Of a stretch of 64,000 bases of DNA, positions 1-64,000 are shown piece after piece. Position 1 is the first letter of the stretch, and each line of letters begins with the position of its first letter. Source of the DNA: Actinomadura fibrosa (GTDB taxonomy: Bacteria > Actinomycetota > Actinomycetes > Streptosporangiales > Streptosporangiaceae); the NCBI RefSeq assembly GCF_900659615.1, contig NZ_CAACUY010000001.1, forward strand, positions 62,001-126,000. Reading direction: 5' to 3'. The notes under the pieces were generated by a model. It was not told where the DNA came from, ran no database searches, and saw only the letters and a list, made by a program, of their open reading frames with translations. Made by a program: the position numbers and the translations under genes.

Positions 1-518
1 TGCGGTCGGAGGGGATCCCGGATCCCGAGGCCGAGATCGGCCACTGCGTCCACCGCATCGTCCAGCACCGGTCGCGGCCGGAGGTGCTGTTCATGCAGAA
101 GCACTGGGACGTCATGCGCAGCGACGACGCCGGCGGGACCTGGCGGGAGATCAGCGGCGACCTGCCCAGCGACTTCGGGTTCCCCATCGCGGTCCACGCC
201 CACGAGCCGGACACCGTGTACGTCGTCCCGATCAAGAGCGACTCCGAGCACTACCCGCCCGAGGGGCGGCTGCGCGTCTATCGCAGCCGGACGGGCGGGG
301 ACGAGTGGGAGCCGCTGACCAGGGGCCTTCCGCAGGAGCACTGCTACGTCAACGTGCTCCGGGACGCGATGGCCGTCGACTCCCTCGACGAGTGCGGTGT
401 GTACTTCGGGACGACCGGCGGCCAGGTGTACGCCTCGGCCGACGCGGGGGACACCTGGGCGCCGATCGTCCGGGACCTTCCCGCGGTCCTGTCGGTGGAA
501 GTGCAGACCCTGCCGTGA
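1..518 (+). CDS. BNR/sialidase-type beta-propeller protein, C-terminal part (5' end outside window)
   Basis: The frame is open from base 3 and ends with TGA at 516-518, so only about the last 171 residues are present. Three Asp-box-like stretches are visible ([16 protein letters not shown] and SADAGDTW), spaced as in BNR/sialidase or VPS10-like propeller blades. Many actinobacterial proteins of this kind are annotated as WD40/YVTN/BNR-repeat glycosyl hydrolases, usually without proof of an enzymatic activity. No catalytic residues can be assigned from this fragment. The next gene begins inside the stop codon (GTGA overlap), so the two are probably translated together. The fold is fairly sure; the function is not. 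Confidence 0.72.
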
Positions 519-811
519 TCCGCGTGGTGCTGCCCGCCCATCTGCGCGCGCTCGCCCGTGTCGACGGCGAGGTGAGCCTGGACGTCCGGGAGCCGGTCAC
601 GCTGGCCTCGGTCCTGGACGTGCTGGAGGACCGGTATCCGATGCTGTGCGGGACGATCCGCGACCGCGGCACCGGGCGGCGCCGCGCGTTCGTGCGGTTC
701 TTCGCCTGCGCGGAGGACCTCTCCCACAAGCCTCAGGACGCTCCGCTTCCGGATCCCGTCGTCGAGGGGAGTGAGCCGCTCATGGTCGTGGGCGCCATGG
801 CAGGGGGTTAG
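515..811 (+). CDS. MoaD/ThiS family ubiquitin-like sulfur-carrier protein
   Basis: This 98-residue protein starts at a GTG that overlaps the upstream stop. It ends in Ala-Gly-Gly, the C-terminal Gly-Gly that MoaD, ThiS and CysO use for adenylation and thiocarboxylation. The length and beta-grasp-like pattern (VIRVVLP, a [10 protein letters not shown] helix, then a hydrophobic strand before GG) fit the family. Sulfur carriers serve molybdopterin, thiamine or cysteine synthesis. No matching activating enzyme or synthase is in the window, so the pathway cannot be named. Coupling to a propeller protein gene is seen directly; what it means is unknown. Confidence 0.78.
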
Positions 812-815
812 GAGA

Positions 816-1814
816 TCAGGTTCCGGTGGTCACGACGATCTTGCCGATCTGGGCGTTCGACTCCAGGTAGCGGTGGGCGTCGGCGATCTCGTCCAGGGTG
901 AAGGTGCGGTCCACCATGGGCCGGAAGGCGCCCGAGCGGAGCCCGGACGCCACGAAGGCCTCCGCGCGGCGCAGCCGTTCGGGCTGGGTGGTGGTCTCCA
1001 GGAGGGTGTAGGTGCGCATGTTCAGCGGCGGCATGCCGAGGTCGATGCCCGGATAGGGGGTCGGTTCGCCGCTCAGCGCGCCGTAGACGAGGAGCATGCC
1101 CTCGCGGGCGACGACCCTGGCCAGGTCCGTGACGCCGGGGCCGGCGACGGCGTCGAAGACGAACTCGGCGCCCCGCCCGCCGGTCGCCGCGAGGACGCGG
1201 TCGACGACGTCGTCCGACTCGGTGACGATGACCTCCGCGGCGCCCGCCTTCAGCAGCGCCTCCTTCTTGGCGGCGGTGCGGGTGAGGGCGATGGGGGTGG
1301 CCCCGACGCGATCGGCGACGTGGATGGCGGCCAGCCCGACGCTGCTGGACGCCGCGTTCAGCACGACCGTGTCGCCCGGCCGCATCCCGCCGACCTCCAC
1401 CAGGGCGCCGTAGGCCGTCACGTACGGCATCCACACCGCGGCGCCTTCGACGGCACCGATCCCCTCGGGACGGTGCAGGACCGCCGCGGCGGGCACGATC
1501 GCGCGTTCGGCGTAGACGCCGTAGTCGTTCTGGGAGAACGCGGGCACGGTGCTGACGGGCTGGCCCGGCCGCAGGCCGCCGACTCCCTCGCCGACGGCCT
1601 CGACGACCCCGGCGGCCTCGGTGCCCAGCCGGGCGGGGAACCGCCGCACCGGCTCGATGTAGTGGCCGGTGCGGAACAGCACCTCGGCCCGGTTCAGGCC
1701 GATCGCGTCCACGCGGATGCGCACCTCGCCCGGTCCCGGTTCGCCGACCTCGACGTCCTCCAGCCTCATGACCTCGGGGCCTCCGAGCTCGTGGAACAGC
1801 ACCGTCCTGGCCAT
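816..1814 (-). CDS. Zinc-free quinone oxidoreductase-like MDR family protein
   Basis: This 332-residue medium-chain dehydrogenase/reductase has a GroES-like N-terminal half and a nucleotide-binding half with an AASSSVGLAAIHVA-type dinucleotide loop. The usual Cys ligand of catalytic zinc is missing: the segment reads NRAEVLFRTGHY, and GTEAAG replaces the GHE motif. This points to the NADPH:quinone reductase branch rather than alcohol dehydrogenases. The substrate is unknown. The gene is transcribed away from an ArsR-like regulator, with 81 bp between the starts that hold inverted repeats (see 1842-1895). Regulation by that protein is therefore likely. Confidence 0.82.
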   Translation of the reverse strand: MARTVLFHELGGPEVMRLEDVEVGEPGPGEVRIRVDAIGLNRAEVLFRTGHYIEPVRRFPARLGTEAAGVVEAVGEGVGGLRPGQPVSTVPAFSQNDYGVYAERAIVPAAAVLHRPEGIGAVEGAAVWMPYVTAYGALVEVGGMRPGDTVVLNAASSSVGLAAIHVADRVGATPIALTRTAAKKEALLKAGAAEVIVTESDDVVDRVLAATGGRGAEFVFDAVAGPGVTDLARVVAREGMLLVYGALSGEPTPYPGIDLGMPPLNMRTYTLLETTTQPERLRRAEAFVASGLRSGAFRPMVDRTFTLDEIADAHRYLESNAQIGKIVVTTGT

Positions 1815-1841
1815 CGTGTCGTCCTCTCTCGCGATGCGGTG

Positions 1842-1895
1842 ATCTACTCAAACCCGAAAGTACGATCGCTGTCAAACTTTGATGAGTGTCGTACT
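1842..1895. promoter_or_regulatory. Divergent operator region with two inverted repeats
   Basis: Between the oxidoreductase and the ArsR-like regulator lie AGTACGA (1859-1865) paired with TCGTACT (1889-1895), and inside them the perfect palindrome TCAAACTTTGA (1872-1882). A further TCAAAC occurs at about 1848. Nested palindromes in a short divergent gap, with one arm touching the regulator's start codon, fit an autoregulated repressor operator. The repeats are seen; the binding protein is inferred. Confidence 0.5.
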
Positions 1896-2240
1896 ATGGG
1901 CGGCATGGACGACGACCGCAACCCGCACCATCCCGACGTGCGGACGATCACGCTTCAGCAGGTCCTGGAGGCCCTCGTCGACCCGGTGCGGCGGAGCATC
2001 GTCACGCAGCTGTGCGCCTCGCCGGTGGACCTCAAGTGCGGCGGCTTCAACCTGTCCGTGAGCAACTCCACGGCCACGCACCACTTTCGGGTGCTGCGCG
2101 AGGCGGGCCTCATCCGGCAGTACTACGTGGGCACCTCGCGGATGAACACGTTGCGGCGCGACGAGTTCGACGAGGTCTTCCCCGGGCTCCTGGACACCAT
2201 CGTGGCCGCCGAACGCGCACCGGCCTCTCGCGCGAACTAG
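1896..2240 (+). CDS. ArsR-like winged-helix transcriptional regulator
   Basis: The 114-residue protein has an ArsR-type core: TLQQVLEALVDPVRRSIVTQL leads into a recognition-helix region with SNSTATHHFRVLREAGLI, followed by a short wing. An in-frame ATG also lies at 1905, which would remove three residues. No clear thiol metal-binding site of the ArsR/SmtB type is apparent, so the ligand may be organic. The gene is divergent from the quinone oxidoreductase, the likely target. Its stop codon overlaps the stop of the convergent histidine kinase (CTAG at 2237-2240). Confidence 0.8.
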   Translation: MGGMDDDRNPHHPDVRTITLQQVLEALVDPVRRSIVTQLCASPVDLKCGGFNLSVSNSTATHHFRVLREAGLIRQYYVGTSRMNTLRRDEFDEVFPGLLDTIVAAERAPASRAN

Positions 2241-3571
2241 GGCGAATCGGGGAGGGTGATGCGGACGGTCGTGCCCTGACCGGGCGCGGAGAGCAGTTCG
2301 GCGCGTCCGCCGTGGGCGGCGGCTATGGCGGCGACGATCGGGAGGCCCAGGCCCGCGCCGGTGGTGCCCTGCTCGGCCCGGTGGAAGCGCTCGAACGCGC
2401 GGGCGGCGTCGTCCGGGGACATGCCGGGCCCCTCGTCGGTGACCTCGATGACGCCGGGCGCGAGGCGGATCGTCGCGGATGTCCCGGGAGGCGTGTGCGC
2501 GCGAACGTTCGCCAGCAGGTTCGCGAGGACCTGCCGTATGCGCGCCTCGTCCACGGTCGCGGTCAGAGTTCCGGGGGCGTCCAGAGTGACCGGATGCTCC
2601 GCGGACGCGGCGGTCGAGTCGGCGATCGCGTCGCGGGCCAGGGGCACGAGGTCCACGGGCACCGGCCGCAGGGCGGCGCCGCGGTCCAGGCGGGCGAGCT
2701 CCAGCAGGTCGGTGACCAGGCTGTTCATCCGGCGGGCCTCGTCCTCGATGCGGCGCATCGCGTCCGGCAGCCCGTCCGGGCTGAGCGCGCCGTGCCGGTA
2801 CAGCTCGGCGTAGCCCTGGATGGTGGTCAGCGGGGTGCGCAGCTCGTGCGAGGCGTCCGCGGCGAACTCCCGGACGCGGGCCTCGGAGCGGCTCGTGGCC
2901 CAGAACGCCTGCTCGATGCGTTCCAGCATGACGTTGATGGCGGCGGCGAGGCGGGCCGTCTCGGTGCGCCGCCCGGGGTCCGGCATGCGTGCGCGCAGGT
3001 CGCCGCCGGCGGTGATGGCGTGGGCGGTCGCGGCCATCCGGTCGAGCGGCCGGAGACCCCGGTGGATCAGCCATCGGCCGAGCAGCAGCAGGACGGCGAG
3101 CAGGGCCGCCGCTGTGGCGACCTCGGTCAGCACGAGGTTGCGGACGGCCGCCCGGATCTCGTCGAGCGGCGTCGCCACGACCACGACGCCGTTGCGCCAC
3201 GGGCGGGCCACGGCGCGCATCCCGGCGAGGGAGAAGGGGCCGCCGCCGGCCTTGGCGGCCAGCTCGGCCGGGCCGAGCCGGCGCACGTCGGCGACGGCGC
3301 GGTCCGGCGCGGGCTCGTCCCCGCTCAGCACCCGGACCTGCCCCTGCGCGGTCACGGCGAGCACGACGAACTGCGCGGGCGCCACCCCCTCCCCGGGCAG
3401 GCCGGGCCGGACGAGGCGCGCGACGGCGCGGTCCCGCGTGGCCTGGAGCTGCCCGTCCACGCGGTGCATCAGGTAGCCGTGCAGGACGAGCGCGCTGACC
3501 GACCCCATGATCGCCAGACCGGCGAGGGTGACGGCCAGCAGCCCGGCGAGCAGCCGCGCGTTGAGCGTCAT
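2237..3571 (-). CDS. Two-component sensor histidine kinase (OmpR-partner type)
   Basis: The 444-residue protein has a first membrane segment at about residues 6-29 and a second at about 140-165, which frame a roughly 110-residue extracytoplasmic sensor domain. HAMP, HisKA and HATPase_c domains follow. The phospho-acceptor His lies in SHELRTPL (about residue 240), the N box in RQVLANLLANV, and the G boxes in DEGPGMS and GAGLGLPI. The chosen ATG overlaps the response regulator stop (ATGA), so the pair is co-translated. Longer forms in the same frame run into the regulator gene and are rejected. The stimulus is unknown. Confidence 0.9.
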   Translation of the reverse strand: MTLNARLLAGLLAVTLAGLAIMGSVSALVLHGYLMHRVDGQLQATRDRAVARLVRPGLPGEGVAPAQFVVLAVTAQGQVRVLSGDEPAPDRAVADVRRLGPAELAAKAGGGPFSLAGMRAVARPWRNGVVVVATPLDEIRAAVRNLVLTEVATAAALLAVLLLLGRWLIHRGLRPLDRMAATAHAITAGGDLRARMPDPGRRTETARLAAAINVMLERIEQAFWATSRSEARVREFAADASHELRTPLTTIQGYAELYRHGALSPDGLPDAMRRIEDEARRMNSLVTDLLELARLDRGAALRPVPVDLVPLARDAIADSTAASAEHPVTLDAPGTLTATVDEARIRQVLANLLANVRAHTPPGTSATIRLAPGVIEVTDEGPGMSPDDAARAFERFHRAEQGTTGAGLGLPIVAAIAAAHGGRAELLSAPGQGTTVRITLPDSP

Positions 3572-4263
3572 GGCCGCAGCGCGTAGCCCACGCCGCGCTG
3601 GGTGTGGATGAGCGGGGCGCCGAGCGGGTCGAGTTTGCGCCGCAGGTAGCTGATGTACGTCTCGACAACCTGTGCGTTGCCGTGGTGCTCCCAGCCCCAC
3701 ACGCCCTCCAGCAGCTGCGTGCGCGACAGGACCTTCCCGGCGTTCCGCATCAGGTACGCGAGCAGCCGGAACTCCGTCGGCGACAGGTCGACCTCGACGC
3801 CCGCGCGGCGGACGGTCCAGCGGGCCTCGTCGAGCTCCAGGTCGCCCGCGCGCAGGACGCCGTCGTCGGCGGGCGGCGCCGCGGCGGGCGGGGCGGCCCG
3901 CCGCAGGACGGCCCGCACCCGCGCCACCAGCGCCTCGATCGAGAACGGCTTGGTGACATAGTCATCACCGCCGAGTGTGAGCCCGGTGACCGTGTCGGAC
4001 GGCGTGTCCCGCGCGGTCAGGAAGATCACCGGGACCTGGTCGCCGCTCGCGCGCAGCCGCCGGCACACCTCGAAGCCGTCCAGGTCGGGCAGCATGACGT
4101 CCAGCAGGACGAGGTCGGGCCGCGCGGACCCGGCCGCGCGCAGCGCCTCGTCCCCGGTGCTCGCGGTGAGGGTCGCGAAGCCGTGGAAGCGCAGCGCGAC
4201 CTCGATGAGGTCGCGGATGTTGGCCTCGTCGTCCACGACCAGGACCCGCCGGCTCTCGCTCAT
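3568..4263 (-). CDS. OmpR/PhoB-family response regulator
   Basis: This is a complete 231-residue regulator. The receiver domain has the acidic pair Asp11/Asp12, phospho-acceptor Asp55 (LLDVMLPD) and the TKPFS lysine. The C-terminal winged-helix domain begins near residue 135 and carries the typical LSPTEFRLLAYLMRN and YISYLRRKLD segments. It precedes and overlaps its kinase by four bases. The 118-bp gap on its 5' side separates it from a small secreted-protein gene on the same strand, which may belong to the same regulon or transcript. Confidence 0.93.
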   Translation of the reverse strand: MSESRRVLVVDDEANIRDLIEVALRFHGFATLTASTGDEALRAAGSARPDLVLLDVMLPDLDGFEVCRRLRASGDQVPVIFLTARDTPSDTVTGLTLGGDDYVTKPFSIEALVARVRAVLRRAAPPAAAPPADDGVLRAGDLELDEARWTVRRAGVEVDLSPTEFRLLAYLMRNAGKVLSRTQLLEGVWGWEHHGNAQVVETYISYLRRKLDPLGAPLIHTQRGVGYALRP

Positions 4264-4381
4264 CGGCTCCTTCCCCGGCGGCCGCCGTCCGCCTTCAGAT
4301 GTGCCCGGAGGCTCGCACCGCGGGCCCAGTTCACCAGATCAGACTGCCAGGCCCAAGCCCCTGCGGCTCCCGCCGTGCAGG

Positions 4382-4840
4382 TCAGCGCTTCTTGGGCTCG
4401 CGGATGAACGCGGCGGTGCGGGTGGTCCCGGAGCGCTCGCCGAAGACGAGGACCTGGTCCCCGTTGGCCAGGGCCGAGAGCGTGGACTTGGCGCCGTTCT
4501 CGCGGACGCGGGTCTTCGCGTCGGTGGTCCAGGTCCAGGTGGCGCCGTCGGTGCTGCGGACGGTCAGCGCGGCGCCGGAGCGTCCGGTGACCTGCCCGCG
4601 CTGCCAGGTCGCGAGGTGGTAGCCGTCCTTGCGCTTCACGGTCGCCTCGCCGTGGACACCGCGCAGGCCGCGGATCGCCCGCGCCGCCCGCGGGTGGTCC
4701 TTGCGGGGCTGCGCCTTAGCGGACGTCGAAGGCGACGGCGAGGGGTTGGCCGCGGCGGCAGGGACGGCGACGTACAGGCCGAGGCCGAGAAGGCCGGCCG
4801 CACCGAAGCCGGCCGCGAGAGTCTTCTTGTTGGTACGCAT
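4382..4840 (-). CDS. Small secreted protein of unknown function
   Basis: The start at 4840 gives 152 residues opening with MRTNKK and a hydrophobic stretch ending near AVPAAAANP, a typical Sec signal peptide. The mature part has a short Pro/Ser linker, then about 90 residues rich in Thr, Arg and Gly with alternating strands (GRSGAALTVRSTDGATWTW). The pattern hints at a small beta-barrel or OB-like fold, but I do not recognise the family. It lies directly upstream of the response regulator and kinase genes on the same strand, so it could be a ligand, accessory factor or target of that system. Confidence 0.7.
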   Translation of the reverse strand: MRTNKKTLAAGFGAAGLLGLGLYVAVPAAAANPSPSPSTSAKAQPRKDHPRAARAIRGLRGVHGEATVKRKDGYHLATWQRGQVTGRSGAALTVRSTDGATWTWTTDAKTRVRENGAKSTLSALANGDQVLVFGERSGTTRTAAFIREPKKR

Positions 4841-4930
4841 GCGGCCATGTAACCGGCGCCGCCTGGCAGAACCCCGCACAGGACCCTGGGAGAACCCTGG
4901 GAATCGCCTGCGGTCTCGCCGACGGCCGGG

Positions 4931-6844
4931 TCAGGGCGCCTGGTCGTCGGCCAGGGTCGCCAGGACCTGCTCGCCGTACTTGGCCAGCTTGTTCTCGCCG
5001 ACGCCGTTCACGCGCCCGAGCTCGGCGAGCGAGGACGGCAGGGCGGTGGCGATCTCGCGGAGCGTCGCGTCGTGGAAGATCACGTAGGCGGGGACGCCCT
5101 GCTCCTTGGCGGTGGCGCCGCGCCAGGCGCGCAGCCGCTCGAACACCGGCACCGCCTCGGCGGGCAGCTCGACCGGGGCCTTGCGCTCCTTCGCGGCCTT
5201 GGCCGCGCGGGCCGTCGCGCGCTCCGGCTCGCGGCGCATCATGACCTTCCGCTCGCCGCGCAGGACGTCGCCGCTCGCGTCGGTCAGCACCAGGCAGCCG
5301 TGGTTGCTCTCCACGGCGACGAGCCCCTGCGCGAGGAGCTGGCGGACGACGGCGCGCCACTCGGCGTCGCGCAGGTCGGTGCCGATGCCGAAGACCTTCA
5401 GCGAGTCGTGGTCGAACTGGATGACCTTCGCGTTCTTCTTGCCGAGCAGGATGTCGACGATGTGCCCGGCGCCGAACTTCTGCCGCCGCTCCCGGTCGAG
5501 CCGGACCACGGTGGACAGCACCATCTGCGCCGGGACGGTCGCGTCCCACGTCTCCGGCGGGGTCAGGCACGTGTCGCAGTTGCCGCACGGCTCGCCGGAC
5601 TGCCCGAAGTAGTTGAGCAACTGGACGCGACGGCACTCGACCGCCTCGCACAGCGCCAGCATCGCGTCGAGGTGCTGGCTCTGGCGGCGGCGGTGCGCGG
5701 CGTCGCCCTCCCCGCCGTCGATCATCTTGCGGAGGTTGACGACGTCCTGGAGCCCGTAGGCGAGCCAGGCGGTGGACGGCAGCCCGTCGCGTCCGGCGCG
5801 GCCGGTCTCCTGGTAGTAGCCCTCCACCGACTTGGGCAGGTCGAGGTGCGCGACGAAGCGGACGTCGGGCTTGTCGATGCCCATGCCGAACGCGATCGTC
5901 GCGACGATGACGAGGCCGTCCTCCCGCAGGAAGCGCGCCTGGTTCGCCGCGCGGACCTGCGCGTCCAGACCCGCGTGGTACGGCAGCGCCTCGATGCCGT
6001 TCTGCGTGAGGAACTCGGCGTGCTTCTCCACCGAGTTGCGGGACAGGCAGTAGACGATCCCGGCGTCGCCCTTGTGCTCGGTCTGGAGCAGGTGGAGGAG
6101 CTGGCGCTTCGCGTCGGTCTTCGGCTCGATGCGGTACTGGATGTTCGGACGGTCGAAGCTCGCGACGAAGTGCCGGGCCTGCTCCAGCCCCAGCCGGGAC
6201 GCGATCTCGGCGCGGGTCGCCTCGGTGGCGGTCGCGGTCAGCGCGATGCGCGGGACGTCCGGCCAGCGCTCGTGCAGCCCCGACAGCATCAGGTAGTCGG
6301 GGCGGAAGTCGTGCCCCCACTGCGAGACGCAGTGCGCCTCGTCGATCGCGAACAGCGAGATCGTCCCGCGGTCGAGGAGCTCGACGGTCGCGGGCACGCG
6401 CAGCCGCTCCGGAGCCAGGTAGAGCAGGTCGAGCTCGCCCGCGACGAACTGCGCCTCGGTCACGCGGCGCTCGTCGAAGTCCTGGGTGGAGTTCAGGAAG
6501 CCCGCCCGGACGCCGAGCGCCCGCAGCGCGTCGACCTGGTCCTGCATGAGCGCGATCAGCGGCGAGATGACGATCCCGGTGCCCCGCCGGACCAGGGCGG
6601 GGATCTGGTAGCACAGCGACTTGCCGCCGCCGGTCGGCATCAGGACGAGGGCGTCCCCGCCGGAGACCACGGTCTCGATGATCTCCTGCTGGCCGGGCCG
6701 GAACGCGTCGTAGCCGAACACGCGCCGCAGCGTCTCCAGCGCCCTGCCCGCCGCGTCGGACATGCCGCCGGACGCGCCGGGCGCCGCGTCCGGTGCGCCC
6801 GACGCCGCCTCGCTCAGCTCGGTGCCGATCTCGGGGGAAGCCAT
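4931..6844 (-). CDS. recQ: ATP-dependent DNA helicase RecQ
   Basis: The 637-residue protein has the full RecQ order. The Q motif and Walker A (MPTGGGKS, residues 69-76) are followed by the DEAH box ([17 protein letters not shown]) and the C-terminal helicase lobe ([14 protein letters not shown]-like and [10 protein letters not shown]). A zinc site follows with Cys residues in CRRVQ, CGNCDTC, then the RQC winged helix. An HRDC domain ends the protein (about residues 560-625). RecQ unwinds forked and recombination intermediates 3' to 5'. The first 27 residues are low-complexity, and an alternative ATG at residue 28 gives a more usual N-terminus. Confidence 0.95.
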
Positions 6845-6914
6845 CGGCCCATCCTATGAGCCGCCGCCGACACTCGTCCGGAGGAACGGAGCGCCGCTCC
6901 CCCGGACGCCGGTC

Positions 6915-7574
6915 TCAGCGCTTCAGGCCGTCGATCAGGTCGGGGGTGAGGGCGTCGAGGTCGTCCGCGACGAAGGAGGCGAGGGCCAGGGCGTCCGGCG
7001 CGGGCGGGTGGGCCGGGCGCGGGATGGCGATCACCTGCATCCCCGCCGCGTGCGCGGAGCGGAGGCCGTTGCTGGAGTCCTCGATCGCGACGCAGTCCGC
7101 GGGGGAGACCTCCATCTGCGCGGCCACGGCCAGGTAGCCGTCGGGCGCCGGCTTGCCCGCGTCGACCTCCTCCGTGGACACCGTCGCCACGAACAGGCTC
7201 CCCACCCCGAGCTTGCCGAGGACGAGGTCGATCAGCGCGCGCGGGGACGAGCTGGCCAGCCCCAGCGGACGGTGCGCGGCCAGGCGGCGGACGGCCTCCT
7301 CGGCGCCCGGCAGCAGCGGCAGGCCGTCCGCGTACCGCTGCGACATCTGGTCGACGACCTCGTAGGCGACCTCGTCGGCGCTCAGGCCACCGATGAGGTC
7401 GGTGGCGAGGTAGTCGGCCCACTCCGCCGTGCTCATGCCCATCAGCCGGTCCTGGGTGTCGGGCAGCCAGCGGCCGCCGCGGTCGGCGACGTAGGCGCGC
7501 CGGACCTCCTCCCACACGGGCTCGGAGTCGATGAGAACACCGTCCAGGTCGAACACGACGGCCCGCACGGACAT
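6915..7574 (-). CDS. HAD-superfamily hydrolase, beta-phosphoglucomutase/phosphatase-like
   Basis: The 219-residue protein begins with the HAD motif I FDLDGVLIDSEP, followed by a helical cap. Motif II is seen in LASSSPRALI, motif III in GKPAPDGY and motif IV in IEDSSNG. The cap placement and SEP after the nucleophile aspartates fit subfamily IA sugar phosphatases and beta-phosphoglucomutases. The exact substrate cannot be told from sequence. The ATG at 7574 is chosen because the HAD motif starts six residues later; the longer open frame has no family sequence. Confidence 0.88.
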   Translation of the reverse strand: MSVRAVVFDLDGVLIDSEPVWEEVRRAYVADRGGRWLPDTQDRLMGMSTAEWADYLATDLIGGLSADEVAYEVVDQMSQRYADGLPLLPGAEEAVRRLAAHRPLGLASSSPRALIDLVLGKLGVGSLFVATVSTEEVDAGKPAPDGYLAVAAQMEVSPADCVAIEDSSNGLRSAHAAGMQVIAIPRPAHPPAPDALALASFVADDLDALTPDLIDGLKR

Positions 7575-7761
7575 GGGTCCCTCCAGGGGTTCGGCACGCG
7601 TGATCACTACCCGGTGCGATCGCGGGGGAACCCGGCGCGATGGTTCCGGCGAACCCCCAGGGACCTGTATATATCCGGCGAATCCGACACGGTGCGGCGG
7701 GTGTCTGGCATGGTGGGTGATCTCCGTCCCCCTCCGGAGCTCACCGCAGAGGAGATCTGCA

Positions 7762-8259
7762 ATGGTGTTCGTTGGCTTCCTCCTGCTCGCCGCCGCGATC
7801 GCGGTCGGCGCCGGCGTGGTCCTCGACGACGGCGGACCCGCGCACCTCGTGGTCTTCGGCCGGACCGTCCCCGGCGTGGAGGAGCAGTGGCAGGTGTTCC
7901 TCGCCGGCGCGGCCGTCGCCGTCGTGTTCGTCGCCGGGATGTCGCTCACCTTCATGGGCGCCGCGCGCCGCGTCCGTGCCCGCCGCGACCTGCGCTACCT
8001 GCGGGAAGAGCACGAGGAGTCGCTCACCACCCTGGAGATGGAGAAGCGCCGCCTGGAGCGGGAGCTCGCCCGCGTCCGTGGAAGCGGCGCCTCCGGCCCC
8101 ACCGCTCCAGACCCGTCCGGCGCCCCGGGCCCGTCCGGTCCTCCGGTCCCGCCCGCACCCCGCCGGACGCCGCCAGCCCGTCCCGCGGCGCCCGCCGTGC
8201 GCGTCGCCCCGCGCTCGCAGATCCCGGCCACATCTCCCTTCTTCGACCGGACCGAATGA
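7762..8259 (+). CDS. Small two-helix membrane protein with disordered Pro-rich tail
   Basis: The start at 7762 is set by an upstream GGAG. The 165-residue product has two membrane helices (about residues 2-20 and 45-65) like LapA-domain proteins. A charged coiled segment follows (RRDLRYLREEHEESLTTLEMEKRRLERE), then about 70 residues rich in Pro, Ala and Ser. I do not recognise a specific family. The following gene on the same strand also encodes a small membrane protein. TATATA at about 7667-7672 upstream is one of the few AT-rich spots here and could be part of a promoter. Confidence 0.68.
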   Translation: MVFVGFLLLAAAIAVGAGVVLDDGGPAHLVVFGRTVPGVEEQWQVFLAGAAVAVVFVAGMSLTFMGAARRVRARRDLRYLREEHEESLTTLEMEKRRLERELARVRGSGASGPTAPDPSGAPGPSGPPVPPAPRRTPPARPAAPAVRVAPRSQIPATSPFFDRTE

Positions 8260-8350
8260 GCGCGCCTCGTCCCCGATGATGAGCGGGACGGCCGGCGAAA
8301 TCGCCGCGTGGAGGGATTCCGCGGACGCCGCCGCCCAGCAGGATCGTGAT

Positions 8351-8734
8351 GTGCGGATTCTTCTCAAGGTGGGCATCACCGCGGTGGCCCTGTGGGCCGC
8401 CACCGCGCTGATCCACGGCATCACGGTCACCGGCGACTCGGCCGGCCGGCGCGCGCTGACCCTCATCGCCGTCGCCGTCATCTTCGGCCTCGTCAACGCC
8501 GTCATCAAACCGGTCGTCAAGACGCTCGGCTGCGCCTTCTACATCCTCACCCTCGGCCTCATCGGGCTGGTGGTGAACGCGCTGCTGCTCTGGCTGACCA
8601 GCGAGCTCGCGGAGGAGCTCGACCTGCCCTTCCACGTCGCCGGGTTCTGGTCGGCGTTCTGGGGTGCGATCGTCGTCGGCGTCGTCGGCTGGCTCCTCCA
8701 CCTCGTCCTCGGCGGGGACGACGACGATGACTGA
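8351..8734 (+). CDS. Phage holin family (PF04020-like) membrane protein
   Basis: The GTG at 8351 is chosen because AGGA lies seven bases upstream. Two in-frame ATGs at 8276 and 8279 have no ribosome-binding site. The 127-residue product has four predicted membrane helices, including LTLIAVAVIFGLVNAVIKPVV, FYILTLGLIGLVVNALLLWL and AFWGAIVVGVVGWLLHLVL, and ends in an acidic GDDDDD tail. The N-P/N-V-I-K-P arrangement is typical of the widespread bacterial PF04020 proteins. Despite the name, these are chromosomal proteins of unknown role and do not indicate a prophage. Confidence 0.82.
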   Translation: MRILLKVGITAVALWAATALIHGITVTGDSAGRRALTLIAVAVIFGLVNAVIKPVVKTLGCAFYILTLGLIGLVVNALLLWLTSELAEELDLPFHVAGFWSAFWGAIVVGVVGWLLHLVLGGDDDDD

Positions 8735-8755
8735 CCGCCCGGACGCGGCCGCCGC

Positions 8756-11700
8756 TCAGCCGTCCAGCAGATGGGGCGCGGCCACCGCGGCGCGCTCGAA
8801 CGGCCCGTGCTCCAAGCCGTCGACCCCGGCGTACTCGCGGTAGGACACCGGACGCGTACCGGGCTCGCCGATCAGCACCCAGCGGCGGGCCCGGACCGCG
8901 CCGATCAGGAAGTCCGCGTCCGTGACCGCCCCGGCCCCGGCGACGACCAGCGCGTCGAACTCCTCCCCGTCCACCGCGACGCCCGCGCCCAGCGGGGTGC
9001 CGACGACCACGTCCGCGGTGCGGAGCAGGACCTCGCTCGCCGCCTCGGACGCCTCACCGCCCTCCATGAACCCCCTGAGCTCCTCGATACGGGCCATCGC
9101 CCGCCGCTGATGCGTGGGGATCAGCTCGGCGTCGTCCGCCGGATCGGCGCCGCAGATCTCGCGGACGTTCTCCCGCGAGCGCGCCTCCGCCTCCGCCGCC
9201 GTCGCCTGCTCGGCGTCCCGCCTGGCCAGCTCCTCCGCCGCCTCCGCCACGTGCCGGTCGAGCGCGGCCCGCACCTCCGCCGCACGGGACGCCGCCTGCT
9301 CGGCCTCCGCCCGCGCGCGCTGGGCGGCCGCGAGAGCCTGCTCGCGGGACGTCCGGGCGGCGTTCACCCGCTCCTCGATCACATGGGCGGCCTGCTGCGC
9401 GCCGCGTGCCTCCAAACTCGCCTGCGTGGCCCGGTCGACGGACTCCGCGGCCAGCCTCGCCTGCTCCCGGTGCTCCGCGCCCGCCTTCTCCCGCTCCGTC
9501 GCCAGCCACGCCAGCTCCGTCCCGAGCCGCTGCTGCGCCTCCTGCGCCGTCGCGAGCCGCGACCCGCCGTCCGACACGAACGCCGCGATGCCCTGCCGGT
9601 GCTCCTCCGCCCGCTCCGCCGCGTCCTTGGCCTCCTTCGCCCGCCGCGCCGCCTCGTCCGCCTCCCGCGCCCGGGCCTTCACCTCCGCGCGCAGGCCGTT
9701 CAGCCCGGACGGCGGCGACGCGACGTGCAGCCGCTGCCCGAGCGTCATCTTCCGCCGCAGCGCCGACAGCGCCGACTCCGCCGACACCAGCCGGTAGTAG
9801 CTCGCATGCCCCTCGGCCGCCGCGTCCGCGTCCGCCGCCGCCAGCCGCTCGGCCTCCTCCGCCGCCGCGGGCAGCGCCTGCCTGGCCCGCTCCAGCTCGT
9901 CCACCAGGGACTCTTCCAGCCGCCGCGCCGAGTCGAGCTCGTTCTTGGCCGTCATCGCCCGCTGATCGAGCTCGGCGCACCGCGCGAACGCGGCATCCGC
10001 CGTCCGGGTCAGCTCGCCCGCCTCCGCGGCGGCCGCGTCCGCCACCGCCTGAAGCCGCTCCGCCTCCGCCCGCGGACCCTCCAGCTCCGCCTCCGCCTCG
10101 GCCTGCACGACGGCCAGCCGCTCCGCCTCCGCCTCGGCCTCCTCAGCCGCCCGCCCGGCCGCGGCGACCACGCCCTCCGACTCCTCGATCCCCGCCGCCA
10201 GCGCCGCCTGCTCCGCCTCCAACTGCTCCCGCCGCCGCAACCCCTCCGCCTGGACGGACTCCAGCGCCGCCGCGTCCCGGGGCCACTGCTCCAACCACAT
10301 CAACCCGCGCTGCAACATGCGCGCTTCCGTCCGCCACGACTGCCGCCACGCCTCCCCGACCGGCCGCACGACCACCTCGCGCACCCGCGCCTCGGGCGCC
10401 TGCGGCGCTTCGCTCCCGACCTCCGGGACGACCGGCGCGGGCAAGGTCTCATCGGCGCCGACCTCGTCCGGAATGACCGGCAGCCCCTCGACCCGGGTGA
10501 CCACCGACGGGGACTCCGGCTCGTCGGGCTCCGGCAGACTCACCGGCCGGAACTCGACCGTCCCGTGGGCCCCGAACTCCCTGACCGGCAGATCCGCCGC
10601 CCCGGCCTCCTCAACGACGGGCGCCGCGATCGTGCCGGTACTTCCCTCCTCCACGGGCCGGGTCTCGATCAGCAGCGGGAAGACCTCGGGATCGTCCTCG
10701 AAGCCTTGCAGCAGCTCAGCGGCCCTCTCCTGCGTCGGCGCGAGCAGCAACGCCCGGTCACCCCCGGCCGCCAGCGCCTTGACCACCGCACGGACCGCCT
10801 CGACCTCCGCCGCCCCGTCCCGCACCTCGACGAGACGGACCTGATCCGTCCCCTGCGCCAGCGACCCGGGCGACACGAGCAGCCGTGCGAGCACCTCCCA
10901 GTCACCCGCCACCCGTCCCTCACGCAACGCCCGCAACGCCGCGACATGCGGCGCCCACCCCACCGGCGGCACGGCCTCGGGCACCGCCCTTACTTGCGCG
11001 TCGAGCCGCTCGTACACCTCGGTCAGCGCCCCGAAGACGCTCTCGACCAGCTCCCGCCCACCCCACGCGTCCTGCTCCACACCAAGCGGCGGCGTGACGT
11101 TCGCCGACCCAGCCTGATCCCCCACAGGCTCGATCGGCATCGTCTCGAACCCCGATCGAGCATCCAGCACAGGCTCCTCAAGCCCCCCGACAACAGACCC
11201 GCCGTCCCCAACATCAGGCACGGTCTCCTCAGGACTCCCCGCCAAGGAAGCCGCCACATCACGCCCCACCTCGGCAGATGCGCCCGGCACGCCGGAAGGG
11301 GACCCAAGCCCCGTGGACACCGCCGCGTCCTCGCCGGGCATGGACACGACCTCAGACTCCGGCAGCGCAACCGGATCGGGCGCAGGCGCAGCCTCGGTCG
11401 GCGTGGGGCCGCCCTCGAATCCGGGAGCGCCCGAGAGTGGCTGCTGGGCCGCGGGTGTCACGGGCGTGGCTTCAATGGGCGCGTCCCCAGACCCGAGCGC
11501 GCCCGGGGCGGGCTGCGTGGGCGTGGACGCATCGCCAGCTTGCGCGGACGTGTTCTCGGTGGGCGCGTCCGGAGTGGCCGAAGCGGACCCAAACCCCGTG
11601 GACACGGGCGCGTCCTCGCCGGGTGTGGACCCCGGTAGCGCAGACGTGGGCAGCGCAGCCGGATCAGGCGCGGGCCCTGGAGGCGCCGACGCGGTCTGGG

Positions 11701-12814
11701 CGGGCGTGGGGGCGTCCTCAGACCCGGGCGCGGCCGAAAGTGGCTGCGTGCGCGCGGGTGCCACCTCAGGTTCCGGCGTGGCGTATGTGGGCGGCGCGGG
11801 CGTGACCTCGTTGGGCGCATCATCAGACGCGGGTGCGGCCGGGGCGGGTTGCGTGGGCGTGGACGCGGCTTCCGGCTCCGGCGCGGCGAAGGTGGGCGGC
11901 GCGGGCACTGTGGGCGTGGGCGTGGCCTCGGTGGGCGTGGGCGCGTCGTCAGCTCGCGTGGACGTGGGCGCGGCCTCAGGCTCCGGTAGCGCGGACGTGA
12001 CCGGCGCGGCCGGATCGGGTGCGGGCCCTGAGGGCGCAGGCGCTGCCTCGGCGGGTGTGGGCGCGTCCTCCAACCCGGGCGTGGCCGAGAGTGGCTGCGT
12101 GCGCGCGGGTGCCACCTCAGGTCTCGGTGCGAATGCGGGCGGTACGGGCGCTGTGGACCCAGGCGCCGCTTCGCTGTGGGTGGACGCGTCCTCAACCTGC
12201 GTGGACGCGGGCATGACCTCAGGCTCCGGCACGGCAGATATGGCTGGCGCGGCCGGATCGGGTGGCGTGGCTGAAGCGGACCCAAGCTCCGTGGACACAG
12301 GTGTGGGCTCGGCGGGCGTGGGCGCGGCCTCAGACCCGGGCGTGGCCGAGAGTGGCTGCGTGCGCGCGGGTGCCGCTTCGGGTTCTGGCGCGACGAATGT
12401 GGGCGGCGCGGGCGTGGGCGGCGTGGCCGGATCGGATGCGGTCCTAGTGGGCGCAGACGCGGCCTTGGCGGGCGTGGGCGCATCATCAGACGCGGGTGCG
12501 GCCGGGGCGGGCTGCGTTGGCGTGGACGCGGCTGCGGGCTCCGGCATCGCGGAGGTGGGCTGCGTGGGCGTTGTGGGCGCGGGCGTGGCCTCGGTGTGCG
12601 TGGGCGCCTCGTCAGCTCGCGTGGACGTGGGCGCGGGCTCAGGCTCTGGCATCGCGGACGTGGCCGGCGCGTTCTCTGGCCCGGGTGCGGCCGGGAGTGG
12701 CTGCGTGGGGGCCGGTGTGGGGGCGGGTGGGGGCTTGAGCTCAGGGTCGGGTGTGGTTGCCGGGTGTTGTTCGTCCGGTCCGTTGTTGCCTGCTGACTGC
12801 TTCACCGACGCCAT
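8756..12814 (-). CDS. Giant Pro/Ala/Thr-repeat protein with coiled coil and degenerate SF1-helicase-like ends
   Basis: The ATG at 12814 gives 1352 residues. Residues ~15-560 are a Pro/Ala/Thr/Glu repeat. A globular segment (RELVESVFGALTEVYERLD) precedes ALLLAPTQERAAELL near residue 690, which resembles motif Ia of Upf1/Dna2-type SF1 helicases. Residues ~830-1220 form an Ala/Glu-rich coiled coil. The last 100 residues (ADVVVGTPLGAG, FDALVVAGAGAVTDADFLI, RRWVLIGEPGTRPV) match the motif II/III region. No Walker A is visible before motif Ia, and the DEAG-type Walker B reads VAGAG, so ATPase activity is unlikely. The helicase relation is inferred; the protein could be structural. Confidence 0.75.
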   Translation of the reverse strand: MASVKQSAGNNGPDEQHPATTPDPELKPPPAPTPAPTQPLPAAPGPENAPATSAMPEPEPAPTSTRADEAPTHTEATPAPTTPTQPTSAMPEPAAASTPTQPAPAAPASDDAPTPAKAASAPTRTASDPATPPTPAPPTFVAPEPEAAPARTQPLSATPGSEAAPTPAEPTPVSTELGSASATPPDPAAPAISAVPEPEVMPASTQVEDASTHSEAAPGSTAPVPPAFAPRPEVAPARTQPLSATPGLEDAPTPAEAAPAPSGPAPDPAAPVTSALPEPEAAPTSTRADDAPTPTEATPTPTVPAPPTFAAPEPEAASTPTQPAPAAPASDDAPNEVTPAPPTYATPEPEVAPARTQPLSAAPGSEDAPTPAQTASAPPGPAPDPAALPTSALPGSTPGEDAPVSTGFGSASATPDAPTENTSAQAGDASTPTQPAPGALGSGDAPIEATPVTPAAQQPLSGAPGFEGGPTPTEAAPAPDPVALPESEVVSMPGEDAAVSTGLGSPSGVPGASAEVGRDVAASLAGSPEETVPDVGDGGSVVGGLEEPVLDARSGFETMPIEPVGDQAGSANVTPPLGVEQDAWGGRELVESVFGALTEVYERLDAQVRAVPEAVPPVGWAPHVAALRALREGRVAGDWEVLARLLVSPGSLAQGTDQVRLVEVRDGAAEVEAVRAVVKALAAGGDRALLLAPTQERAAELLQGFEDDPEVFPLLIETRPVEEGSTGTIAAPVVEEAGAADLPVREFGAHGTVEFRPVSLPEPDEPESPSVVTRVEGLPVIPDEVGADETLPAPVVPEVGSEAPQAPEARVREVVVRPVGEAWRQSWRTEARMLQRGLMWLEQWPRDAAALESVQAEGLRRREQLEAEQAALAAGIEESEGVVAAAGRAAEEAEAEAERLAVVQAEAEAELEGPRAEAERLQAVADAAAAEAGELTRTADAAFARCAELDQRAMTAKNELDSARRLEESLVDELERARQALPAAAEEAERLAAADADAAAEGHASYYRLVSAESALSALRRKMTLGQRLHVASPPSGLNGLRAEVKARAREADEAARRAKEAKDAAERAEEHRQGIAAFVSDGGSRLATAQEAQQRLGTELAWLATEREKAGAEHREQARLAAESVDRATQASLEARGAQQAAHVIEERVNAARTSREQALAAAQRARAEAEQAASRAAEVRAALDRHVAEAAEELARRDAEQATAAEAEARSRENVREICGADPADDAELIPTHQRRAMARIEELRGFMEGGEASEAASEVLLRTADVVVGTPLGAGVAVDGEEFDALVVAGAGAVTDADFLIGAVRARRWVLIGEPGTRPVSYREYAGVDGLEHGPFERAAVAAPHLLDG
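11250..12790. repeat. Long degenerate intragenic repeat encoding Pro/Ala/Thr-rich sequence
   Basis: About 1.5 kb of the preceding gene consists of related units of roughly 130-190 bp. They encode phrases that recur many times with small changes, such as ARTQPLSATPG, DAPTPAEA and STPTQPAPAAPASDDAP. The repeat likely expands and contracts by recombination or slippage. The encoded region should be disordered and extended, so it could act as a long linker. Confidence 0.75.
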
Positions 12815-12885
12815 CCCGTTCCCAGATCGACCCCGGGGCCGTATTTCTCCCCTTCTGCTCGGGTCTAACGTCTCACAGGTCAGGA

Positions 12886-13884
12886 TCAGCGGTGTCCGGC
12901 GAGAACGGCATGGTGATCTTCGCCGTCGCGGGGTTGCGGGTCGGGGTGGACGAGGGCCGCGGACAGGCGGGGCAGGGCGTGCAGGAGGTTGTGCTCGGCG
13001 TCCACGGCGACCTGGTGGGCTCGGACGACGGTGGAGTGCGGGTCCACGGTGACGTCGCATTCGGCGCGGAGGCGGTGGCCGATCCAGCGGAGGCGGACGT
13101 CGCCCACGGCGAGGACGCCGGGGGTCGCGGCCAGGGCGGATTCGGCGCGGTCCAGGAGGGCGGGGTCGACGGCGTCCATGAGGCGGCGCCACACTTCGCG
13201 GGCCGTCTGGGTCAGGACGCCGAGGATCGCGGCTGTGATGAGGAGGCCGACGGCGGGGTCGGCCCAGGGGAGGCCGAGGGCGACGCCGGCCGCGCCGAGG
13301 AGGACGGCGAGGGACGCGAAGCCGTCCGTGCGGGCGTGGAGGCCGTCGGCGACGAGGGCGGCGGAGCCGATGCGGCGGCCTACGCGGACGCGGTAGCGGG
13401 CGACGAGTTCGTTGCCGCAGAAGCCCACGAGTGCCGCGAGTGCGACGGCCGCGAGGTCGTCCACAGGCTGTGGATGGAGGAGGCGCTGGACGGCCGCGTA
13501 TCCGGCGGCGACGGAGGACGCGGCGATGGCGAGGACGATGGCGACGCCCGCGAGGTCCTCGGCCCGGCCGTAGCCGTAGGTGTAGCGGCGGGTCGGCGGG
13601 CGCCGGCCGAGGATGAACGCGATGGCCAGCGGGACGGCGGTCAGGGCGTCCGCCGCGTTGTGGAGGGTGTCGCCGAGCAGCGCCACCGAACCGGAGAGCG
13701 CGTACACCCCGGCTTGGATCAGGGTGGTCGCGCCGAGGCCCGCGAGGGAGATCCACAGGGCGCGCATGCCCTCGGCGCTGGCCTCCAGCGCCGAGTCGAC
13801 CTTGTCGGCGTGCTCGTGCGCGTGCGGGCGCAGCGTGTGGAGGAGCCTCCGCGCCCGCCCATGCCCGTGACCGTGTCCGCTCAT
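12886..13884 (-). CDS. Cation diffusion facilitator (CDF) transporter, probable zinc exporter
   Basis: The 332-residue protein has an N-terminal His-rich segment (SGHGHGHG, then HAHEHADK), six membrane helices and a C-terminal ferredoxin-like domain. Metal-site motifs are His75-x3-Asp79 (HNAAD) in the second helix and His183-x3-Asp187 (HARTD) in the fifth, the HD-HD arrangement typical of zinc-transporting CDF proteins. The C-terminus ends with further histidines (GEDHHAVLAGH). CDF exporters exchange cytoplasmic metal for protons. No metal-responsive regulator is adjacent. Confidence 0.9.
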   Translation of the reverse strand: MSGHGHGHGRARRLLHTLRPHAHEHADKVDSALEASAEGMRALWISLAGLGATTLIQAGVYALSGSVALLGDTLHNAADALTAVPLAIAFILGRRPPTRRYTYGYGRAEDLAGVAIVLAIAASSVAAGYAAVQRLLHPQPVDDLAAVALAALVGFCGNELVARYRVRVGRRIGSAALVADGLHARTDGFASLAVLLGAAGVALGLPWADPAVGLLITAAILGVLTQTAREVWRRLMDAVDPALLDRAESALAATPGVLAVGDVRLRWIGHRLRAECDVTVDPHSTVVRAHQVAVDAEHNLLHALPRLSAALVHPDPQPRDGEDHHAVLAGHR

Positions 13885-13952
13885 GCTTCAACGATGACGT
13901 AGATCACACGTTGCAGCACGTCGACAACAGCGTCGTGTTCGCAGGAGCGAGA

Positions 13953-14969
13953 TCAGTGCGGGTTGGTGGCCAGCAGCTCCGCGAGGAGGTCGTCGAGGGT
14001 CACGATGCCCGCGAACTCGCCGCCGTCGTCGTTGATGACGGCGAGCTGGGCGCGGGCGCGGCGCATCCGGGTGACGGCGTCCAGGACGGTCGCCTCGGCG
14101 GTGAGGACGGGCGCCGGGTGGGCGAGGTCCTCCGCGCGGCGGTCCCCGTCGGGCTCGGTGATCGCGGCGCGGACGTGCACGATGCCGGTCATGGCGCCGT
14201 CGCGGTCGCGGACGAGCAGGCGGCTGTGCCCGCTGGCGGTCGCCGTCCGGCGGATCTGCGCGGCGGTCGCGCCGGCGTCGATCGTGGTGACGGACGTGGC
14301 GGGGACCACCAGGTGGCCGACGGTGGCCTCCCGCGCGGAGATGGCGCGGCCGAGGAGCTCGTGGTCGTGCCGCCCGATGAGGCCGAGGCGGCGGGACTCG
14401 CCGAGCAGGTGGCTGAGCCGGGCCGGGTCGGTGTGGCTGTCCAGCTCGTCCTTGGGGGTGACGCGGATGAGGCGCAGGAGGCCGTTGGTCGTGGTGTTCA
14501 GCGCGGCCAGTATCGGGCGGGAGACCTTCGCGAAGCCGCGGAACGGCAGGGCGAGGATGATCGCCGAGCGCTCGGGGTGCGCGATCGCCCAGGACTTCGG
14601 CGCCATCTCGCCGACGACCATGTGCAGGAACGTGATCACGGCGAGCGCGGCGGCGAGCGCGACGGCCTTCGAGCCGGCCTCGGGGACGCCGAGGGCGTGC
14701 AGGGGCGGTTCGAGGAAGTGCTCGAAGGCGGGCTCGGTGACGATCGCGAGGCCCAGCGAGCACATGGTGATGCCGAACTGGGCACCCGCGAGCATCAGCG
14801 ACAGCTCGCGCGTCCCGGCGACGGCGGCTGCGGCGGGCCGGCTGCCGCGGGTCGCGGCGCGTTCGAGCTGCGAGCGGTTCGCGGCGACGAGCGCGAACTC
14901 GGCGGCGACGAAGAACCCGTTGCCGAACAGCAGCAGGACGGTGATGAGCAGCGAGGTCAGCGGGTCCAT
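13953..14969 (-). CDS. CNNM/CBS-domain membrane protein (hemolysin C-like), second of a pair
   Basis: The 338-residue protein has a CNNM (DUF21) membrane domain with about four hydrophobic segments (LLITVLLLFGNGFFVAAEFALVAANR at the start), followed by two CBS domains (about residues 200-330). CNNM/CorC-type proteins are implicated in magnesium or cobalt export. The C-terminal CorC_HlyC domain present in the upstream paralogue is absent here. Its ATG lies 13 bases inside the end of the upstream paralogue, so the two are translationally coupled and may form a heteromer. Confidence 0.87.
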   Translation of the reverse strand: MDPLTSLLITVLLLFGNGFFVAAEFALVAANRSQLERAATRGSRPAAAAVAGTRELSLMLAGAQFGITMCSLGLAIVTEPAFEHFLEPPLHALGVPEAGSKAVALAAALAVITFLHMVVGEMAPKSWAIAHPERSAIILALPFRGFAKVSRPILAALNTTTNGLLRLIRVTPKDELDSHTDPARLSHLLGESRRLGLIGRHDHELLGRAISAREATVGHLVVPATSVTTIDAGATAAQIRRTATASGHSRLLVRDRDGAMTGIVHVRAAITEPDGDRRAEDLAHPAPVLTAEATVLDAVTRMRRARAQLAVINDDGGEFAGIVTLDDLLAELLATNPH

Positions 14970-16387
14970 GTCGCCCCCTGGGAGGACGTGGCGTCGGACG
15001 GGGCGGGCGACGGGACGGCGCAGGGCGGGTCGGAGAGGTCCGGGCGGCCGGCGCCGTCGGCCGGGGCGGCCGCGGTGGTGCGGATGCGGATCTTCTCGGC
15101 GACGCGCCGGGCCACGCTGACGACCTCCAGTTCCACGTGCCCGGGGCGGCCGGACGCGGGGTCGAGGGCGACGGTGAGGCGGTCGCCGGGGCAGGGCAGG
15201 CGGCGCAGTTCGGCCATGACGAGGCCGCCGAGGGTGTCGTAGGCGTCGCCCTCGGGGAGGCCGAGGCCGGTCTGGCGGCCGACCTCGTCGATGCGCAGGC
15301 CGGCGTCGACGAGCCAGGAGCCGTCCGGGCCGGACGTCGGCGCGTCCTCGCGGGCGTCGGTCTCGTCGGCGATCTCGCCGACGAGCTCCTCGGCGACGTC
15401 CTCGAAGGTGAGGATGCCGGCGAGGCCGCCGTACTCGTCGACGACGCAGGCGAACTCCTCGCCGGAGTCGCGCATCCGCTCGATCACCCCGTAGAGGGGC
15501 TGGCTGCCGGGGACGAGGAGGGCGGGCCGGGCGATCCGGGCGACCGGGATGGACTGGTCGAGGGAGTCGTCGGCGACCTCGCGGACGCCCGCGACGCCGA
15601 TCACGTCGTCGACCTCCGTGCCGTAGACCGGGTAGGCGCTGTGCCCGGTCTCGCGGATCAGCGCGACGAGGTCGGCGAGGGGCGCGGTGCCGGGCAGGGT
15701 GCTGACCTGGGGCCGCGGCACCATGACCTCGTCGGCGGTGCGGTCGCCGAAGGACAGGGCGCGCTCCAGCAGGCGGGACAGGTCGGCCGGGAGATGGCCG
15801 GAGCTGTGCGACTTGCCGATGATGTCGCCGATGTCCTCCAGGGTGGCGCCGCCGTGCAGCTCCTCGACCGGCTCGACGCCGACGGCGCGCAGCAGGCGCT
15901 CGGCGGCGCGGTCGAACAGCCGGATCAGCGGCCCGGCGACGGCCAGGTAGACGAGGGTGGACGCGGCCAGCGCGCGCGCCAGGTTCTCGGCGCGCGCGAG
16001 CGCGAGGTTCTTGGGGAACAGCTCGCCCAGCAGCATCTGGATCAGCGTGGCCAGGACGAAGCCCGTGGCGAGCGCGATCGCGCCGGTGGCCCCGGCGGGG
16101 ATGCCGGCGAGGTCGAGCAGCGGCTCGATCAGCTCGGCGAGCGCGGGTTTGGCGATGAAGCCGACGACCAGGGTCGTCATCGTGATGCCGAGCTGGGCGC
16201 CCGACAGCATGAACGACAGCCGGCCGATGACCTTGAGGGCCCGCCGGGCGGACGTGTCGCCGCGGTCGGCGGCCGCCTCCAGCGTGGGGCGGTCCGCGGC
16301 GACGTAGGCGAACTCCTGGGCGACGAAGTATCCGGTGGCGGCGGTGAGAAGGATCACCGCGAGCACTCCCAGGGCCGCGCTCAGCAC
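14957..16387 (-). CDS. CNNM/CBS/CorC-domain membrane protein, first of a pair
   Basis: The 476-residue protein has an N-terminal CNNM membrane domain (about residues 1-190, with YFVAQEFAYVAADR and GELFPKNLALARAE). Paired CBS domains follow (about 205-330, containing MVPRPQVSTLPG and EEFACVVDEYGGLAGILTFED), then a CorC_HlyC transporter-associated domain (about 345-430). About 45 disordered residues end the protein. This is the full UPF0053/HlyC-CorC architecture. Role in divalent metal efflux is inferred from characterised CNNM relatives. It overlaps the shorter paralogue by 13 bases. Confidence 0.9.
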   Translation of the reverse strand: MLSAALGVLAVILLTAATGYFVAQEFAYVAADRPTLEAAADRGDTSARRALKVIGRLSFMLSGAQLGITMTTLVVGFIAKPALAELIEPLLDLAGIPAGATGAIALATGFVLATLIQMLLGELFPKNLALARAENLARALAASTLVYLAVAGPLIRLFDRAAERLLRAVGVEPVEELHGGATLEDIGDIIGKSHSSGHLPADLSRLLERALSFGDRTADEVMVPRPQVSTLPGTAPLADLVALIRETGHSAYPVYGTEVDDVIGVAGVREVADDSLDQSIPVARIARPALLVPGSQPLYGVIERMRDSGEEFACVVDEYGGLAGILTFEDVAEELVGEIADETDAREDAPTSGPDGSWLVDAGLRIDEVGRQTGLGLPEGDAYDTLGGLVMAELRRLPCPGDRLTVALDPASGRPGHVELEVVSVARRVAEKIRIRTTAAAPADGAGRPDLSDPPCAVPSPAPSDATSSQGATWTR

Positions 16388-16764
16388 GGCGCACCGGGTC
16401 TATGACTGGGGTCCGACACCGCGGACTCACCACTCCTCTCGTGAACGACCTACCTTGCGTAACGTCACCTCACACCACGAGGTTCCAGCTGCCCAGGGTA
16501 CGGCGGCGTGATGATCGCCTCACCTGGGTCGCGCGGCGCGCCGCGGACGGACGGCCGGTGCGCGACGCCCCGCCGCGGCGGGGGTGTCGCGGAAGGAAGA
16601 CCCTTGTCTCGCTCAGTGTCACGGATCACACTTGGAGGCGAGCGCACGTCCGATCCTGGAGCGGTCTCTGCTCCCAGACCGCCCGGCCGGGGGCGCCACC
16701 GGGGACCGACGGGACCGATCGCGGGGCAGATGTGGATGAGAGCGGGGCTGGGGCCGCCGCACCC
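16388..16764. other. Intergenic region upstream of the PknG-GlnX-GlnH operon
   Basis: This 377-bp gap separates two divergent transcription units and should hold the promoter of the signalling operon. The sequence ACCTTGCGTAACGTCACCT near 16453 resembles MerR-type spacing, but its arms are not inverted. Weak open frames across the gap have no recognisable protein signal. I see no RNA gene or terminator. Confidence 0.4.
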
Positions 16765-17979
16765 ATGAGCCGGGAGGGCGTCGACCATGCCCTCGGCACC
16801 CTCCGGGACGAGCGGGAGCGGATCGCCGCGTCGCTGCTGGAGCTCGACGGCCACCACGGCAACCGGCTGCTGAAGGGGGCGCGGCTCGGCGGGGAGACGT
16901 GGCGGCGGTGGGACGCGGCGCAGAACCGGCTGGCGATGCTCTGGCGGCTGTTCGACGCCTACCAGCGCGTCCTGGAGGAGGCCGCCGAGGTGCGGGGGCG
17001 GTCGTCGCGGCCCGACGCGGCGACGCTCGTCGAGCTGACCGGGATGCTGTCGGGGACGTCGGTGGAGGTCCCGGACGGCGAGATCCCGCTCCAGTCGCGC
17101 ACGCTCCTTGGGCCACAGGCGCGGCGGGTGACGCTGGACGAGGCCGTCGCCCTGATGTCGGAGGCCTTCGAGTTCGTGGCGGCGGAGATCGCGGCGATCG
17201 ACGCGGCGTGGACGGAGCTGCTGCCGCCGCTGGAGGAGGCCGAGGAGACCTGGCGGGAGACGGCGCGGCTCGCCCACGCGCTGGACGGGACGCGCCATCC
17301 CGAGCTGGACCGGCTCGGCCGCGAGCTGACCGCGCTGGGCCGGCTGGTCCGCACCGATCCGCTGTCGCTGGTCCGGGACGGCCGGGTCGACACGTCCCGC
17401 CTCGACCGGGTCACGTCGGTGCTGGCGTCGCTGCGCGGTGAGCTCGCCGGGGTGGCCCGCCTCCGGGACGGCTACGAGGAGCAGATCGCGCCGATCGCCG
17501 CGTTCATCCGGGAGGTGGAGGACACCGAGCGCCGCGCCGCCGAGACGTACGCGGCGGTGCTGGAGAAGATCGAGTCGCCGATGCTGCCGGAGCCGGCCCG
17601 CGACCTCGGCGCGGGGCTGCGCGACCGGCTCACCGCGCTGGAGCGGCTGCGGGAGGCGGGCCGCTGGGTCGAGATGGCCGGCCGCGTCGCCGAGCTGGAA
17701 CAGGCCGCCGCCGACGCGCTGGAACGGGCGCGCAACGACCTGCGTCTCAGTGCCGGACTGCTCGAACGCCGGGGCGAGCTCCGGGGGCGGCTGGAGGCCT
17801 ACCGGGCCAAGGCCGCGCGCCTGGGCCTGGCCGAGGACGAGACGCTCACCCGGCTCTACGGGGAGGCCCGCGACGTGCTGTGGACGGCGCCGTGCGACCT
17901 GCGCGGCGGCACCGTGGCGGTCGCGGAGTACCAGCGTGCGCTCAGGGCGTGCGAGACCGAGACGGGAACGCCGCGATGA
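16765..17979 (+). CDS. Helical/coiled-coil protein at the head of the PknG operon
   Basis: The ATG at 16765 gives 404 residues; an in-frame GTG at 16732 with GGGG upstream is an alternative. The protein is almost entirely helical, with Arg/Glu/Leu/Ala-rich heptads (RDERERIAASLLELDGHHGNR at the start, RVAELEQAAADALERARNDL near the end). It has no signal peptide, membrane segment or enzymatic motif. Its stop overlaps the kinase start (ATGA), so it is produced with PknG and probably interacts with it or with the membrane sensor. I recognise it only as the conserved first gene of such operons, without known function. Confidence 0.75.
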   Translation: MSREGVDHALGTLRDERERIAASLLELDGHHGNRLLKGARLGGETWRRWDAAQNRLAMLWRLFDAYQRVLEEAAEVRGRSSRPDAATLVELTGMLSGTSVEVPDGEIPLQSRTLLGPQARRVTLDEAVALMSEAFEFVAAEIAAIDAAWTELLPPLEEAEETWRETARLAHALDGTRHPELDRLGRELTALGRLVRTDPLSLVRDGRVDTSRLDRVTSVLASLRGELAGVARLRDGYEEQIAPIAAFIREVEDTERRAAETYAAVLEKIESPMLPEPARDLGAGLRDRLTALERLREAGRWVEMAGRVAELEQAAADALERARNDLRLSAGLLERRGELRGRLEAYRAKAARLGLAEDETLTRLYGEARDVLWTAPCDLRGGTVAVAEYQRALRACETETGTPR

Positions 17980-20465
17980 CCCGATGTGCCCAGGACGGCT
18001 GCACGGGCGAGATCGACGCCGACGGCTTCTGCGACGTGTGCGGCATGGCGCCGCTCGCGGAGCCGCCGCCGGTGGACCCGTCCGCCGCGTCCGAGGGGAG
18101 CCCCGCGCCGGGGACCGGTGGCTCGTCCGTCCCCGTGGGCCCGCTCTCCGTCGGGACGACCCCGACCCCGCCCGCCGTGCAACCCACCTCCGAATCGAGC
18201 GGTACTGGGAGCTCCGGGGACGGATCGGTGCCCTCCGGCGGGACCGGGCGGACGGCGTCGCGCGGCGGGACGCGAGGGACGGGCTCCAGCGGCTCGACCC
18301 GGCGCGGGATGCTCGGCGCCGGGCTGGTGGAGGTGCCGCCCGTCCCGGCCCGCGATCCCGCGTCGGCGGTCATGGCGGTCGCCGAGGTGCCGGAGAACCG
18401 GCGCTATTGCAGCCGGTGCGGCGAGAAGGTCGGCCAGGGACGCGACGGGCGCCCGGGCCGCACGGAGGGGTTCTGCCGGACCTGCGGGCATCCGTTCTCG
18501 TTCACGCCGAAGCTCCGCAAGGGCGAGATGATCGGCGGGCAGTACGAGGTGCTCGGCTGCCTGGCGCACGGGGGCCTCGGCTGGGTGTACCTGGCCCGCG
18601 ACCACAACGTCAGCGAGCGCTGGGTCGTCCTCAAGGGCATGCTCGACTCGGGCGACGCCGACTCGCTCGCCGCCGCGACCGCCGAGCGCGCGTTCCTCGC
18701 CGAGGTCGAGCACCCCAACATCGTCAAGATCTACAACTTCGTGCGGCACGGCGGCTCCGGCTACATCGTGATGGAGTACGTCGGCGGCCGGTCGCTCAAG
18801 GAGATCCTGCTCAGCCGCCGCGAGGCCGAGGGCGAGCAGGCCGCGCTCCCCCTCGGCCAGGTGATCGCGTACGGGCTGGAGGTGCTGAGCGCGCTCGGCT
18901 ACCTGCACGGCGTGGGCCTGCTGTACTGCGACTTCAAGCCGGACAACGCGATCCAGTCCGAGGAGCAGCTGAAGCTGATCGACCTCGGCGGGGTCCGGCG
19001 GGTGTTCGACGCCGACAGCCCGATCTTCGGGACGCCCGGCTACCAGGCGCCCGAGATCGGCTCGGCCGGGCCGTCCGTCACCTCCGACCTGTACACGGTG
19101 GGGCGGACGCTCGCGGTGCTGAGCTTCCCGTTCCGCGGCTACACGGGACGGCACCTGCGCAGCCTGCCGCCGCGCGAGGAGGTGCCGCTGTTCCAGCGGC
19201 ACGAGTCCTACCACCGGCTGCTGCGCCGGGCCACGCACCCCGACCCCGCCCGCCGGTTCCAGAGCGCCGCCGAGATGGCCGAGCAGCTCACCGGCGTGCT
19301 CCGCGAGGTGCTGTCCGCCGAGGACGGGCGGCCCCGGCCGGCGCCGTCGGCGCTGTTCGGGCCGGAGCAGTACGCCGCCGGCACGGAGATCCTCGGCATC
19401 GGGAGCCTCGGCGACGCCCGCCCGATTGCGGCCCGCGCGAACGGATCCCGTGGCGGTAAGGCCCGCGCGAACGGGTCCAGTGCGAAGCTCGCCACCGCGG
19501 CCGGTACCCAGGCGAGCGGGGCCGGTGCGGGCGGGCGGGTCGTGCCCGTCCTCGCGCCGCTCTCCTCGGCGGCGGCCGCCGCGGCGCTGCCCGTCCCGCT
19601 CGTGTCGGGGACGGATCCGGCGGCGGGGTTCCTCGCGGGCCTCACCGCCCGCGACCCCGGCGACCTCGCCTCCGCGCTGGACGCGGCGCCCGTCCCGTCC
19701 CGCGAGGTGCGGCTCGCGCTGGCGCGGGTGCGGATCGAGCTGGGCGACCTGGACGGTGCGGGCAAGCTCCTCGACGAGCTCGGCGCAGACCGTCCCGACG
19801 ACTGGCGCGTCGACTGGTACCGGGGTGCCCGCGCCCTCGCGGGGGGCCGGTGCGCCGAGGCGGCGGCCGTGTTCACCGACCTGTACGACCTGATGCCGGG
19901 GGAGCAGGCGCCGAAGCTCGCGCTGGCCTTCTGCAACGAGTGCCGGGGCGACGCGGCCGGTGCCGAGCGCTTCTACGAGACGGTGTGGCGCACCGATCCC
20001 ACGCACGTCAGCGCCGCGTTCGGGCTGGCCCGCTGCCGGCTGGACGCCCGCGACCGCGCGGCGGCCGAGCGGGTGCTCGACTCGGTCCCCCGCATCTCCA
20101 GCCACTACCAAGCCGCGCAGCTCGCGGCGGTCGCGACGGCCGTGCGCGGGCGCCGCCCCGGCGAGCTGGACGCGGCCGTCCTCGTCGAGGCGGGGCGGCG
20201 GCTCCAGTCGCTGCGGCTCGACACCGAGCGGTACGCGGCGTTCGCGGCGGAGGTCCTGGAGGCGGCGCTGGACTGGCTGCGCGCCGACCGCGGCGCCGCC
20301 CGGCGCTCCGACCGGCGGGTCCTCGGCGTGCCGTTGCGGGAGCAGGCCCTGAGGGGGGAGCTTGAGGGGAAGTACCGGGTCCTCGCCAAGCTCGCGGGCG
20401 GGCAGGAGCAGCGGCACGCGATGGTGAGGCGCGCGAACGCGGTCCGTCCGAGGACCCTGTTCTGA
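17976..20465 (+). CDS. pknG: PknG-type serine/threonine protein kinase with zinc ribbons and TPR domain
   Basis: The 829-residue soluble kinase begins with a zinc ribbon (Cys4, Cys9, Cys19, Cys22). After a disordered linker comes a second Cys cluster (YCSRCG, FCRTCG), matching the rubredoxin-like module of mycobacterial PknG. The kinase domain spans ~185-450: GGLG in the Gly loop, a VLKG lysine, YCDFKPDN as catalytic loop (Asp without the usual HRD Arg, as in PknG) and LIDLGG for DFG. The C-terminal ~280 residues are TPR-like. In mycobacteria PknG phosphorylates GarA/OdhI to set TCA-cycle and glutamate flux. Here it sits with PP2C, VWA, FHA, GlnX and GlnH genes. Confidence 0.93.
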   Translation: MTRCAQDGCTGEIDADGFCDVCGMAPLAEPPPVDPSAASEGSPAPGTGGSSVPVGPLSVGTTPTPPAVQPTSESSGTGSSGDGSVPSGGTGRTASRGGTRGTGSSGSTRRGMLGAGLVEVPPVPARDPASAVMAVAEVPENRRYCSRCGEKVGQGRDGRPGRTEGFCRTCGHPFSFTPKLRKGEMIGGQYEVLGCLAHGGLGWVYLARDHNVSERWVVLKGMLDSGDADSLAAATAERAFLAEVEHPNIVKIYNFVRHGGSGYIVMEYVGGRSLKEILLSRREAEGEQAALPLGQVIAYGLEVLSALGYLHGVGLLYCDFKPDNAIQSEEQLKLIDLGGVRRVFDADSPIFGTPGYQAPEIGSAGPSVTSDLYTVGRTLAVLSFPFRGYTGRHLRSLPPREEVPLFQRHESYHRLLRRATHPDPARRFQSAAEMAEQLTGVLREVLSAEDGRPRPAPSALFGPEQYAAGTEILGIGSLGDARPIAARANGSRGGKARANGSSAKLATAAGTQASGAGAGGRVVPVLAPLSSAAAAAALPVPLVSGTDPAAGFLAGLTARDPGDLASALDAAPVPSREVRLALARVRIELGDLDGAGKLLDELGADRPDDWRVDWYRGARALAGGRCAEAAAVFTDLYDLMPGEQAPKLALAFCNECRGDAAGAERFYETVWRTDPTHVSAAFGLARCRLDARDRAAAERVLDSVPRISSHYQAAQLAAVATAVRGRRPGELDAAVLVEAGRRLQSLRLDTERYAAFAAEVLEAALDWLRADRGAARRSDRRVLGVPLREQALRGELEGKYRVLAKLAGGQEQRHAMVRRANAVRPRTLF

Positions 20466-20467
20466 TC

Positions 20468-21634
20468 ATGGACGCCGACATGAAGCCCGGCACGGACGCC
20501 GGTCGGAAGGCATTAGGGGAGGCGCGCGGCGGGGCCTGCGCGTCCTGCGGCGAGCCCTACGAAGGGACGGACCGGTTCTGCGAGCGCTGCGGCCATCCGC
20601 ACGCGTGCCGCATCGCCGTCCCGAGGCCGGAGGCCGGGCCCGGACGCTGCGCCGACTGCGGTGCGGGAGCCGTCGGCGCCGACGGGTACTGCGACCAATG
20701 CGGCCTGCGGCAGCCGTCAGGCCGGGAGCATCTGGAGGCCGAGCTGAAGGGGGACGCCGGTCCGCCGTCCGCCGCCGCCGTGACGGACGTCGGCTCGCGC
20801 CGCGCCCGCAACGAGGACGCGTTCGCCCTCGTGGCACTCCCGCAGGCGGTGTGCGGGGTCGTGTGCGACGGCGTGGCGACGGCTCCCGGGTCCGAGGAGG
20901 CGGCGTGGCTCGCCGCCGGGACCGCCGCGCGCGTCCTCGCCGGACGGCTCGCCGCCGGGATGAGCCCCCATCTCGCGATGCGGACCGCCGCGGTCCTGGC
21001 GGGCGAGGCCGTGGCGTCGCTGCCGGGCAGCGGCGCGCCGGGTGACCCGCGCGGCCGTCCCGCCTGCACGTTCGTGTCGGCGATCGTCCAGGACGGCGGT
21101 GTCACGGTCGGCTGGATCGGCGACAGCCGGGCCTACTGGCTCGCGGGGCCGGAAGGCGGGTCCCGGCTGCTGACACGGGACGACTCGTGGGCCGTCCGGA
21201 TGATCGCGCGGGGGACGATGAGCGCGGCGGACGCCTGGGCCGACCGGCGGGCGCACCTGCTGACGGCCTGGCTGGGCACCGGCGCGGGCCTGCTCGACCC
21301 GCACGTCACGGCGTTCCGGCCCGGCGGACCCGGGCTCGTCCTGATCTGTAGCGACGGGTTCTGGAACGACCTGCCGGACGCGTCGGCCATCGCGGCCGTC
21401 GCACGAACCGGCACGAACACGCCCGCAGGCCCGGATCCGGACATGGACGTCGGCGCGGACCCGTTCGCCGATCCGCTCGCCGTGGCCCGGCGCCTGGTGC
21501 GGGCGGCGCTCGACGCGGGCGGGCACGACAACGTCACGGTGGCGGCCATCCCGTTCCCGCCGCACGGCCCCGACGGCGCGTCCACCGGCGGAACCGAACC
21601 CAGCCTCACCGAATTCAGGGAGCCCGGACCATGA
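20468..21634 (+). CDS. PP2C-family protein phosphatase with two N-terminal zinc ribbons
   Basis: The 388-residue protein starts two bases after the kinase stop. Two zinc ribbons (Cys24/27/38/41 and Cys61/64/75/78) precede a PP2C domain. Metal and phosphate-binding motifs are visible in SRRARNEDAF, VVCDGVA, WIGDSRAYWL, ICSDGFWND and GGHDNVTVA. It lacks the membrane segment of PstP-like phosphatases, so it is cytosolic. Its second ribbon (ADGYCDQCG-like) closely resembles the first ribbon of the kinase. It probably reverses PknG phosphorylation. Its ATGA overlap with the next gene implies coupled translation. Confidence 0.9.
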   Translation: MDADMKPGTDAGRKALGEARGGACASCGEPYEGTDRFCERCGHPHACRIAVPRPEAGPGRCADCGAGAVGADGYCDQCGLRQPSGREHLEAELKGDAGPPSAAAVTDVGSRRARNEDAFALVALPQAVCGVVCDGVATAPGSEEAAWLAAGTAARVLAGRLAAGMSPHLAMRTAAVLAGEAVASLPGSGAPGDPRGRPACTFVSAIVQDGGVTVGWIGDSRAYWLAGPEGGSRLLTRDDSWAVRMIARGTMSAADAWADRRAHLLTAWLGTGAGLLDPHVTAFRPGGPGLVLICSDGFWNDLPDASAIAAVARTGTNTPAGPDPDMDVGADPFADPLAVARRLVRAALDAGGHDNVTVAAIPFPPHGPDGASTGGTEPSLTEFREPGP

Positions 21635-22962
21635 CCGACCTTCCCGAGTTCACCATCAGAGTCGACCAGAACCCGTACCTCCCGGCGGACGGCACCGAGA
21701 TGCACGCGATCATCTCCGTCGAGGCGCGCGCGTCCGCGGGCGCCCGGCCGGGCACCCCGCGCGGCGAGGCGGCCGAGATCATCATCATCGACACCTCGGG
21801 GTCGATGTCCTACAGCGGCAAGATGGCCGCGGCGAAGCGGGCGGCGAAGGCGGCGGTCGGCGTGCTGCGCGACGGCGTGCACTTCGCCGTGGTCGCCGGC
21901 GCGAACCAGCCGCGGATGGTGTACCCGCAGCAGGAGCGGCTGGTGCGGGCGGGCGAGAAGACCCGGCGGGACGCGGCGGGCGCCGTCCAGCGGCTGGACG
22001 CGGCGGGCGGGACGGCGATCGGGTCGTGGCTCCGGCTGGCCGACCGGCTGTTCGCGGGGCACGGCGACGCCGTCCGGCACGCCATCCTGCTGACCGACGG
22101 GAAGAACCAGCACGAGTCCGACGAGGAGCTGGAGTCGGCGCTCCGGCAGTGCGCGGGCGCGTTCGTCTGCGACGCGCGGGGCGTCGGCACCGACTGGAAC
22201 GTCGCCGAGCTCCGCAAGATCACCTCGGCGCTGCTGGGCGGCTTCCTCGACGTGCCCGACCCGCGCGATCTGGAGGCCGACTTCCTCGCGATGGCGCGGG
22301 ACGCGATGGGCAAGGAGATCGCGGACGTGGTCCTGCGCGTCTGGACGCCGCAGAACGCCGAGGTCGGGCTGATGAAGCAGATGGCGCCCACGGTGGAGGA
22401 CCTCACCGGCCGCCGGTCGGAGGCGGGGACGCGGCTCGGCGACTACCCGCTCGGCGCCTGGGGTACGGAGCAGCGCGAGTACCACCTGTCCGTGACGGTC
22501 CCGCCGGGCGACGTCGGGCGGCAGATGCGCGCCGCCTGGGTGAAGGTGATCGCTCCCGCGCGGGGCGGGGAGGCCGAGCGGGTCCTGGCCACCGGGAACG
22601 TCCTCGCGGAGTGGACGGACGACGAGGCGAAGTCGACGAGGATCAACATGCGCGTGGCGCACCACACCGGGCAGGCGGAGCTCGCCCAGGCCATCAACGA
22701 GGGCATGGAGGCCCGGCGCGAGGGCGACGAGGACACCGCCACCGCCCGGCTGGGGCGGGCCGTGGTGCTGGCCAAGCGGGTCGGGAACGAGGAGATCGCC
22801 GGGCTCCTGGACCGGGTCGTCGACGTCGTGGACGCGGAGTCGGGCACCGTCCGGCTGAAGCGGGACGTGTCCAAGGCCGACGAGATGTCGCTGGAGACCC
22901 GGTCCGTGCGGACGGTGCGGACACGCCAGGGCGAGGAGCCCCCGAACGAGGCCGGGAGCTGA
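21631..22962 (+). CDS. von Willebrand factor A domain protein of the PknG operon
   Basis: The 443-residue cytosolic protein has a VWA domain at about residues 50-230 with an intact MIDAS motif (IIDTSGSMSYSG). Conserved downstream elements include GGTAIGSWL and ILLTDGKNQHES. The second half is a beta-rich domain (EYHLSVTVPPGDVG, RAAWVKVIAP) followed by a helical C-terminus. No signal peptide or membrane segment is present. VWA domains bind protein partners through a metal ion, so a scaffold role in the kinase/phosphatase complex is plausible. It overlaps the PP2C gene by four bases. Confidence 0.88.
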   Translation: MTDLPEFTIRVDQNPYLPADGTEMHAIISVEARASAGARPGTPRGEAAEIIIIDTSGSMSYSGKMAAAKRAAKAAVGVLRDGVHFAVVAGANQPRMVYPQQERLVRAGEKTRRDAAGAVQRLDAAGGTAIGSWLRLADRLFAGHGDAVRHAILLTDGKNQHESDEELESALRQCAGAFVCDARGVGTDWNVAELRKITSALLGGFLDVPDPRDLEADFLAMARDAMGKEIADVVLRVWTPQNAEVGLMKQMAPTVEDLTGRRSEAGTRLGDYPLGAWGTEQREYHLSVTVPPGDVGRQMRAAWVKVIAPARGGEAERVLATGNVLAEWTDDEAKSTRINMRVAHHTGQAELAQAINEGMEARREGDEDTATARLGRAVVLAKRVGNEEIAGLLDRVVDVVDAESGTVRLKRDVSKADEMSLETRSVRTVRTRQGEEPPNEAGS

Positions 22963-22966
22963 GGCC

Positions 22967-23833
22967 ATGCCGGTATGCCCGAGCGGGCACGCGTCCGCCG
23001 CCGACGACTACTGCGACGTGTGCGGCACGCTCATGGGGGGCGCGCCGCGCGCCGAGTTCTCCGAGGCGGGCCGGGGTCCGGCGGCGTCCCCGTCCGGGTC
23101 CTCGGCGGCTTCGTCACGCGGCGGAGCGGGAGAGGCGGGAGCGCCGGAGGTCTGCCCGAGCTGCGGTACGCCACGGTCCGGACGGTTCTGCGAGGTGGAC
23201 GGTCACGACTTCGAGGCTGGTGCCGCCCGGACGACCGCCCTGTCCACGGCCCGCGCGGCGGAGATGGCGCGAGCGGCCGGGGCCCGCGCGGGGGAGCGCC
23301 CTGCCCGCGCGGTGGAGGACGCATCGCGGGTTCCGCCTCCGCGGGGCGCCGATCCGCCGAGTGGAGCCGAGGCTCCGCCGGGCTGGTCGGTGCTCATCAG
23401 CGCGGACCGCGACTACTACAACTCGGTGATCGCGCAGGAAGGCCCCGACTCGGCGTCGCTCGCCTTCCCCCCGTACTGCCCGGACCGCCGGTTGCCGCTG
23501 GTGGGCGACCAGGTGCGGATCGGACGGCGCAGCACGTCCCGCGCCATCCTGCCCGAGATCGACCTCAGCGTGCCCCCGGAGGACCCGGGCGTCTCGCACC
23601 TGCACGCCGTCCTCCTCGCCCAGCCGGACGGGACGTGGGTGCTGGTCGATCCCGGTTCCACCAACGGGACGACCGTGAACGGCGGCACCGAGCCGATCGC
23701 GGTGAACGTCCCGGTGCCGCTGCGGGACGGGGACCGCGTCCACGTGGGCGCCTGGACCACCCTCACGATCACGCTGCGCGAACCGCCGGGCGGGACGGGG
23801 ACGTCCGGTCCCGGGCGGGAGGGACCGCGATGA
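22967..23833 (+). CDS. FHA-domain protein with N-terminal zinc ribbons
   Basis: The 288-residue protein opens with a zinc ribbon (Cys4, His8, Cys16, Cys19; DDYCDVCG) nearly identical in pattern to the one starting the kinase. A second cluster (VCPSCG, RFCEVDGHD) and a disordered linker follow. An FHA domain occupies about residues 175-270, with the phosphothreonine-binding elements IGRRSTS, SHLHA and DPGSTNGT. It should read phosphothreonines made by PknG, perhaps on the kinase itself. It is larger than GarA/OdhI and lacks their N-terminal ETT-type phosphosite. It lies 4 bp after the VWA gene and overlaps the sensor gene (ATGA). Confidence 0.9.
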   Translation: MPVCPSGHASAADDYCDVCGTLMGGAPRAEFSEAGRGPAASPSGSSAASSRGGAGEAGAPEVCPSCGTPRSGRFCEVDGHDFEAGAARTTALSTARAAEMARAAGARAGERPARAVEDASRVPPPRGADPPSGAEAPPGWSVLISADRDYYNSVIAQEGPDSASLAFPPYCPDRRLPLVGDQVRIGRRSTSRAILPEIDLSVPPEDPGVSHLHAVLLAQPDGTWVLVDPGSTNGTTVNGGTEPIAVNVPVPLRDGDRVHVGAWTTLTITLREPPGGTGTSGPGREGPR

Positions 23834-25383
23834 CTCCGCCTCCGGGACAGCTTGCGCCCGCGACCCGCCCGTCCGCGAAGCCCGCGCAGCCGGGTGCGGA
23901 CCAGTCCGCACCCCTGGTGACCGGGATATCCGGGAACGTCGCCGAACGGCGGGAGGGCCGGTTGGCGACGTTCGTCCGGGGACGCTGGATCCACACCATC
24001 CCGGGGCGCATCCGCGCTTACACGGCCGCGATCCTCGCCGCCCTGGCGGTGCTGCTCACCGTCCTCACCGTGGCCGTCGGCAACGCGCGCGACTCCGTCC
24101 AGACGATCGGCCACGACGCCGGACCGCAGGTCGTCGCCACCGGCACACTGTACTTCGCGCTCAGCGACATGGACGCGCAGGTCTCCAACATCCTGCTGAT
24201 GGGGCGCGACCACGACCTCGGCATCGGCTACGACGCGACGCTGCGGGTCTACGAGCGGCGCCGCGCGGAGGCGGGCGCGGCGGCGGTGCAGGCCGCGCAG
24301 CTCGCCAGCCGGGACGCCGACCTGCGGACGACCGTCCAGCAGGTCCTGCAGGGCCTCGGCCGGTACGAGGAGCTCGTCGGGCGGGCCCTGCTACTCGACC
24401 AGCAGGCCGACCACCCGGCGGGACGGCTGCCGGGGCAGGTCGTCGACGCCTACCGGCAGGCGACCGACCTCATGCGGCTCGAACTGCTGCCCAAGGCGTA
24501 CAACATCACGCTCGACAGCGGCGCGAACGTCCGGCAGGCGTACGAGACGAAGCGGTCGGCGGTGCTGTCCGGCCGGGCGTGGGTCGCGGTGACCGGCGCG
24601 CTCGTCCTGCTGCTCATGATCGCCGCGCAGGTCTACCTCGCCCGGACGTTCCGCCGCGTGCTCAACCCGGCGATGGTGCTCGCCACGGTCGCGGCGGCCG
24701 TGCTCGCCGCCGTCGGCACCGGCCTGCTGACGGCGCAGGCCGGGCACATCCGGACCGCCAAGCAGGACGGCTTCGACTCGATCCTCGCGCTGTCGCGGGC
24801 CCGCGCGATCAGCCACAGCGCGTTCGCCGACGAGAGCCGCTACCTGCTCGACCCGGGCCGCGCCGACACCTACGAGCAGACGTACCTCGACAAGTCGCTG
24901 TCCGTCCTCTACCCCGATCTCGGCACCAGGCCCGTCGTGCTGGAGAACTACTACACGGGCCTGGACGAGCAGGTCGGCGCGTACACGCCCGGTGGGCCGG
25001 TCCGCTTCCTCGGCTTCTTCGGCGACGAGGCGCGCGGGATCGGGCGCGGCGGACCGGAGGCCGACGCCCTCGTCCGGACGCTCCGCTCGTACCGGACCGT
25101 CCTCGACAACGACCGCCGCATGCGCGCGCTCGCGGCCGGGAACGACCGGCCCGGGGCCGTCGACCTGCGCATGGGCAAGTCGTCCAGCGCGCTCCGCGAC
25201 TTCGACGCCTACGACGCGGCCCTGCGCGGGCTGACCGGCGTCCACCAGGACGTCTTCGACCAGGCCATCGACGACGCGGACGGCGGGCTGCGGGGCTGGT
25301 CCGCGCTGCCGCCGATCGCCGCCGCGGCCATCGCCCTGCTCGTGCTCGCCGGGGTCCGGCCCCGGCTCGCCGAGTTCCGCTGA
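23830..25383 (+). CDS. glnX: GlnX-like transmembrane sensor
   Basis: The 517-residue protein has a cytoplasmic N-terminus of about 60 residues and a first membrane helix (about 62-84). An extracytoplasmic helical domain follows, then a central hairpin of two helices (about 248-300), a second extracytoplasmic helical domain and a final helix near residue 500. This layout matches mycobacterial GlnX, which relays the state of the binding protein GlnH to PknG. No kinase or HAMP motif is visible. The gene overlaps the FHA gene by four bases and is separated from glnH by a short tandem repeat. Confidence 0.8.
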   Translation: MTPPPGQLAPATRPSAKPAQPGADQSAPLVTGISGNVAERREGRLATFVRGRWIHTIPGRIRAYTAAILAALAVLLTVLTVAVGNARDSVQTIGHDAGPQVVATGTLYFALSDMDAQVSNILLMGRDHDLGIGYDATLRVYERRRAEAGAAAVQAAQLASRDADLRTTVQQVLQGLGRYEELVGRALLLDQQADHPAGRLPGQVVDAYRQATDLMRLELLPKAYNITLDSGANVRQAYETKRSAVLSGRAWVAVTGALVLLLMIAAQVYLARTFRRVLNPAMVLATVAAAVLAAVGTGLLTAQAGHIRTAKQDGFDSILALSRARAISHSAFADESRYLLDPGRADTYEQTYLDKSLSVLYPDLGTRPVVLENYYTGLDEQVGAYTPGGPVRFLGFFGDEARGIGRGGPEADALVRTLRSYRTVLDNDRRMRALAAGNDRPGAVDLRMGKSSSALRDFDAYDAALRGLTGVHQDVFDQAIDDADGGLRGWSALPPIAAAAIALLVLAGVRPRLAEFR

Positions 25384-25385
25384 CC

Positions 25386-25442
25386 CGCCCGACCAGCCGC
25401 CCGACCAGCCGCCCGACCAGCCGCCCGACCAGCAGCCCGACC
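25386..25442 (+). repeat. 12-bp tandem repeat between glnX and glnH
   Basis: The unit CGCCCGACCAGC is repeated four times without change (25386-25433), followed by a degraded partial copy. It lies between the glnX stop and the glnH ribosome-binding site. It could vary the spacing or RNA structure between the two genes. Confidence 0.9.
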
Positions 25443-25456
25443 CGGAGGAGCACGCC

Positions 25457-26278
25457 ATGCGCGCGACCCGCACCGCCGCCGCCGTGGGCGTCCTGACCGT
25501 CCTCGCCGGGACGTCCGCCTGCGGGCTGGACGGCTCGGAGCCGCACACCGTGGCCCGCAAGCACTCCCTGGTCATCGGGGTCAAGGAGGACCAGCCGATG
25601 CTCGGGTTCAAGCGCGGCGGCACCTACGAGGGCTTCGACGTCGACGTGGCGCTCTATGTCGCGGGCCGGCTCGGGGTCCCGCGGGACCGGGTGCGGTTCC
25701 GCACGACGAACTCCTCGGTCCGCGAGTCGGCGCTGGCGTCCGGCGCGGTCGACATGATCTTCGCGACGTACTCGATCACGGCGAAGCGCAAGACGCAGGT
25801 CACGTTCGGCGGCCCGTACTACGTCGCCCACCAGGACACGCTGGTCCGCGCCGACGCCACGTCCATCGGGAACGTCCGGGACCTGAAGGGCAAGCGTATC
25901 TGTGAGGTGACCGGGTCGAACTCCTGGCGGCGCGTCGTCGAGGAGCGGAGGATCGCGGCGCGGCCGGTCACCGCACCCACCTACGGCGCCTGCATGGACG
26001 ACCTGGCCGCGGGAAAGCTCGACGCCGTCTCCACCGACGACCTGATCCTGGCCGGGTTCGCCGCGGGCCGCGGCGTCCGCATCGTCAACGCGCCGTTCAC
26101 GGACGAGAAGTACGGCGTCGGCCTGAAGAAGGGCGACCTGGAGGGCTGCGAGCTCGTCAACCGGGCGATCACCCGCATGTACCAGGACGGGACGGCGGCG
26201 CGCCTGCTGGACAAGTGGTTCGGCAAGTCGGGGCTCAAGCTGACGACGAGCGTCCCGCAGTTCGAGGGCTGCTCCTGA
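25457..26278 (+). CDS. glnH: GlnH-like glutamate/aspartate-binding lipoprotein (family 3 solute-binding protein)
   Basis: The 273-residue protein has an N-terminal signal with a lipobox-like end (AGTSAC), suggesting a membrane-anchored lipoprotein. The mature part is a family 3 amino-acid-binding fold with GVKEDQPMLGF, YEGFDVDVALYVA, a FRTTNSSVRESAL hinge, GKRICEVTGSNSW and DAVSTDDLILAG. No ABC permease or ATPase gene is adjacent. This is expected if the protein signals to GlnX/PknG rather than serving uptake. GGAGGA just upstream supports the start. Ligand identity is inferred from mycobacterial GlnH. Confidence 0.87.
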   Translation: MRATRTAAAVGVLTVLAGTSACGLDGSEPHTVARKHSLVIGVKEDQPMLGFKRGGTYEGFDVDVALYVAGRLGVPRDRVRFRTTNSSVRESALASGAVDMIFATYSITAKRKTQVTFGGPYYVAHQDTLVRADATSIGNVRDLKGKRICEVTGSNSWRRVVEERRIAARPVTAPTYGACMDDLAAGKLDAVSTDDLILAGFAAGRGVRIVNAPFTDEKYGVGLKKGDLEGCELVNRAITRMYQDGTAARLLDKWFGKSGLKLTTSVPQFEGCS

Positions 26279-26365
26279 ACGCGGCTCCGGCATCCATGAT
26301 CGTCACTGAGAGTGGCCAATTGCGGACACCGTGTCGCGATCGTGCGGCGGGCGGTGCCGTTCCCG

Positions 26366-26716
26366 TCAGGAAGTGGCCGAGGGCAGGGCGCCGAGGGCCT
26401 CGCGGAAGGTGCCGTAGATCGGGACGAACTTGTCGATCCCGGTGATGCGGAAGACGCGCTCGACGCGCGGCGGGAGCGCGATCAGTGCGACGTGGGCGCC
26501 GTGCTGCACGGCGCGGCGGTTCGCGGCGACGATGGCGTTGAGGCCGGTGGAGTCGCAGAAGGTGACCTGCCGCATGTCCACGATCATGATGCGGGCGGTG
26601 CCCGCGACCTCGAAGAGCGTCTCCTCGAAGCGGGCGCGGGACACGACGTCGATGTCGCCCTGCACCCGCACGAGTGTGCAGCGGTCGTCGTGCATCAGGT
26701 TGATGTCGAAGTCCAT
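26366..26716 (-). CDS. STAS-domain anti-sigma factor antagonist
   Basis: The ATG at 26716 gives 116 residues covering one STAS domain. The conserved phosphorylation site is Ser56 in FCDSTGLNAI, preceded by the VDMRQV strand. Such proteins bind and inactivate anti-sigma kinases when unphosphorylated. No anti-sigma or sigma gene lies next to it, although an RsbW-like ATPase gene occurs far away at 63.2 kb. The upstream open frame was excluded because it is not STAS-like. Confidence 0.88.
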   Translation of the reverse strand: MDFDINLMHDDRCTLVRVQGDIDVVSRARFEETLFEVAGTARIMIVDMRQVTFCDSTGLNAIVAANRRAVQHGAHVALIALPPRVERVFRITGIDKFVPIYGTFREALGALPSATS

Positions 26717-27008
26717 GAGCCGCCTCGTGCCCTGACGCGAGCGGGCGCTACGGGCCCGTCCTGGGTGACTCCTCAGGATCGCCCAGCCGCGCCCGCATTC
26801 CAAGCATTTCCAGGGAAAGGGACCGGGTCGCCCACGCCCGCCCCGGACCGTAACGCCGCGCGCGGGGACCGGTCGGTGGCCCGGCGTCGCCGAGCGGCCG
26901 ACGGCGGGCCGTCCCGGGGGCCGTGCTCCGGTCGTGCTCCGGGCCGTCCTGCGGCCGTGTCCCGCGCCGAACGCCCGGAAACCGCCGCAATAACCTACTG
27001 GAGAGAAA

Positions 27009-27024
27009 CTTACTTCACAGTAAG
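27009..27024. promoter_or_regulatory. Palindromic site CTTACT-N4-AGTAAG upstream of plsC
   Basis: A perfect 6-bp inverted repeat with a 4-base centre lies in an AT-rich stretch about 200 bp before the plsC start. It is unusual against the local GC content and could bind a dimeric regulator. Confidence 0.35.
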
Positions 27025-27072
27025 AATGGTCGGCGGCTCCGTCGCGACGCCGAATGAGACGGAAGTCCAGAC

Positions 27073-27091
27073 GCCCGGTTCTTGACCGGGC
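27073..27091. other. GC-rich hairpin upstream of plsC
   Basis: GCCCGGT and ACCGGGC form a perfect 7-bp stem around the loop TCTTG, followed by AAAATCT. It could be a leader hairpin of the plsC transcript. It is too short of a U-tract to be called a terminator. Confidence 0.35.
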
Positions 27092-27225
27092 AAAATCTCC
27101 CGGGGTAGGCCGTGACCTGCACGGAGGCCATTCATGACCGGCCCGGCGGTGAGAAAGGGAGGTGGTGACCGGAGCCCGGATCGGCGCAGAGGTTAGAGTG
27201 GCGGTGCCGAAATTCGGGAGGCTGG

Positions 27226-27903
27226 GTGTTCTACACGTTCATGACGCGCGTGGTGCGTCCGATCCTCTGGCTGCTTTTCCGCCCCCGGGTGGTGGGCGGC
27301 GACAACGTGCCGGGCTACGGGCCGCTCATCGTGGCCAGCAACCACCTGTCCTTCATCGACAGCTTCATCATCCCGCTGGCGGTCCCCCGCCCGATCACCT
27401 ACATCGCCAAGGCGGACTACTTCGAGGGCGGCGGCCTGAAGAAGGGCTTCGTCCGCTGGTTCCTCACCAACCTCGGGCACGTGCCGGTCCGGCGCGGGGC
27501 GCGGCGCGCCGCGATGGGCGCGCTGGAGCAGGCCGTAGAGATCCTGGAGAACAGCGGCGCGTTCGCCGTCTACCCCGAGGGCACCCGCTCCCCGGACGGG
27601 CGGCTCTACCGCGGCCGCACCGGCGTGGGCTGGCTCGTGCTGACGTCGGGCGCGCGGGTCCTGCCGGTCGCCCTGGAGGGCACCGAGAAGATCCAGCCGA
27701 TCGGCGCGTCGTTCCCGCGCGTCTTCGGGCCCCGCCCGACCGTGCGGATCGGCCCGCCGATGGACTTCTCGCACTACCGCGACCTGCCGCCCGCCAAGGC
27801 ACGCCGCGCCATCACGGACGAGATCGTCGAGACCATCCAGAAGATGTCGGGCCAGGAGTACGCCGCCGCCTATAACGAGCGCGCCGACCAGCAGCAGCCC
27901 TGA
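27226..27903 (+). CDS. 1-acyl-sn-glycerol-3-phosphate acyltransferase (PlsC family)
   Basis: The GTG at 27226 follows GGGAGG; an ATG five codons later is less well placed. The 225-residue protein has the catalytic NH-x4-D motif (NHLSFID) near residue 38 and the acceptor-binding PEGTRSPDG near residue 117. LPVALEGTEKI and an N-terminal hydrophobic anchor (PILWLLF) are also visible. These enzymes acylate lysophosphatidic acid in phospholipid synthesis, though several actinobacterial paralogues act on other acceptors. Confidence 0.92.
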   Translation: MFYTFMTRVVRPILWLLFRPRVVGGDNVPGYGPLIVASNHLSFIDSFIIPLAVPRPITYIAKADYFEGGGLKKGFVRWFLTNLGHVPVRRGARRAAMGALEQAVEILENSGAFAVYPEGTRSPDGRLYRGRTGVGWLVLTSGARVLPVALEGTEKIQPIGASFPRVFGPRPTVRIGPPMDFSHYRDLPPAKARRAITDEIVETIQKMSGQEYAAAYNERADQQQP

Positions 27904-27948
27904 CCGCCGGTCACGCGGCGCCCCGGCGGACCGGGCCGCCGGGCGCGC

Positions 27949-28542
27949 TCAGCCGCCGAGGTTCGGGCTCTTCTCCTTGATGTCGGTGCCGGTCTGGTCC
28001 TTCGCGGTCGACTTCAGCCCGTCGATCGCGCCGGACAGCGACCCCAGCTCGCCTGGGTCGACCTGCCCCGACTTCAGCTTCTTGGCCAGCGCGGTCAGCC
28101 TCGACCAGACGGCGTCGGCGGGCTGCTTCAGCGCCTTGCACAGCTTCGGGTCGGCGTTGATGAGCTTGCGGGCCGCGTTCAGCCGGTTCGCCGCGAACGC
28201 GCCCGCGGCGGCCGCCTTCACCAGCGCCGTCTTGCGGCCGTCCGCGCCCTGCTGGAAGTCGCCCGCCTGGTACGGCTTCCAGATGTAGCGGTGGAAGGCG
28301 CCGAACGACAGGCCCGCGTCCGCCGCGAACCGCGTCTTCGCGAACTTCTTCGTCTGCTCGGTCGGGCAGGCCGCGGCGCCCGAGGCGGAGCCGCTCGGCG
28401 CGGACGCGGCGGCGCTCTGCCCGGCGGGCGTCACCGGCGCGCCGATCCCGCTGCTCGGTGTCCTGCCGTCGTCGCCTCCGCAGGACGTCAGCATCGTCAT
28501 CGCCAGCAGCAGGGCGGGCACCACGAGCAGGCTGCGCACCAT
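27949..28542 (-). CDS. Secreted lipoprotein of unknown function
   Basis: The 197-residue protein has a lipoprotein signal peptide ending at LTSC (Cys21). A Gly/Ser/Ala-rich linker and a helical domain of about 130 residues follow, with two Cys (AACPTEQ and KLCKAL) that could form a disulfide. I do not recognise the family. A second unrelated lipoprotein gene is divergent across 184 bp, so the two may share a control region. Confidence 0.75.
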   Translation of the reverse strand: MVRSLLVVPALLLAMTMLTSCGGDDGRTPSSGIGAPVTPAGQSAAASAPSGSASGAAACPTEQTKKFAKTRFAADAGLSFGAFHRYIWKPYQAGDFQQGADGRKTALVKAAAAGAFAANRLNAARKLINADPKLCKALKQPADAVWSRLTALAKKLKSGQVDPGELGSLSGAIDGLKSTAKDQTGTDIKEKSPNLGG

Positions 28543-28726
28543 CGTCCATCCCCCGAGAACGGTCGCGAGGCCGTCCGGCGGGGCCCCTTTCCGGGCGATC
28601 TACCCGGCCGCGGGCAAAGGACCGTTCACGGACGCGGCACGGCACGGCCCGCTTTCCGGCTCCGGATCGTCCCGAGGGCGTGTCGTCTGCGGTGACTTGC
28701 ACGGTCTGCGCCGTAAGGTCGCCGGC

Positions 28727-29431
28727 ATGGCCCACAGGCTCCTCCCGATCACGCTCCTCGCGACGCTGGCGGCCGTGTCGGCCTGCGGCGGGGGCGGCGA
28801 GCACGCCGAGCAGGTCCGCGGCACCGCCGGGGCCGTCCTCGCCGGCACCGGCTACACCTCCGACCAGCTGAAGCAGGCGCTGCTCGTCGAGTCGCCCGGC
28901 TACCAGCGCGCGGGCGAGCCCGACTCCGGCGAGTACGGCTCGCTGAAGGCCTTCCAGGACCTCGGGCAGCTCCGGCGGCAGGTGAAGGTCGACAAGCCGC
29001 GCTGCCAGAGCGGCGGGGCGGGCGGGCTCGTCGGGGACGTCGACCCCGGCGTCCCCGCGGCGCTCACCACCTTCGCCAAGCGGGACGGCCAGACCGTCAC
29101 CGAGACGCTGATGGGGATGAGCGACACCGACGCGGAGAAGCAGGTGACCGCGCGGGTGCCCGCGGGCTGCCTGACCTTCCGCACCGGGGTCGGCAACCAG
29201 TGGTCCGAGCACCGGGTCGCCGAGTCGCCGGCGGGCGACATCGGCGACGGCTCCCGCACGGTCGGCGTCACGACGATCACCGGCCGCGCGTCCACCCGGA
29301 CCTGGTACGTGGTCGTCAAGGGCCGCCACTTCCTCGCGACGATCAGCGTGTTCGGACCCGACGCCACCCGCCAGGAGGCCGAGCGGATCGCCCGGCTGTC
29401 GCTCGCGCAGGCCGACCGCGTACTGCGCTAG
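28727..29431 (+). CDS. Secreted lipoprotein, possible sensor-like domain
   Basis: The ATG at 28727 gives 234 residues with a lipoprotein signal ending AAVSAC. The mature domain has regular strands with helix pairs and three further Cys (KPRCQS, PAGCLTF and none near the end). Its size and the closing TWYVVVKGRHFLATISVFG-type strand pattern loosely recall the extracellular sensor domains of mycobacterial PknH-like proteins and LpqN/LppX-type lipoproteins. This relation is only a guess from pattern. It faces the lipoprotein gene at 27949-28542. Confidence 0.7.
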   Translation: MAHRLLPITLLATLAAVSACGGGGEHAEQVRGTAGAVLAGTGYTSDQLKQALLVESPGYQRAGEPDSGEYGSLKAFQDLGQLRRQVKVDKPRCQSGGAGGLVGDVDPGVPAALTTFAKRDGQTVTETLMGMSDTDAEKQVTARVPAGCLTFRTGVGNQWSEHRVAESPAGDIGDGSRTVGVTTITGRASTRTWYVVVKGRHFLATISVFGPDATRQEAERIARLSLAQADRVLR

Positions 29432-29537
29432 CGGAACGCTCTCGCGGCCGGTGCCGTCCAGCGGATACCGTTCGACTACGCGGGCGGACGCGCCGCGCGG
29501 GCGCGCGGCCCGCGACGGTCGCGGCGCCGACCGAACC

Positions 29538-29762
29538 ATGCGGCCAGTGGGGGTGCGCTTGATCGGCAAGGAGGGCCGGGTGACCGGCCGGATCGGTCCC
29601 GGGCTGGTCGGGGAGGTCATGGTCCCCGTCCGCGGCGGGGTCGAGGCGTTCTACGCGCATCCGGTCGATCCGCGCGACGAGATCGGCGTCGGGACGATCA
29701 TCGTGGTGGTCGAGTACCACCCGCCCCGCACCGTCTACGTCGCCCCGGCCCTCGCCCGGTGA
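29538..29762 (+). CDS. Short NfeD-like (OB-fold) protein paired with flotillin
   Basis: The ATG at 29538 gives 74 residues that resemble only the C-terminal OB-fold domain of NfeD proteins: GKEGRVTGRIGPGLVGEVMV, then YAHPVDPRDEIGVGTIIVVVEY. The membrane segments and ClpP-like protease domain of full NfeD are absent. NfeD and flotillin-like SPFH proteins are commonly encoded together and act in membrane microdomains. Here the flotillin gene follows 110 bp later. The very small size could mean a soluble partner binding the SPFH domain. Confidence 0.72.
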   Translation: MRPVGVRLIGKEGRVTGRIGPGLVGEVMVPVRGGVEAFYAHPVDPRDEIGVGTIIVVVEYHPPRTVYVAPALAR

Positions 29763-29872
29763 CGACCGGCTGATCCTCTTTCAGGCGAACCGTCCGGGCC
29801 GCCCCCGCGTCTATTGGGAAACGCGCGCGGACCTCCCCCCGGGGCCCGGCGCCGAGGGGGAAGGAGGATCGG

Positions 29873-31234
29873 ATGCCCGTGGTCGTCGTGGCCGTCGCCG
29901 CCGTCGCCGCCGTCATCGTGCTCATCGTGCTGTTCAAGCTGGTCTGGCGGGTGGCCGAGCCGAACGAGGCGCTCATCATCTCCGGTCTGGGGGCGAGGGC
30001 CCACAACCGCGACACCGCCGAGAGCCTCGGCTTCAAGATCGTTACGGGCAAGGGCACCTCGGTGCTGCCCGGCTTCCAGACCTGCCGGCGCCTCTCGCTG
30101 GACACCCGCGCCTCCGACCTCGTGGTCACCTGCGTCACCCGGCAGGGCATCAAGGTCCACGTCCGCGGGGTGGTGATCTACAAGGTCGGGGACGACTTCG
30201 TCTCCATCGCCAACGCCGCCCGGCGCTTCCTCGACCAGCAGAAGCTGATGGACGACAAGACCCACCAGCTGTTCGCGGGCCACCTCCGGTCGATCATCGG
30301 GCACCTCACGATCGAGGACCTGATCCACAACCGGGAGGAGCTGACCAACCAGGTCCGCACCTCCTCCGCCGACGAGATGAGCAAGCTCGGCCTGGTCGTG
30401 GACTCGCTCCAGATCCAGGAGATCGAGGACGACTCCGGCTACATCGAGGCGCTCGGCCGCCCGGACGCCGCCGCCGTGGCCGCGAAGGCCCGCATCGCCG
30501 AGGCGGCCCGCAACCAGGAGGCCACCGTCGCCGAGCAGGAGGCCGAGCGGCAGAACGCGGCCGTGATCCGGGACACCGAGATCAAGAAGGCCGAGTACGA
30601 GGGCCAGGTCCAGCAGGCGGCGCAGCAGGCCCGCCAGGAGGTCATCCTCAAGGAGACCCGCAACGCCGAGCTGGAGGCCGAGCGCACCGAGAAGCGGCTG
30701 GAGAGCGAGATCCGCAAGCCCGCCGACGCCCGCGCGTACGAGCAGGTCACGCTGGCCGAGGCCGAGCGGGAGGAGCGCATCGCGCACGCCCAGGCCGCGG
30801 CGACCGAGGTCCAGCTCCGGGCGCAGCGGGAGGCGGAGGCCACCCGCATCCTCGGTGAGGCGCAGGCCCAGGCGACCCGCCAGAAGGGCCTCGCCGAGGC
30901 CGAGGCGATCAAGGCCCGCGGGGACGCGCTCGCGCACAACACCGACGCGGTCATCGCCCAGCAGCTCGCCGAGCAGTGGCCGCAGATCGTCGAGGCCGGC
31001 GCGGGCGTGTTCGGCAACGTCGACAACATGGTCGTGCTCAACGGCGCCGAGGGCGTCGAGGACATGCTCGCCAAGGCGCTCACCCTCGGCGGCACCGGTC
31101 TCGGCGTCGCCCGCCAGCTCCTCGCCGGCATGAACGGCGCCAACGGCCAGAACGGGCAGAACGGACGGAGCGGCGGCGCGCCCGAGGCGTCGCCCGTCCC
31201 CGCGGCTCCCGTCGAGGCGCCCAAGGACAACTGA
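29873..31234 (+). CDS. Flotillin-like SPFH-domain protein
   Basis: The 453-residue protein has an N-terminal membrane anchor (VVVVAVAAVAAVIVLIVLF). An SPFH domain follows (about residues 30-200, with ACVTRQGIKVHVRGVV-like strands), then a long Ala/Glu/Gln-rich coiled coil (about 200-350) containing repeated A-E motifs. The C-terminus is rich in Gly/Asn. This is the FloT/YqiK layout: oligomers that organise membrane microdomains. AAGGAGG lies just upstream of the ATG. A strong palindromic terminator follows the stop. Confidence 0.92.
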   Translation: MPVVVVAVAAVAAVIVLIVLFKLVWRVAEPNEALIISGLGARAHNRDTAESLGFKIVTGKGTSVLPGFQTCRRLSLDTRASDLVVTCVTRQGIKVHVRGVVIYKVGDDFVSIANAARRFLDQQKLMDDKTHQLFAGHLRSIIGHLTIEDLIHNREELTNQVRTSSADEMSKLGLVVDSLQIQEIEDDSGYIEALGRPDAAAVAAKARIAEAARNQEATVAEQEAERQNAAVIRDTEIKKAEYEGQVQQAAQQARQEVILKETRNAELEAERTEKRLESEIRKPADARAYEQVTLAEAEREERIAHAQAAATEVQLRAQREAEATRILGEAQAQATRQKGLAEAEAIKARGDALAHNTDAVIAQQLAEQWPQIVEAGAGVFGNVDNMVVLNGAEGVEDMLAKALTLGGTGLGVARQLLAGMNGANGQNGQNGRSGGAPEASPVPAAPVEAPKDN

Positions 31235-31285
31235 GGACACAGGAAGAGCGGCACCGTGCGGGGGCTCCGGCCCCGGCGGAACGAG

Positions 31286-31311
31286 GCCCGGCCGGGACGT
31301 CCCGGCCGGGC
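31286..31311 (+). terminator. Transcription terminator after flotillin gene
   Basis: A perfect 26-bp palindrome (13-base arms beginning GCCCGGCCGGGAC) lies 51 bp after the flotillin stop. It should fold into a very stable hairpin. The U-tract is poor, as is common for actinobacterial terminators. Confidence 0.65.
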
Positions 31312-31380
31312 TCCTGTGATCTCGGCGTGCGGAGCGCCGTCCGGGCCCTACGAGTGGGCCGCGACCGCTAAGTTCGAGGC

Positions 31381-32055
31381 ATGTCCGTCCCGCGGCTCGC
31401 CGTTACCGTCGACCTCGTCGTGCTCACCGTGCGGGAGCAGCGGCTGTGCGCGCTGATGTGGCGGCGCGACCGGGCGCCCTACGACGGCGCGTGGTCGCTG
31501 CCCGGCGGATTCATCCAGCTCGACGAGGACCTGCCCGTCGCCGCGTCCCGGCTGATGGCCGAGCGGGCCGGGCTCGCGGACGTCCGCATCCACCTGGAGC
31601 AGCTCGCCACCTACGGCTACCCCGACCGCGACCCCCGCCAGCGCGTGGTGAGCGTCGCCTACCTGGGGCTCGCGCCCGACCTGCCCGCCTCCAGCCGGGC
31701 CCAGGTCCTGTGGACGGCCGTGGACGACCTCATCCACCGCGACCAGGCCGCCTTCGACCACCGGCGGATCCTGTGCGACGGCGTCGAGCGGGCGCGGGCC
31801 AAGCTGGAGTACACCTCGCTGGCCGCCGCGTTCTGCCCGCCCGAGTTCACCGTCGCCGAGCTGCGCCGCGTCTACGAGATCGTCTGGGGCACGAGCCTCG
31901 ACCCGCGGAACTTCCACCGGAAGGTCACCGGCGCCGACCGCTTCCTCGTCCCCACCGACCGGACGACGACCCGCGACGGCGGGCGCCCGGCGCGGCTCTA
32001 CTCGCGCGGCGACGCCGAGCAGCTCCGCCCGCCGATGCTGCGCCCCCGGACATGA
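31381..32055 (+). CDS. NrtR-like Nudix-domain transcriptional regulator
   Basis: The 224-residue protein has an N-terminal Nudix fold (about residues 5-135) and a C-terminal winged helix (FTVAELRRVYEIVWG, RNFHRKV), the NrtR architecture. In the Nudix box the start (GGFIQLDEDL) is kept, but the catalytic REUxEE is replaced by SRLMAER. Hydrolysis is therefore probably lost, and the domain should sense a ligand such as ADP-ribose. NrtR proteins repress NAD synthesis genes; no such genes are adjacent, so the target is unknown. Confidence 0.85.
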   Translation: MSVPRLAVTVDLVVLTVREQRLCALMWRRDRAPYDGAWSLPGGFIQLDEDLPVAASRLMAERAGLADVRIHLEQLATYGYPDRDPRQRVVSVAYLGLAPDLPASSRAQVLWTAVDDLIHRDQAAFDHRRILCDGVERARAKLEYTSLAAAFCPPEFTVAELRRVYEIVWGTSLDPRNFHRKVTGADRFLVPTDRTTTRDGGRPARLYSRGDAEQLRPPMLRPRT

Positions 32056-32143
32056 GCCGGACAGGGCGCGGAGCTGACCGCTATCGGCCCTGACCTGGGG
32101 CGATGGACCGAGCACGGGGTGCCGTTCGCTATGTTTGCACCCT

Positions 32144-32434
32144 ATGAACGGTGACTCGTCCGAAGTGCTCGGACTGCTCGTCCGCGACATCGGCGAGGCC
32201 GGGGTCGCGGAGATGGCCGGCTCCCCGGGGCTCGCCGCCGCCGTCGACCAGCACGTGGCCGGGCTGCGCGACGAGCTCGGCGAGCGTCCCGGCGAGGACG
32301 AGCTCATGGGCTACCTCCGGGTCTTCGCCGAGGAGGCGTTCAACCGCGGCTGGTGGCCCGGCAGCACCCGCGACTGGGAGTTCGTCCGGATCGTCGCGGT
32401 CTGCTGGATGCTGCGGGAGTCGGCCGCACGGTAG
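32144..32434 (+). CDS. Small acidic protein of unknown function
   Basis: The ATG at 32144 gives 96 residues of mainly helical sequence with no Cys cluster, signal or membrane helix. The C-terminal half holds several aromatics ([15 protein letters not shown]), which suggests a small folded domain. I do not know the family. It precedes the aminotransferase gene by 73 bp on the same strand and may share its transcript. Confidence 0.6.
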
Positions 32435-32507
32435 CCGGGCCCCCTTCGCCCGCCGCGCGGCGGTCCGTAGGCTGGTGCCCACCACCCCTGCTCTCTGGAG
32501 GACAACG

Positions 32508-33587
32508 GTGTCCGACGTCACCACCCCGCGCTTCCGCTCCGTCCTCGACCGGTTCGTCGCCTACAAGCCCGGCAAGGTCGTGGTGTCGCCCGAGGGCCGC
32601 TCGTTCAAGCTGTCGTCCAACGAGTCGCCGCACGGCCCGCTGCCCTCGGTGCTGGACGCGATCGGCGAGGCGGCGGCGAACGTCAACCGCTACCCCGACA
32701 ACAACGCCACCGCGCTGATCGAGGCCATCGCCTCGCACTGCGGCGTCCCCACCGACCACGTCGCGGTGGGCTGCGGCTCCGTCGGGGTCTCGCAGATGCT
32801 CCTGGAGGCGGTCGCCGAGCCCGGCGCCGAGATCGTGTACGCGTGGCGGTCGTTCGAGGCGTACCCGCTGCTGGTGGCGCTGTCCGGGGCGAGCGCCGTG
32901 CAGGTGCCGCTGCGGGACGAGACGCACGACCTCGCGGCGATGGCCGACGCGATCACCGAGCACACCCGGCTGGTGTTCGTCTGCAACCCGAACAACCCGA
33001 CGGGCACCGTCGTCCGCCGCGCGGAGATCGAGCGGTTCCTCGACCGCGTCCCCGCGGACTGCCTGGTCGTGCTGGACGAGGCGTACCGCGAGTACGTCCG
33101 CGACGACGAGGTCCCGGACGGGCTGGCGATGTACGGCGACCGCCCGAACCTCGCCGTGCTGAGGACGTTCTCCAAGGCCTACGGGCTCGCCGGGCTGCGC
33201 ATCGGGTACCTGGTCGCGCACCCGCTGGTGGCCGGGGCGATCCGCAAGACGTTCCTGCCGTTCAGCGTGAACTCCGTCGCGCAGGCCGCCGGCGTCGCGT
33301 CGCTGGCCGCGACCGGCGAGCTGCTGGCCCGGGTCGAGGACACGGTGAAGGAGCGCGAGCGCGTCCGCGACGCCCTGCTCGCCGACGGCTGGACGGTGCC
33401 GCCCACCGAGGCGAACTTCGTCTGGCTGCGTCTCGGCGACCGGACGACGGAGTTCTCCGAGGCGTGCGACGCGCAGGGGGTGAGCGTCCGCCCGTTCGCC
33501 GGTGAGGGCGCCCGCGTCTCGATCGGGTCGCCGGAGGAGAACGACGCCTTCCTGGCCGTCGCCCACTCCTTCCCCCACGGCGGCTGA
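32508..33587 (+). CDS. hisC: Histidinol-phosphate/aromatic aminotransferase (HisC/Pat family)
   Basis: The GTG at 32508 follows GGAG and gives 359 residues of a class II PLP-dependent aminotransferase. Visible landmarks are [20 protein letters not shown], the CNPNNPTGT segment, the aspartate loop LDEAYREYV and the PLP lysine region [15 protein letters not shown]. Size and motifs fit HisC or the actinobacterial phenylalanine aminotransferase Pat; sequence alone does not separate them. No other histidine genes are near, which slightly favours the aromatic branch. Confidence 0.87.
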
Positions 33588-33653
33588 CCGCCGCGGCCGG
33601 CGGCGAGCGCACGCGGCCCGGTATGGCATGGCACGGCGCCGGGAAACGCACGC

Positions 33654-33682
33654 GCCCCCGGACCGGCACGGTGTCCGGGGGC
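33654..33682. terminator. Bidirectional terminator between convergent genes
   Basis: GCCCCCGGAC and GTCCGGGGGC form a perfect 10-bp stem with a 9-base loop. It sits between the ends of hisC (plus) and the regulator gene at 33708 (minus), so it can serve both directions. Confidence 0.7.
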
Positions 33683-33707
33683 GGCGCATGTCAGCCGCGT
33701 GCGTGGT

Positions 33708-35039
33708 TCAGCTCGCGCCGGCCTTCGGGCCGAGCTTCTCGACGATCAGCCGGTAGAGCTGGCGGGGGCGGCCGGGCTGCGGCGTCCGGTTCGGCGGCAG
33801 CGGCCAGGCCAGCCCTTCCTCGACGAGGGTGCGCAGGAGCCGGCGCGCCGTGCGGGGGGTGACGCCCAGCATCTTGCCCGCGTTCTCCGCGTCCACGATC
33901 AGCGGCTGCTCCTGGTCGCCGAGCTTGTCGGCCAGCCGCGCGAGGATCTCCAGCCCCTTGGGCTTGGCCTGCGGCTGCGTGCGCGGCGGCGTCCGCGGGG
34001 CGGGCACGAGCGCCCGGCCGTCCCGGTCGAGCGCGAAGCCCTGCGCGCGCTGCGAGCTCTGCGAGCGGGCGAGCGCGGCGCGGGCGTGGTTCTCCGCCTC
34101 GTGCGCCGTGCGGCCCATCCCGATGCCGACCTCGATGGCGAGGCCGAGCTCCTCGCGGACCCGCTCGACGAACGGCGGCGTCCGGAAGCCCTCGGTGGAC
34201 GCGGTGACCGAGCCGCGCGTGGCGATGACCAGGTAGCTGTGGTCGTCGAGCGGCCACACCGAGGCGTTCATCCGGTGCGCCTCCTGGAGCAGCACCCGGT
34301 GCAGCGCCAGCTTCAGCTCGTCGCGCCAGTACCGCGGGGTCACCCGGCGCGGCGTCTCGCGGAGCGTCGGCACGTCCACCAGCACGACGACGAGCTGCGA
34401 CTCCTCCAGCCGGTGGTGGGCGCCCAGCAGCGCCGCGGTCTGGAGGGAGCTGCGGATCGCGGCGCCGGTCGGCCGGACGCGCAGGGTCGGCACGCCCGCC
34501 ATCTCCATGCGCTCCGCGGTGGCGTGCACGCAGGTCATCGCGACCGTCGTCGCGCCCCGCCGCCACAGCCGCTCGTGGAAGGCGGCGAGCGTCCCCGGCC
34601 CGGCCGCCTCCTCGCGCAGGTGCACCTGCTCGGTGCCCAGGTTGATCTCGGCGTACGCCTCCTCGACCTCCGCGCGGCCGAGCACGTCGATGCTCACCCG
34701 GGACGGGTCGAAGCGCTCGTCGAGGGACGCCCGCAGCAGGGCGCCCTGGAGGGCGGCGCCGTTCAGCGGGACGTACGTGGCGGGCATCGTGAGCACGCCC
34801 GCCTTCCGGGCGAAGTCGTACGGGACCGGGCTGGCGAACAGGCACACGTCCACGCCCGATCCCAGCCGGACGACCTTGTCGGCCGCCTCCTGTTCGTCCC
34901 GGTACGCCGCGGCCACCAGCCGGCTGGGCACCGGCGTCGGGCCGTGGCCCATCAGCATGACCCGCTCCACCAGGTCATGGGGGCCCACAACGCCGATCGT
35001 GAGGTCGGGTGTCACCGACCCCGTTCGTGCGGCCGTCAT
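33708..35039 (-). CDS. Multidomain transcriptional regulator with GGDEF-like central fold and C-terminal winged helix
   Basis: The ATG at 35039 gives 443 residues; upstream in-frame starts at 35093 and 35159 are possible. The N-terminal part (TIGVVGPHDLVERVMLMG, then VDVCLFASPVPYDFARK) looks like an alpha/beta response-type domain. The middle (VVVLVDVPTL, LDDHSYLVIATRGS, EVGIGMGRTAHEAENHA) resembles a degenerate GGDEF or GTP-cyclohydrolase-III-like fold. The C-terminus is a winged helix (AGKMLGVTPRTARRLLRTLVEEGL). Domain assignments for the first two parts are inference. The protein faces an 805-bp structured gap. Confidence 0.72.
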   Translation of the reverse strand: MTAARTGSVTPDLTIGVVGPHDLVERVMLMGHGPTPVPSRLVAAAYRDEQEAADKVVRLGSGVDVCLFASPVPYDFARKAGVLTMPATYVPLNGAALQGALLRASLDERFDPSRVSIDVLGRAEVEEAYAEINLGTEQVHLREEAAGPGTLAAFHERLWRRGATTVAMTCVHATAERMEMAGVPTLRVRPTGAAIRSSLQTAALLGAHHRLEESQLVVVLVDVPTLRETPRRVTPRYWRDELKLALHRVLLQEAHRMNASVWPLDDHSYLVIATRGSVTASTEGFRTPPFVERVREELGLAIEVGIGMGRTAHEAENHARAALARSQSSQRAQGFALDRDGRALVPAPRTPPRTQPQAKPKGLEILARLADKLGDQEQPLIVDAENAGKMLGVTPRTARRLLRTLVEEGLAWPLPPNRTPQPGRPRQLYRLIVEKLGPKAGAS

Positions 35040-35406
35040 CGATGATCGCTCGCTTCCGGTCCATCCTCTCGGCGGGGGCCCGGCCCCGGCCATGCGTTCG
35101 CGCACGCTCCGCCCAACGGTTGACTCATGGCTTGTCGCCCCTGCCTTCTGACCCAGCACCGCAGTTCCCGTGCGATTCGCGTTCCCTAGCCCCCGCCCAC
35201 CACCCTGAAGCGGAAGAGGGCATCTTCTCTTGGCCAGATCGGGTCAGGGCGACGAAGTGTGACGCCCAGACGCGAAATCGAATCAAGAGTGCGGCGAAAA
35301 AGTAACCTACGCGACCCCCTAGTCAGTAATTTGTCACCATTCGGCCAGCCTTGATCCTGCATCTTCGGTCGTCCGAAGTTGAAAAACAAGACCCGAAAAC
35401 ACCGCG

Positions 35407-35447
35407 AGGGGCCTCCCCTGGCGCTGTTGCGCACTGGAGAGGCCCCT
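35407..35447. terminator. Strong stem-loop, terminator-like
   Basis: AGGGGCCTC (35407-35415) pairs with GAGGCCCCT (35439-35447). The loop itself contains GCGC-TGTT-GCGC, giving a two-tiered hairpin. It may end a transcript entering from either side or a leader RNA of the regulator gene. Confidence 0.45.
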
Positions 35448-35565
35448 GCGGCGTGCGTTCGGTTCATGCCCGGGCCGAAACTCGACCGTGTCGACGCCCG
35501 GGCGACCGGAAAGACGAGTGATCCGTTCGAGAGGCCGTGACCGTCCGCAGCGGTGAATTTCTACC

Positions 35566-35714
35566 GCGTTACGGTCCGGTCCGACGGGACCGTTCCAGAC
35601 ACTACCTCCCAGGTCAGCGCCTCGGCATCGGAGACAGGGAAGCGTTACCGCTCAGCCATGCGTAGTTGCCTTGTAACGCGGTGCTGAGCGAAAGTCGCGG
35701 TCCCGCGTTACAAG
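35566..35714. ncRNA. Candidate structured RNA with mutually exclusive stems
   Basis: CTTGTAACGCGG (35670-35681) and CCGCGTTACAAG (35703-35714) form a perfect 12-bp stem. CGCTCAGC (35649-35656) pairs with GCTGAGCG (35683-35690), which lies in the loop of the first stem. GCGTTAC occurs at 35566, 35642 and 35705, all complementary to GTAACGC at 35673. ACGGTCC (35571-35577) pairs with GGACCGT (35587-35593). The crossing pairings suggest a switchable RNA or pseudoknot rather than a simple terminator. Strand and transcription are unknown. Confidence 0.4.
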
Positions 35715-35844
35715 CCCCGTCAGGGGCAACTCGGAAGTGGGTCAGGTCCCGCCCGCGGGGGCCCGGCGCCGGGCCGCGCCTGCCCGTCCGGCGGCAGGCC
35801 ACTTGCGGCCGTTTCCCGCACCGCAAGTGACCACCTGGTCGGGG

Positions 35845-37137
35845 CTAGTCGGCCTCGCGGACGATCTCGGCGCCGAGCTGCGAGAGCCGCTCGGCGGTGT
35901 GGGCGTGCCCGCGGTCGAGGTAGTAGGCGGAGGTGATCGTCGTCTCGCCCTCGGCGGCGAGGCCGGCGAGCACCAGCGCGCTGCCGCAGCGCAGGTCGTG
36001 CGCCTCGACCTCGGCGCCGCGCAGCCCCCGCGGCCCGTTGACCTTGGCGCGGTTGCCGTCCACGTCGATGTCGGCGCCCATCTTGCGCAGCTCGTCGGCC
36101 AGCTTGAACCGGCCGTCGAAGATCCGCTCGTAGATGTAGGACGGGCCGTCGGCCAGGCAGGACAGCGCCATGATCGGCGACTGGAGGTCGGTGGCGAAGC
36201 CCGGGTACTCGTCGGTGATGACGTTGATCGGGCGGAGCGTGCGGTCGCGGCGGACCTGGAGCACCGCGCCCTGCTGGTGGAACTCGACACCCATCTGCTC
36301 CAGCTTGTCGGCGGCGACGCCGAGGTGCTCCAGCGTCGCGCCGACGAGGTTCAGGTCGCCGCCGGTGATCGCGGCGGCCATCACGAAGACGCCGGCGTCG
36401 ATGCGGTCGGGCATCACGGTGTGCTCGACGGCGGTCAGCTCGTCCACGCCCTCGACCGTGATGAACCCGGTGCCGCCGCCGCTGATCTTGGCGCCCATGG
36501 CCTGGAGGATCGCGATGTTGTCGAGGACCTCGGGCTCCAGCGCCGCATTCTTGATCAGCGTGGTGCCGTGCGCGAGCGCCGCGGCCATGATCAGGTTCTC
36601 GGTGCCGGTGTGCGAGGGGGTGTCGCAGTACAGCGTGCCGCCGCGCAGGTCGCCGGCCTTGATGTGGATGATGCCGTCGCCGTTGTCGGCCACGTGCTCG
36701 GTGACCGTGGCGCCCATCCGCTTGAAGCCGTTGTAGTGGAAGTCGAGGTTGCGGCTGCCGAGGTTGCAGCCGCCGACGCCCTCGATCACGGCCTCGCCGA
36801 GCCGGTGCAGCAGCGCCGGGACGAACAGGAACGAGCCGCGGAACCGGGACGCGATGTCGGCCGGCAGCACCGGGCTGTCGAGCGAGGAGGCGTCGATGAC
36901 CAGCGTGCGCTCGGTCTCGTGCAGCTCGGCGCGGGCCCCGACAGCGCGCGCGAGCTCCACCGCCCGCCGCACGTCCTCGATGATCGGGACGTTGCGCAGG
37001 ACGGTGCGGCCCGTGGAGGCCATCAGCGACGCGCCGATCATCGGCAGGACCGCGTTCTTCGCGCCCTGGATGAATACGGTGCCGTGCAGCTGCCGGCCGC
37101 CGCGCACGCGGTAGCGAACCTCGTGGCCCATGCTCAT
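35845..37137 (-). CDS. murA: UDP-N-acetylglucosamine 1-carboxyvinyltransferase (MurA)
   Basis: The 430-residue enzyme starts at 37137, nine bases after AAGGAG. It transfers enolpyruvate from PEP to UDP-GlcNAc, the first committed step of peptidoglycan synthesis. Landmarks include IQGAKNAVLP, RFRGSFLFVP, the catalytic loop with Cys124 (GGCNLGSRNLDFH), PSHTGTENLIMAA and the EYPGFATDLQSP segment. Cys at the loop position is the fosfomycin target; many actinobacterial MurA proteins have Asp there. This may therefore be one of two paralogues. Confidence 0.9.
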   Translation of the reverse strand: MSMGHEVRYRVRGGRQLHGTVFIQGAKNAVLPMIGASLMASTGRTVLRNVPIIEDVRRAVELARAVGARAELHETERTLVIDASSLDSPVLPADIASRFRGSFLFVPALLHRLGEAVIEGVGGCNLGSRNLDFHYNGFKRMGATVTEHVADNGDGIIHIKAGDLRGGTLYCDTPSHTGTENLIMAAALAHGTTLIKNAALEPEVLDNIAILQAMGAKISGGGTGFITVEGVDELTAVEHTVMPDRIDAGVFVMAAAITGGDLNLVGATLEHLGVAADKLEQMGVEFHQQGAVLQVRRDRTLRPINVITDEYPGFATDLQSPIMALSCLADGPSYIYERIFDGRFKLADELRKMGADIDVDGNRAKVNGPRGLRGAEVEAHDLRCGSALVLAGLAAEGETTITSAYYLDRGHAHTAERLSQLGAEIVREAD

Positions 37138-37409
37138 GCCGCCTTACTCCTTCTCGGGTGTGCGTTACGGTGCCTACCGGATCATGCGGGACGACGGCGG
37201 ATCCAAGGGCCGAGCGCGCCGAACGGTGTCCCCCCACTGCGCCGACGCGACCCAAGTAAACCACCGAGCCGCCAGTGGGGCGTCCGGTCCGGCCGCGCCG
37301 GTGTCCGTCTGATCGTTTAGATACCCCGGGGTCCCCGCGAGTTCGCAATCGGGGCGGAAAAACCGGGACCGGACCTGTCCGCGCCCGGCCGGGCACTAGG
37401 GTGATCTTC

Positions 37410-38468
37410 ATGGACGAGTCGCCCGGCTGGGACGCCATCGACGACGCCCTGCGGCCCCTCTACGGCGATGCGGAGCCGTACCACATCGGCACCGTGATCA
37501 AGTGGGCGCTCGGCGGTCCGGACCCGCTCGACGGGGTCAGCGTCTACCCCCGCACCGAGCCGGTGCCGCACTGGCACTTCGTCTCGTACGGCATGTCGGA
37601 GCTGTACTCGAAGGAGTCCGAGAACCCTGACGAGTCGGGCTGGGGCTTCGAGTTCACGTTCCGGCTCGTCCGCGATCCGGCCGCGGAGACGCCGCCGGTC
37701 TGGGCGGTGAACCTGCTCCAGAACCTCGCCCGGTACGTGTTCACCTCGGGCAACTGGTTCGAGCCGGGCCACCACATGAACGTCAACGGGCCGATCGAGG
37801 CGGAGCGCGAGGACTCGGAGATCCGCGCGGTGGCGTTCGTCCGCGACCCGGAGCTCGGCGAGATCTCCACCCCGCACGGGCGAGTGGAGTTCCTCCAGGT
37901 CGTCGGGCTGGCGACGGAGGAGTACGAGGCCGTGCGGCAGTGGAACGCGGCGGCGTTCCTGGACGCGCTGGCCCCGCACCTGCCGCTGTTCGTCACCGAC
38001 GTCGGCCGCCGGTCGCTGCTGGCCGATCCGGAGCTGGCGCGGACCGTCCGGGAGGGCATCGAGCGGGACGGGTCGAACAGCGGCCTCCTGTTCGTCTCGA
38101 CCGTGGACTGGGACCTGGACGGCGGACCGGGCGGTGCCGGTACCGTGACGCTGCGCCTCGGCGCTTTGCAGGCTCCCGCGATCGCCCAGGCGCTCCGGGG
38201 CCGCCTCCCGTTTGACCGCCCGCTCGTCCTCCAGAGCGAGGACCGCGTGCTGACGTTCCATCCCGCGGACGCGTTCTCGGTCGAGGAGACGGATGAGGGG
38301 AACCTCGACGTGGGCGTGCCGTCCGCCGCGCTGGACGACCTGACCGCCGCGATGCGTCCCACGGCGGGCACGGCGGACGTCCCGTCGCTGCCCGGCCTGA
38401 CCGTGGGGATCGTCCCGACCGCGCTGCGCGACGGCTACGGCGAGAAGACGGGCGAGGTCGTCGGCTGA
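37410..38468 (+). CDS. Suppressor-of-fused (SUFU) domain protein
   Basis: The ATG at 37410 gives 352 residues. The first ~180 match a bacterial suppressor-of-fused domain (PF05076): GWDAIDDALRPLYGDAEPYH, PHWHFVSYGMSELYSKES, GFEFTFRLVRDP and LLQNLARYVFTSGNWFEPGHHM. The C-terminal half is a separate beta-rich region of unknown fold. Bacterial SUFU proteins have no settled role; some act as immunity or interaction modules, and some are found alone. No toxin gene is adjacent. The 272-bp gap to murA holds an 8-bp inverted repeat (CCCCACTG/CAGTGGGG, 37232 and 37273). Confidence 0.83.
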   Translation: MDESPGWDAIDDALRPLYGDAEPYHIGTVIKWALGGPDPLDGVSVYPRTEPVPHWHFVSYGMSELYSKESENPDESGWGFEFTFRLVRDPAAETPPVWAVNLLQNLARYVFTSGNWFEPGHHMNVNGPIEAEREDSEIRAVAFVRDPELGEISTPHGRVEFLQVVGLATEEYEAVRQWNAAAFLDALAPHLPLFVTDVGRRSLLADPELARTVREGIERDGSNSGLLFVSTVDWDLDGGPGGAGTVTLRLGALQAPAIAQALRGRLPFDRPLVLQSEDRVLTFHPADAFSVEETDEGNLDVGVPSAALDDLTAAMRPTAGTADVPSLPGLTVGIVPTALRDGYGEKTGEVVG

Positions 38469-38483
38469 CGCGCGCGGGGCGCG

Positions 38484-39341
38484 TCAGGTGAAGGTGCGGC
38501 CGGTCAGGCGCTCGTAGGCCTCGACGTACTTGGCGCGGGTCCGCTCGACGATCTCGTCCGGGAGGGGCGGCGGGGCCTCGCCGGACGCCCGGTCCCAGCC
38601 CGACTCGGGCGACAGCAGCCAGTCGCGCACGAACTGCTTGTCGAAGGACGGCTGGGCGCGGCCGGGCTCCCACGCGTCCGCGGGCCAGAAGCGCGAGGAG
38701 TCGGGGGTGAGGACCTCGTCGCCGAGGACGAGCGCGCCGTCCGCGGCCCAGCCCAGCTCGATCTTGGTGTCGGCGACGATGATGCCGCGCTCCAGGGCCA
38801 GCTCGGCGCCGCGCCGGTAGACGGCGAGGGTGGTGTCGCGGAGGCGGGCGGCGACGTCCGCGCCGGTCGCGGCCTCGACCTCGGCGAGAGTCATCGGCTC
38901 GTCGTGGTCGCCGACGTCGGCCTTGGTGGTCGGGGTGAAGATCGGTTCGGGCAGGCGGGACCCGTCGGCGAGGCCGTCCGGCAGCGGGACGCCGCAGACG
39001 GCCCCGGTGGCGCGGTAGTCCGCGAGCCCGGAGCCGGTCAGGTAGCCGCGCGCGACGCACTCGACCTTGACCATGTCGAGGCGGCGGGCGACGACGGCGC
39101 GGCCCTCCCACTCGGCGGGCGCGCCCTCCGGCAGGCCGGTGGAGACGACGTGGTTCGGCACGACGTCCGCGAGCCGCTCGAACCACCACAGCGACAGCTG
39201 GGTGAGGATGCGCCCCTTGTCCGGGATCGGGGTGCTGAGGACGTGGTCGAACGCCGAGATCGTGTCGCGGGCGACCATGAGGAGGTCGCCGCCCGGCAGC
39301 TCGTACAGGTCCCGGACCTTGCCGCTGTGCAGGTGCTTCAC
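38484..39341 (-). CDS. purC: SAICAR synthetase (phosphoribosylaminoimidazole-succinocarboxamide synthase)
   Basis: The GTG at 39341 has GGAG five bases upstream and overlaps the MOSC gene's end. The 285-residue enzyme condenses CAIR with aspartate in purine synthesis. Typical motifs are SGKVRDLYE, ARDTISAFDH, VECVARGYLTGSG, LPEPIFTPTTKAD and IIVADTKIELGW. It is the last gene of a four-gene minus-strand run with MFS, purB and MOSC genes. It converges on the SUFU gene with only 15 bp between stops. Confidence 0.96.
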   Translation of the reverse strand: MKHLHSGKVRDLYELPGGDLLMVARDTISAFDHVLSTPIPDKGRILTQLSLWWFERLADVVPNHVVSTGLPEGAPAEWEGRAVVARRLDMVKVECVARGYLTGSGLADYRATGAVCGVPLPDGLADGSRLPEPIFTPTTKADVGDHDEPMTLAEVEAATGADVAARLRDTTLAVYRRGAELALERGIIVADTKIELGWAADGALVLGDEVLTPDSSRFWPADAWEPGRAQPSFDKQFVRDWLLSPESGWDRASGEAPPPLPDEIVERTRAKYVEAYERLTGRTFT

Positions 39342-40126
39342 TTGGTCTCCAGGATCTCCACGGGGTCGCCGAGCGCGAGCTCGCCCGTGGTGCGCGGGAG
39401 GGCGTTCTGGCCGAAGCGGATGCCGCGGTCGATGGTGCGGTAGGACGCGAGGGTCCGCAGCGGCTCGCGGCCGCGCTCGCCGGTGTCCTGGTCGGTGGTG
39501 GTGACGACGCAGCGGGCGCACGCCTTCATCATCTCGATGACGCAGCCGCCGACGCGCAGCAGGCGGACGGAGTCCTCCCCGTAGGGGCCGAGGCCCTCGA
39601 CGACGAGGCTCGGCCGGAACCGGTTCATCGGGAGCGGCTCGTCCAGCCGCGCGTTGAGGTCGGCGAGCGACTCGGCGGACAGGACGAGCAGCGGGTAGGA
39701 GTCGGCGAACATCGTCTCGCCGCCGCCCCGGGACGTCGGCCGGTGCCCGGTGAAGCGGACCAGGCGGCAGTCGGTGCCGAGCAGGGCGGAGAACCAGCGG
39801 GCCGGGTCGTCGCCCTGGTCGACGCCCTGGCACTCGTGGCGGTGGACCATCACGTCCAGGACGTCGCCGGTGTCCGTGGCCTTGTGGACGAGCGTCTCGG
39901 CTCCCGCGACCTCCACCGTGAGGACCTCGCCGTCATAGGACGGCCGCAGCCGCGCCATCTCGGCGTGGTCCCGCTGGGACAGGAAGCGGCCCTCCGGGGT
40001 GACGAGCATGAACTCCCGGTCGTGCCGCAGGCCCCTGGGCGTCAGCTCGGCGGTGGTCAGGGGCGTGCCGCCGCCGCCCTTGAGGGGGTAGACGTTCAGC
40101 TCGGTCAGGGTCGCCTTCTGGGTCAC
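39338..40126 (-). CDS. MOSC-domain protein (YcbX/mARC-like)
   Basis: The 262-residue protein has the MOSC N-terminal barrel (LNVYPLKGGGGTPL, GLRHDREFMLVTPEG) and a C-terminal MOSC domain. The conserved Cys lies in KACARCVVTTTDQDTGERG, and the protein ends with LALGDPVEI. Relatives bind molybdenum cofactor and reduce N-hydroxylated compounds, including base analogues such as 6-hydroxylaminopurine. Placement between purB and purC makes a role in detoxifying hydroxylated purines plausible. It lacks the C-terminal ferredoxin domain of YcbX. Confidence 0.9.
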   Translation of the reverse strand: MTQKATLTELNVYPLKGGGGTPLTTAELTPRGLRHDREFMLVTPEGRFLSQRDHAEMARLRPSYDGEVLTVEVAGAETLVHKATDTGDVLDVMVHRHECQGVDQGDDPARWFSALLGTDCRLVRFTGHRPTSRGGGETMFADSYPLLVLSAESLADLNARLDEPLPMNRFRPSLVVEGLGPYGEDSVRLLRVGGCVIEMMKACARCVVTTTDQDTGERGREPLRTLASYRTIDRGIRFGQNALPRTTGELALGDPVEILETK

Positions 40127-40141
40127 CGGGTCAGCCCTCCG

Positions 40142-41452
40142 TCAGGTCAGCGCCGCGAGGCGGTCGAAGACGGGGCCGAGCCGCTCGACGAAGCGCTCGG
40201 GGCGGCACACCTCGTCCAGGCGCGCCTCGTCGAGGGTGAGGCCCGCCTCGGCGGCGTGCTTGCGGAGCGTCTCGCGGAACGGGACGCCGCTCTCCCAGGT
40301 CTCCATCGCGGCCTTCTGGACGAGCGGGTACGCCTCGTCGTCGCGGGACATACCCGCTTCGACGAGTTCCAGCAGCACCGTCGAGGTGTAGATCAGGCCG
40401 CCGGTGGACTCCAGGTTGGCGCGCATCCGCGCCTCGTCCACGACCAGGCCGGACATCAGCCGGTTCGTGAGGTTCAGCATGTAGTCGAGGGCGATGGACG
40501 CGTCCGGGAGGGCGATCCGCTCGGTGGAGGAGTGGGAGATGTCGCGCTCGTGCCAGAGCGGGATGCCCTCCAGCACCGGGACGATCTGCGCGCGGACGAT
40601 CCGGGCCATGCCCGCGAGCCGCTCGGAGATGATCGGGTTCTTCTTGTGCGGCATCGCCGACGAGCCCTTCTGGCCCTTGCCGAAGGGCTCCCAGAGCTCG
40701 CGGACCTCGGTGCGCTGGCCGTGCCGGACCTCCAGTGCGACCGCCTCGCACACCGTCGCCATGATCGCGAGGGCGGACACCCACTCGCTGATGCCGTCGC
40801 GCATGACGACCTGCGTGGAGACGTCGGCGGAGCGCAGCCCGAGCTTGCGCGCGACGTGCAGCTCGACGGCGGGGTCGATGTTGGAGTAGGTGCCGACGGC
40901 ACCGGAGATGGCCATGACGCCGACGGCCTCGCGGGCGCGGCGGAGCCGGTCCCGGGAGCGGGCCATCGCGAACGCGAAGTCGGCGACGCGGTGCCCCCAC
41001 ACGTCGGGCTCGCCGTGGATGCCGTGCGTCCGGCCGACGCGGAGGGTGGCCCGGTGCGCGAGGGCGTGGTCGCGGAGGGTGGCGACGAGCGCGTCCGCCT
41101 TCGCCAGCAGGATGTCGGTGGCCTCGACGAGCTGGAGCGCGAGCGCGGTGTCGAGCAGGTCGGACGAGGTCATGCCGAAGTGGACGTACCGGGCCGCCTC
41201 GCGCGGTTCGGTGTTGTCGGCCCAGGCCGACAGGAAGGCGATCACGTCGTGCTGGGTGACCGCCTCGATCTCGTGCACCGCCGCGGGCGTCGGCGGCGGT
41301 GCCTTGCGGACCGGCTCGACCACCTCCGCGGGGATGGTGCCGGCCTCGGCGTGGGCCTCGACGACGAGGACCTCCACCCGGCACCACAGCTCGTACTTGT
41401 GCGCGTCGCTCCAGACGCGTCCCATCTCCGGCAAGGTGTAACGCTCGATCAC
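40142..41452 (-). CDS. purB: Adenylosuccinate lyase
   Basis: The GTG at 41452 overlaps the MFS gene stop (GTGA) and gives 436 residues. The fumarase-superfamily signature GSSAMPHKKNP lies near residue 265. Other landmarks are FGMTSSDLLDTA, GRTHGIHGEPDVWGH and RDISHSSTERI. The enzyme cleaves SAICAR and adenylosuccinate, so it works with PurC in the same operon and with PurA at 48.5 kb. No strong ribosome-binding site is present, so translation probably depends on the upstream MFS gene. Confidence 0.95.
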   Translation of the reverse strand: MIERYTLPEMGRVWSDAHKYELWCRVEVLVVEAHAEAGTIPAEVVEPVRKAPPPTPAAVHEIEAVTQHDVIAFLSAWADNTEPREAARYVHFGMTSSDLLDTALALQLVEATDILLAKADALVATLRDHALAHRATLRVGRTHGIHGEPDVWGHRVADFAFAMARSRDRLRRAREAVGVMAISGAVGTYSNIDPAVELHVARKLGLRSADVSTQVVMRDGISEWVSALAIMATVCEAVALEVRHGQRTEVRELWEPFGKGQKGSSAMPHKKNPIISERLAGMARIVRAQIVPVLEGIPLWHERDISHSSTERIALPDASIALDYMLNLTNRLMSGLVVDEARMRANLESTGGLIYTSTVLLELVEAGMSRDDEAYPLVQKAAMETWESGVPFRETLRKHAAEAGLTLDEARLDEVCRPERFVERLGPVFDRLAALT

Positions 41453-42723
41453 CTGATGATTGTCCCAGGTCGAGGCCGCGCCGCGGACGTCCGGGTCCGG
41501 CGCGCCCAGCGGGCGAGGGCGGGGACGGGCGCCGAGCAGGCGAGGAAGATCCCGGCGGCGAGGAACCAGCCCCCGGCGGACAGCCCGGTGAGCGCCAGCG
41601 TGAACACGGCGGGACCGGCCATCTGCACCGTGGCGGTGGCCGCCTCGGTGGCGCCCTGGTAGGCGCCGCGGGCGTCCTCGCGCATCAGCGTGATCGACAG
41701 CCCCCAGCTCGCGGCGACGAAGCCGAGCTCGCCCGCGAGGTGCAGCAGCGCGGCGGCGATCACGACGGACGCGGCGAGCGCGCCGGCCCCGCCCGCCGTG
41801 GTGGCGAGCAGGACGCAGCTCGCGGCCAGGGCGGCACCGGCCCACACGGCGGTGCGCGCGGCCTGCGCGGTGGTGGCGGCGAGCCGGGAGGCGGGCACCT
41901 GGAGGGCGGCGATGCCGATCGAGCTGATGACGACGACGGCGCCGCTCAGCCCGAGCGGCAGGTCGGTCGAGCGGGCGATCCACAGCGGGAGCCCGGTGGA
42001 CAGCATCGCCCAACAGAGCGAGAGCACCGCCGTGGCGCCCACCACCGCGAGGTAGGGCCGGTCCCGCAGGACGAGCCGGGCGGCTCCCGCGTCCCCGGAC
42101 TCCGCGGCGCTCTCGCGGGCGGGCGGGACGTCCGGAATCGTGGCGGTGACGGCGGCCAGCACGACGAAGCTGAGCGCGTTGCCGACGACGGCCGCGAGGT
42201 AGGCGGACGGCCGGTCGGCGGCGAGGACGAGCGCTCCGAGCCCCGCGCCCGCCGCGTAGCCGACGTGCTGGGCGACGCGTTGCCGGGCCAGCGCCCCCAC
42301 GCGGGCCTCGGTGTCGGTGACGAGGCCGGCGACCAGGGCGGTCCGCACCGCGGTCGCGCCGTTCGCCGGCGCCGTGAACGCGATCGTGACGACCAGGAAC
42401 CACCAGGTGCCGTCCACGGCGAGGTAGGCCGCGGCGGCCGCCGCCCGCAGCAGCGTGACGGCCACGAGGATCCGGCGCGGGCTGTACCGGTCGGCGAGCG
42501 CGCCGATCGGGATCGCGACGGCCAGCGCCGCGCCGCCGGCCGCGGCCATGGCGGCGCCCACGAGGGCCGGGGACAGGTGCAGGACGCGGGTGAAGAACAG
42601 GGCCCAGATCGTGAACCACAGGCCGTCGCCGAGGGCGGAGATGCCGCGCCCCCACAGCAGCCGCCGCAGGCCCGCCCGGGCGATCGCCGTGTCGCCCTCC
42701 GGACGCGTCGCCGTCGCCGTCAT
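41449..42723 (-). CDS. MFS transporter (12-helix)
   Basis: The ATG at 42723 has AAGGG eight bases upstream; a GTG three codons earlier is too close to it. The 424-residue protein has about 12 hydrophobic helices and a typical MFS loop (PIGALADRYSPRRILV) between helices 2 and 3. The substrate is not evident; drug or metabolite efflux is common for this branch. It is divergent from an ArsR-type regulator, with repeated operator-like sites between them, and is translationally joined to purB. Confidence 0.9.
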   Translation of the reverse strand: MTATATRPEGDTAIARAGLRRLLWGRGISALGDGLWFTIWALFFTRVLHLSPALVGAAMAAAGGAALAVAIPIGALADRYSPRRILVAVTLLRAAAAAAYLAVDGTWWFLVVTIAFTAPANGATAVRTALVAGLVTDTEARVGALARQRVAQHVGYAAGAGLGALVLAADRPSAYLAAVVGNALSFVVLAAVTATIPDVPPARESAAESGDAGAARLVLRDRPYLAVVGATAVLSLCWAMLSTGLPLWIARSTDLPLGLSGAVVVISSIGIAALQVPASRLAATTAQAARTAVWAGAALAASCVLLATTAGGAGALAASVVIAAALLHLAGELGFVAASWGLSITLMREDARGAYQGATEAATATVQMAGPAVFTLALTGLSAGGWFLAAGIFLACSAPVPALARWARRTRTSAARPRPGTIIR

Positions 42724-42734
42724 GGCATCCACCC

Positions 42735-42812
42735 TTCATGTGATCGTGAATGGTGAATGTAACCAGGATGCGCCGGATCATGCAAAGATGATTCATGAAG
42801 TTCTGAATGGTG
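42735..42812. promoter_or_regulatory. Two direct-repeat operator sites for the ArsR regulator
   Basis: TTCATG-N6-TGAATGGTG occurs at 42735-42755 and again at 42792-42812, identical outside the 6-base spacer. Each copy contains an inverted TTCA...TGAA, the typical half-site pattern of ArsR-family operators. One site lies next to the MFS start and the other just before the regulator gene, so both could be repressed. Confidence 0.65.
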
Positions 42813-42844
42813 CTAGCGTGAGAGATGCCGCGAAGGGAGCGCCC

Positions 42845-43576
42845 ATGGCCGTGTGGATCGACCCGCAGGACCGCGTGCTCGCCTCGGTCACCGCCCTCGC
42901 GGCCGAGCTGGCGGATCCGATCCGGCTGACGGTCCTGCAACTGCTGACCGCCGAGGGCCCGCACACGCTCAGCCGCCTCGCCGACACGCTCGACGTCACC
43001 GCGCCCCGCCTCGCCAACCACCTGGCGCGGCTCCGCGCGAGGGGCCTCGTCACCGTCGAGCGGACGGGCCGGCACGCGGTGTACCGGGCGTCCGCGCCCG
43101 GCCTCGACGACGTGCTGGCCGCCCTCGCCCGGTACGCGCACGCCGACCCGTCCGCCCGTCCGGGCCGTCCGGCGGCACCGGGCGACATCGCGCGGACCTG
43201 CTACGGCCACACCGCCGGACGGCTCGGCGTCGCCGTCTACACGACCCTGGTGGACCGCGACGCGCTGCGCCCGCCCGACGGCGACGGCACGGTCACGCTC
43301 GGCCCCGGCGCCGCCGCGTTCGCCGACTTCGGCATCGACCTGGACGGGATCGCCCCCGGGCGCCGCAAGCTCGCCACCGCCTGCCTGGACCGCACGCTCC
43401 GGCTCCCGCACCTCGGCGGCGTCCTCGGCGACGCCGTGCTCGACGCCTTCCTCCGCCGCGGCCTCGTCGAGCAGAACGAGGGGAGCCGCGACCTGACGAT
43501 CACCGCCGAGGGCGCCGAGGCGCTACCCGCCCTCCTGCCTGGCTTCACCCCGGATCCGGAGCCGATGTCCGGGTAA
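42845..43576 (+). CDS. ArsR-family transcriptional regulator with DUF2087-like C-terminal domain
   Basis: AAGGGAG precedes the ATG and sets the start of a 243-residue protein. The N-terminal ~95 residues form an ArsR winged helix (LAAELADPIRLTVLQLLTAEG, LDVTAPRLANHLARLRARGLV). The C-terminal part (DGDGTVTLGPGAAAFADFGID, RRKLATACLDRTLRLPHLGGVLG) looks like a ligand-sensing DUF2087-type domain, with one Cys at ATACLD. It probably represses the divergent MFS-purB-MOSC-purC operon and itself through the 42735-42812 repeats. Confidence 0.86.
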   Translation: MAVWIDPQDRVLASVTALAAELADPIRLTVLQLLTAEGPHTLSRLADTLDVTAPRLANHLARLRARGLVTVERTGRHAVYRASAPGLDDVLAALARYAHADPSARPGRPAAPGDIARTCYGHTAGRLGVAVYTTLVDRDALRPPDGDGTVTLGPGAAAFADFGIDLDGIAPGRRKLATACLDRTLRLPHLGGVLGDAVLDAFLRRGLVEQNEGSRDLTITAEGAEALPALLPGFTPDPEPMSG

Positions 43577-43678
43577 AGGGCCGCACACCCGAAATTGGGC
43601 CCTGGGTTTCCCGTCCCGCGTTGTGCCTGGGTATTGCGGCTTTGGTACCGACATCGAGCGCACATGGGGGACACAGCC

Positions 43679-44506
43679 ATGCCTTACGCCACCACCCGCG
43701 ACGGCACCGAGATCTACTACAAGGACTGGGGCAGCGGCCCGCCCGTCCTCTTCTCCCACGGCTGGCCGCTGAACGCCGACGCCTGGGACGACCAGATGAA
43801 GTGCGTGGCCGACAACGGCTACCGCGGCATCGCCCACGACCGCCGAGGACACGGCCGCTCGTCCCAGCCCTGGGACGGCTACGACTTCGACACCTTCGCC
43901 GACGACCTCAACGACCTGATCAACCACCTGGACCTGCGGGACGTCACGCTCGTCGCGCACTCCATGGGCGGCGGCGAGGTGACCCGCTACATCGGACGGC
44001 ACGGCACCGGCCGCGTGGCCAAGGTCGTCCTGCTGTCGGCCATCCCGCCGCTCATGGCCCAGGCCGACGGCAACCCCGAGGGCGTCCCGGCGGAGGCGTT
44101 CGACCAGATCCGCGACGGCATCCTCACCGAGCGCTCGCAGTTCTGGAAGGACACCGCCGAGGGCTTCTTCTCCGCCAACCGCCAGGACACCAAGGCCACG
44201 CAGGGCAACAAGGACGCCTTCTGGTTCATGGCCATGCACCAGAGCATCAAGGCCGGCGTCGACTGCGTGACGGCCTTCCAGGAGACCGACTTCCACGACG
44301 ACCTGAAGAGGTTCGACGTCCCCACCCTCGTCGTGCACGGCGACGACGACCAGGTCGTCCCGATCGACGCCACCGGCCGCAAGACCGCCGAGATCGTCGA
44401 GGACGCCACCCTCAAGGTCTACGAGGGCGGCTCGCACGGCATCGGCCTGGTCCCCGGCGACAAGGACCGGTTCAACCAGGACCTGCTGGACTTCCTCGAA
44501 CGCTGA
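43679..44506 (+). CDS. Alpha/beta hydrolase, non-heme chloroperoxidase-like
   Basis: The ATG at 43679 lies seven bases after GGGGGA and gives 275 residues. The catalytic triad is visible as Ser95 (AHSMGGGE), Asp in [11 protein letters not shown] and His in GGSHGIGL. The [14 protein letters not shown] and [12 protein letters not shown] segments are typical of the non-heme haloperoxidase/esterase branch (CpoF-like). In vivo these act as esterases or perhydrolases. It converges on purD with six bases between stops. Confidence 0.9.
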
Positions 44507-44512
44507 CCGCGC

Positions 44513-45769
44513 TCAGGAGCCGACCGTCTCCACCGCCTTCAGCGCGATATCGGTGCGGTGGTGGGCGCCGCGGAGCCCGATCCTGCCGACCGCCTCGTAG
44601 GCGGCGGCACGGGCGGCCGCGAGGTCCGGGCCCGTCCCGACGACGTCGAGGACCCGGCCGCCACTAGCGATCAGGCGGCCGTCGTCGCCGAGCCCGGTGC
44701 CCGCGTGCAGCACGTACGCGCCGGGCACCCGCGCGGCCTCGTCCAGCCCGGTGATCTCGTCGCCCTTGACCGGCGCGGCCGGGTAGCCCTCGGCCGCGAC
44801 CACCACCGTCACGGCGGCGCCCGGCTCCCAGGACGGCTGGAACGCCGGGTCGAGCCCGCCGATCGCGCACGACTGGAGGAGCCGCCCGAGCGGGGTGGCC
44901 AGCCGGTCCAGCACGACCTGGACCTCCGGGTCGCCGAACCGCGCGTTGAACTCGATCACCTTGACGCCCCCGGCCGTCAGCGCCAGGCCCGCGTACAGGA
45001 CGCCCACGTACGGGGTCTGGCGGCGGCGCAGCTCGTCCACGGTCGGCTGGACGACGGTCGACATGATCTCCTCGACCAGGCCCGGCGGCGCCCACGGCAG
45101 CGGCGTGTAGGCGCCCATCCCGCCGGTGTTCGGGCCCTCGTCGCCGTCGTGCGCGCGCTTGAAGTCCTGCGCGGGCAGCAGCGGCACCGCGTGCTCGCCG
45201 TCGCACAGCGCGAACAGCGACACCTCGGGCCCGTCGAGGTACTCCTCGATGACGACCCGGTCGCAGGCGGCGGCGTGCGCGAGGGCCGCGGCGCGGTCCC
45301 CGGTGACGACGACGCCCTTGCCGGCCGCCAGCCCGTCGTCCTTCACGACGTAGGGCGGGCCGAACGCGTCGAGCGCCTCCTCGGCCTGCCCGTCGTTCTC
45401 GCACACCCGGGACGCCGCCGTCGGCACCCCGGCCGCCTCCATGACCTCCTTGGCGAACGCCTTGGAGCCCTCGATGCGGGCGGCGGCGCGGTCGGGCCCG
45501 AAGCACGGGATGCCCGCCGACCGGACGGCGTCGCCGACCCCCGCCATCAGCACCGCCTCCGGGCCCACCACGACCAGGTCGATCCCGAGCCGCGCGGCGA
45601 GCTCGGTCACCGCCGTCGGATCGAGCGGATCGAGGTGGTGGTTGTCCGCGATCTCGGCCGTGCCCGGGTTTCCCGGGGCGCAGTGAAGGGCGGTGACGAC
45701 GGGGTCGCGGTGCAGGGCGCGGGCGAGCGCGTGCTCGCGGCCACCCGATCCAAGGACGAGTACTCGCAC
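44513..45769 (-). CDS. purD: Phosphoribosylamine-glycine ligase (GAR synthetase)
   Basis: The 418-residue enzyme begins with the Rossmann-like LVLGSGGREHALARAL. It has the ATP-grasp core with PYVVKDDGLAAGKGVVV and the catalytic segment GVLYAGLALTAGGVKVIEFNARFGDPE. It ligates glycine to phosphoribosylamine, an early step of IMP synthesis. It is not joined to other purine genes here. Its start faces the corA leader region across about 200 bp. Confidence 0.96.
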   Translation of the reverse strand: MRVLVLGSGGREHALARALHRDPVVTALHCAPGNPGTAEIADNHHLDPLDPTAVTELAARLGIDLVVVGPEAVLMAGVGDAVRSAGIPCFGPDRAAARIEGSKAFAKEVMEAAGVPTAASRVCENDGQAEEALDAFGPPYVVKDDGLAAGKGVVVTGDRAAALAHAAACDRVVIEEYLDGPEVSLFALCDGEHAVPLLPAQDFKRAHDGDEGPNTGGMGAYTPLPWAPPGLVEEIMSTVVQPTVDELRRRQTPYVGVLYAGLALTAGGVKVIEFNARFGDPEVQVVLDRLATPLGRLLQSCAIGGLDPAFQPSWEPGAAVTVVVAAEGYPAAPVKGDEITGLDEAARVPGAYVLHAGTGLGDDGRLIASGGRVLDVVGTGPDLAAARAAAYEAVGRIGLRGAHHRTDIALKAVETVGS

Positions 45770-45910
45770 GTCACGCGAGCTTAGTGGGAGCGGGCCGGGC
45801 GCGGCGCCCGGACCGCGGGTCCCGGCCGCCGCCGCGCCCGCGTGAGGCCGCCGTCACACCGGTCACGGGTGAACCCGGGCATTGTTCCCGGCGTCCTAGA
45901 TATCGGCTGG

Positions 45911-45960
45911 TAGGCTCGGACGGGCTTGACGGCCTGTCGTCTAGTGCGTGGAAGGAGGTG
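45911..45960 (+). promoter_or_regulatory. Possible promoter and strong ribosome-binding site of the corA leader
   Basis: TAGGCT at 45911-45916 fits a loose actinobacterial -10 box. AAGGAGG (45952-45958), eight bases before the ATG at 45967, is one of the best ribosome-binding sites in the window. The promoter assignment is weak; the ribosome-binding site is clear. Confidence 0.4.
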
Positions 45961-45966
45961 GTCGGG

Positions 45967-46083
45967 ATGAGTCCTGGTGATACTTGCAGTTCGCCGGAGA
46001 ACCCTCACAGTCCGGACTGGACTGTTCATCCGTCCGCCTCCATCTGGCAGCCGGCCGTCGCTCTCGCGCGCTCCCCTCGCTGA
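45967..46083 (+). CDS. Putative 38-residue leader peptide upstream of corA
   Basis: An ATG with a near-perfect ribosome-binding site opens a 38-codon frame ending at TGA 46081-46083, 53 bases before the corA start. The peptide has seven Pro and two Trp and starts MSPGDTCSSPENPHSPDW. It has no signal or membrane helix. A 14-bp GC palindrome follows 15 bases after its stop. Proline-rich leader peptides (MgtL, CorL) control magnesium transporter genes in enteric bacteria by coupling translation to attenuation. The same logic here is an inference from layout, not homology. It could instead be an independent small protein. Confidence 0.5.
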   Translation: MSPGDTCSSPENPHSPDWTVHPSASIWQPAVALARSPR

Positions 46084-46098
46084 CGCCTGGGTCGAGCG

Positions 46099-46112
46099 CG
46101 CACGCGCGTGCG
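46099..46112 (+). promoter_or_regulatory. GC palindrome between leader peptide and corA
   Basis: CGCACGCGCGTGCG is a perfect 14-bp palindrome lying between the leader stop and the corA ribosome-binding site (AGGAG at 46126-46130). It could act as an attenuator or anti-terminator arm controlled by ribosomes on the leader. Confidence 0.45.
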
Positions 46113-46136
46113 TGGCCGGCGGGTTAGGAGCACTCC

Positions 46137-47228
46137 ATGGCCATGACACGAGTCCGCCCGGGCCGCGCCCTCTTCAAGACCCGCGGCCGCCCGCACGGCG
46201 TCCCGCGGCAGGGCCGCGACCGCGACTCCTCCGTCATCGACTGGGCCGCCTACATCGACGGGCACCGGGTCTCCACCGGTACGGTCGCCGACGCCGTCCG
46301 CCTGATCCGGGACGGCGAGCTCACCCGCACCGGCGACAGCGCCGGCTTCGTCTGGGTGGGCCTCCACGAACCGTCCGCGACCGAGCTCGCCGAACTGGCC
46401 GAGGTCTTCGGGCTGCACCCGCTCGCCGTCGAGGACGCGATCCACGCCCACCAGCGGCCCAAGCTGGAACGGTACGACGACGTCCACTTCGTCGTGATGA
46501 AGACCGTCGGCTACGTCGCGAGCGGCACGGGCGGCGCCGAGGTCGTCGAGACCGGCGAGATCATGATCTTCTGCGGGCCCGACTTCGTCGTCACCGTCCG
46601 GCACGGCGCCCACGGCGCGCTCGGCCCCGTCCGGCGGCAGCTCGAAGCCGACCCCGGCCGCCTCGCCATGGGACCCGCGGCCGTCCTGCACGCCGTCGCC
46701 GACCGCGTCGTGGACGGGTACGTGTGCGTCGCCGACGCCGTCCAGGAGGACATCGACGAGGTCGAGGAGGCCGTCTTCTCGCCGGAGCGCACCGACGAGT
46801 CACGCCGCATCTACCGCCTCAAGCGCGAGGTCATCCAGCTCAAGCGCGCCGTCGGGCCGCTCGCGGGCCCGCTCCGCAACCTGTCCGGCCGCCGGTTCGT
46901 CCCCGCCGAGATCAGGGAGTACCTGCGCGACGTCGAGGACCACCTCACCCGCGTCCGCGAGCAGGTCGAGTCCTACGACGAGCTGCTCAACCCGATCCTC
47001 CAGGCCCACATGACCCAGGTGACGGTCGCCGACAACCAGGACATGCGCAAGATCTCCGCCTGGGGCGCGATCTTCATGGTGCCGACCGCGATCGCCGGGG
47101 TCTACGGCATGAACTTCGACTTCATGCCCGAGACCCGCTGGCACTACGGCTACCCGATGATCCTCGTCGTCATCGCCCTGTCCTGCCTGTCCCTCTACCG
47201 AGGCTTCCGCCGCAACGGCTGGTTGTAG
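46137..47228 (+). CDS. corA: CorA-family magnesium/divalent cation channel
   Basis: AGGAG lies six bases before the ATG. The 363-residue protein has the cytoplasmic alpha/beta funnel domain and a long helical stalk (QEDIDEVEEAVFSPERTDESRR onward in segments). Two C-terminal membrane helices follow, with the hallmark YGMNF (about residues 324-328) at the end of the first. The first ~30 residues are basic and probably disordered. CorA channels admit Mg2+, and sometimes Co2+ or Ni2+, when cytoplasmic Mg2+ is low. The preceding leader peptide suggests regulated expression. Confidence 0.94.
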   Translation: MAMTRVRPGRALFKTRGRPHGVPRQGRDRDSSVIDWAAYIDGHRVSTGTVADAVRLIRDGELTRTGDSAGFVWVGLHEPSATELAELAEVFGLHPLAVEDAIHAHQRPKLERYDDVHFVVMKTVGYVASGTGGAEVVETGEIMIFCGPDFVVTVRHGAHGALGPVRRQLEADPGRLAMGPAAVLHAVADRVVDGYVCVADAVQEDIDEVEEAVFSPERTDESRRIYRLKREVIQLKRAVGPLAGPLRNLSGRRFVPAEIREYLRDVEDHLTRVREQVESYDELLNPILQAHMTQVTVADNQDMRKISAWGAIFMVPTAIAGVYGMNFDFMPETRWHYGYPMILVVIALSCLSLYRGFRRNGWL

Positions 47229-47231
47229 TTA

Positions 47232-47306
47232 ATGCAATCCCGGCCCAGGCCGCTCGCCTGGCGGCTGTACTCATGCAATCCCGGCCCAGGCGCTCGCCTG
47301 GCGGCT
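47232..47306 (+). repeat. Tandem pair of ~35-bp hairpin repeats after corA
   Basis: ATGCAATCCCGGCCCAGGC followed by CGCTCGCCTGGCGGCT occurs at 47232-47266 and again at 47273-47306, with one base missing. Each copy contains a CCAGGC...GCCTGG stem. They directly follow the corA stop and may be duplicated terminators. Confidence 0.8.
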
Positions 47307-47354
47307 CGCACCTGACCGCGCTTGGGCGAGCGCTGCATCGCTTCGCGATCTTCC

Positions 47355-47388
47355 CGGTGGGGGCTCGCCTTCGGCTTCGCCCCCACCG
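47355..47388. terminator. Strong terminator hairpin downstream of corA
   Basis: CGGTGGGGGC and GCCCCCACCG form a perfect 10-bp stem, with a further GCC-TTC-GGC stem in the loop. It lies between the convergent corA and GDPD genes. Confidence 0.7.
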
Positions 47389-47405
47389 CTCAGTTAACGC
47401 GCTCG

Positions 47406-47515
47406 CGTGCGTGGCTGAGGTCCCCGTGCGTGGTTTTGTGCCCCGTGCGTGGCCTAGACCTCGTGTGTGGCTTAGAGCCCGTGCGTGGCTTAGAGCACGT
47501 GTGTGGCTGGGAGGC
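47406..47515. repeat. Six-copy 18-19 bp minisatellite at the 3' end of the GDPD gene
   Basis: Units starting CGTGCGTGG or CGTGTGTGG begin at 47406, 47425, 47444, 47462, 47480 and 47498. The best-conserved unit reads CGTGCGTGGCTTAGAGCC. On the minus strand each such unit contains a TAA, and the GDPD stop codon lies inside one, so the repeat supplies the gene's end. There are no spacers, so this is not CRISPR. Confidence 0.85.
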
Positions 47516-48425
47516 CTTGCGGGCGTGGGTTTGTGGGTTCTGGCAGGGGGAGGCCTTGCTCGGTCATTACTCGGCGGAGGCGGTCGGGATAGTCGGTCAC
47601 GATCGCGTCCACGCCGTACTTGATGAGGCGGGACATGTCCTCCGGCTCGTTCACCGTCCACACGACGACCGGGAGCGCGAACGCGTGCGCGTCGTCCACG
47701 AGGCCGGGCGTGACGAGCGCGTGCTCGGGCGACAGGGCGGTGGCGCCGGCCGCGAGCGCCGCGCGGACCGGGTCGTCCGGTGGCGCGCCGGCGAGCCACG
47801 CCGTGCCCGGGACGAGCGTCTTGCGTTCCAGCAGCGCCACGCGGCCGAGGCCCGGGTCGCGCCTGCGGACCTCGGTGAGGACGCGCCAGTCGAAGCCGAG
47901 GAGGCGGCTGCGTCCCGTGAGCCCGGCGGCGGCGAGGACGTCCGCGACGGCGGAGGTGAAGCGCGCGACCTCGGCGTCCGGCCAGCTCGGGTCGGTCTTC
48001 AGCTCGACGGCCAGCCGGACCCCCGCGGGGCCGAGCAGGTCGCACGCCTCGGCCAGCGTCGGGATCCCGGTGCCGGGGAGCGGCACCTGCGTCGCCGCGA
48101 ACGCGTCGCCCGGCCGCCGGACGCCCGCGTCGACCGTCCTGAGCTGCGCGAGCGTCAGCCCCCTGATCGCCTTGCCGACGTAGGGGAACGCCGGATCGCC
48201 CGGGTGCGCCGGTCCCGTGTCGGTCAGCGTCACCGCCGACAGCACCTGGTCGTGGCCGAGGACGACCACGCCGTCGGCGCTCAGCCCCACGTCCAGCTCG
48301 ATCGCGTCGACGCCCAGTTCGAGAGCGTGCGCGAAACCGGGCAGCGTGTTCTCCGGACGGAGTCCCCGCGCTCCCCGATGGCCGTGCACCTCGACGGTCC
48401 CCCCGGTGGATGGCACGGCACGCAC
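47490..48425 (-). CDS. Glycerophosphodiester phosphodiesterase family protein
   Basis: The GTG at 48425 gives 311 residues; another GTG three codons later is possible. The TIM-barrel catalytic residues are seen in HGHRGARGLRPENT, then ELDVGLSADGVVVLGHD. Substrate-side strands are RLAVELKTD and VVWTVNEPEDMSRLI. The enzyme hydrolyses glycerophosphodiesters to glycerol-3-phosphate and an alcohol. There is no signal peptide, so it is cytoplasmic. The last residues (PATHVL) are encoded by the minisatellite. Confidence 0.9.
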   Translation of the reverse strand: MRAVPSTGGTVEVHGHRGARGLRPENTLPGFAHALELGVDAIELDVGLSADGVVVLGHDQVLSAVTLTDTGPAHPGDPAFPYVGKAIRGLTLAQLRTVDAGVRRPGDAFAATQVPLPGTGIPTLAEACDLLGPAGVRLAVELKTDPSWPDAEVARFTSAVADVLAAAGLTGRSRLLGFDWRVLTEVRRRDPGLGRVALLERKTLVPGTAWLAGAPPDDPVRAALAAGATALSPEHALVTPGLVDDAHAFALPVVVWTVNEPEDMSRLIKYGVDAIVTDYPDRLRRVMTEQGLPLPEPTNPRPQGLPATHVL

Positions 48426-48513
48426 GCTACAGCGGGTGACCGAACGCGCGGTGGACGATCGGTGAGATCGGTCGAAACGCCCGTTGGCGCGACCCGGCCG
48501 CCGGGCGGGGCCG

Positions 48514-49797
48514 TCAGATCAGCGAGCGCAGCGACAGGGTCTGGTCGCGGCCCGGGCCGACGCCGATCGCGGAGATCTGCGCCCCGGACATGTCCTCCAG
48601 CGACCGCACGTACGCCTGCGCGTTCTTCGGCAGGTCGTCGAACGACTTGGCGCCGGTGATGTCCTCCTGCCAGCCGTCCAGGTACTCCAGGACGGGCTTG
48701 GCGTGGTGGAACTCCGTCTGCGTGGTGGGCATCTCGTCGACCCGCCGGCCGTCGATCTCGTAGGCGACGCAGACCGGGACCCGCTCCAGGCCGGACAGCA
48801 CGTCCAGCTTGGTGAGGAAGTAGTCGGTGATGCCGTTCACGCGGGTCGCGTACCGGGCGATCACGGCGTCGAACCAGCCGCAGCGGCGGTCTCGGCCGGT
48901 CGTGACGCCGTACTCCCCGCCGGTCTTGCGCAGGAACTCGCCCCACTCGTCCAGCAGCTCGGTGGGGAACGGTCCCGAGCCGACGCGGGTCGTGTACGCC
49001 TTGAGGATGCCGATCACGCGGTTGATCTTCGTGGGGCCGACGCCGGAGCCCGCGCACGCGCCGCCCGCCGTCGGGGACGAGGACGTGACGAACGGGTAGG
49101 TGCCGTGGTCGATGTCCAGGAGCGTGCCCTGGGCGCCCTCCAGCAGCACGACCTTGCCCTCGTCCAGCGCCTTGTTCAGCACGAGCGTGGTGTCGGCGAC
49201 GAACGGCTTGAGGCGCTCGCCGTAGGCCAGGTACTCCTGGACGATCGGGCCGGTCTCGATCCGGCGCCGGTTGTAGACCTTCGTCAGGACCTGGTTCTTC
49301 TCGCGCAGCGACAGGTCGAGCTTCTGGGTCAGGATGTTCGGGTCGAACAGGTCCTGGACGCGGACGCCCATCCGGTTGATCTTGTCGGCGTAGGCGGGGC
49401 CGATGCCGCGGCCGGTGGTGCCGATCCGGGCCTTGCCGAGGTAGCGCTCGGTGACCTTGTCCAGCGCCCGGTGGTGGGGCATGATCAGGTGCGCGTTCGC
49501 CGAGATCAGCAGCCGCTCGCAGCCGATGCCGCGGTCCCGCAGGCCGTCGATCTCCTGGAGCAGCACGGCCGGGTCGATCACCACGCCGTTGCCGATCACC
49601 GGGACGGCGTCGGGGGAGAGCACCCCGGACGGCAGCAGGTGCAGCGCGTAGCTCTTGTCGCCGATGACCACCGTGTGGCCGGCGTTGTTGCCACCCTGGT
49701 AGCGGACGACGTAGTCGACGTCGCCGCCCAGCAGGTCGGTGGCCTTGCCCTTGCCCTCATCTCCCCATTGGGCTCCGACAAGAACGATGGCCGGCAT
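48514..49797 (-). CDS. purA: Adenylosuccinate synthetase
   Basis: The 427-residue enzyme begins [20 protein letters not shown], with the GTP-binding GDEGKGK loop. Further conserved segments are [49 protein letters not shown] and LTKLDVLSG. It makes adenylosuccinate from IMP, aspartate and GTP; PurB (40.1 kb) then releases AMP. AAGGAA near the start serves as ribosome-binding site. A hairpin lies in the 5' leader (49820-49853). Confidence 0.97.
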
Positions 49798-49819
49798 GCC
49801 GCTTTCCTTCCCACGACGA

Positions 49820-49853
49820 AGGCCCCGGTCGCAGCAAGCGCGCGAAGGGGCCT
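49820..49853 (-). promoter_or_regulatory. Hairpin in the purA leader
   Basis: AGGCCCC (49820-49826) and GGGGCCT (49847-49853) form a 7-bp stem about 22 bases before the purA ATG on the minus strand. The loop has secondary GCGC pairing. It might be an attenuator, or the terminator of an upstream transcript; no U-tract follows. Confidence 0.4.
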
Positions 49854-50015
49854 CTTGCGATCAAATCGTACCCGTACCCGGACGGTGCAGAAACCGCACC
49901 TCACCGGCCCGGTCCCGGTCCGGTTCCGAGCCGGTGACGTGAAGGTGGCGAAGGTACCAGAGCGGCGGGAGAGGCGCCGCCCGTCCGGATGCCGCCCGAC
50001 CGGACACGGGCGCGA

Positions 50016-50426
50016 TCAGCCCGCCAGCGCCTCGGCGGCCTCGGTGCTGCTGTCGCGGAGGAAGGCCTTGCAGCGCTCCGCCTCGTGCTCCTCGCCGATG
50101 GCCGCGGCGGCGCGTCCGAGGGCGTGGAGGGCGCGCAGGAACCCGCGGTTGGCCTCGTGCTCCCAGGGGATCGGGCCCTGGCCCTTCCAGCCGGCGCGGC
50201 GGAGCTGGTCGAGCCCCCGGTGGTAGCCGGTGCGCGCGAACGCGTAGGAGTCGATGACGCTCCCCTTCGCGAAGGCGCGGTCGGCCAGCTCGGCCCACGC
50301 GCCCGGGTAGTCCGGGTGGCGCGCGGCCACCTCGAACGGGTCGACGCCGTTCTCCAGGGCCTCGCGGGCCTCCGCGTTGTCCGGCAGTTCGGTCGGAGGG
50401 GGGCCGCCGAGCAGGTTCTGGGTCAT
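50016..50426 (-). CDS. DUF3151 family protein
   Basis: The ATG at 50426 (another at 50435) gives 136 residues opening MTQNLLGGPPPTELP, the typical start of actinobacterial DUF3151 proteins. The rest is a helical TPR-like fold (YPGAWAELADRAFAKGSVIDSYAFARTGYHRGL in pieces) with no catalytic motif. Its function is unknown. It is a common neighbour of purA in actinobacteria, which suggests conserved co-location rather than a defined pathway role. Confidence 0.87.
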   Translation of the reverse strand: MTQNLLGGPPPTELPDNAEAREALENGVDPFEVAARHPDYPGAWAELADRAFAKGSVIDSYAFARTGYHRGLDQLRRAGWKGQGPIPWEHEANRGFLRALHALGRAAAAIGEEHEAERCKAFLRDSSTEAAEALAG

Positions 50427-50498
50427 GCGGCACATCGTAAGTCGCCGCCGCCCGCCCGCATCAACCCGGGTGGCGCGCCGTTCCGGAACCCTGGCCGG

Positions 50499-51086
50499 TC
50501 AGGCGGGCGCGGGCATGGGGAGCGGGAGCCGGAAGTGGGCGGCGCCGTCCGCGCTGGACGAGCGGACCGCGGGCCAGTTGCTGCGGATCGCGAGGATCGC
50601 CTCCCGGTTGCCGAGGATGACGTCCGCGTCGAACTCGGTGACGCCGCGCCGTCCGGCCAGCTCCGCGAGGTAGGCGACCAGGCGGCTGCCGAGGCCGCGG
50701 CGCTGCCACGGGTCGGCGATCAGCACGGCGATGTCCGCGCGCGCCGGGCGCCGCACGTCCCGGATGTACTCGGCGACGCCGATGACCTCCCCGGCCAGCA
50801 GCGCGACCAGGGCCTCGCGGTCCCAGTGGTCGAGGTTCTCCAGCGTGCCGACCCAGTGGTCGGGCAGCCGCGGGGTCCCGGAGAAGAACCGCGTGTAGAG
50901 GCTCGCCTTGGACAGGTGCTCCGCCATCCGGCCGAGCCGCTCGCGGTCGGTGACGCCGTACGGGCGGATCCGTACGTCCTCCAGCGCGGGCGGCCTCGGC
51001 GTCCCGGACGCGGAGGGCGGCGGCTCCCCCGTCCGGGCGAGGGCGGCGGCAATGTGGGCCACGCTGCGCACATCGAGTTGCTTCAT
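50499..51086 (-). CDS. GNAT-family N-acetyltransferase
   Basis: The ATG at 51086 gives 195 residues; an in-frame ATG lies at 51095. The GNAT core has ALVALLAGEVIGVAEYIRD and the acetyl-CoA loop ADPWQRRGLGSRLVAYLAEL, followed by a FDADVILGNREAI segment. About 45 N-terminal residues precede the domain. The substrate is unknown. A 12-bp inverted repeat overlaps the start codon and resembles a site in front of the HxlR regulator gene just upstream, so repression by that regulator is likely. Confidence 0.82.
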   Translation of the reverse strand: MKQLDVRSVAHIAAALARTGEPPPSASGTPRPPALEDVRIRPYGVTDRERLGRMAEHLSKASLYTRFFSGTPRLPDHWVGTLENLDHWDREALVALLAGEVIGVAEYIRDVRRPARADIAVLIADPWQRRGLGSRLVAYLAELAGRRGVTEFDADVILGNREAILAIRSNWPAVRSSSADGAAHFRLPLPMPAPA

Positions 51087-51120
51087 GAAACCCATTGGAC
51101 CGCAACGAGTTTCGTGAAGC
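51080..51120. promoter_or_regulatory. Inverted-repeat operator at the GNAT gene start
   Basis: GCTTCATGAAAC (51080-51091) and GTTTCGTGAAGC (51109-51120) are inverted repeats matching at 11 of 12 bases. The left arm covers the chosen ATG, so a bound repressor would block transcription or initiation. Confidence 0.6.
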
Positions 51121-51178
51121 AACCAACTGGGGATGGCGAGTGCGCGTCCGGATCCGGAAACGCCGGAGGCGCGGGGAA

Positions 51179-51628
51179 TCAGGCCCCAGGGCCGGGGCGG
51201 GGCTCCACGTCCGTGGGCCCGAGCGGCGCGCCGCACGCGTCGCAGGTGAAGCGGTCGGTCAGCGCGCCCGGGCAGCCGCGGTGGCCGACGACGACCGGCG
51301 GGCCGTCCGGGGCGTAGTGCCGGTCGCCCCACATGAGCAGCGTCATCATGGTGGGCCACAGCTCGACGCCCTTGCGGGTGAGCCGGTACTCGTGGCGCTC
51401 GGGCCGCTCCTGGTACGGGACGCGGCGCATGATGCCCTCGTCGCACAGGCGCGTGAGCCGGTCGGTCAGGACGTTGCGGGCCACGCCCAGCACGTCCTGG
51501 AAGTCGTCGAAGCGCCGCACGCCCTCGAAGGCGCTGCGGACGACCAGCATGGTCCAGCGGTCGCCCACGACCTCCAGGGACCGGGCGATCGAGCAGTTCT
51601 GCGACTCGTACGTGCGGGGCAGCGCCAC
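51179..51628 (-). CDS. HxlR-family transcriptional regulator
   Basis: The GTG at 51628 gives 149 residues. The HxlR winged helix carries the conserved Cys in QNCSIARSLEVVGDRWTML and continues with RFDDFQDVLGVARNVLTDRL and RPERHEYRLTRKG. A C-terminal extension has a likely zinc-binding cluster (GHRGCPG, RFTCDACG). A GTTTTGTCATGAAAC sequence 18 bp before the start resembles the arms of the GNAT operator, supporting autoregulation and control of the downstream GNAT gene. Confidence 0.87.
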   Translation of the reverse strand: MALPRTYESQNCSIARSLEVVGDRWTMLVVRSAFEGVRRFDDFQDVLGVARNVLTDRLTRLCDEGIMRRVPYQERPERHEYRLTRKGVELWPTMMTLLMWGDRHYAPDGPPVVVGHRGCPGALTDRFTCDACGAPLGPTDVEPRPGPGA

Positions 51629-51646
51629 GGTCCCGAGACTACCGAA

Positions 51647-51661
51647 GTTTTGTCATGAAAC
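51647..51661. promoter_or_regulatory. Half-site resembling the HxlR operator in front of its own gene
   Basis: GTTTTGTCATGAAAC contains TCATGAAAC, the same core as the left arm of the GNAT operator. It is placed just upstream of the HxlR start. Confidence 0.5.
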
Positions 51662-51721
51662 GTACGGATCGGGGCCCGGGGGACGCCCCGGGCCCCGATC
51701 CAAGGTCGTGCCGGACGGCTC

Positions 51722-52744
<1,023 letters not shown>

Positions 52745-52746
52745 TG

Positions 52747-52899
52747 TCAGCGTCCTTTCATACGCAGCGGTGCCGCCGGGCATCCGGCCGGGCGGTAGCA
52801 CCCGAGCGTCCGCGTACCCGGGAAGGGACCCCTGGTCACGCGGTTCGGGTAGGGCATGCCGTCCACGGTCAGTATCTCGTTGCGGTACTCGCCCACCAC
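52747..52899 (-). CDS. Possible 50-residue protein abutting fbaA
   Basis: A GTG at 52899 (or 52896) opens a frame to TGA at 52747-52749, leaving two bases before the fbaA ATG. Third codon positions are mostly G or C, as in neighbouring genes. The peptide looks folded rather than random: GEYRNEILTVDGMPYPNRV, then RGPFPGTRTLGCYRPAGCPA, with two Cys seven residues apart. No good ribosome-binding site is seen, so it may be leaderless. If real it is translationally coupled to fbaA. I do not recognise the family, although GCYRPAGCPA loosely recalls small zinc-binding motifs. Confidence 0.4.
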   Translation of the reverse strand: MVGEYRNEILTVDGMPYPNRVTRGPFPGTRTLGCYRPAGCPAAPLRMKGR

Positions 52900-53082
52900 G
52901 GAGGGGGCGCCATAGCAGCCGGCTCGTCGTCCGGTGCCCGCCCCCGGAGGGGCGCATGCACGACCAGTATCCCGGATTTCGCGCGACTGGCCAGCCTCGG
53001 ACCCGGCGCCGGCGGCGCTGAAAACGCGCGGCAGGTCCCGTTTCCCCACTATTCGGAGCGTCGGTGCAGGTACGCTCGCAGT
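52900..53082. other. Divergent spacer between the fbaA unit and the DedA gene
   Basis: The 183 bp probably hold promoters for both sides. AT-richer stretches occur near 53040-53060. I find no hairpin or further gene. Confidence 0.35.
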
Positions 53083-53847
53083 GTGGATCTCACGACCCTT
53101 CCCCTGAGCATCACCGAGTGGCTGCACCCCACCGCATGGCTGCAGCTGTTCGGCACGTTCGCGACGATCGGCGTCCTCGCCATCATCTTCGCGGAGACCG
53201 GACTGCTGATCGGCTGCATCCTGCCGGGCGACTCGCTGCTGTTCACGGCGGGGATCCTCACGGCGGTCTCGACCGTCAACGGGCAGGAGTTCCAGTCGCT
53301 GTCGCTGCCCTGGCTGCTCATCGGCGGCCCGGTCGCGGCGATCGCCGGGGCCCAGCTCGGGCACTGGATCGGCGCGCGGTACGGGCGAAAGCTTTTCGAC
53401 CGGCCCGACTCCAAGGTGTTCAAGCAGGAATGGGTGGAGAAGGCCGAGTACTACTTCAACCGGTTCGGCCCGGCCCGCGCGGTCGTCCTGGCGCGGTTCA
53501 TCCCGATCGTGCGGACGTTCCTGAACCCGCTCGCCGGAATGCTCGGCATGGACAGCCGCAAGTTCTTCGTCTGGAACGTCGTCGGCGGCGTCGTCTGGAC
53601 CGACGCCCTGTTCCTGCTCGGCCACTTCCTCGGCAGCGAGGTGCCCGACATCGAGCGTTACATCCTGCCCGGTGTCGCCGTCATCCTCGTCGTCTCGGTC
53701 ATCCCCATCATCCTGGAGATGAGGAAGGGCCGGGGCGGAAGCGGAGGCGCCCACCGCGGCGCCCACCGGAGCCCCAAGCGCAACGGTACGAATAAGAATG
53801 GCTCTGAAGAGTCACGTCCGTCGCTCAGCAGTGACAGTTATCGCTAA
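53083..53847 (+). CDS. DedA-family membrane protein
   Basis: The GTG at 53083 gives 254 residues. DedA landmarks are FAETGLLIGCILPGDSLLF in the first half and ARFIPIVRTFLNPLAGMLGM (the conserved Arg and Pro loop) in the second. About five hydrophobic helices are present, with a basic Gly/Ser/Asn-rich tail. DedA proteins are proton-coupled membrane transporters implicated in recycling lipid carriers such as undecaprenyl phosphate. The tail is longer than usual. A small membrane-anchored protein gene follows after nine bases. Confidence 0.92.
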   Translation: MDLTTLPLSITEWLHPTAWLQLFGTFATIGVLAIIFAETGLLIGCILPGDSLLFTAGILTAVSTVNGQEFQSLSLPWLLIGGPVAAIAGAQLGHWIGARYGRKLFDRPDSKVFKQEWVEKAEYYFNRFGPARAVVLARFIPIVRTFLNPLAGMLGMDSRKFFVWNVVGGVVWTDALFLLGHFLGSEVPDIERYILPGVAVILVVSVIPIILEMRKGRGGSGGAHRGAHRSPKRNGTNKNGSEESRPSLSSDSYR

Positions 53848-53856
53848 CCTCCCCAT

Positions 53857-54312
53857 GTGGGACGTCATCGGTCGGACCCTCGTGGTCTCGCGCGCATACT
53901 GATCGCGGCCGTAGCCGTGGTGGCCGCCTTAACGCTTCTCGTGGTCGGCGGCATGGCTCTGGTCAACGCGGTCTCGGGCGGGGGCGGCGAGGAACCGGGC
54001 CCGTCCCCGGCCGCCTCGACGACCGGTGGCGGCACCAAGTCCACGGACCGCTCGTCCGCGCAGTCCTCGGCCACGCTCCCGCTGGTCCTCCGCGTCACCG
54101 GACCGGCCACCAACGTGATCGTCAAGGTCTCGACCTCCGGGGAGATCCTCACGCAGGGCGTCCTCGCCACCGGCGAGACGCGCAAGTACGAGGAGAGCCC
54201 GCTCCAGGTCGTCGCCTACAACGGCTCCTCGCTCCAGGTCGTGATCTACGGCGAGGAGCAGCCGGCCAAACCGGCCGGGCGCGCCACGTGGTTCGTGAAC
54301 AGGCAGCGGTGA
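53857..54312 (+). CDS. Single-pass membrane protein with extracytoplasmic RodZ-like beta domain
   Basis: The GTG at 53857 gives 151 residues. After a short basic cytoplasmic tail comes one membrane helix (about residues 12-38), then a Gly/Ser/Thr linker. The C-terminal domain of about 80 residues has short strands (LPLVLRVTGPATNVIVKV, ETRKYEESPLQVVAYNG), like the DUF4115 domain at the C-terminus of RodZ. No helix-turn-helix is present. It follows DedA closely and converges on pyrE. Function is unknown. Confidence 0.7.
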   Translation: MGRHRSDPRGLARILIAAVAVVAALTLLVVGGMALVNAVSGGGGEEPGPSPAASTTGGGTKSTDRSSAQSSATLPLVLRVTGPATNVIVKVSTSGEILTQGVLATGETRKYEESPLQVVAYNGSSLQVVIYGEEQPAKPAGRATWFVNRQR

Positions 54313-54327
54313 CGCCCGCCGGCGGCC

Positions 54328-54864
54328 TCAGCCCAGGCCGAGGTCGCTGACATCGAACGGATGGCGGTAGGCGAGTCCCTCCGCCGCGATCCGCTCGGCC
54401 GCCCCGCGCTCCAGGATCGTCGCGACCGCGACGACCTCGGCCCCCGCGTCCCGCAGCGCCTCCACCGCGGTGAGCACCGACCCGCCGGTGGTGGAGGTGT
54501 CCTCCACGGCCAGCACCCGGCGTCCCGCCACGTCCGGTCCCTCGATGCGGCGCTGGAGCCCGTGCGTCTTGTCGGCCTTGCGGACGACGAACGCGTCCAG
54601 CGCCCGTCCCCGCGCGGCGGCCGCGTGCAGCATCGCGGTGGCCACCGGGTCGGCGCCGAGCGTGAGCCCGCCGACGGCGTCGTAGTCCAGGTCCGCGGTC
54701 TCGTCCAGCATCACCCGGCCGACGAGCGGCGCCACCGCCCCGTCGAGGGTGACGCGGCGCAGGTCCACGTACCAGGACGCGCGCCTCCCCGAGGACAGCA
54801 CGAAGTCCCCGTGCACGACGGCCTTCTCCTTGATTGCCTTCAGCAGGTCATCACGATCGCTCAC
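54328..54864 (-). CDS. pyrE: Orotate phosphoribosyltransferase
   Basis: The 178-residue enzyme has the PRPP-binding signature VLAVEDTSTTGGSVLTAVEAL and the flexible-loop region RKADKTHGLQRRIEG. It transfers phosphoribose to orotate in pyrimidine synthesis. The short length and KAVVHGDFVLSSGRRASWYVD start are typical of the actinobacterial type. No other pyrimidine gene is in the window. Confidence 0.95.
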   Translation of the reverse strand: MSDRDDLLKAIKEKAVVHGDFVLSSGRRASWYVDLRRVTLDGAVAPLVGRVMLDETADLDYDAVGGLTLGADPVATAMLHAAAARGRALDAFVVRKADKTHGLQRRIEGPDVAGRRVLAVEDTSTTGGSVLTAVEALRDAGAEVVAVATILERGAAERIAAEGLAYRHPFDVSDLGLG

Positions 54865-54988
54865 GGGGAAACCCTATTCACCCCGGTCCGCCGCCCGTGC
54901 AGGCGCTCCGTCCCGGTACGGTTCCGGAAGGCGACGCGGCCGTCCGCCGTTTCGCGATTCCCGCGGACGAGGGGGGTGGACACCTGAC

Positions 54989-55558
54989 ATGACGCCCGGG
55001 ACCCTCGTCCTCCTGCACGCTCCGGGCACCACGGCGGCCTCCTGGGGCGACCTCCCCGAGATGCTCCGCTCCTACGGTCTGGACGTCATCGCCCCGGACG
55101 TCGCCGACGGCGCCGGAGCGCGCTACGTCGCCCGCGTCTCGCTGATCATCAGCGCGACGGCGCCCGCCGTCCCGCTGGTCCTCGTCGCGCACGGCGCCGC
55201 GGGCCCGCTGCTGCCCGCCGTCGCGCTCGCCCAGCGCGCCGCGCACCGGCCCGTGGGCGGCTACGTCTTCGTCGACGCCGAGCTGCCGCGCCCGCTCCGC
55301 GTCCACGACCACAGTGCTCACGGCCACGGCGCCCACGACCGCGGTGCCCATGACGGTGCTCCGCGCGACGCGGTGCCCGTCCCGCCGGACTGGCCGGAGG
55401 CGCCCTGCGGCTACCTGCGCACCCACGCCGACCGCGCGTCCGCGCCGGAACGCGATGAGACGGTCAGAGAAGCCCGCCTGCGGGGCTGGCAGGTGCGGGA
55501 GCACGAACCCCCGGCGGCCGTCGCCCAGGCGCTCAGCGAGCTCGTGGCAACCCTCTAG
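54989..55558 (+). CDS. Alpha/beta-hydrolase-like protein lacking the catalytic serine, with His-rich insert
   Basis: The ATG at 54989 gives 189 residues. The start (LVLLHAPGTTAASWGDLPEML, VIAPDV) is clearly alpha/beta-hydrolase-like, but the nucleophile elbow reads AHGAAG, where relatives have GHSxGG, so Ser is replaced by Gly69. Residues ~106-122 contain a repeated His-rich stretch (HDHSAHGHGAHDRGAHD) that could bind metal. The cap domain is missing, making the protein shorter than usual. It is probably not a hydrolase. It is divergent from pyrE. Confidence 0.68.
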   Translation: MTPGTLVLLHAPGTTAASWGDLPEMLRSYGLDVIAPDVADGAGARYVARVSLIISATAPAVPLVLVAHGAAGPLLPAVALAQRAAHRPVGGYVFVDAELPRPLRVHDHSAHGHGAHDRGAHDGAPRDAVPVPPDWPEAPCGYLRTHADRASAPERDETVREARLRGWQVREHEPPAAVAQALSELVATL

Positions 55559-55619
55559 GACCACCGCAGCGCGCACGCCGGGACGGGCGGCAGGCCGAGC
55601 GGGCGGGATCGGTGCCGGG

Positions 55620-56267
55620 TCAGGCGTTCTTGAGGAGGTCGTCGAGGAGCGCGTCGTAGTCGTCCTCGCCGCGGCCAAGGTCGACGCGGGCGCGGTAGCG
55701 CAGCCGGAGGAGGGCCTCCAGGCTGTCTTCGGCGAGGGCGGCGTCGTCCGGGCCGGGGGTCAGCGTGGTCGCGCCGGCCGGCGGGCCCTCCTCGGGACCG
55801 CCGCCCATGCCGGTGCCGACCGCCCGGTCGCGCAGCGCGAGGACGACGTCGGCGCCGCTGGTGGCCCATTCGTGGGCTCCCGAGGCGTCGCCCTGCGCGT
55901 ACAGGACCTCGGCCACGGCGCGGTAGACCTCGGGGTCGCGCGGCTTGTCGGCGCGGATCTGCTCCACCAGGCCGCGCGCCTCGTCGGCCCGGCCCAGCTC
56001 GAAGAGCGCGTCGGCGAGATAGGCGCGCGGGTCGCCGTAGACCTCGCCGCCGTCCTCCAGGGCCTTGCGATACAGCTCGGCCGCCCGGGCATGGTCGCCG
56101 GCGTGCTGCCACTGCTCGCCCGCGCGCAGCAGCACGTTGGCGCGCGACACCCCGCCCGACACCGCCTCGGCCAGCTCGGACAGCCGCCGGGCCGCCGAGA
56201 TGTGATCGCCGGTGCGAAGGGTGTCGAACTCCAGATCGTCGAGATCGTCTTCCGTCACATGCGTCAC
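55620..56267 (-). CDS. Tetratricopeptide-repeat protein
   Basis: The GTG at 56267 (another three codons later) gives 215 residues. At least three TPR-like helical pairs are visible (HAGDHARAAELYRKALED, FELGRADEARGLVEQI, YAQGDASGAHEW). A Gly/Pro-rich loop and an acidic C-terminus (RGEDDYDALLDDLLKNA) follow. Such proteins mediate interactions; no partner is evident. It may be a monocistronic gene. Confidence 0.78.
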   Translation of the reverse strand: MTHVTEDDLDDLEFDTLRTGDHISAARRLSELAEAVSGGVSRANVLLRAGEQWQHAGDHARAAELYRKALEDGGEVYGDPRAYLADALFELGRADEARGLVEQIRADKPRDPEVYRAVAEVLYAQGDASGAHEWATSGADVVLALRDRAVGTGMGGGPEEGPPAGATTLTPGPDDAALAEDSLEALLRLRYRARVDLGRGEDDYDALLDDLLKNA

Positions 56268-56358
56268 GCTTCAACGCTACCCGCCGCTCGCCGACCGAAG
56301 CGGGCGAATCGACGATGATCGTGAATTACCGGAGCGTAACCGGCCGCGGCGGGGCCGC

Positions 56359-57840
56359 TCACCTGCGAGAACGTTCGAGCGCGTCCCAGAATCCGCGGCG
56401 CAGAGCGTGCCGCACCTCGTCGTGGAGCAGGAAGTCGATGGGGAGCGAGGACCCCTGGAGCAGGCGCGCCTCCAGGTCGGACGGCATGCGCGGCTTGCGC
56501 GCGAGGACGGCCTCCAGCCAGAGGGCGGGGGCGTCCCGCGCGACGGACTCGCCGAAGTCCTGGCCCTCCTGGTGGGCGGCCTTCACCGCTTCGGCCAGGC
56601 TCGGGGTGGTCTGCTGGGCGGGGACGGGAGCGATCTGCTGCGGCCCGGTGTAGGGGCCGTGCGGCTGGCCGGACGGCACCGGCATCGGCTGCGACTGGTT
56701 CGACGGCAGCGGCATGGGCTGCGACTGGCTGGACGGCATCTGGCCGGCCTGCATCGACTGCTGCATCGACTGGGGCATGGACTGCGGCATCGACTGCGGC
56801 GGGGGCGGCGGCGCCGGAGCGGGGACGGGGTTGTACTGCGGCCCGGTCCCGCCGGGCGGCTGGGGCGGCCCCGGCGCCTGCGTCGAGGACGGAGACGGCG
56901 TCGGAGCGGCCTGCAACGACGGCGAAGGCGGCGCGGCACCGTTCCCGAACGAGGATCCGAGGCCGCCCGCGCTGCCCGGCAGCGGCAGAGGCCCGGTGGA
57001 CATCCCCGCAGGCATGCCCTGGCCCGGCATCTGACCCGGCATCCCCGAACTAGAGCCGGTCATCTGACCGGGCATGCCCTGGCTTGAGGACGACCCCTGG
57101 CCCCCGGTCATCGCCGGACCCAGGTCGCGCACGGACGGGATGGACGGCAGGGACGACCCCGGCTGCCCGCCGATGGGCGACGCGGGCGGGGGGCCGTTCT
57201 GCGAGGTCGAGTGCAGCGGGCCGATCGAGCTGCCGCTGCCGTTGCCGTGCCCGTTGGACAGCGGGCTCGTCCCGTAGGACGGCGCGCCGGCCCCGCTGTC
57301 CATGCCGGAGAGCAGGTTGACGTAGGGGCGGAGGTGGCTGGAGCCGACCTCGATGAGGTCGTCGCACTCCTGCCGCAGCACCCGCGAGATCGTCCAGTTG
57401 CCGTCGACGGCGACGTGCACGACCGTGACGCGGACGCCGAGGTCCTGGGCGTCGGCGACGACCTGGGCGAGGTCCTCGTCGCCGCTGACCACGACCGCGT
57501 CGGCGAGCGCGCCGTTGCGGGCGAGCGTCATCAGGTCGCGGTGGATCTCGGTGTCGACGCCCTCGCGGCGGCCCGGGCGGATGCGGCCGAGCCGCAGCTT
57601 GAGCCCGGGCAGGTCGGCGAGCGCGTCGTGCTCGGGCGAGCGCCTGCCCTCGACCGTGGCCTCGTACCAGTAGCAGCGCAGCAGCGGCATGCCGGTGCGC
57701 TCGCGGGCCAGGTTGCTCAGCAGCTGCAGGAGGCCGCCGAAGTCCCACGAGACGGTCTCGCGATGGCGGGTGCCGTGCACCGCCATGGCGCCGTCGGCCA
57801 GCAGGTAGCCGGCGTCTACGAACAGCGCGCAGCGATCCAT
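56359..57840 (-). CDS. NYN-domain (PIN-like) protein with long disordered linker
   Basis: The ATG at 57840 gives 493 residues. The N-terminal ~180 form a NYN domain with conserved acids in FVDAGYLLADG, DTEIHRDLMTLA and VVSGDEDLAQVV, the pattern of PIN-like RNases. Residues ~185-410 are low-complexity Gly/Ser/Pro/Met/Gln sequence with repeats such as QSMPQSM. About 80 folded residues end the protein (SLAEAVKAAHQEGQDFGESV, LPIDFLLHDEVRHALRRGFWDAL). Activity on RNA is inferred from the family. The linker could support condensate formation. Confidence 0.85.
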   Translation of the reverse strand: MDRCALFVDAGYLLADGAMAVHGTRHRETVSWDFGGLLQLLSNLARERTGMPLLRCYWYEATVEGRRSPEHDALADLPGLKLRLGRIRPGRREGVDTEIHRDLMTLARNGALADAVVVSGDEDLAQVVADAQDLGVRVTVVHVAVDGNWTISRVLRQECDDLIEVGSSHLRPYVNLLSGMDSGAGAPSYGTSPLSNGHGNGSGSSIGPLHSTSQNGPPPASPIGGQPGSSLPSIPSVRDLGPAMTGGQGSSSSQGMPGQMTGSSSGMPGQMPGQGMPAGMSTGPLPLPGSAGGLGSSFGNGAAPPSPSLQAAPTPSPSSTQAPGPPQPPGGTGPQYNPVPAPAPPPPPQSMPQSMPQSMQQSMQAGQMPSSQSQPMPLPSNQSQPMPVPSGQPHGPYTGPQQIAPVPAQQTTPSLAEAVKAAHQEGQDFGESVARDAPALWLEAVLARKPRMPSDLEARLLQGSSLPIDFLLHDEVRHALRRGFWDALERSRR

Positions 57841-58310
57841 GCGACACCGCCCTTCCTCAACACGGGGCCTCACCAGGTGCCCACTCCTCGGTCGAGCCGG
57901 CGAGTACGACCATTGTCCGGCGGCCTGCCCTTCCTGCGCTCGGGATGTGGGCCGGCGTAGTGACCCCGGGCGCTTATAGCGTAGTGAAGCCCGTAAGCCC
58001 CGTAGGCCAATACGGCGATTCGCCACTCTTTCATGACGTCCCGCCGGTCCGCGACTCCCCGGTAACAGCGAATCAAAAGCCGCGGCGGACGCTACCAGCC
58101 GTTTCGGCCCGTCCCCGGCTATCACCATGATCTTTACAGGAAGCGGCAGGTGGGCGCTCCGCCCCTAGGGTCCCGCGACCGGGGCTTGCGCCGCAGATGG
58201 CGGCCCGTGGCGTGTCGCGGGCCGTCCCGTGGCGTTGCGCTCGGCGCGTGGTGTTCCGGCTCGTCGCGTGGCGTTCGGGCTCGGCGCGTGGCGTCCCGTG
58301 GCGTCGCGGC
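57841..58310. other. 470-bp region between NYN and PhoD-type genes
   Basis: The left half should hold the NYN gene's promoter and includes AT-richer stretches near 57970 and 58065. An open frame at 57870-58034 (minus strand, 54 codons from MKEW) has lower third-position GC than the neighbours and no clear ribosome-binding site, so it is not called. The right end holds a minisatellite. Confidence 0.4.
58205..58310. repeat. ~20-bp minisatellite at the 3' end of the PhoD-type gene
   Basis: Degenerate 19-20 bp units of the type CGTGGCGTTCGGGCTCGGCG begin at 58228, 58247, 58267 and 58287, with broken copies before. The array runs right up to the phosphatase stop codon. Confidence 0.75.
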
Positions 58311-59939
58311 TCAGCGGGTGATCGCCGCGCGGCCCAGCTCGGCGAGCGCGGTCGCGTCCCGCGGCGTCTCCCAGCGCACCCGGCAGTCGCGGCCGGTCAG
58401 CTCGACGGTGGCGATCGCGTTGTCGAACCAGGGGCCCTCGGTCATCCGCCAGCGCAGCGGCGGCTTCGGCACCCGCGCGAGCCGCGCCAGCCCGCGGAAC
58501 GGGCCCCCGGCGGCGCGGGAGTAGGCGATCCGGTTCGCCATGCGGAACTTCCCGATCAGCGGGTTGCGCAGGGGCGAGCAGACGATCTGGGTGATCTCCG
58601 AGCGGCTGTCGGGCGCGACGACCCTGGCGAGATAGGAGTAGTGAATGTCGCCGGAGAGAAAGGAAATGCTGGCGGGAGCGGGACCCCGATCGCCCCTGCC
58701 GACGGCGAGCACGTCCTCCGCCACCTCGCGGAAGGACCGCTCGAACGCCGCCCAGTGCTCCAGGTCCGCGGCCTGCCGGATCTTCTCGCCGAGCCGCGCG
58801 CCCGCCTTGCCCCAGGCGCCGCCGGCGACCGCCTCGTTCCACGCCTCGGCGTGGTGGATCGCCCGCGGCAGCAGGAACGGCAGGGAACTGGCGATGAGCA
58901 GGTGGTCCACGCCGCCCTGGCACTGCTCGTCCAGCCAGCGGAACTCCTCGTCGTCGAGCATGCCCCGCCGGTCGGCGGTGAGCAGCCGGGAGCAGCGGCT
59001 GTCGACGACGACGAGACGGGTGCCGCCCCAGTCGTGCGCGTAGCTCCACCGCGTGGAGGCCGGCTCCTTGTCGGCCCGCTCGGCGAACTCGTCGACGATC
59101 TTCCCGCCGTCCCCGCCGCCCTCGGACGCCGCCCGCACCGCCGCGTAGACGGGATCGGCCGCCCGGTCGTCCGGCGACATGTTCCCGAGCTGCTGGTAGA
59201 TCCAGTACGAGCCGATGCCGCCGGTGATGCGCGCCCGCCACCACGGCTGCGACCACATCTCCCGGCGCCACGCGAACGAGGTGTTCCAGTCGTCGCGGAT
59301 GTCGTGGTCGTCGAAGATCGTGAAGGTGGGGACGGTGGACAGAAGCCACCGCACCGCCGGGTCGTCGTGCCAAGCCAGCTTGTACAGGTGCGTGTAGTCC
59401 TCGAAGTCCGCCGCCTCGTCCACCGGCGGCTCGCCCGGGTCGCGGCGCCCGCGGATGAACGCGCGCATCTCGTCGCTCAGCTCGTCGGCGTACACCTGGT
59501 CGCCGACCATGAGCAGCACGTCCGGCCACGCGGTGCCCTCGCCGCCCGCGCGGAGCCGGTGGGCGAACGCCGCGAGCGCGTCGTGCCCGAACTCCTCGAC
59601 CGTGCCCGGCGAGCGGCGGCACGACCCGAACGAGATCCGCAGCCCGCCCGCCGGATCGAGCGTCCTCAGCTGGCTCGCGGGGAACTCCGAATCCTGCTCG
59701 GGCCACACCCGGTCGCCGTCGATGAGGACCTCGTACGGGACGCGTGCGCCCTTGTCGAGCCCATCGATCTCGACGAGGGCGAAGTGGTGCCCGTGCACCG
59801 TGAACGTGCGGGCGCCCGCGTCCACCCCGTGCTCCGCGCTGACCACGCGCACCTCGCACGGCCGGGCGGTCTCCACCCAGATCGTCGCGGTGTGCTCGCT
59901 GACGTGCCGGAGCTGGGGCCCGAGTACCAAAGCGGTCAT
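58311..59939 (-). CDS. PhoD-like alkaline phosphatase/phosphodiesterase family protein
   Basis: The ATG at 59939 gives 542 residues. An N-terminal beta-sandwich (LGPQLRHVSEHTATIWVE) precedes a metallophosphatase domain. Metal-site motifs are SFGSCRRS, LMVGDQVYADE, IFDDHDIRDDWN and FLSGDIHYSYLA. No Tat or Sec signal is seen, unlike secreted PhoD, so this is a cytoplasmic member. Substrates of such members are not established. A degenerate 20-bp repeat abuts the stop codon. Confidence 0.88.
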   Translation of the reverse strand: MTALVLGPQLRHVSEHTATIWVETARPCEVRVVSAEHGVDAGARTFTVHGHHFALVEIDGLDKGARVPYEVLIDGDRVWPEQDSEFPASQLRTLDPAGGLRISFGSCRRSPGTVEEFGHDALAAFAHRLRAGGEGTAWPDVLLMVGDQVYADELSDEMRAFIRGRRDPGEPPVDEAADFEDYTHLYKLAWHDDPAVRWLLSTVPTFTIFDDHDIRDDWNTSFAWRREMWSQPWWRARITGGIGSYWIYQQLGNMSPDDRAADPVYAAVRAASEGGGDGGKIVDEFAERADKEPASTRWSYAHDWGGTRLVVVDSRCSRLLTADRRGMLDDEEFRWLDEQCQGGVDHLLIASSLPFLLPRAIHHAEAWNEAVAGGAWGKAGARLGEKIRQAADLEHWAAFERSFREVAEDVLAVGRGDRGPAPASISFLSGDIHYSYLARVVAPDSRSEITQIVCSPLRNPLIGKFRMANRIAYSRAAGGPFRGLARLARVPKPPLRWRMTEGPWFDNAIATVELTGRDCRVRWETPRDATALAELGRAAITR

Positions 59940-60038
59940 ACTCCGTCTCTCTAGCGGACGGAGAGCACCCGCGTCCACCGAAGCGCCCATCCGCGGATGT
60001 GAACACTCGCGCACGATCACCCCCCTCGCGAGGGAAAC

Positions 60039-61031
60039 TCAGGTGCGGATCGCGCGCAGCACCTCCTCTTCCCGCTCCGGATCCAGGCCGACCACCGGAC
60101 GATCGGGACGTTGCGGCGCCCGTCCGCCGATGGATTGCAACCACGCCCACGTGTCCGCCACGGTCTCCCCTGCTGGACGGCACCGGAGCCCCGTGGCGAG
60201 CGCCTTGGACACGTTCGCCACGTGCGTCGAGTCGTACAGTTCCCCCGGCGGAAGCCAGATCGGTAGCTCTATCCACGGTTCGACACCGGCGGCCAAGACG
60301 GCCTCGGGCTCGACCCACACCAGCTCCGCGTCCGACCCCGTCACCTGGACGCACGCTCCGAGCAGCTCGTCCATCGTCGTGTGACCGGGCGGGCTCACCA
60401 GGTTGTACGGCCCGCCGAGACCCTGCTCTACGGCGTCCAGAGTCCAGGCAGCCAGATCGCGGACGTCGATGTACTGCAACCCCAGGTCTCGCGGACCCGG
60501 AGCCAGGACACGACCTCCCCTGGCGATCCGCGTCAGCCACCAGGGCAGCCGTCCGATGTTCTCGTACGGGCCGATGACCAGCCCCGCCCGCACCAGCAGG
60601 GCCCGGTCACCGAAAGCCCCGATCGCGGCCAGTTCCCCGCCCCGCTTGTCTTCCGCGTAGCCGACCTCACCGTCGTCGGGGGAGGCCTCCACCACGGCAC
60701 CGTTCTCGTCCAGCCCGGCAGGGGCGGGATACGCATAGACGGACCGACTGGAGATGTAGACGTACCGGCCGACCCGTCCGGCCAACGTCTCCGCCGCATC
60801 GCGGACGACGGACGGCGCAGCGGACCACGTGTCCACGACCGCGTCCCATTCCCCCTCCTCGATGGCCTTGAGCCCGTCCACGGCAGTGCGGTCCCCGTGC
60901 AGCGAACTCACGCCCTGCGGAGGCTCGTGGCGTCCCCGATGGAAGACCGTCACGTCCCATCCCCGCTTTGTGGCGTCCTCGGTGATGGCCCTGCCCACGA
61001 ACTCCGTCCCGCCCAGCATCAGAATCCTCAT
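60039..61031 (-). CDS. NAD-dependent epimerase/dehydratase-like (extended SDR) protein
   Basis: The 330-residue protein has the Rossmann loop GGTEFVG (residues 8-14) and the strand RYVYISSRSVYA. The usual catalytic Tyr-x3-Lys lies in GYAEDKRG. It resembles the reductase branch annotated as SDR or isoflavone-reductase-like NAD-dependent epimerases in actinomycetes. The substrate is unknown. It is divergent from the SMI1/KNR4 gene, with a paired-repeat operator-like site between. Confidence 0.86.
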   Translation of the reverse strand: MRILMLGGTEFVGRAITEDATKRGWDVTVFHRGRHEPPQGVSSLHGDRTAVDGLKAIEEGEWDAVVDTWSAAPSVVRDAAETLAGRVGRYVYISSRSVYAYPAPAGLDENGAVVEASPDDGEVGYAEDKRGGELAAIGAFGDRALLVRAGLVIGPYENIGRLPWWLTRIARGGRVLAPGPRDLGLQYIDVRDLAAWTLDAVEQGLGGPYNLVSPPGHTTMDELLGACVQVTGSDAELVWVEPEAVLAAGVEPWIELPIWLPPGELYDSTHVANVSKALATGLRCRPAGETVADTWAWLQSIGGRAPQRPDRPVVGLDPEREEEVLRAIRT

Positions 61032-61044
61032 GAGAGCACTCTGC

Positions 61045-61067
61045 CTTCTGTACGTTCTGTACGGAAG
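61045..61067. promoter_or_regulatory. Operator-like site: tandem 9-mer inside an inverted repeat
   Basis: TTCTGTACG occurs twice in direct tandem (61046-61054, 61055-61063). The whole forms an imperfect inverted repeat CTTCTGTAC-GTTCT-GTACGGAAG (8 of 9 matching). It lies 14 bp before the SDR start in a divergent gap. Confidence 0.55.
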
Positions 61068-61126
61068 GTACGCACGCTCTCGGCGGAATCCGCCTGGCTG
61101 TCACCACCCGCCGATACCGTCGCCGC

Positions 61127-61816
61127 GTGACCTTCGACATCGTCCGGGACCTCCCCGCGGCCCTCCAGGACCGCTCCGGCGCATGGACCTTCATCTGCGG
61201 TTTCGCCGAGAGCTGGGGCTTCCCCCTCACAGCCTCGGACGGGACACCCGAATCCGAGCTGGCAGCGGCCGAACACCGCCTGGACGTCCGCCTGCCCACC
61301 GCCCTCCGCGAGGCATACCTCCTCTTCGGCACCCGCACGGACCTCCACAGCAACCACAACTGGCTCCTGAGACCGGACGAGTTCTACCTGGAGGACAAGG
61401 CCCTCGTCTTCCGGGACGAGAACCAGGGCGTCACAGCCTGGGGCATGCTCCTCGCCGACCTGGGCGACCCCGACCCGGCCGTGCACTTCTCCATGGACTC
61501 GGATCCCTGGCAGCCCTGGCTGGACCGCTTTTCCATCGCGGCCGTGGAAATCGTCCTGTCAGAGGTGCTCCAAGCCCAGAACGACCTTTGCGACTACCGG
61601 GACCTCGAAGAGGGAGAGCAAGAAGAGCTCTCACGCCGCTTCACGCGCCTCCCCTTCCCCGCCTACCCGGAGGGCGAAGACGGCCAGAGGTTCTACGCGG
61701 CCCCCGGCCTGCTCCTCTCAACCAGCGGAGGGTCCTGGCTCTCCGTCCGCGCCCGCGACGAGCAAACCCTCGACACCCTGCGCGAGACCTTCCCCGGCGA
61801 CTGGCTGGAAGGCTGA
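61127..61816 (+). CDS. SMI1/KNR4 family protein
   Basis: The GTG at 61127 gives 229 residues. The SMI1/KNR4 fold is supported by ESELAAAEHRLDVRLPTALREAYLLFG and the later LVFRDENQGVTAWGM segment. Family members in bacteria are often immunity proteins against polymorphic toxins, but many are solitary. No toxin gene is next to it; the nearby remnant at 61819 is nuclease-related but in another family and on the other strand. Confidence 0.83.
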   Translation: MTFDIVRDLPAALQDRSGAWTFICGFAESWGFPLTASDGTPESELAAAEHRLDVRLPTALREAYLLFGTRTDLHSNHNWLLRPDEFYLEDKALVFRDENQGVTAWGMLLADLGDPDPAVHFSMDSDPWQPWLDRFSIAAVEIVLSEVLQAQNDLCDYRDLEEGEQEELSRRFTRLPFPAYPEGEDGQRFYAAPGLLLSTSGGSWLSVRARDEQTLDTLRETFPGDWLEG

Positions 61817-61818
61817 CC

Positions 61819-61962
61819 TCACGAGTCCACCGCGACCCGGGCGGTGACGGGCAGATGGTCGCTACCGGTCGCAGGCAGCGTGCGAATACGCCCAACAGTC
61901 GCCGACCGCGCCATGACCTGGTCGATCCGCACCACCGGGAACTGCGCCGCCCCCACCGTGCA
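61819..61962 (-). pseudogene. C-terminal remnant of an endonuclease/exonuclease/phosphatase-family protein
   Basis: About 46 codons in one minus-strand frame end RIDQVMARSATVGRIRTL then ATGSDHLPVTARVAV and a stop. The SDHLPV element with a preceding R-I-D strand is the hallmark end of the EEP (DNase I-like) fold. Upstream in the frame the sequence turns into Arg-rich nonsense and then meets the DUF397 terminator. The rest of a ~300-residue gene is therefore missing, probably deleted when the XRE/DUF397 module or a rearrangement arrived. Confidence 0.6.
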
Positions 61963-62067
61963 CCCGGCGACCACCCGCCCCCGTGTCCAACAGACCGTCC
62001 GTCCGCGTTCCCCCCGCCTCCCACTAACCCGCCCCCGCGTCCACAGGTAGGGGCTGGACAAAGCAGA

Positions 62068-62093
62068 CGGGCCCCTCCTTGCGGAGGGGCCCG
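62068..62093 (-). terminator. Terminator after the XRE-DUF397 unit
   Basis: CGGGCCCCTCC and GGAGGGGCCCG form a perfect 11-bp stem with a TTGC tetraloop, 12 bp after the DUF397 stop on the minus strand. Confidence 0.75.
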
Positions 62094-62105
62094 CGTTGCG
62101 AGTCG

Positions 62106-62285
62106 TCAGCTCTTCAAGCGGTCCAGCAGGGCCCGGAAGCCCTCAGGGGCCAGAGTGAGGTGTCCACCCTCTGGGTGCTTGGAATCGCGCAGTCCGACTC
62201 CTTCGTCGAGACGCGCCGCTTCCACGCAGTTGTTGCCAGCTCCCGAGTACTTGGATTTCCGCCACGCGGGCTTGATCAGCTCCAT
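62106..62285 (-). CDS. DUF397-domain protein
   Basis: The 59-residue protein begins MELIKPAWRKSKYSGAGNN, continues NCVEAARL and GVGLRDSKHPEGG, and ends FRALLDRLKS. This is a textbook DUF397 sequence. Its start lies ten bases inside the end of the XRE regulator gene, so they are co-translated. In Streptomyces such small proteins pair with WhiJ-like regulators and appear to modulate or antagonise them during development. Confidence 0.93.
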   Translation of the reverse strand: MELIKPAWRKSKYSGAGNNCVEAARLDEGVGLRDSKHPEGGHLTLAPEGFRALLDRLKS

Positions 62286-63055
62286 CTTTCCTTGATCACC
62301 TTCCTCAGGAACGCCCGGCTCTCCTCGGCATTGAGCGCTTGCGCTTGAAGCCTAGTAAACGTTCGATGCAGGCGGGCGAGCAATTTGGGGGCGTGCACCG
62401 TCTCGCCTCCCAGGAGGGTGTCCAGAAAAGCGATCATGGTCATGTCCGGCAAGGTCGCCATGACGAACGAGCTCTCCGCCCGCGTTTCCGCGCGGTACGT
62501 CGCCACCTGGACCGTGACGACCGTCCCCTCGCTCACCATCAGCAGGTGTTCGAGCTGCTGCCGCATGATTCCGGGGTCACCGACCATGCGATGCAGGACG
62601 CTCTCGTCGAGGACGATGCGCAGGTCCGGGACATTCTCCCTATCGAAGATCTCCTGCCGCGCCAGCCGGTCGCGCAATTCCTCTTCGGTGCTGAGTCGAG
62701 CCGCATACTCCTTGGTCTGGACCAGCCCGGTCACGTAGGTGTTCTCGAACGACTGGATGAGGACGGCTTCCGCCTCGCGATCCGCGTAGTCCACGAACGG
62801 ACGGGGCCGGTCGCTGTCCTTCACGTACCGCTCCCACGCCTCGACGATCCCGCCGTCGGCGCCGAGGATCACGTCGATGCGCTCGGCGCGGTCACGCGTG
62901 CACCGGGTGGTGCCTCTGAGGATCTGCCCGATGTAGGTCGCGCTGATAGGGATCTTGGCCGCGAGCTGCGCGTTGGTCAGGCGCGTCACCTCCAGGGCGT
63001 CCGCCATGATGGCACCGAACCGCAGGGTGCCGGGGGTCGGCTCGATCTTGCTCAT
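62276..63055 (-). CDS. XRE-family regulator with DUF5753 domain (WhiJ-like)
   Basis: The 259-residue protein has an N-terminal helix-turn-helix (about residues 20-52: LTNAQLAAKIPISATYIGQIL). A DUF5753 sensor domain of about 180 residues follows, with YEADRE-type start (FVDYADREAEAVLIQSFENT), PGLVQTKEYA-like sequence and a VLDESVLHRMVGD core. These regulators occur in dozens of copies in developing actinomycetes, mostly with a DUF397 partner as here. The divergent RsbW-like ATPase gene completes the classical trio. Confidence 0.92.
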   Translation of the reverse strand: MSKIEPTPGTLRFGAIMADALEVTRLTNAQLAAKIPISATYIGQILRGTTRCTRDRAERIDVILGADGGIVEAWERYVKDSDRPRPFVDYADREAEAVLIQSFENTYVTGLVQTKEYAARLSTEEELRDRLARQEIFDRENVPDLRIVLDESVLHRMVGDPGIMRQQLEHLLMVSEGTVVTVQVATYRAETRAESSFVMATLPDMTMIAFLDTLLGGETVHAPKLLARLHRTFTRLQAQALNAEESRAFLRKVIKERWS

Positions 63056-63221
63056 CCGGTGTCCCTTCGGCGGCGCCGCTCAACCTCCGCTCAACCCGAG
63101 CGAACCGGTCCGCTGCGCCGCACCTCAGGCTTATCTCACTCCATGTGCTCTTCGCGTCACAATACGTTGCGGCGGAGAACCCTTGGCACTAACCACGAAG
63201 CCACAACGAAGGTGTTCCGCC

Positions 63222-63668
63222 ATGCCGGATCTGCACAGGGGCGAACAGCGCACCCCTGACCCGTCCAACGCCGCCTCGCCGATGGCGCTCGCCGCCGGTG
63301 ACGTTCCCATGCTCGTGCTCGGCTGCACCGACCAGGCGCCCCGCCTCGCACGCCGATTCCTTGCCGCCCGGTTCCGCGAGTGGGGCATCGTGGACGACTA
63401 CATCGGCCGCTTGGTGGTGTGCGAGCTCGTCACCAACGCCTACAGGCACGGCGCCGGCCCGATCGTCGTACGGCTGTCCCTCGACGAAGGGCAGCCCTGC
63501 GTGGAGGTGTGGGACGCGGGGGAGAACCACCCGGTGGTCCGTCCCCAGAACTGCGCCGCGACGTCCGGGCGGGGCCTCCACATGCTCGCCGAGATCGTCA
63601 GCGGCCGCTGGGGCGTCCGGCCCCTCAACGGCGGCAAGGCCGTCTGGGCGAAGCTCCCCACCCCTTGA
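63222..63668 (+). CDS. RsbW-like ATP-binding (HATPase_c) regulatory protein
   Basis: The ATG at 63222 follows GAAGG and gives 148 residues. The GHKL fold shows the N box CELVTNAYRHGAGP, the G1 box VWDAGENHP and the G2 box SGRGLHML. No receiver or membrane domain is present. Such stand-alone ATPases accompany WhiJ/DUF397 pairs or act as anti-sigma kinases. It is divergent from the XRE gene across 166 bp and may share control. A small gene overlaps or closely follows its end. Confidence 0.9.
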   Translation: MPDLHRGEQRTPDPSNAASPMALAAGDVPMLVLGCTDQAPRLARRFLAARFREWGIVDDYIGRLVVCELVTNAYRHGAGPIVVRLSLDEGQPCVEVWDAGENHPVVRPQNCAATSGRGLHMLAEIVSGRWGVRPLNGGKAVWAKLPTP

Positions 63669-63688
63669 ACGGCGACGCCATCACGCTG

Positions 63689-63868
63689 ATGATCGTGCGC
63701 GCGCTCTTCCCCCACTGGTCGATCACGTTGGACGGCGCGGGCGTGTGGAGGGCCATCGGCCGCATGGTGCTCTCGGCGTCCGACGTCGACGGCCTGCTCG
63801 CGATGCTTCACGCCGCCGACCCCGAGGCCGCGCGACGCGCCGTGGAACTGCTGGAAGAAGCCTCCTGA
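63689..63868 (+). CDS. Small protein following the RsbW-like gene
   Basis: The ATG at 63689 gives 59 residues (FPHWSITLDGAGVWRAIGR, then a helical end RRAVELLEEAS). An in-frame TTG at 63665 overlaps the ATPase stop (TTGA) and would give 67 residues with coupled translation. I do not recognise the family. Codon use matches the neighbours, and placement suggests a partner of the ATPase. No ribosome-binding site is obvious for either start. Confidence 0.6.
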   Translation: MIVRALFPHWSITLDGAGVWRAIGRMVLSASDVDGLLAMLHAADPEAARRAVELLEEAS

Positions 63869-64000
63869 GCGAGGGTTGAGCCGCTTGGTGCGTCCACATG
63901 GCCCGCCGGGGGTAAGGGCCTGTCACGTCAGATCCCAGAGGTAGCGCGTCTGTCGGCGCGCTGCCGTGGCGTGATTGTGAAACCTCATTCGCCGGATACA

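Follow-up and report, generated by a model that had tools for sequence, protein, structure and literature searches.

A widely conserved long form of the PknG-GlnX-GlnH signalling locus in Actinomadura fibrosa

The locus and its described relatives

The closest described system is the GlnH-GlnX-PknG-OdhI/GarA pathway of Corynebacterium and Mycobacterium (PMC6069109, PMC8546545, PMC9769921), in which, according to the passages cited, the chain from GlnH through GlnX to PknG is backed by experiments in these relatives (PMC6069109, PMC9769921) and the operon arrangement, judged from STRING, is conserved in Actinomycetales (PMC6069109). The stretch of DNA that was analysed (64,000 nucleotides of the soil actinomycete Actinomadura fibrosa, hereafter the window) holds a locus that shares with this pathway, as those passages describe it, a homologous PknG (with TPR, kinase and rubredoxin domains, the last missing in corynebacteria), a GlnX-family membrane protein and a GlnH-like lipoprotein in one cluster; both also have the GlnX tail and, at another place in the genome, OdhI (here as an orthologue candidate). 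It differs from the mycobacterial pathway in possessing four additional genes, encoding a helical protein (cc), a PP2C-type phosphatase, a von Willebrand A (VWA) protein and an FHA protein (none of them present at the 13 mycobacterial-type loci examined), in the N-terminal zinc ribbon of its PknG, and in a GlnX that is only ~20% identical to the mycobacterial-type one. The Pfam and NCBIfam domain calls bear out the identification of a PknG-GlnX-GlnH locus made in a preliminary description of this DNA, and the locus is genuine: a long form, conserved widely, of a signalling pathway already known.

Similar parts (a Ser/Thr kinase, a PP2C, an FHA protein and a VWA domain) also occur, in the portions of the literature consulted, in the type VI threonine phosphorylation pathway (PpkA, PppA, Fha), the phosphatase of which is of the PP2C class. 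In that pathway the VWA domain is fused to PpkA (as given in the relevant part of PMC1262709), unlike here, where the VWA is a separate protein and the kinase is of the PknG type; the resemblance is one of parts only. No type VI family and no kinase-VWA fusion was found among the operon proteins and the eight flanking genes scanned. Furthermore, among open-licence papers we found none describing PknG together with VWA, PP2C, FHA and cc (a figure in PMC6069109 may show the neighbours without comment), and none on a PknG zinc ribbon with FHA; the cited part of a 2005 survey mentions pknG beside glnH, not the long-form operon (PMC1262709).

The seven genes (Table 1) lie on one strand and are as tightly spaced as originally described, with ATGA overlaps at three junctions (cc/pknG, pp2c/vwa and fha/glnX) and gaps of 2 bases (pknG-pp2c), 4 bases (vwa-fha) and 73 bases (glnX-glnH). 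A consensus search, uninformative for actinomycetes, returned no promoters or terminators at the locus. By family scan, the operon is flanked upstream by two CNNM/CBS membrane proteins and a cation efflux gene, and downstream by a STAS-domain gene, an acyltransferase, an SPFH/flotillin gene and two genes without family. Among these eight genes (two of which matched no family) no permease family was recognised, nor was the permease or ATPase that marks an amino-acid ABC importer found beside the binding protein, in agreement with the earlier remark that GlnH has no ABC permease next to it.

Table 1. Features of the seven-gene operon (window positions 16765-26278)
Feature	Position	Strand	Description
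cc	16765-17979	+	opens the operon; all-helical protein of 404 aa
pknG	17976-20465	+	Ser/Thr kinase; N-terminal zinc ribbon plus rubredoxin, kinase and TPR domains
PknG N-terminal zinc-ribbon motif (C-x4-C ... C-x2-C)	17985-18041	+	read from the sequence
pp2c	20468-21634	+	PP2C-type phosphatase with N-terminal zinc-ribbon motifs
vwa	21631-22962	+	von Willebrand A protein; MIDAS intact, VWA_3_C tail
fha	22967-23833	+	FHA protein with two N-terminal zinc-ribbon-like motifs
glnX	23830-25383	+	predicted membrane sensor (four membrane helices, two periplasmic helical domains)
GlnX C-terminal octapeptide RPRLAEFR	25357-25380	+	candidate docking tail for the PknG TPR domain, from conservation
glnH	25457-26278	+	family-3 solute-binding protein; lipoprotein-like signal sequence

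Conservation, paralogous operons and direction of change

The search for PknG_TPR covered 197 class-level, 150 family-level and 65 genus-level genomes, and 140 neighbourhoods were inspected: 67 of the 70 other class rows above the cut-off (three mycobacterial-type ones were left out) and, chosen by hand, 40 family and 33 genus rows, which together with the window make 141 loci. Neighbours were called with profiles built from the seven window proteins, matches of at least 40 bits being retained. In what follows, g1 and f1 denote the genus and family groups of the window genome, while f4, f18 and f17 are taken, from scores and named relatives, as mycobacterial-type, Streptomyces and Micromonosporaceae, respectively.

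All seven genes are present in 67 of the 141 PknG loci (window included) and pknG with the pp2c-vwa-fha trio in 85, both numbers being lower bounds since contig ends cut some loci. Complete loci were found in g1 (16/34), the rest of f1 (30/48), Streptomyces (15/21), Micromonosporaceae (5/18) and family f11 (1/1); f26 and f27 have no complete locus (0/5, with no cc over threshold, and 0/1) and possess the trio in five of five and in the single locus, respectively. None of the 13 mycobacterial-type loci is complete, 11 consisting of glnX-glnH-pknG and two of pknG alone. The block order in complete loci is always cc-pknG-pp2c-vwa-fha, with glnX-glnH either following it (all complete f1 loci, g1 included, except L131 and L134) or preceding it (f18, f17, f26 and f11). 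A further set of 80 named loci, ranked by similarity to the window kinase and thus an uneven sample of the phylum, holds 49 complete loci and 52 with pknG and the trio: 10 and 11 of 14 in Actinomadura/Spirillospora, 0 and 1 of 21 in Pseudonocardiaceae (grouped by genus name), and 39 and 40 of the 45 others, mostly Streptomyces; it overlaps the 141 loci (several contigs are of equal length, e.g. L078/L183, L091/L182 and L105/L185), so that the counts are not additive. Outside the class, PknG_TPR exceeded the cut-off in 17 of 246 genomes of a phylum sample, and a genome of another class (G564, locus L170) carries cc-pknG-pp2c-vwa-fha with glnH and glnX on the opposite strand.

Both VWA_3_C and PknG_TPR exceed their cut-offs in 36 of the 197 class genomes, PknG_TPR alone in 19 (14 of them mycobacterial-type), VWA_3_C alone in 2 and neither in 140, a distribution for which a Fisher value is only indicative, the genomes being related. 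The preliminary description had staked its proposal in part on the PP2C, VWA and FHA genes being conserved with pknG in relatives, and this is what was found (85/141 loci; 36 of the 38 genomes with VWA_3_C). Conservation excludes chance as the source of the gene grouping, and we regard gene content and conservation as near certain. The trio is usually, not always, tied to PknG: 34 of 46 VWA_3_C matches lie within 6 kb of PknG_TPR, and of the 12 farther away six were opened, one on contig C473 of the window genome itself (3,089 bases: a pp2c piece, vwa and fha), four in Micromonosporaceae (L172, L173, L175 and L176) with pp2c-vwa-fha and no pknG match, and one (L174) in which the trio and cc accompany a highly divergent PknG-like kinase.

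Many g1 genomes carry two operons, A and B, sets first named from bit scores. Group A is recovered in seven of seven gene trees, with the unseeded locus L081 and a fragment from the window genome (L171) also inside it, and group B, to which the window belongs, in six of seven (weakly in the cc tree, 0.283; the GlnH tree, for which rooting failed, does not allow B to be assessed). The similar split of A and B in all judgeable gene trees suggests that the operons are inherited as units. Contig C473 of the window genome is of type A. Eight of nine B loci inspected (L183 being, from its length, on the contig of L078) lack pp2c, with 23-87 bases between pknG and vwa, and L083 shows a decayed pp2c remnant.

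In a PknG tree (IQ-TREE, 44 proteins chosen by hand from 84), the three-gene lineages (mycobacterial-type and Pseudonocardiaceae) fall inside a group that also holds long-form lineages, with more long-form lineages outside it. The presence of vwa requires at least six changes on this tree, the root and direction of which were not inferred by the program; loss is preferred, since one set of genes, in one order, is less likely to have been gained repeatedly. Holding the mycobacterial-type and Pseudonocardiaceae lineages as one clade was not rejected (AU p 0.422), so a single loss of the trio is enough and independent losses in the two were dropped as an explanation. The trio is present in L195, a locus from an Amycolatopsis metagenome, and pp2c is retained in Lentzea (L254). 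The long form, on the other hand, was found in Streptomycetaceae, in Actinomadura and its family, in part of Micromonosporaceae and in the genome of another class. As it is widespread, and as the short forms lie inside the long-form tree, the operon was probably called 'expanded' the wrong way round: the mycobacterial-type and Pseudonocardiaceae loci are probably reduced forms, and the mycobacterial version appears to have lost PP2C, two adaptor-like proteins and the helical protein.

A more far-reaching reading, which we offer tentatively as a serious possibility, is that the seven-gene form is ancestral and would encode a membrane-coupled, zinc-ribbon-assembled kinase/phosphatase/FHA/VWA complex working like the type VI threonine phosphorylation pathway, the mycobacterial GlnX-GlnH-PknG being a stripped remnant and the GlnX tail addressing PknG in all forms. 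Were the long form ancestral, the mycobacterial pathway, on which most is known, would be a reduced special case, and the search for the missing phosphatase and adaptors of Streptomyces and relatives, the makers of many antibiotics, would gain four candidate partner genes.

Protein families, active sites and zinc ribbons

The cc protein reached no Pfam family; its AlphaFold2 model (mean pLDDT 94.7) is helical almost throughout and matched no PDB fold at E<=0.001, and its homologues sit upstream of pknG in the complete loci. A likeness to EzrA (Z 10.5, rmsd 5.7, 252 aligned) fell short of the tool's threshold for a meaningful match between helical bundles and was discarded. PknG passed the cut-offs of PknG_rubred (PF16919, 93.2 bits against 28.5), Pkinase (PF00069, 97.3 against 31.7) and PknG_TPR (PF16918, 303.6 against 27), matched the PknG structure 2pzi_A at E 6.6e-160, and possesses the catalytic Lys, Asp, Lys, Asn and DLG Asp, which are kept in 136-138 of 141 rows (the other rows being mostly gaps); its highest identity in the named genome collection is with Actinomadura mexicana (92% in the best segment, a match over residues 1-473). 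The phosphatase matched PP2C_2 (PF13672, 50.1 bits against 24) and scored 82.4 bits, against a cut-off of 230, with the Stp1-type equivalog model (NF033484, NCBIfam). All five scored Asp are present in the window protein, and the exceptions at the first two Asp columns are confined to Micromonosporaceae (gaps in 5 of 93 rows at the first). The VWA protein lies above the cut-offs of VWA_3 (PF13768) and VWA_3_C (PF18571), with the MIDAS elements (DxSxS, T and D) conserved, and the FHA protein (PF00498, 51.1 bits) retains the G/R, SxxH and N residues of an intact pThr-binding site. Taken together, few of the aligned rows depart from the conserved kinase, PP2C, MIDAS and FHA residues, and those that do mostly have gaps; the alignment upholds the earlier call of a MIDAS-bearing VWA protein, and the PP2C and FHA residues are intact as well.

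GlnX reached no Pfam cut-off and had no PDB match at E<=0.001; it passes the NCBIfam 'GlnX family' model (NF058618, 295.8 bits against 250) and stays under the cut-off of the equivalog for the kinase G-activating protein GlnX (NF041460, 51.4 bits against 780). Four hydrophobic segments and long helices in the AlphaFold2 model (mean pLDDT 91.6) predict a protein with four membrane helices and two periplasmic helical domains, in agreement with the published topology. GlnH matched SBP_bac_3 (PF00497, 100.1 bits) and Mycobacterium tuberculosis GlnH (6h1u, E 2.1e-28), and has a Cys after a hydrophobic N-terminus, in a lipobox read by eye. Two joined frames (cc-pknG in L037 and vwa-fha in L122), the only protein fusions that might have spoken for interaction, were set aside as possible sequencing errors.

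At loci with pp2c and vwa, the PknG ribbon pattern was found in Streptomyces (14/14), f26 (5/5), other named loci (52/53), g1 (19/21), the rest of f1 (25/38), f11 (1/1), L170 (1/1) and Micromonosporaceae (2/7); at loci without both, in g1 (9/13), the rest of f1 (8/10), other named loci (7/7) and Micromonosporaceae (2/11). None of the 13 mycobacterial-type and 20 Pseudonocardiaceae loci has it (L195 being counted under other named). The pattern misses variants (several Micromonosporaceae proteins have C-x4-C with a changed last Cys, and the ribbons of L090 and L119 went uncaught), and pattern or gene-model losses may lie behind some of the calls of an absent ribbon or FHA. PknG copies beside glnX alone often retain the ribbon; since it is kept in loci without the trio, ribbon and trio are linked by lineage and not copy by copy. 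Moreover, at loci with pp2c and vwa, a PP2C ribbon is found in g1 (21/21), the rest of f1 (38/38), Streptomyces (14/15), other named loci (53/54), f26 (3/5), Micromonosporaceae (1/7) and f11 (0/1), and the first FHA ribbon in g1 (18/20), the rest of f1 (31/39), Streptomyces (15/15), other named loci (47/50), f26 (5/5) and Micromonosporaceae (3/7).

Proposed mechanism and its alternatives

We consider it reasonably likely that the locus encodes a conserved amino-acid-sensing Ser/Thr kinase module composed of a membrane sensor, a kinase and a reversible FHA/VWA adaptor. By homology with the mycobacterial and corynebacterial work, we infer a chain in which the lipoprotein GlnH would bind an extracellular, most likely acidic, amino acid and signal via the two periplasmic helical domains of GlnX, whose cytoplasmic face, the C-terminal peptide above all, would engage the TPR domain of PknG and set its activity. 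In the hypothesised complex, the chemistry of which is equally hypothetical, PknG would autophosphorylate its own Ser/Thr-rich N-terminal region, on which the operon FHA protein would dock as adaptor and/or substrate, the VWA protein may hold the zinc-ribbon proteins PknG, PP2C and FHA together, and PP2C would reset the phospho-state; the roles assigned here to VWA, FHA, PP2C, cc, the zinc ribbons and the GlnX docking tail are conjectural. OdhI/GarA, encoded elsewhere, would probably still be one output. Of the 'reversible phospho-relay' put forward earlier, the PknG-GlnX-GlnH locus with intact kinase, PP2C and FHA residues stands, while 'phospho-relay' is a loose term, nothing in the sequence evidence showing the passing of phosphate between proteins.

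The four Micromonosporaceae loci with the trio and no recognised pknG (L172, L173, L175 and L176) indicate that the trio has a life of its own, and one might argue, also from the 12 of 46 VWA_3_C matches beyond 6 kb of PknG_TPR and from the loss of PP2C in type-B operons, that PP2C, VWA and FHA (possibly with cc) form an independent cytoplasmic system with its own targets, sharing the operon for co-expression only. We find this rather unlikely, as the other 34 matches lie close to PknG_TPR, only two of the 38 VWA_3_C genomes are without it, and the pknG-pp2c-vwa-fha order is kept across families though the position of glnX-glnH switches.

The link from sensor to kinase in the proposed module would run through the GlnX C-terminus. 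In an alignment of 49 GlnX proteins, drawn from short and long systems alike, its last eight residues form the most conserved 8-column window, the only one of 413 to attain its mean of 3.25 bits; among the segments, the helix 2-3 loop comes next (2.92), ahead of the periplasmic parts (2.35 and 2.00). The tail pattern is found in g1 (31/34), the rest of f1 (43/46), Streptomyces (14/14), Micromonosporaceae (9/20), mycobacterial-type loci (10/11), f11 (1/1), f26 (0/5), Pseudonocardiaceae (17/18) and other named or extra loci (59/60), and those f26 and Micromonosporaceae tails that fail it and were inspected are variants of the peptide. We suggest this peptide, on the strength of its conservation, as a candidate docking tail for the PknG TPR domain. 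In the passages concerned, the GlnX termini were proposed as typical TPR partners (PMC6069109), a TPR docking model was given for PknG and GlnX (PMC8546545), and the way in which GlnX reaches PknG was called elusive (PMC9769921); the tail peptide is not named in the passages of PMC6069109 and PMC9769921 on GlnX-PknG contact. As the tail is conserved in nearly all families examined (the variants being in f26 and part of f17), the GlnX-PknG question becomes directly testable.

The identity of the signal is less certain, since two of the seven pocket residues compared with M. tuberculosis GlnH differ: the equivalents of Arg147, Thr162, Ser164, Arg169 and Asp250 are kept, and those of Trp232 and Lys161 are Tyr and Ala. 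The Trp232-equivalent column is varied over 117 GlnH rows (Y 64, W 14, Q 14, I 12, L 4 and others), and by E-value M. tuberculosis GlnH comes behind a chain named AncQR, the top PDB match. These changes would fit the same pathway with another signal, the GlnH of this clade sensing an amino acid other than Asp or Glu, a reading that we hold to be unlikely given that the residues assigned to the acidic side chain in M. tuberculosis GlnH (Arg147 and that at position 162, in the relevant part of PMC6069109) are retained, the former in 116 of 117 rows and the latter as Thr or Ser in 112.

With regard to the output, the operon FHA protein is not the OdhI/GarA orthologue: it scored 17.4 bits, against a cut-off of 200, with the OdhI/GarA model (NF041660, NCBIfam), and a separate candidate lies on contig C211 of the window genome (197.3 bits, just under the cut-off), beside a MerR-type gene. 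Strong matches to the model were found in 32 of 32 and 30 of 30 genomes in two lists sharing ten genomes (over the cut-off in 8 and 13), including g2 genomes in which no PknG_TPR was found. As an OdhI/GarA candidate is encoded elsewhere, and as PP2C is missing from several sister operons in which other genes persist, the description of the system as 'self-contained' is unsupported.

The residue aligned by eye with the PknG site of OdhI (Thr21/Thr14) was compared in f4, f11, f1, f17 and g2: it is Thr in six of six mycobacterial-type proteins read and in one each from f11 and g2, Ser in seven f1 genomes with PknG (window genome included), and Gln in four of four Micromonosporaceae proteins read, all from genomes with PknG. 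Taken with the intact pThr-binding site of the operon FHA protein, this could mean that the latter is the main PknG substrate in long-form organisms and the use of the OdhI site a mycobacterial-type speciality, which we judge quite improbable, because f11, a long-form family, has ETTS in OdhI, the window-genome Ser and the Thr following it are still phosphorylatable, inspection of the operon FHA protein by eye showed no conserved phospho-acceptor motif, and the g2 genome in which no PknG_TPR was found keeps the TT pair. The site, with the Thr pair retained both there and in f11, was also rejected as a clean marker tracking PknG. Finally, absent from the six mycobacterial-type loci read, an OdhI ribbon is present at those read in f1, f11, f17 and g2.

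Additional copies in the genome and genus

A second, fragmentary operon (pp2c-vwa-fha), which belongs to type A of the two paralogous operons of the genus, was identified on contig C473 of the Actinomadura fibrosa genome, where it is truncated by the contig ends (locus L171:1-3089); its kinase yielded no match in the PknG_TPR search. Furthermore, a third PknG paralogue occurs within the genus (L087, L090, L093, L100 and L103), in which glnX is present and the PP2C-VWA-FHA trio does not adjoin.

Degenerate and divergent loci, and loci lacking a pknG match

At L083:10402-12012 a decaying PP2C remnant sits between pknG and vwa, the six other genes of the operon being retained. L174:8292-16350 (cc-pknG-pp2c-vwa-fha) encodes a very divergent kinase (approx. 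285 bits against the PknG profile) placed on a long branch. Moreover, the trio is present and a pknG match absent in genomes of family f17, taken as Micromonosporaceae (L172:7384-11582, L173, L175 and L176); the gene adjoining it in L172 and L175 is, judging by its sequence, presumably cysteinyl-tRNA-ligase-like.

OdhI/GarA candidate and window features

The OdhI/GarA orthologue candidate of the window genome carries an N-terminal zinc ribbon of its own, and the Thr of its PknG site is replaced by Ser.

Coordinates of the candidate and of features in and around the operon
Feature	Location	Strand	Remark
OdhI/GarA orthologue candidate, window genome	L160:1483-2160	(-)	
glnX-glnH spacer	window:25384-25456		mostly tandem repeats, GACCAGCCGCCC-like
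Long frame	window:8756-12700	(-)	Pro/Thr/Ala-rich repeats, then coiled-coil-like region
SPFH/flotillin-like gene	window:29873-31234		~3.6 kb downstream of seven-gene operon
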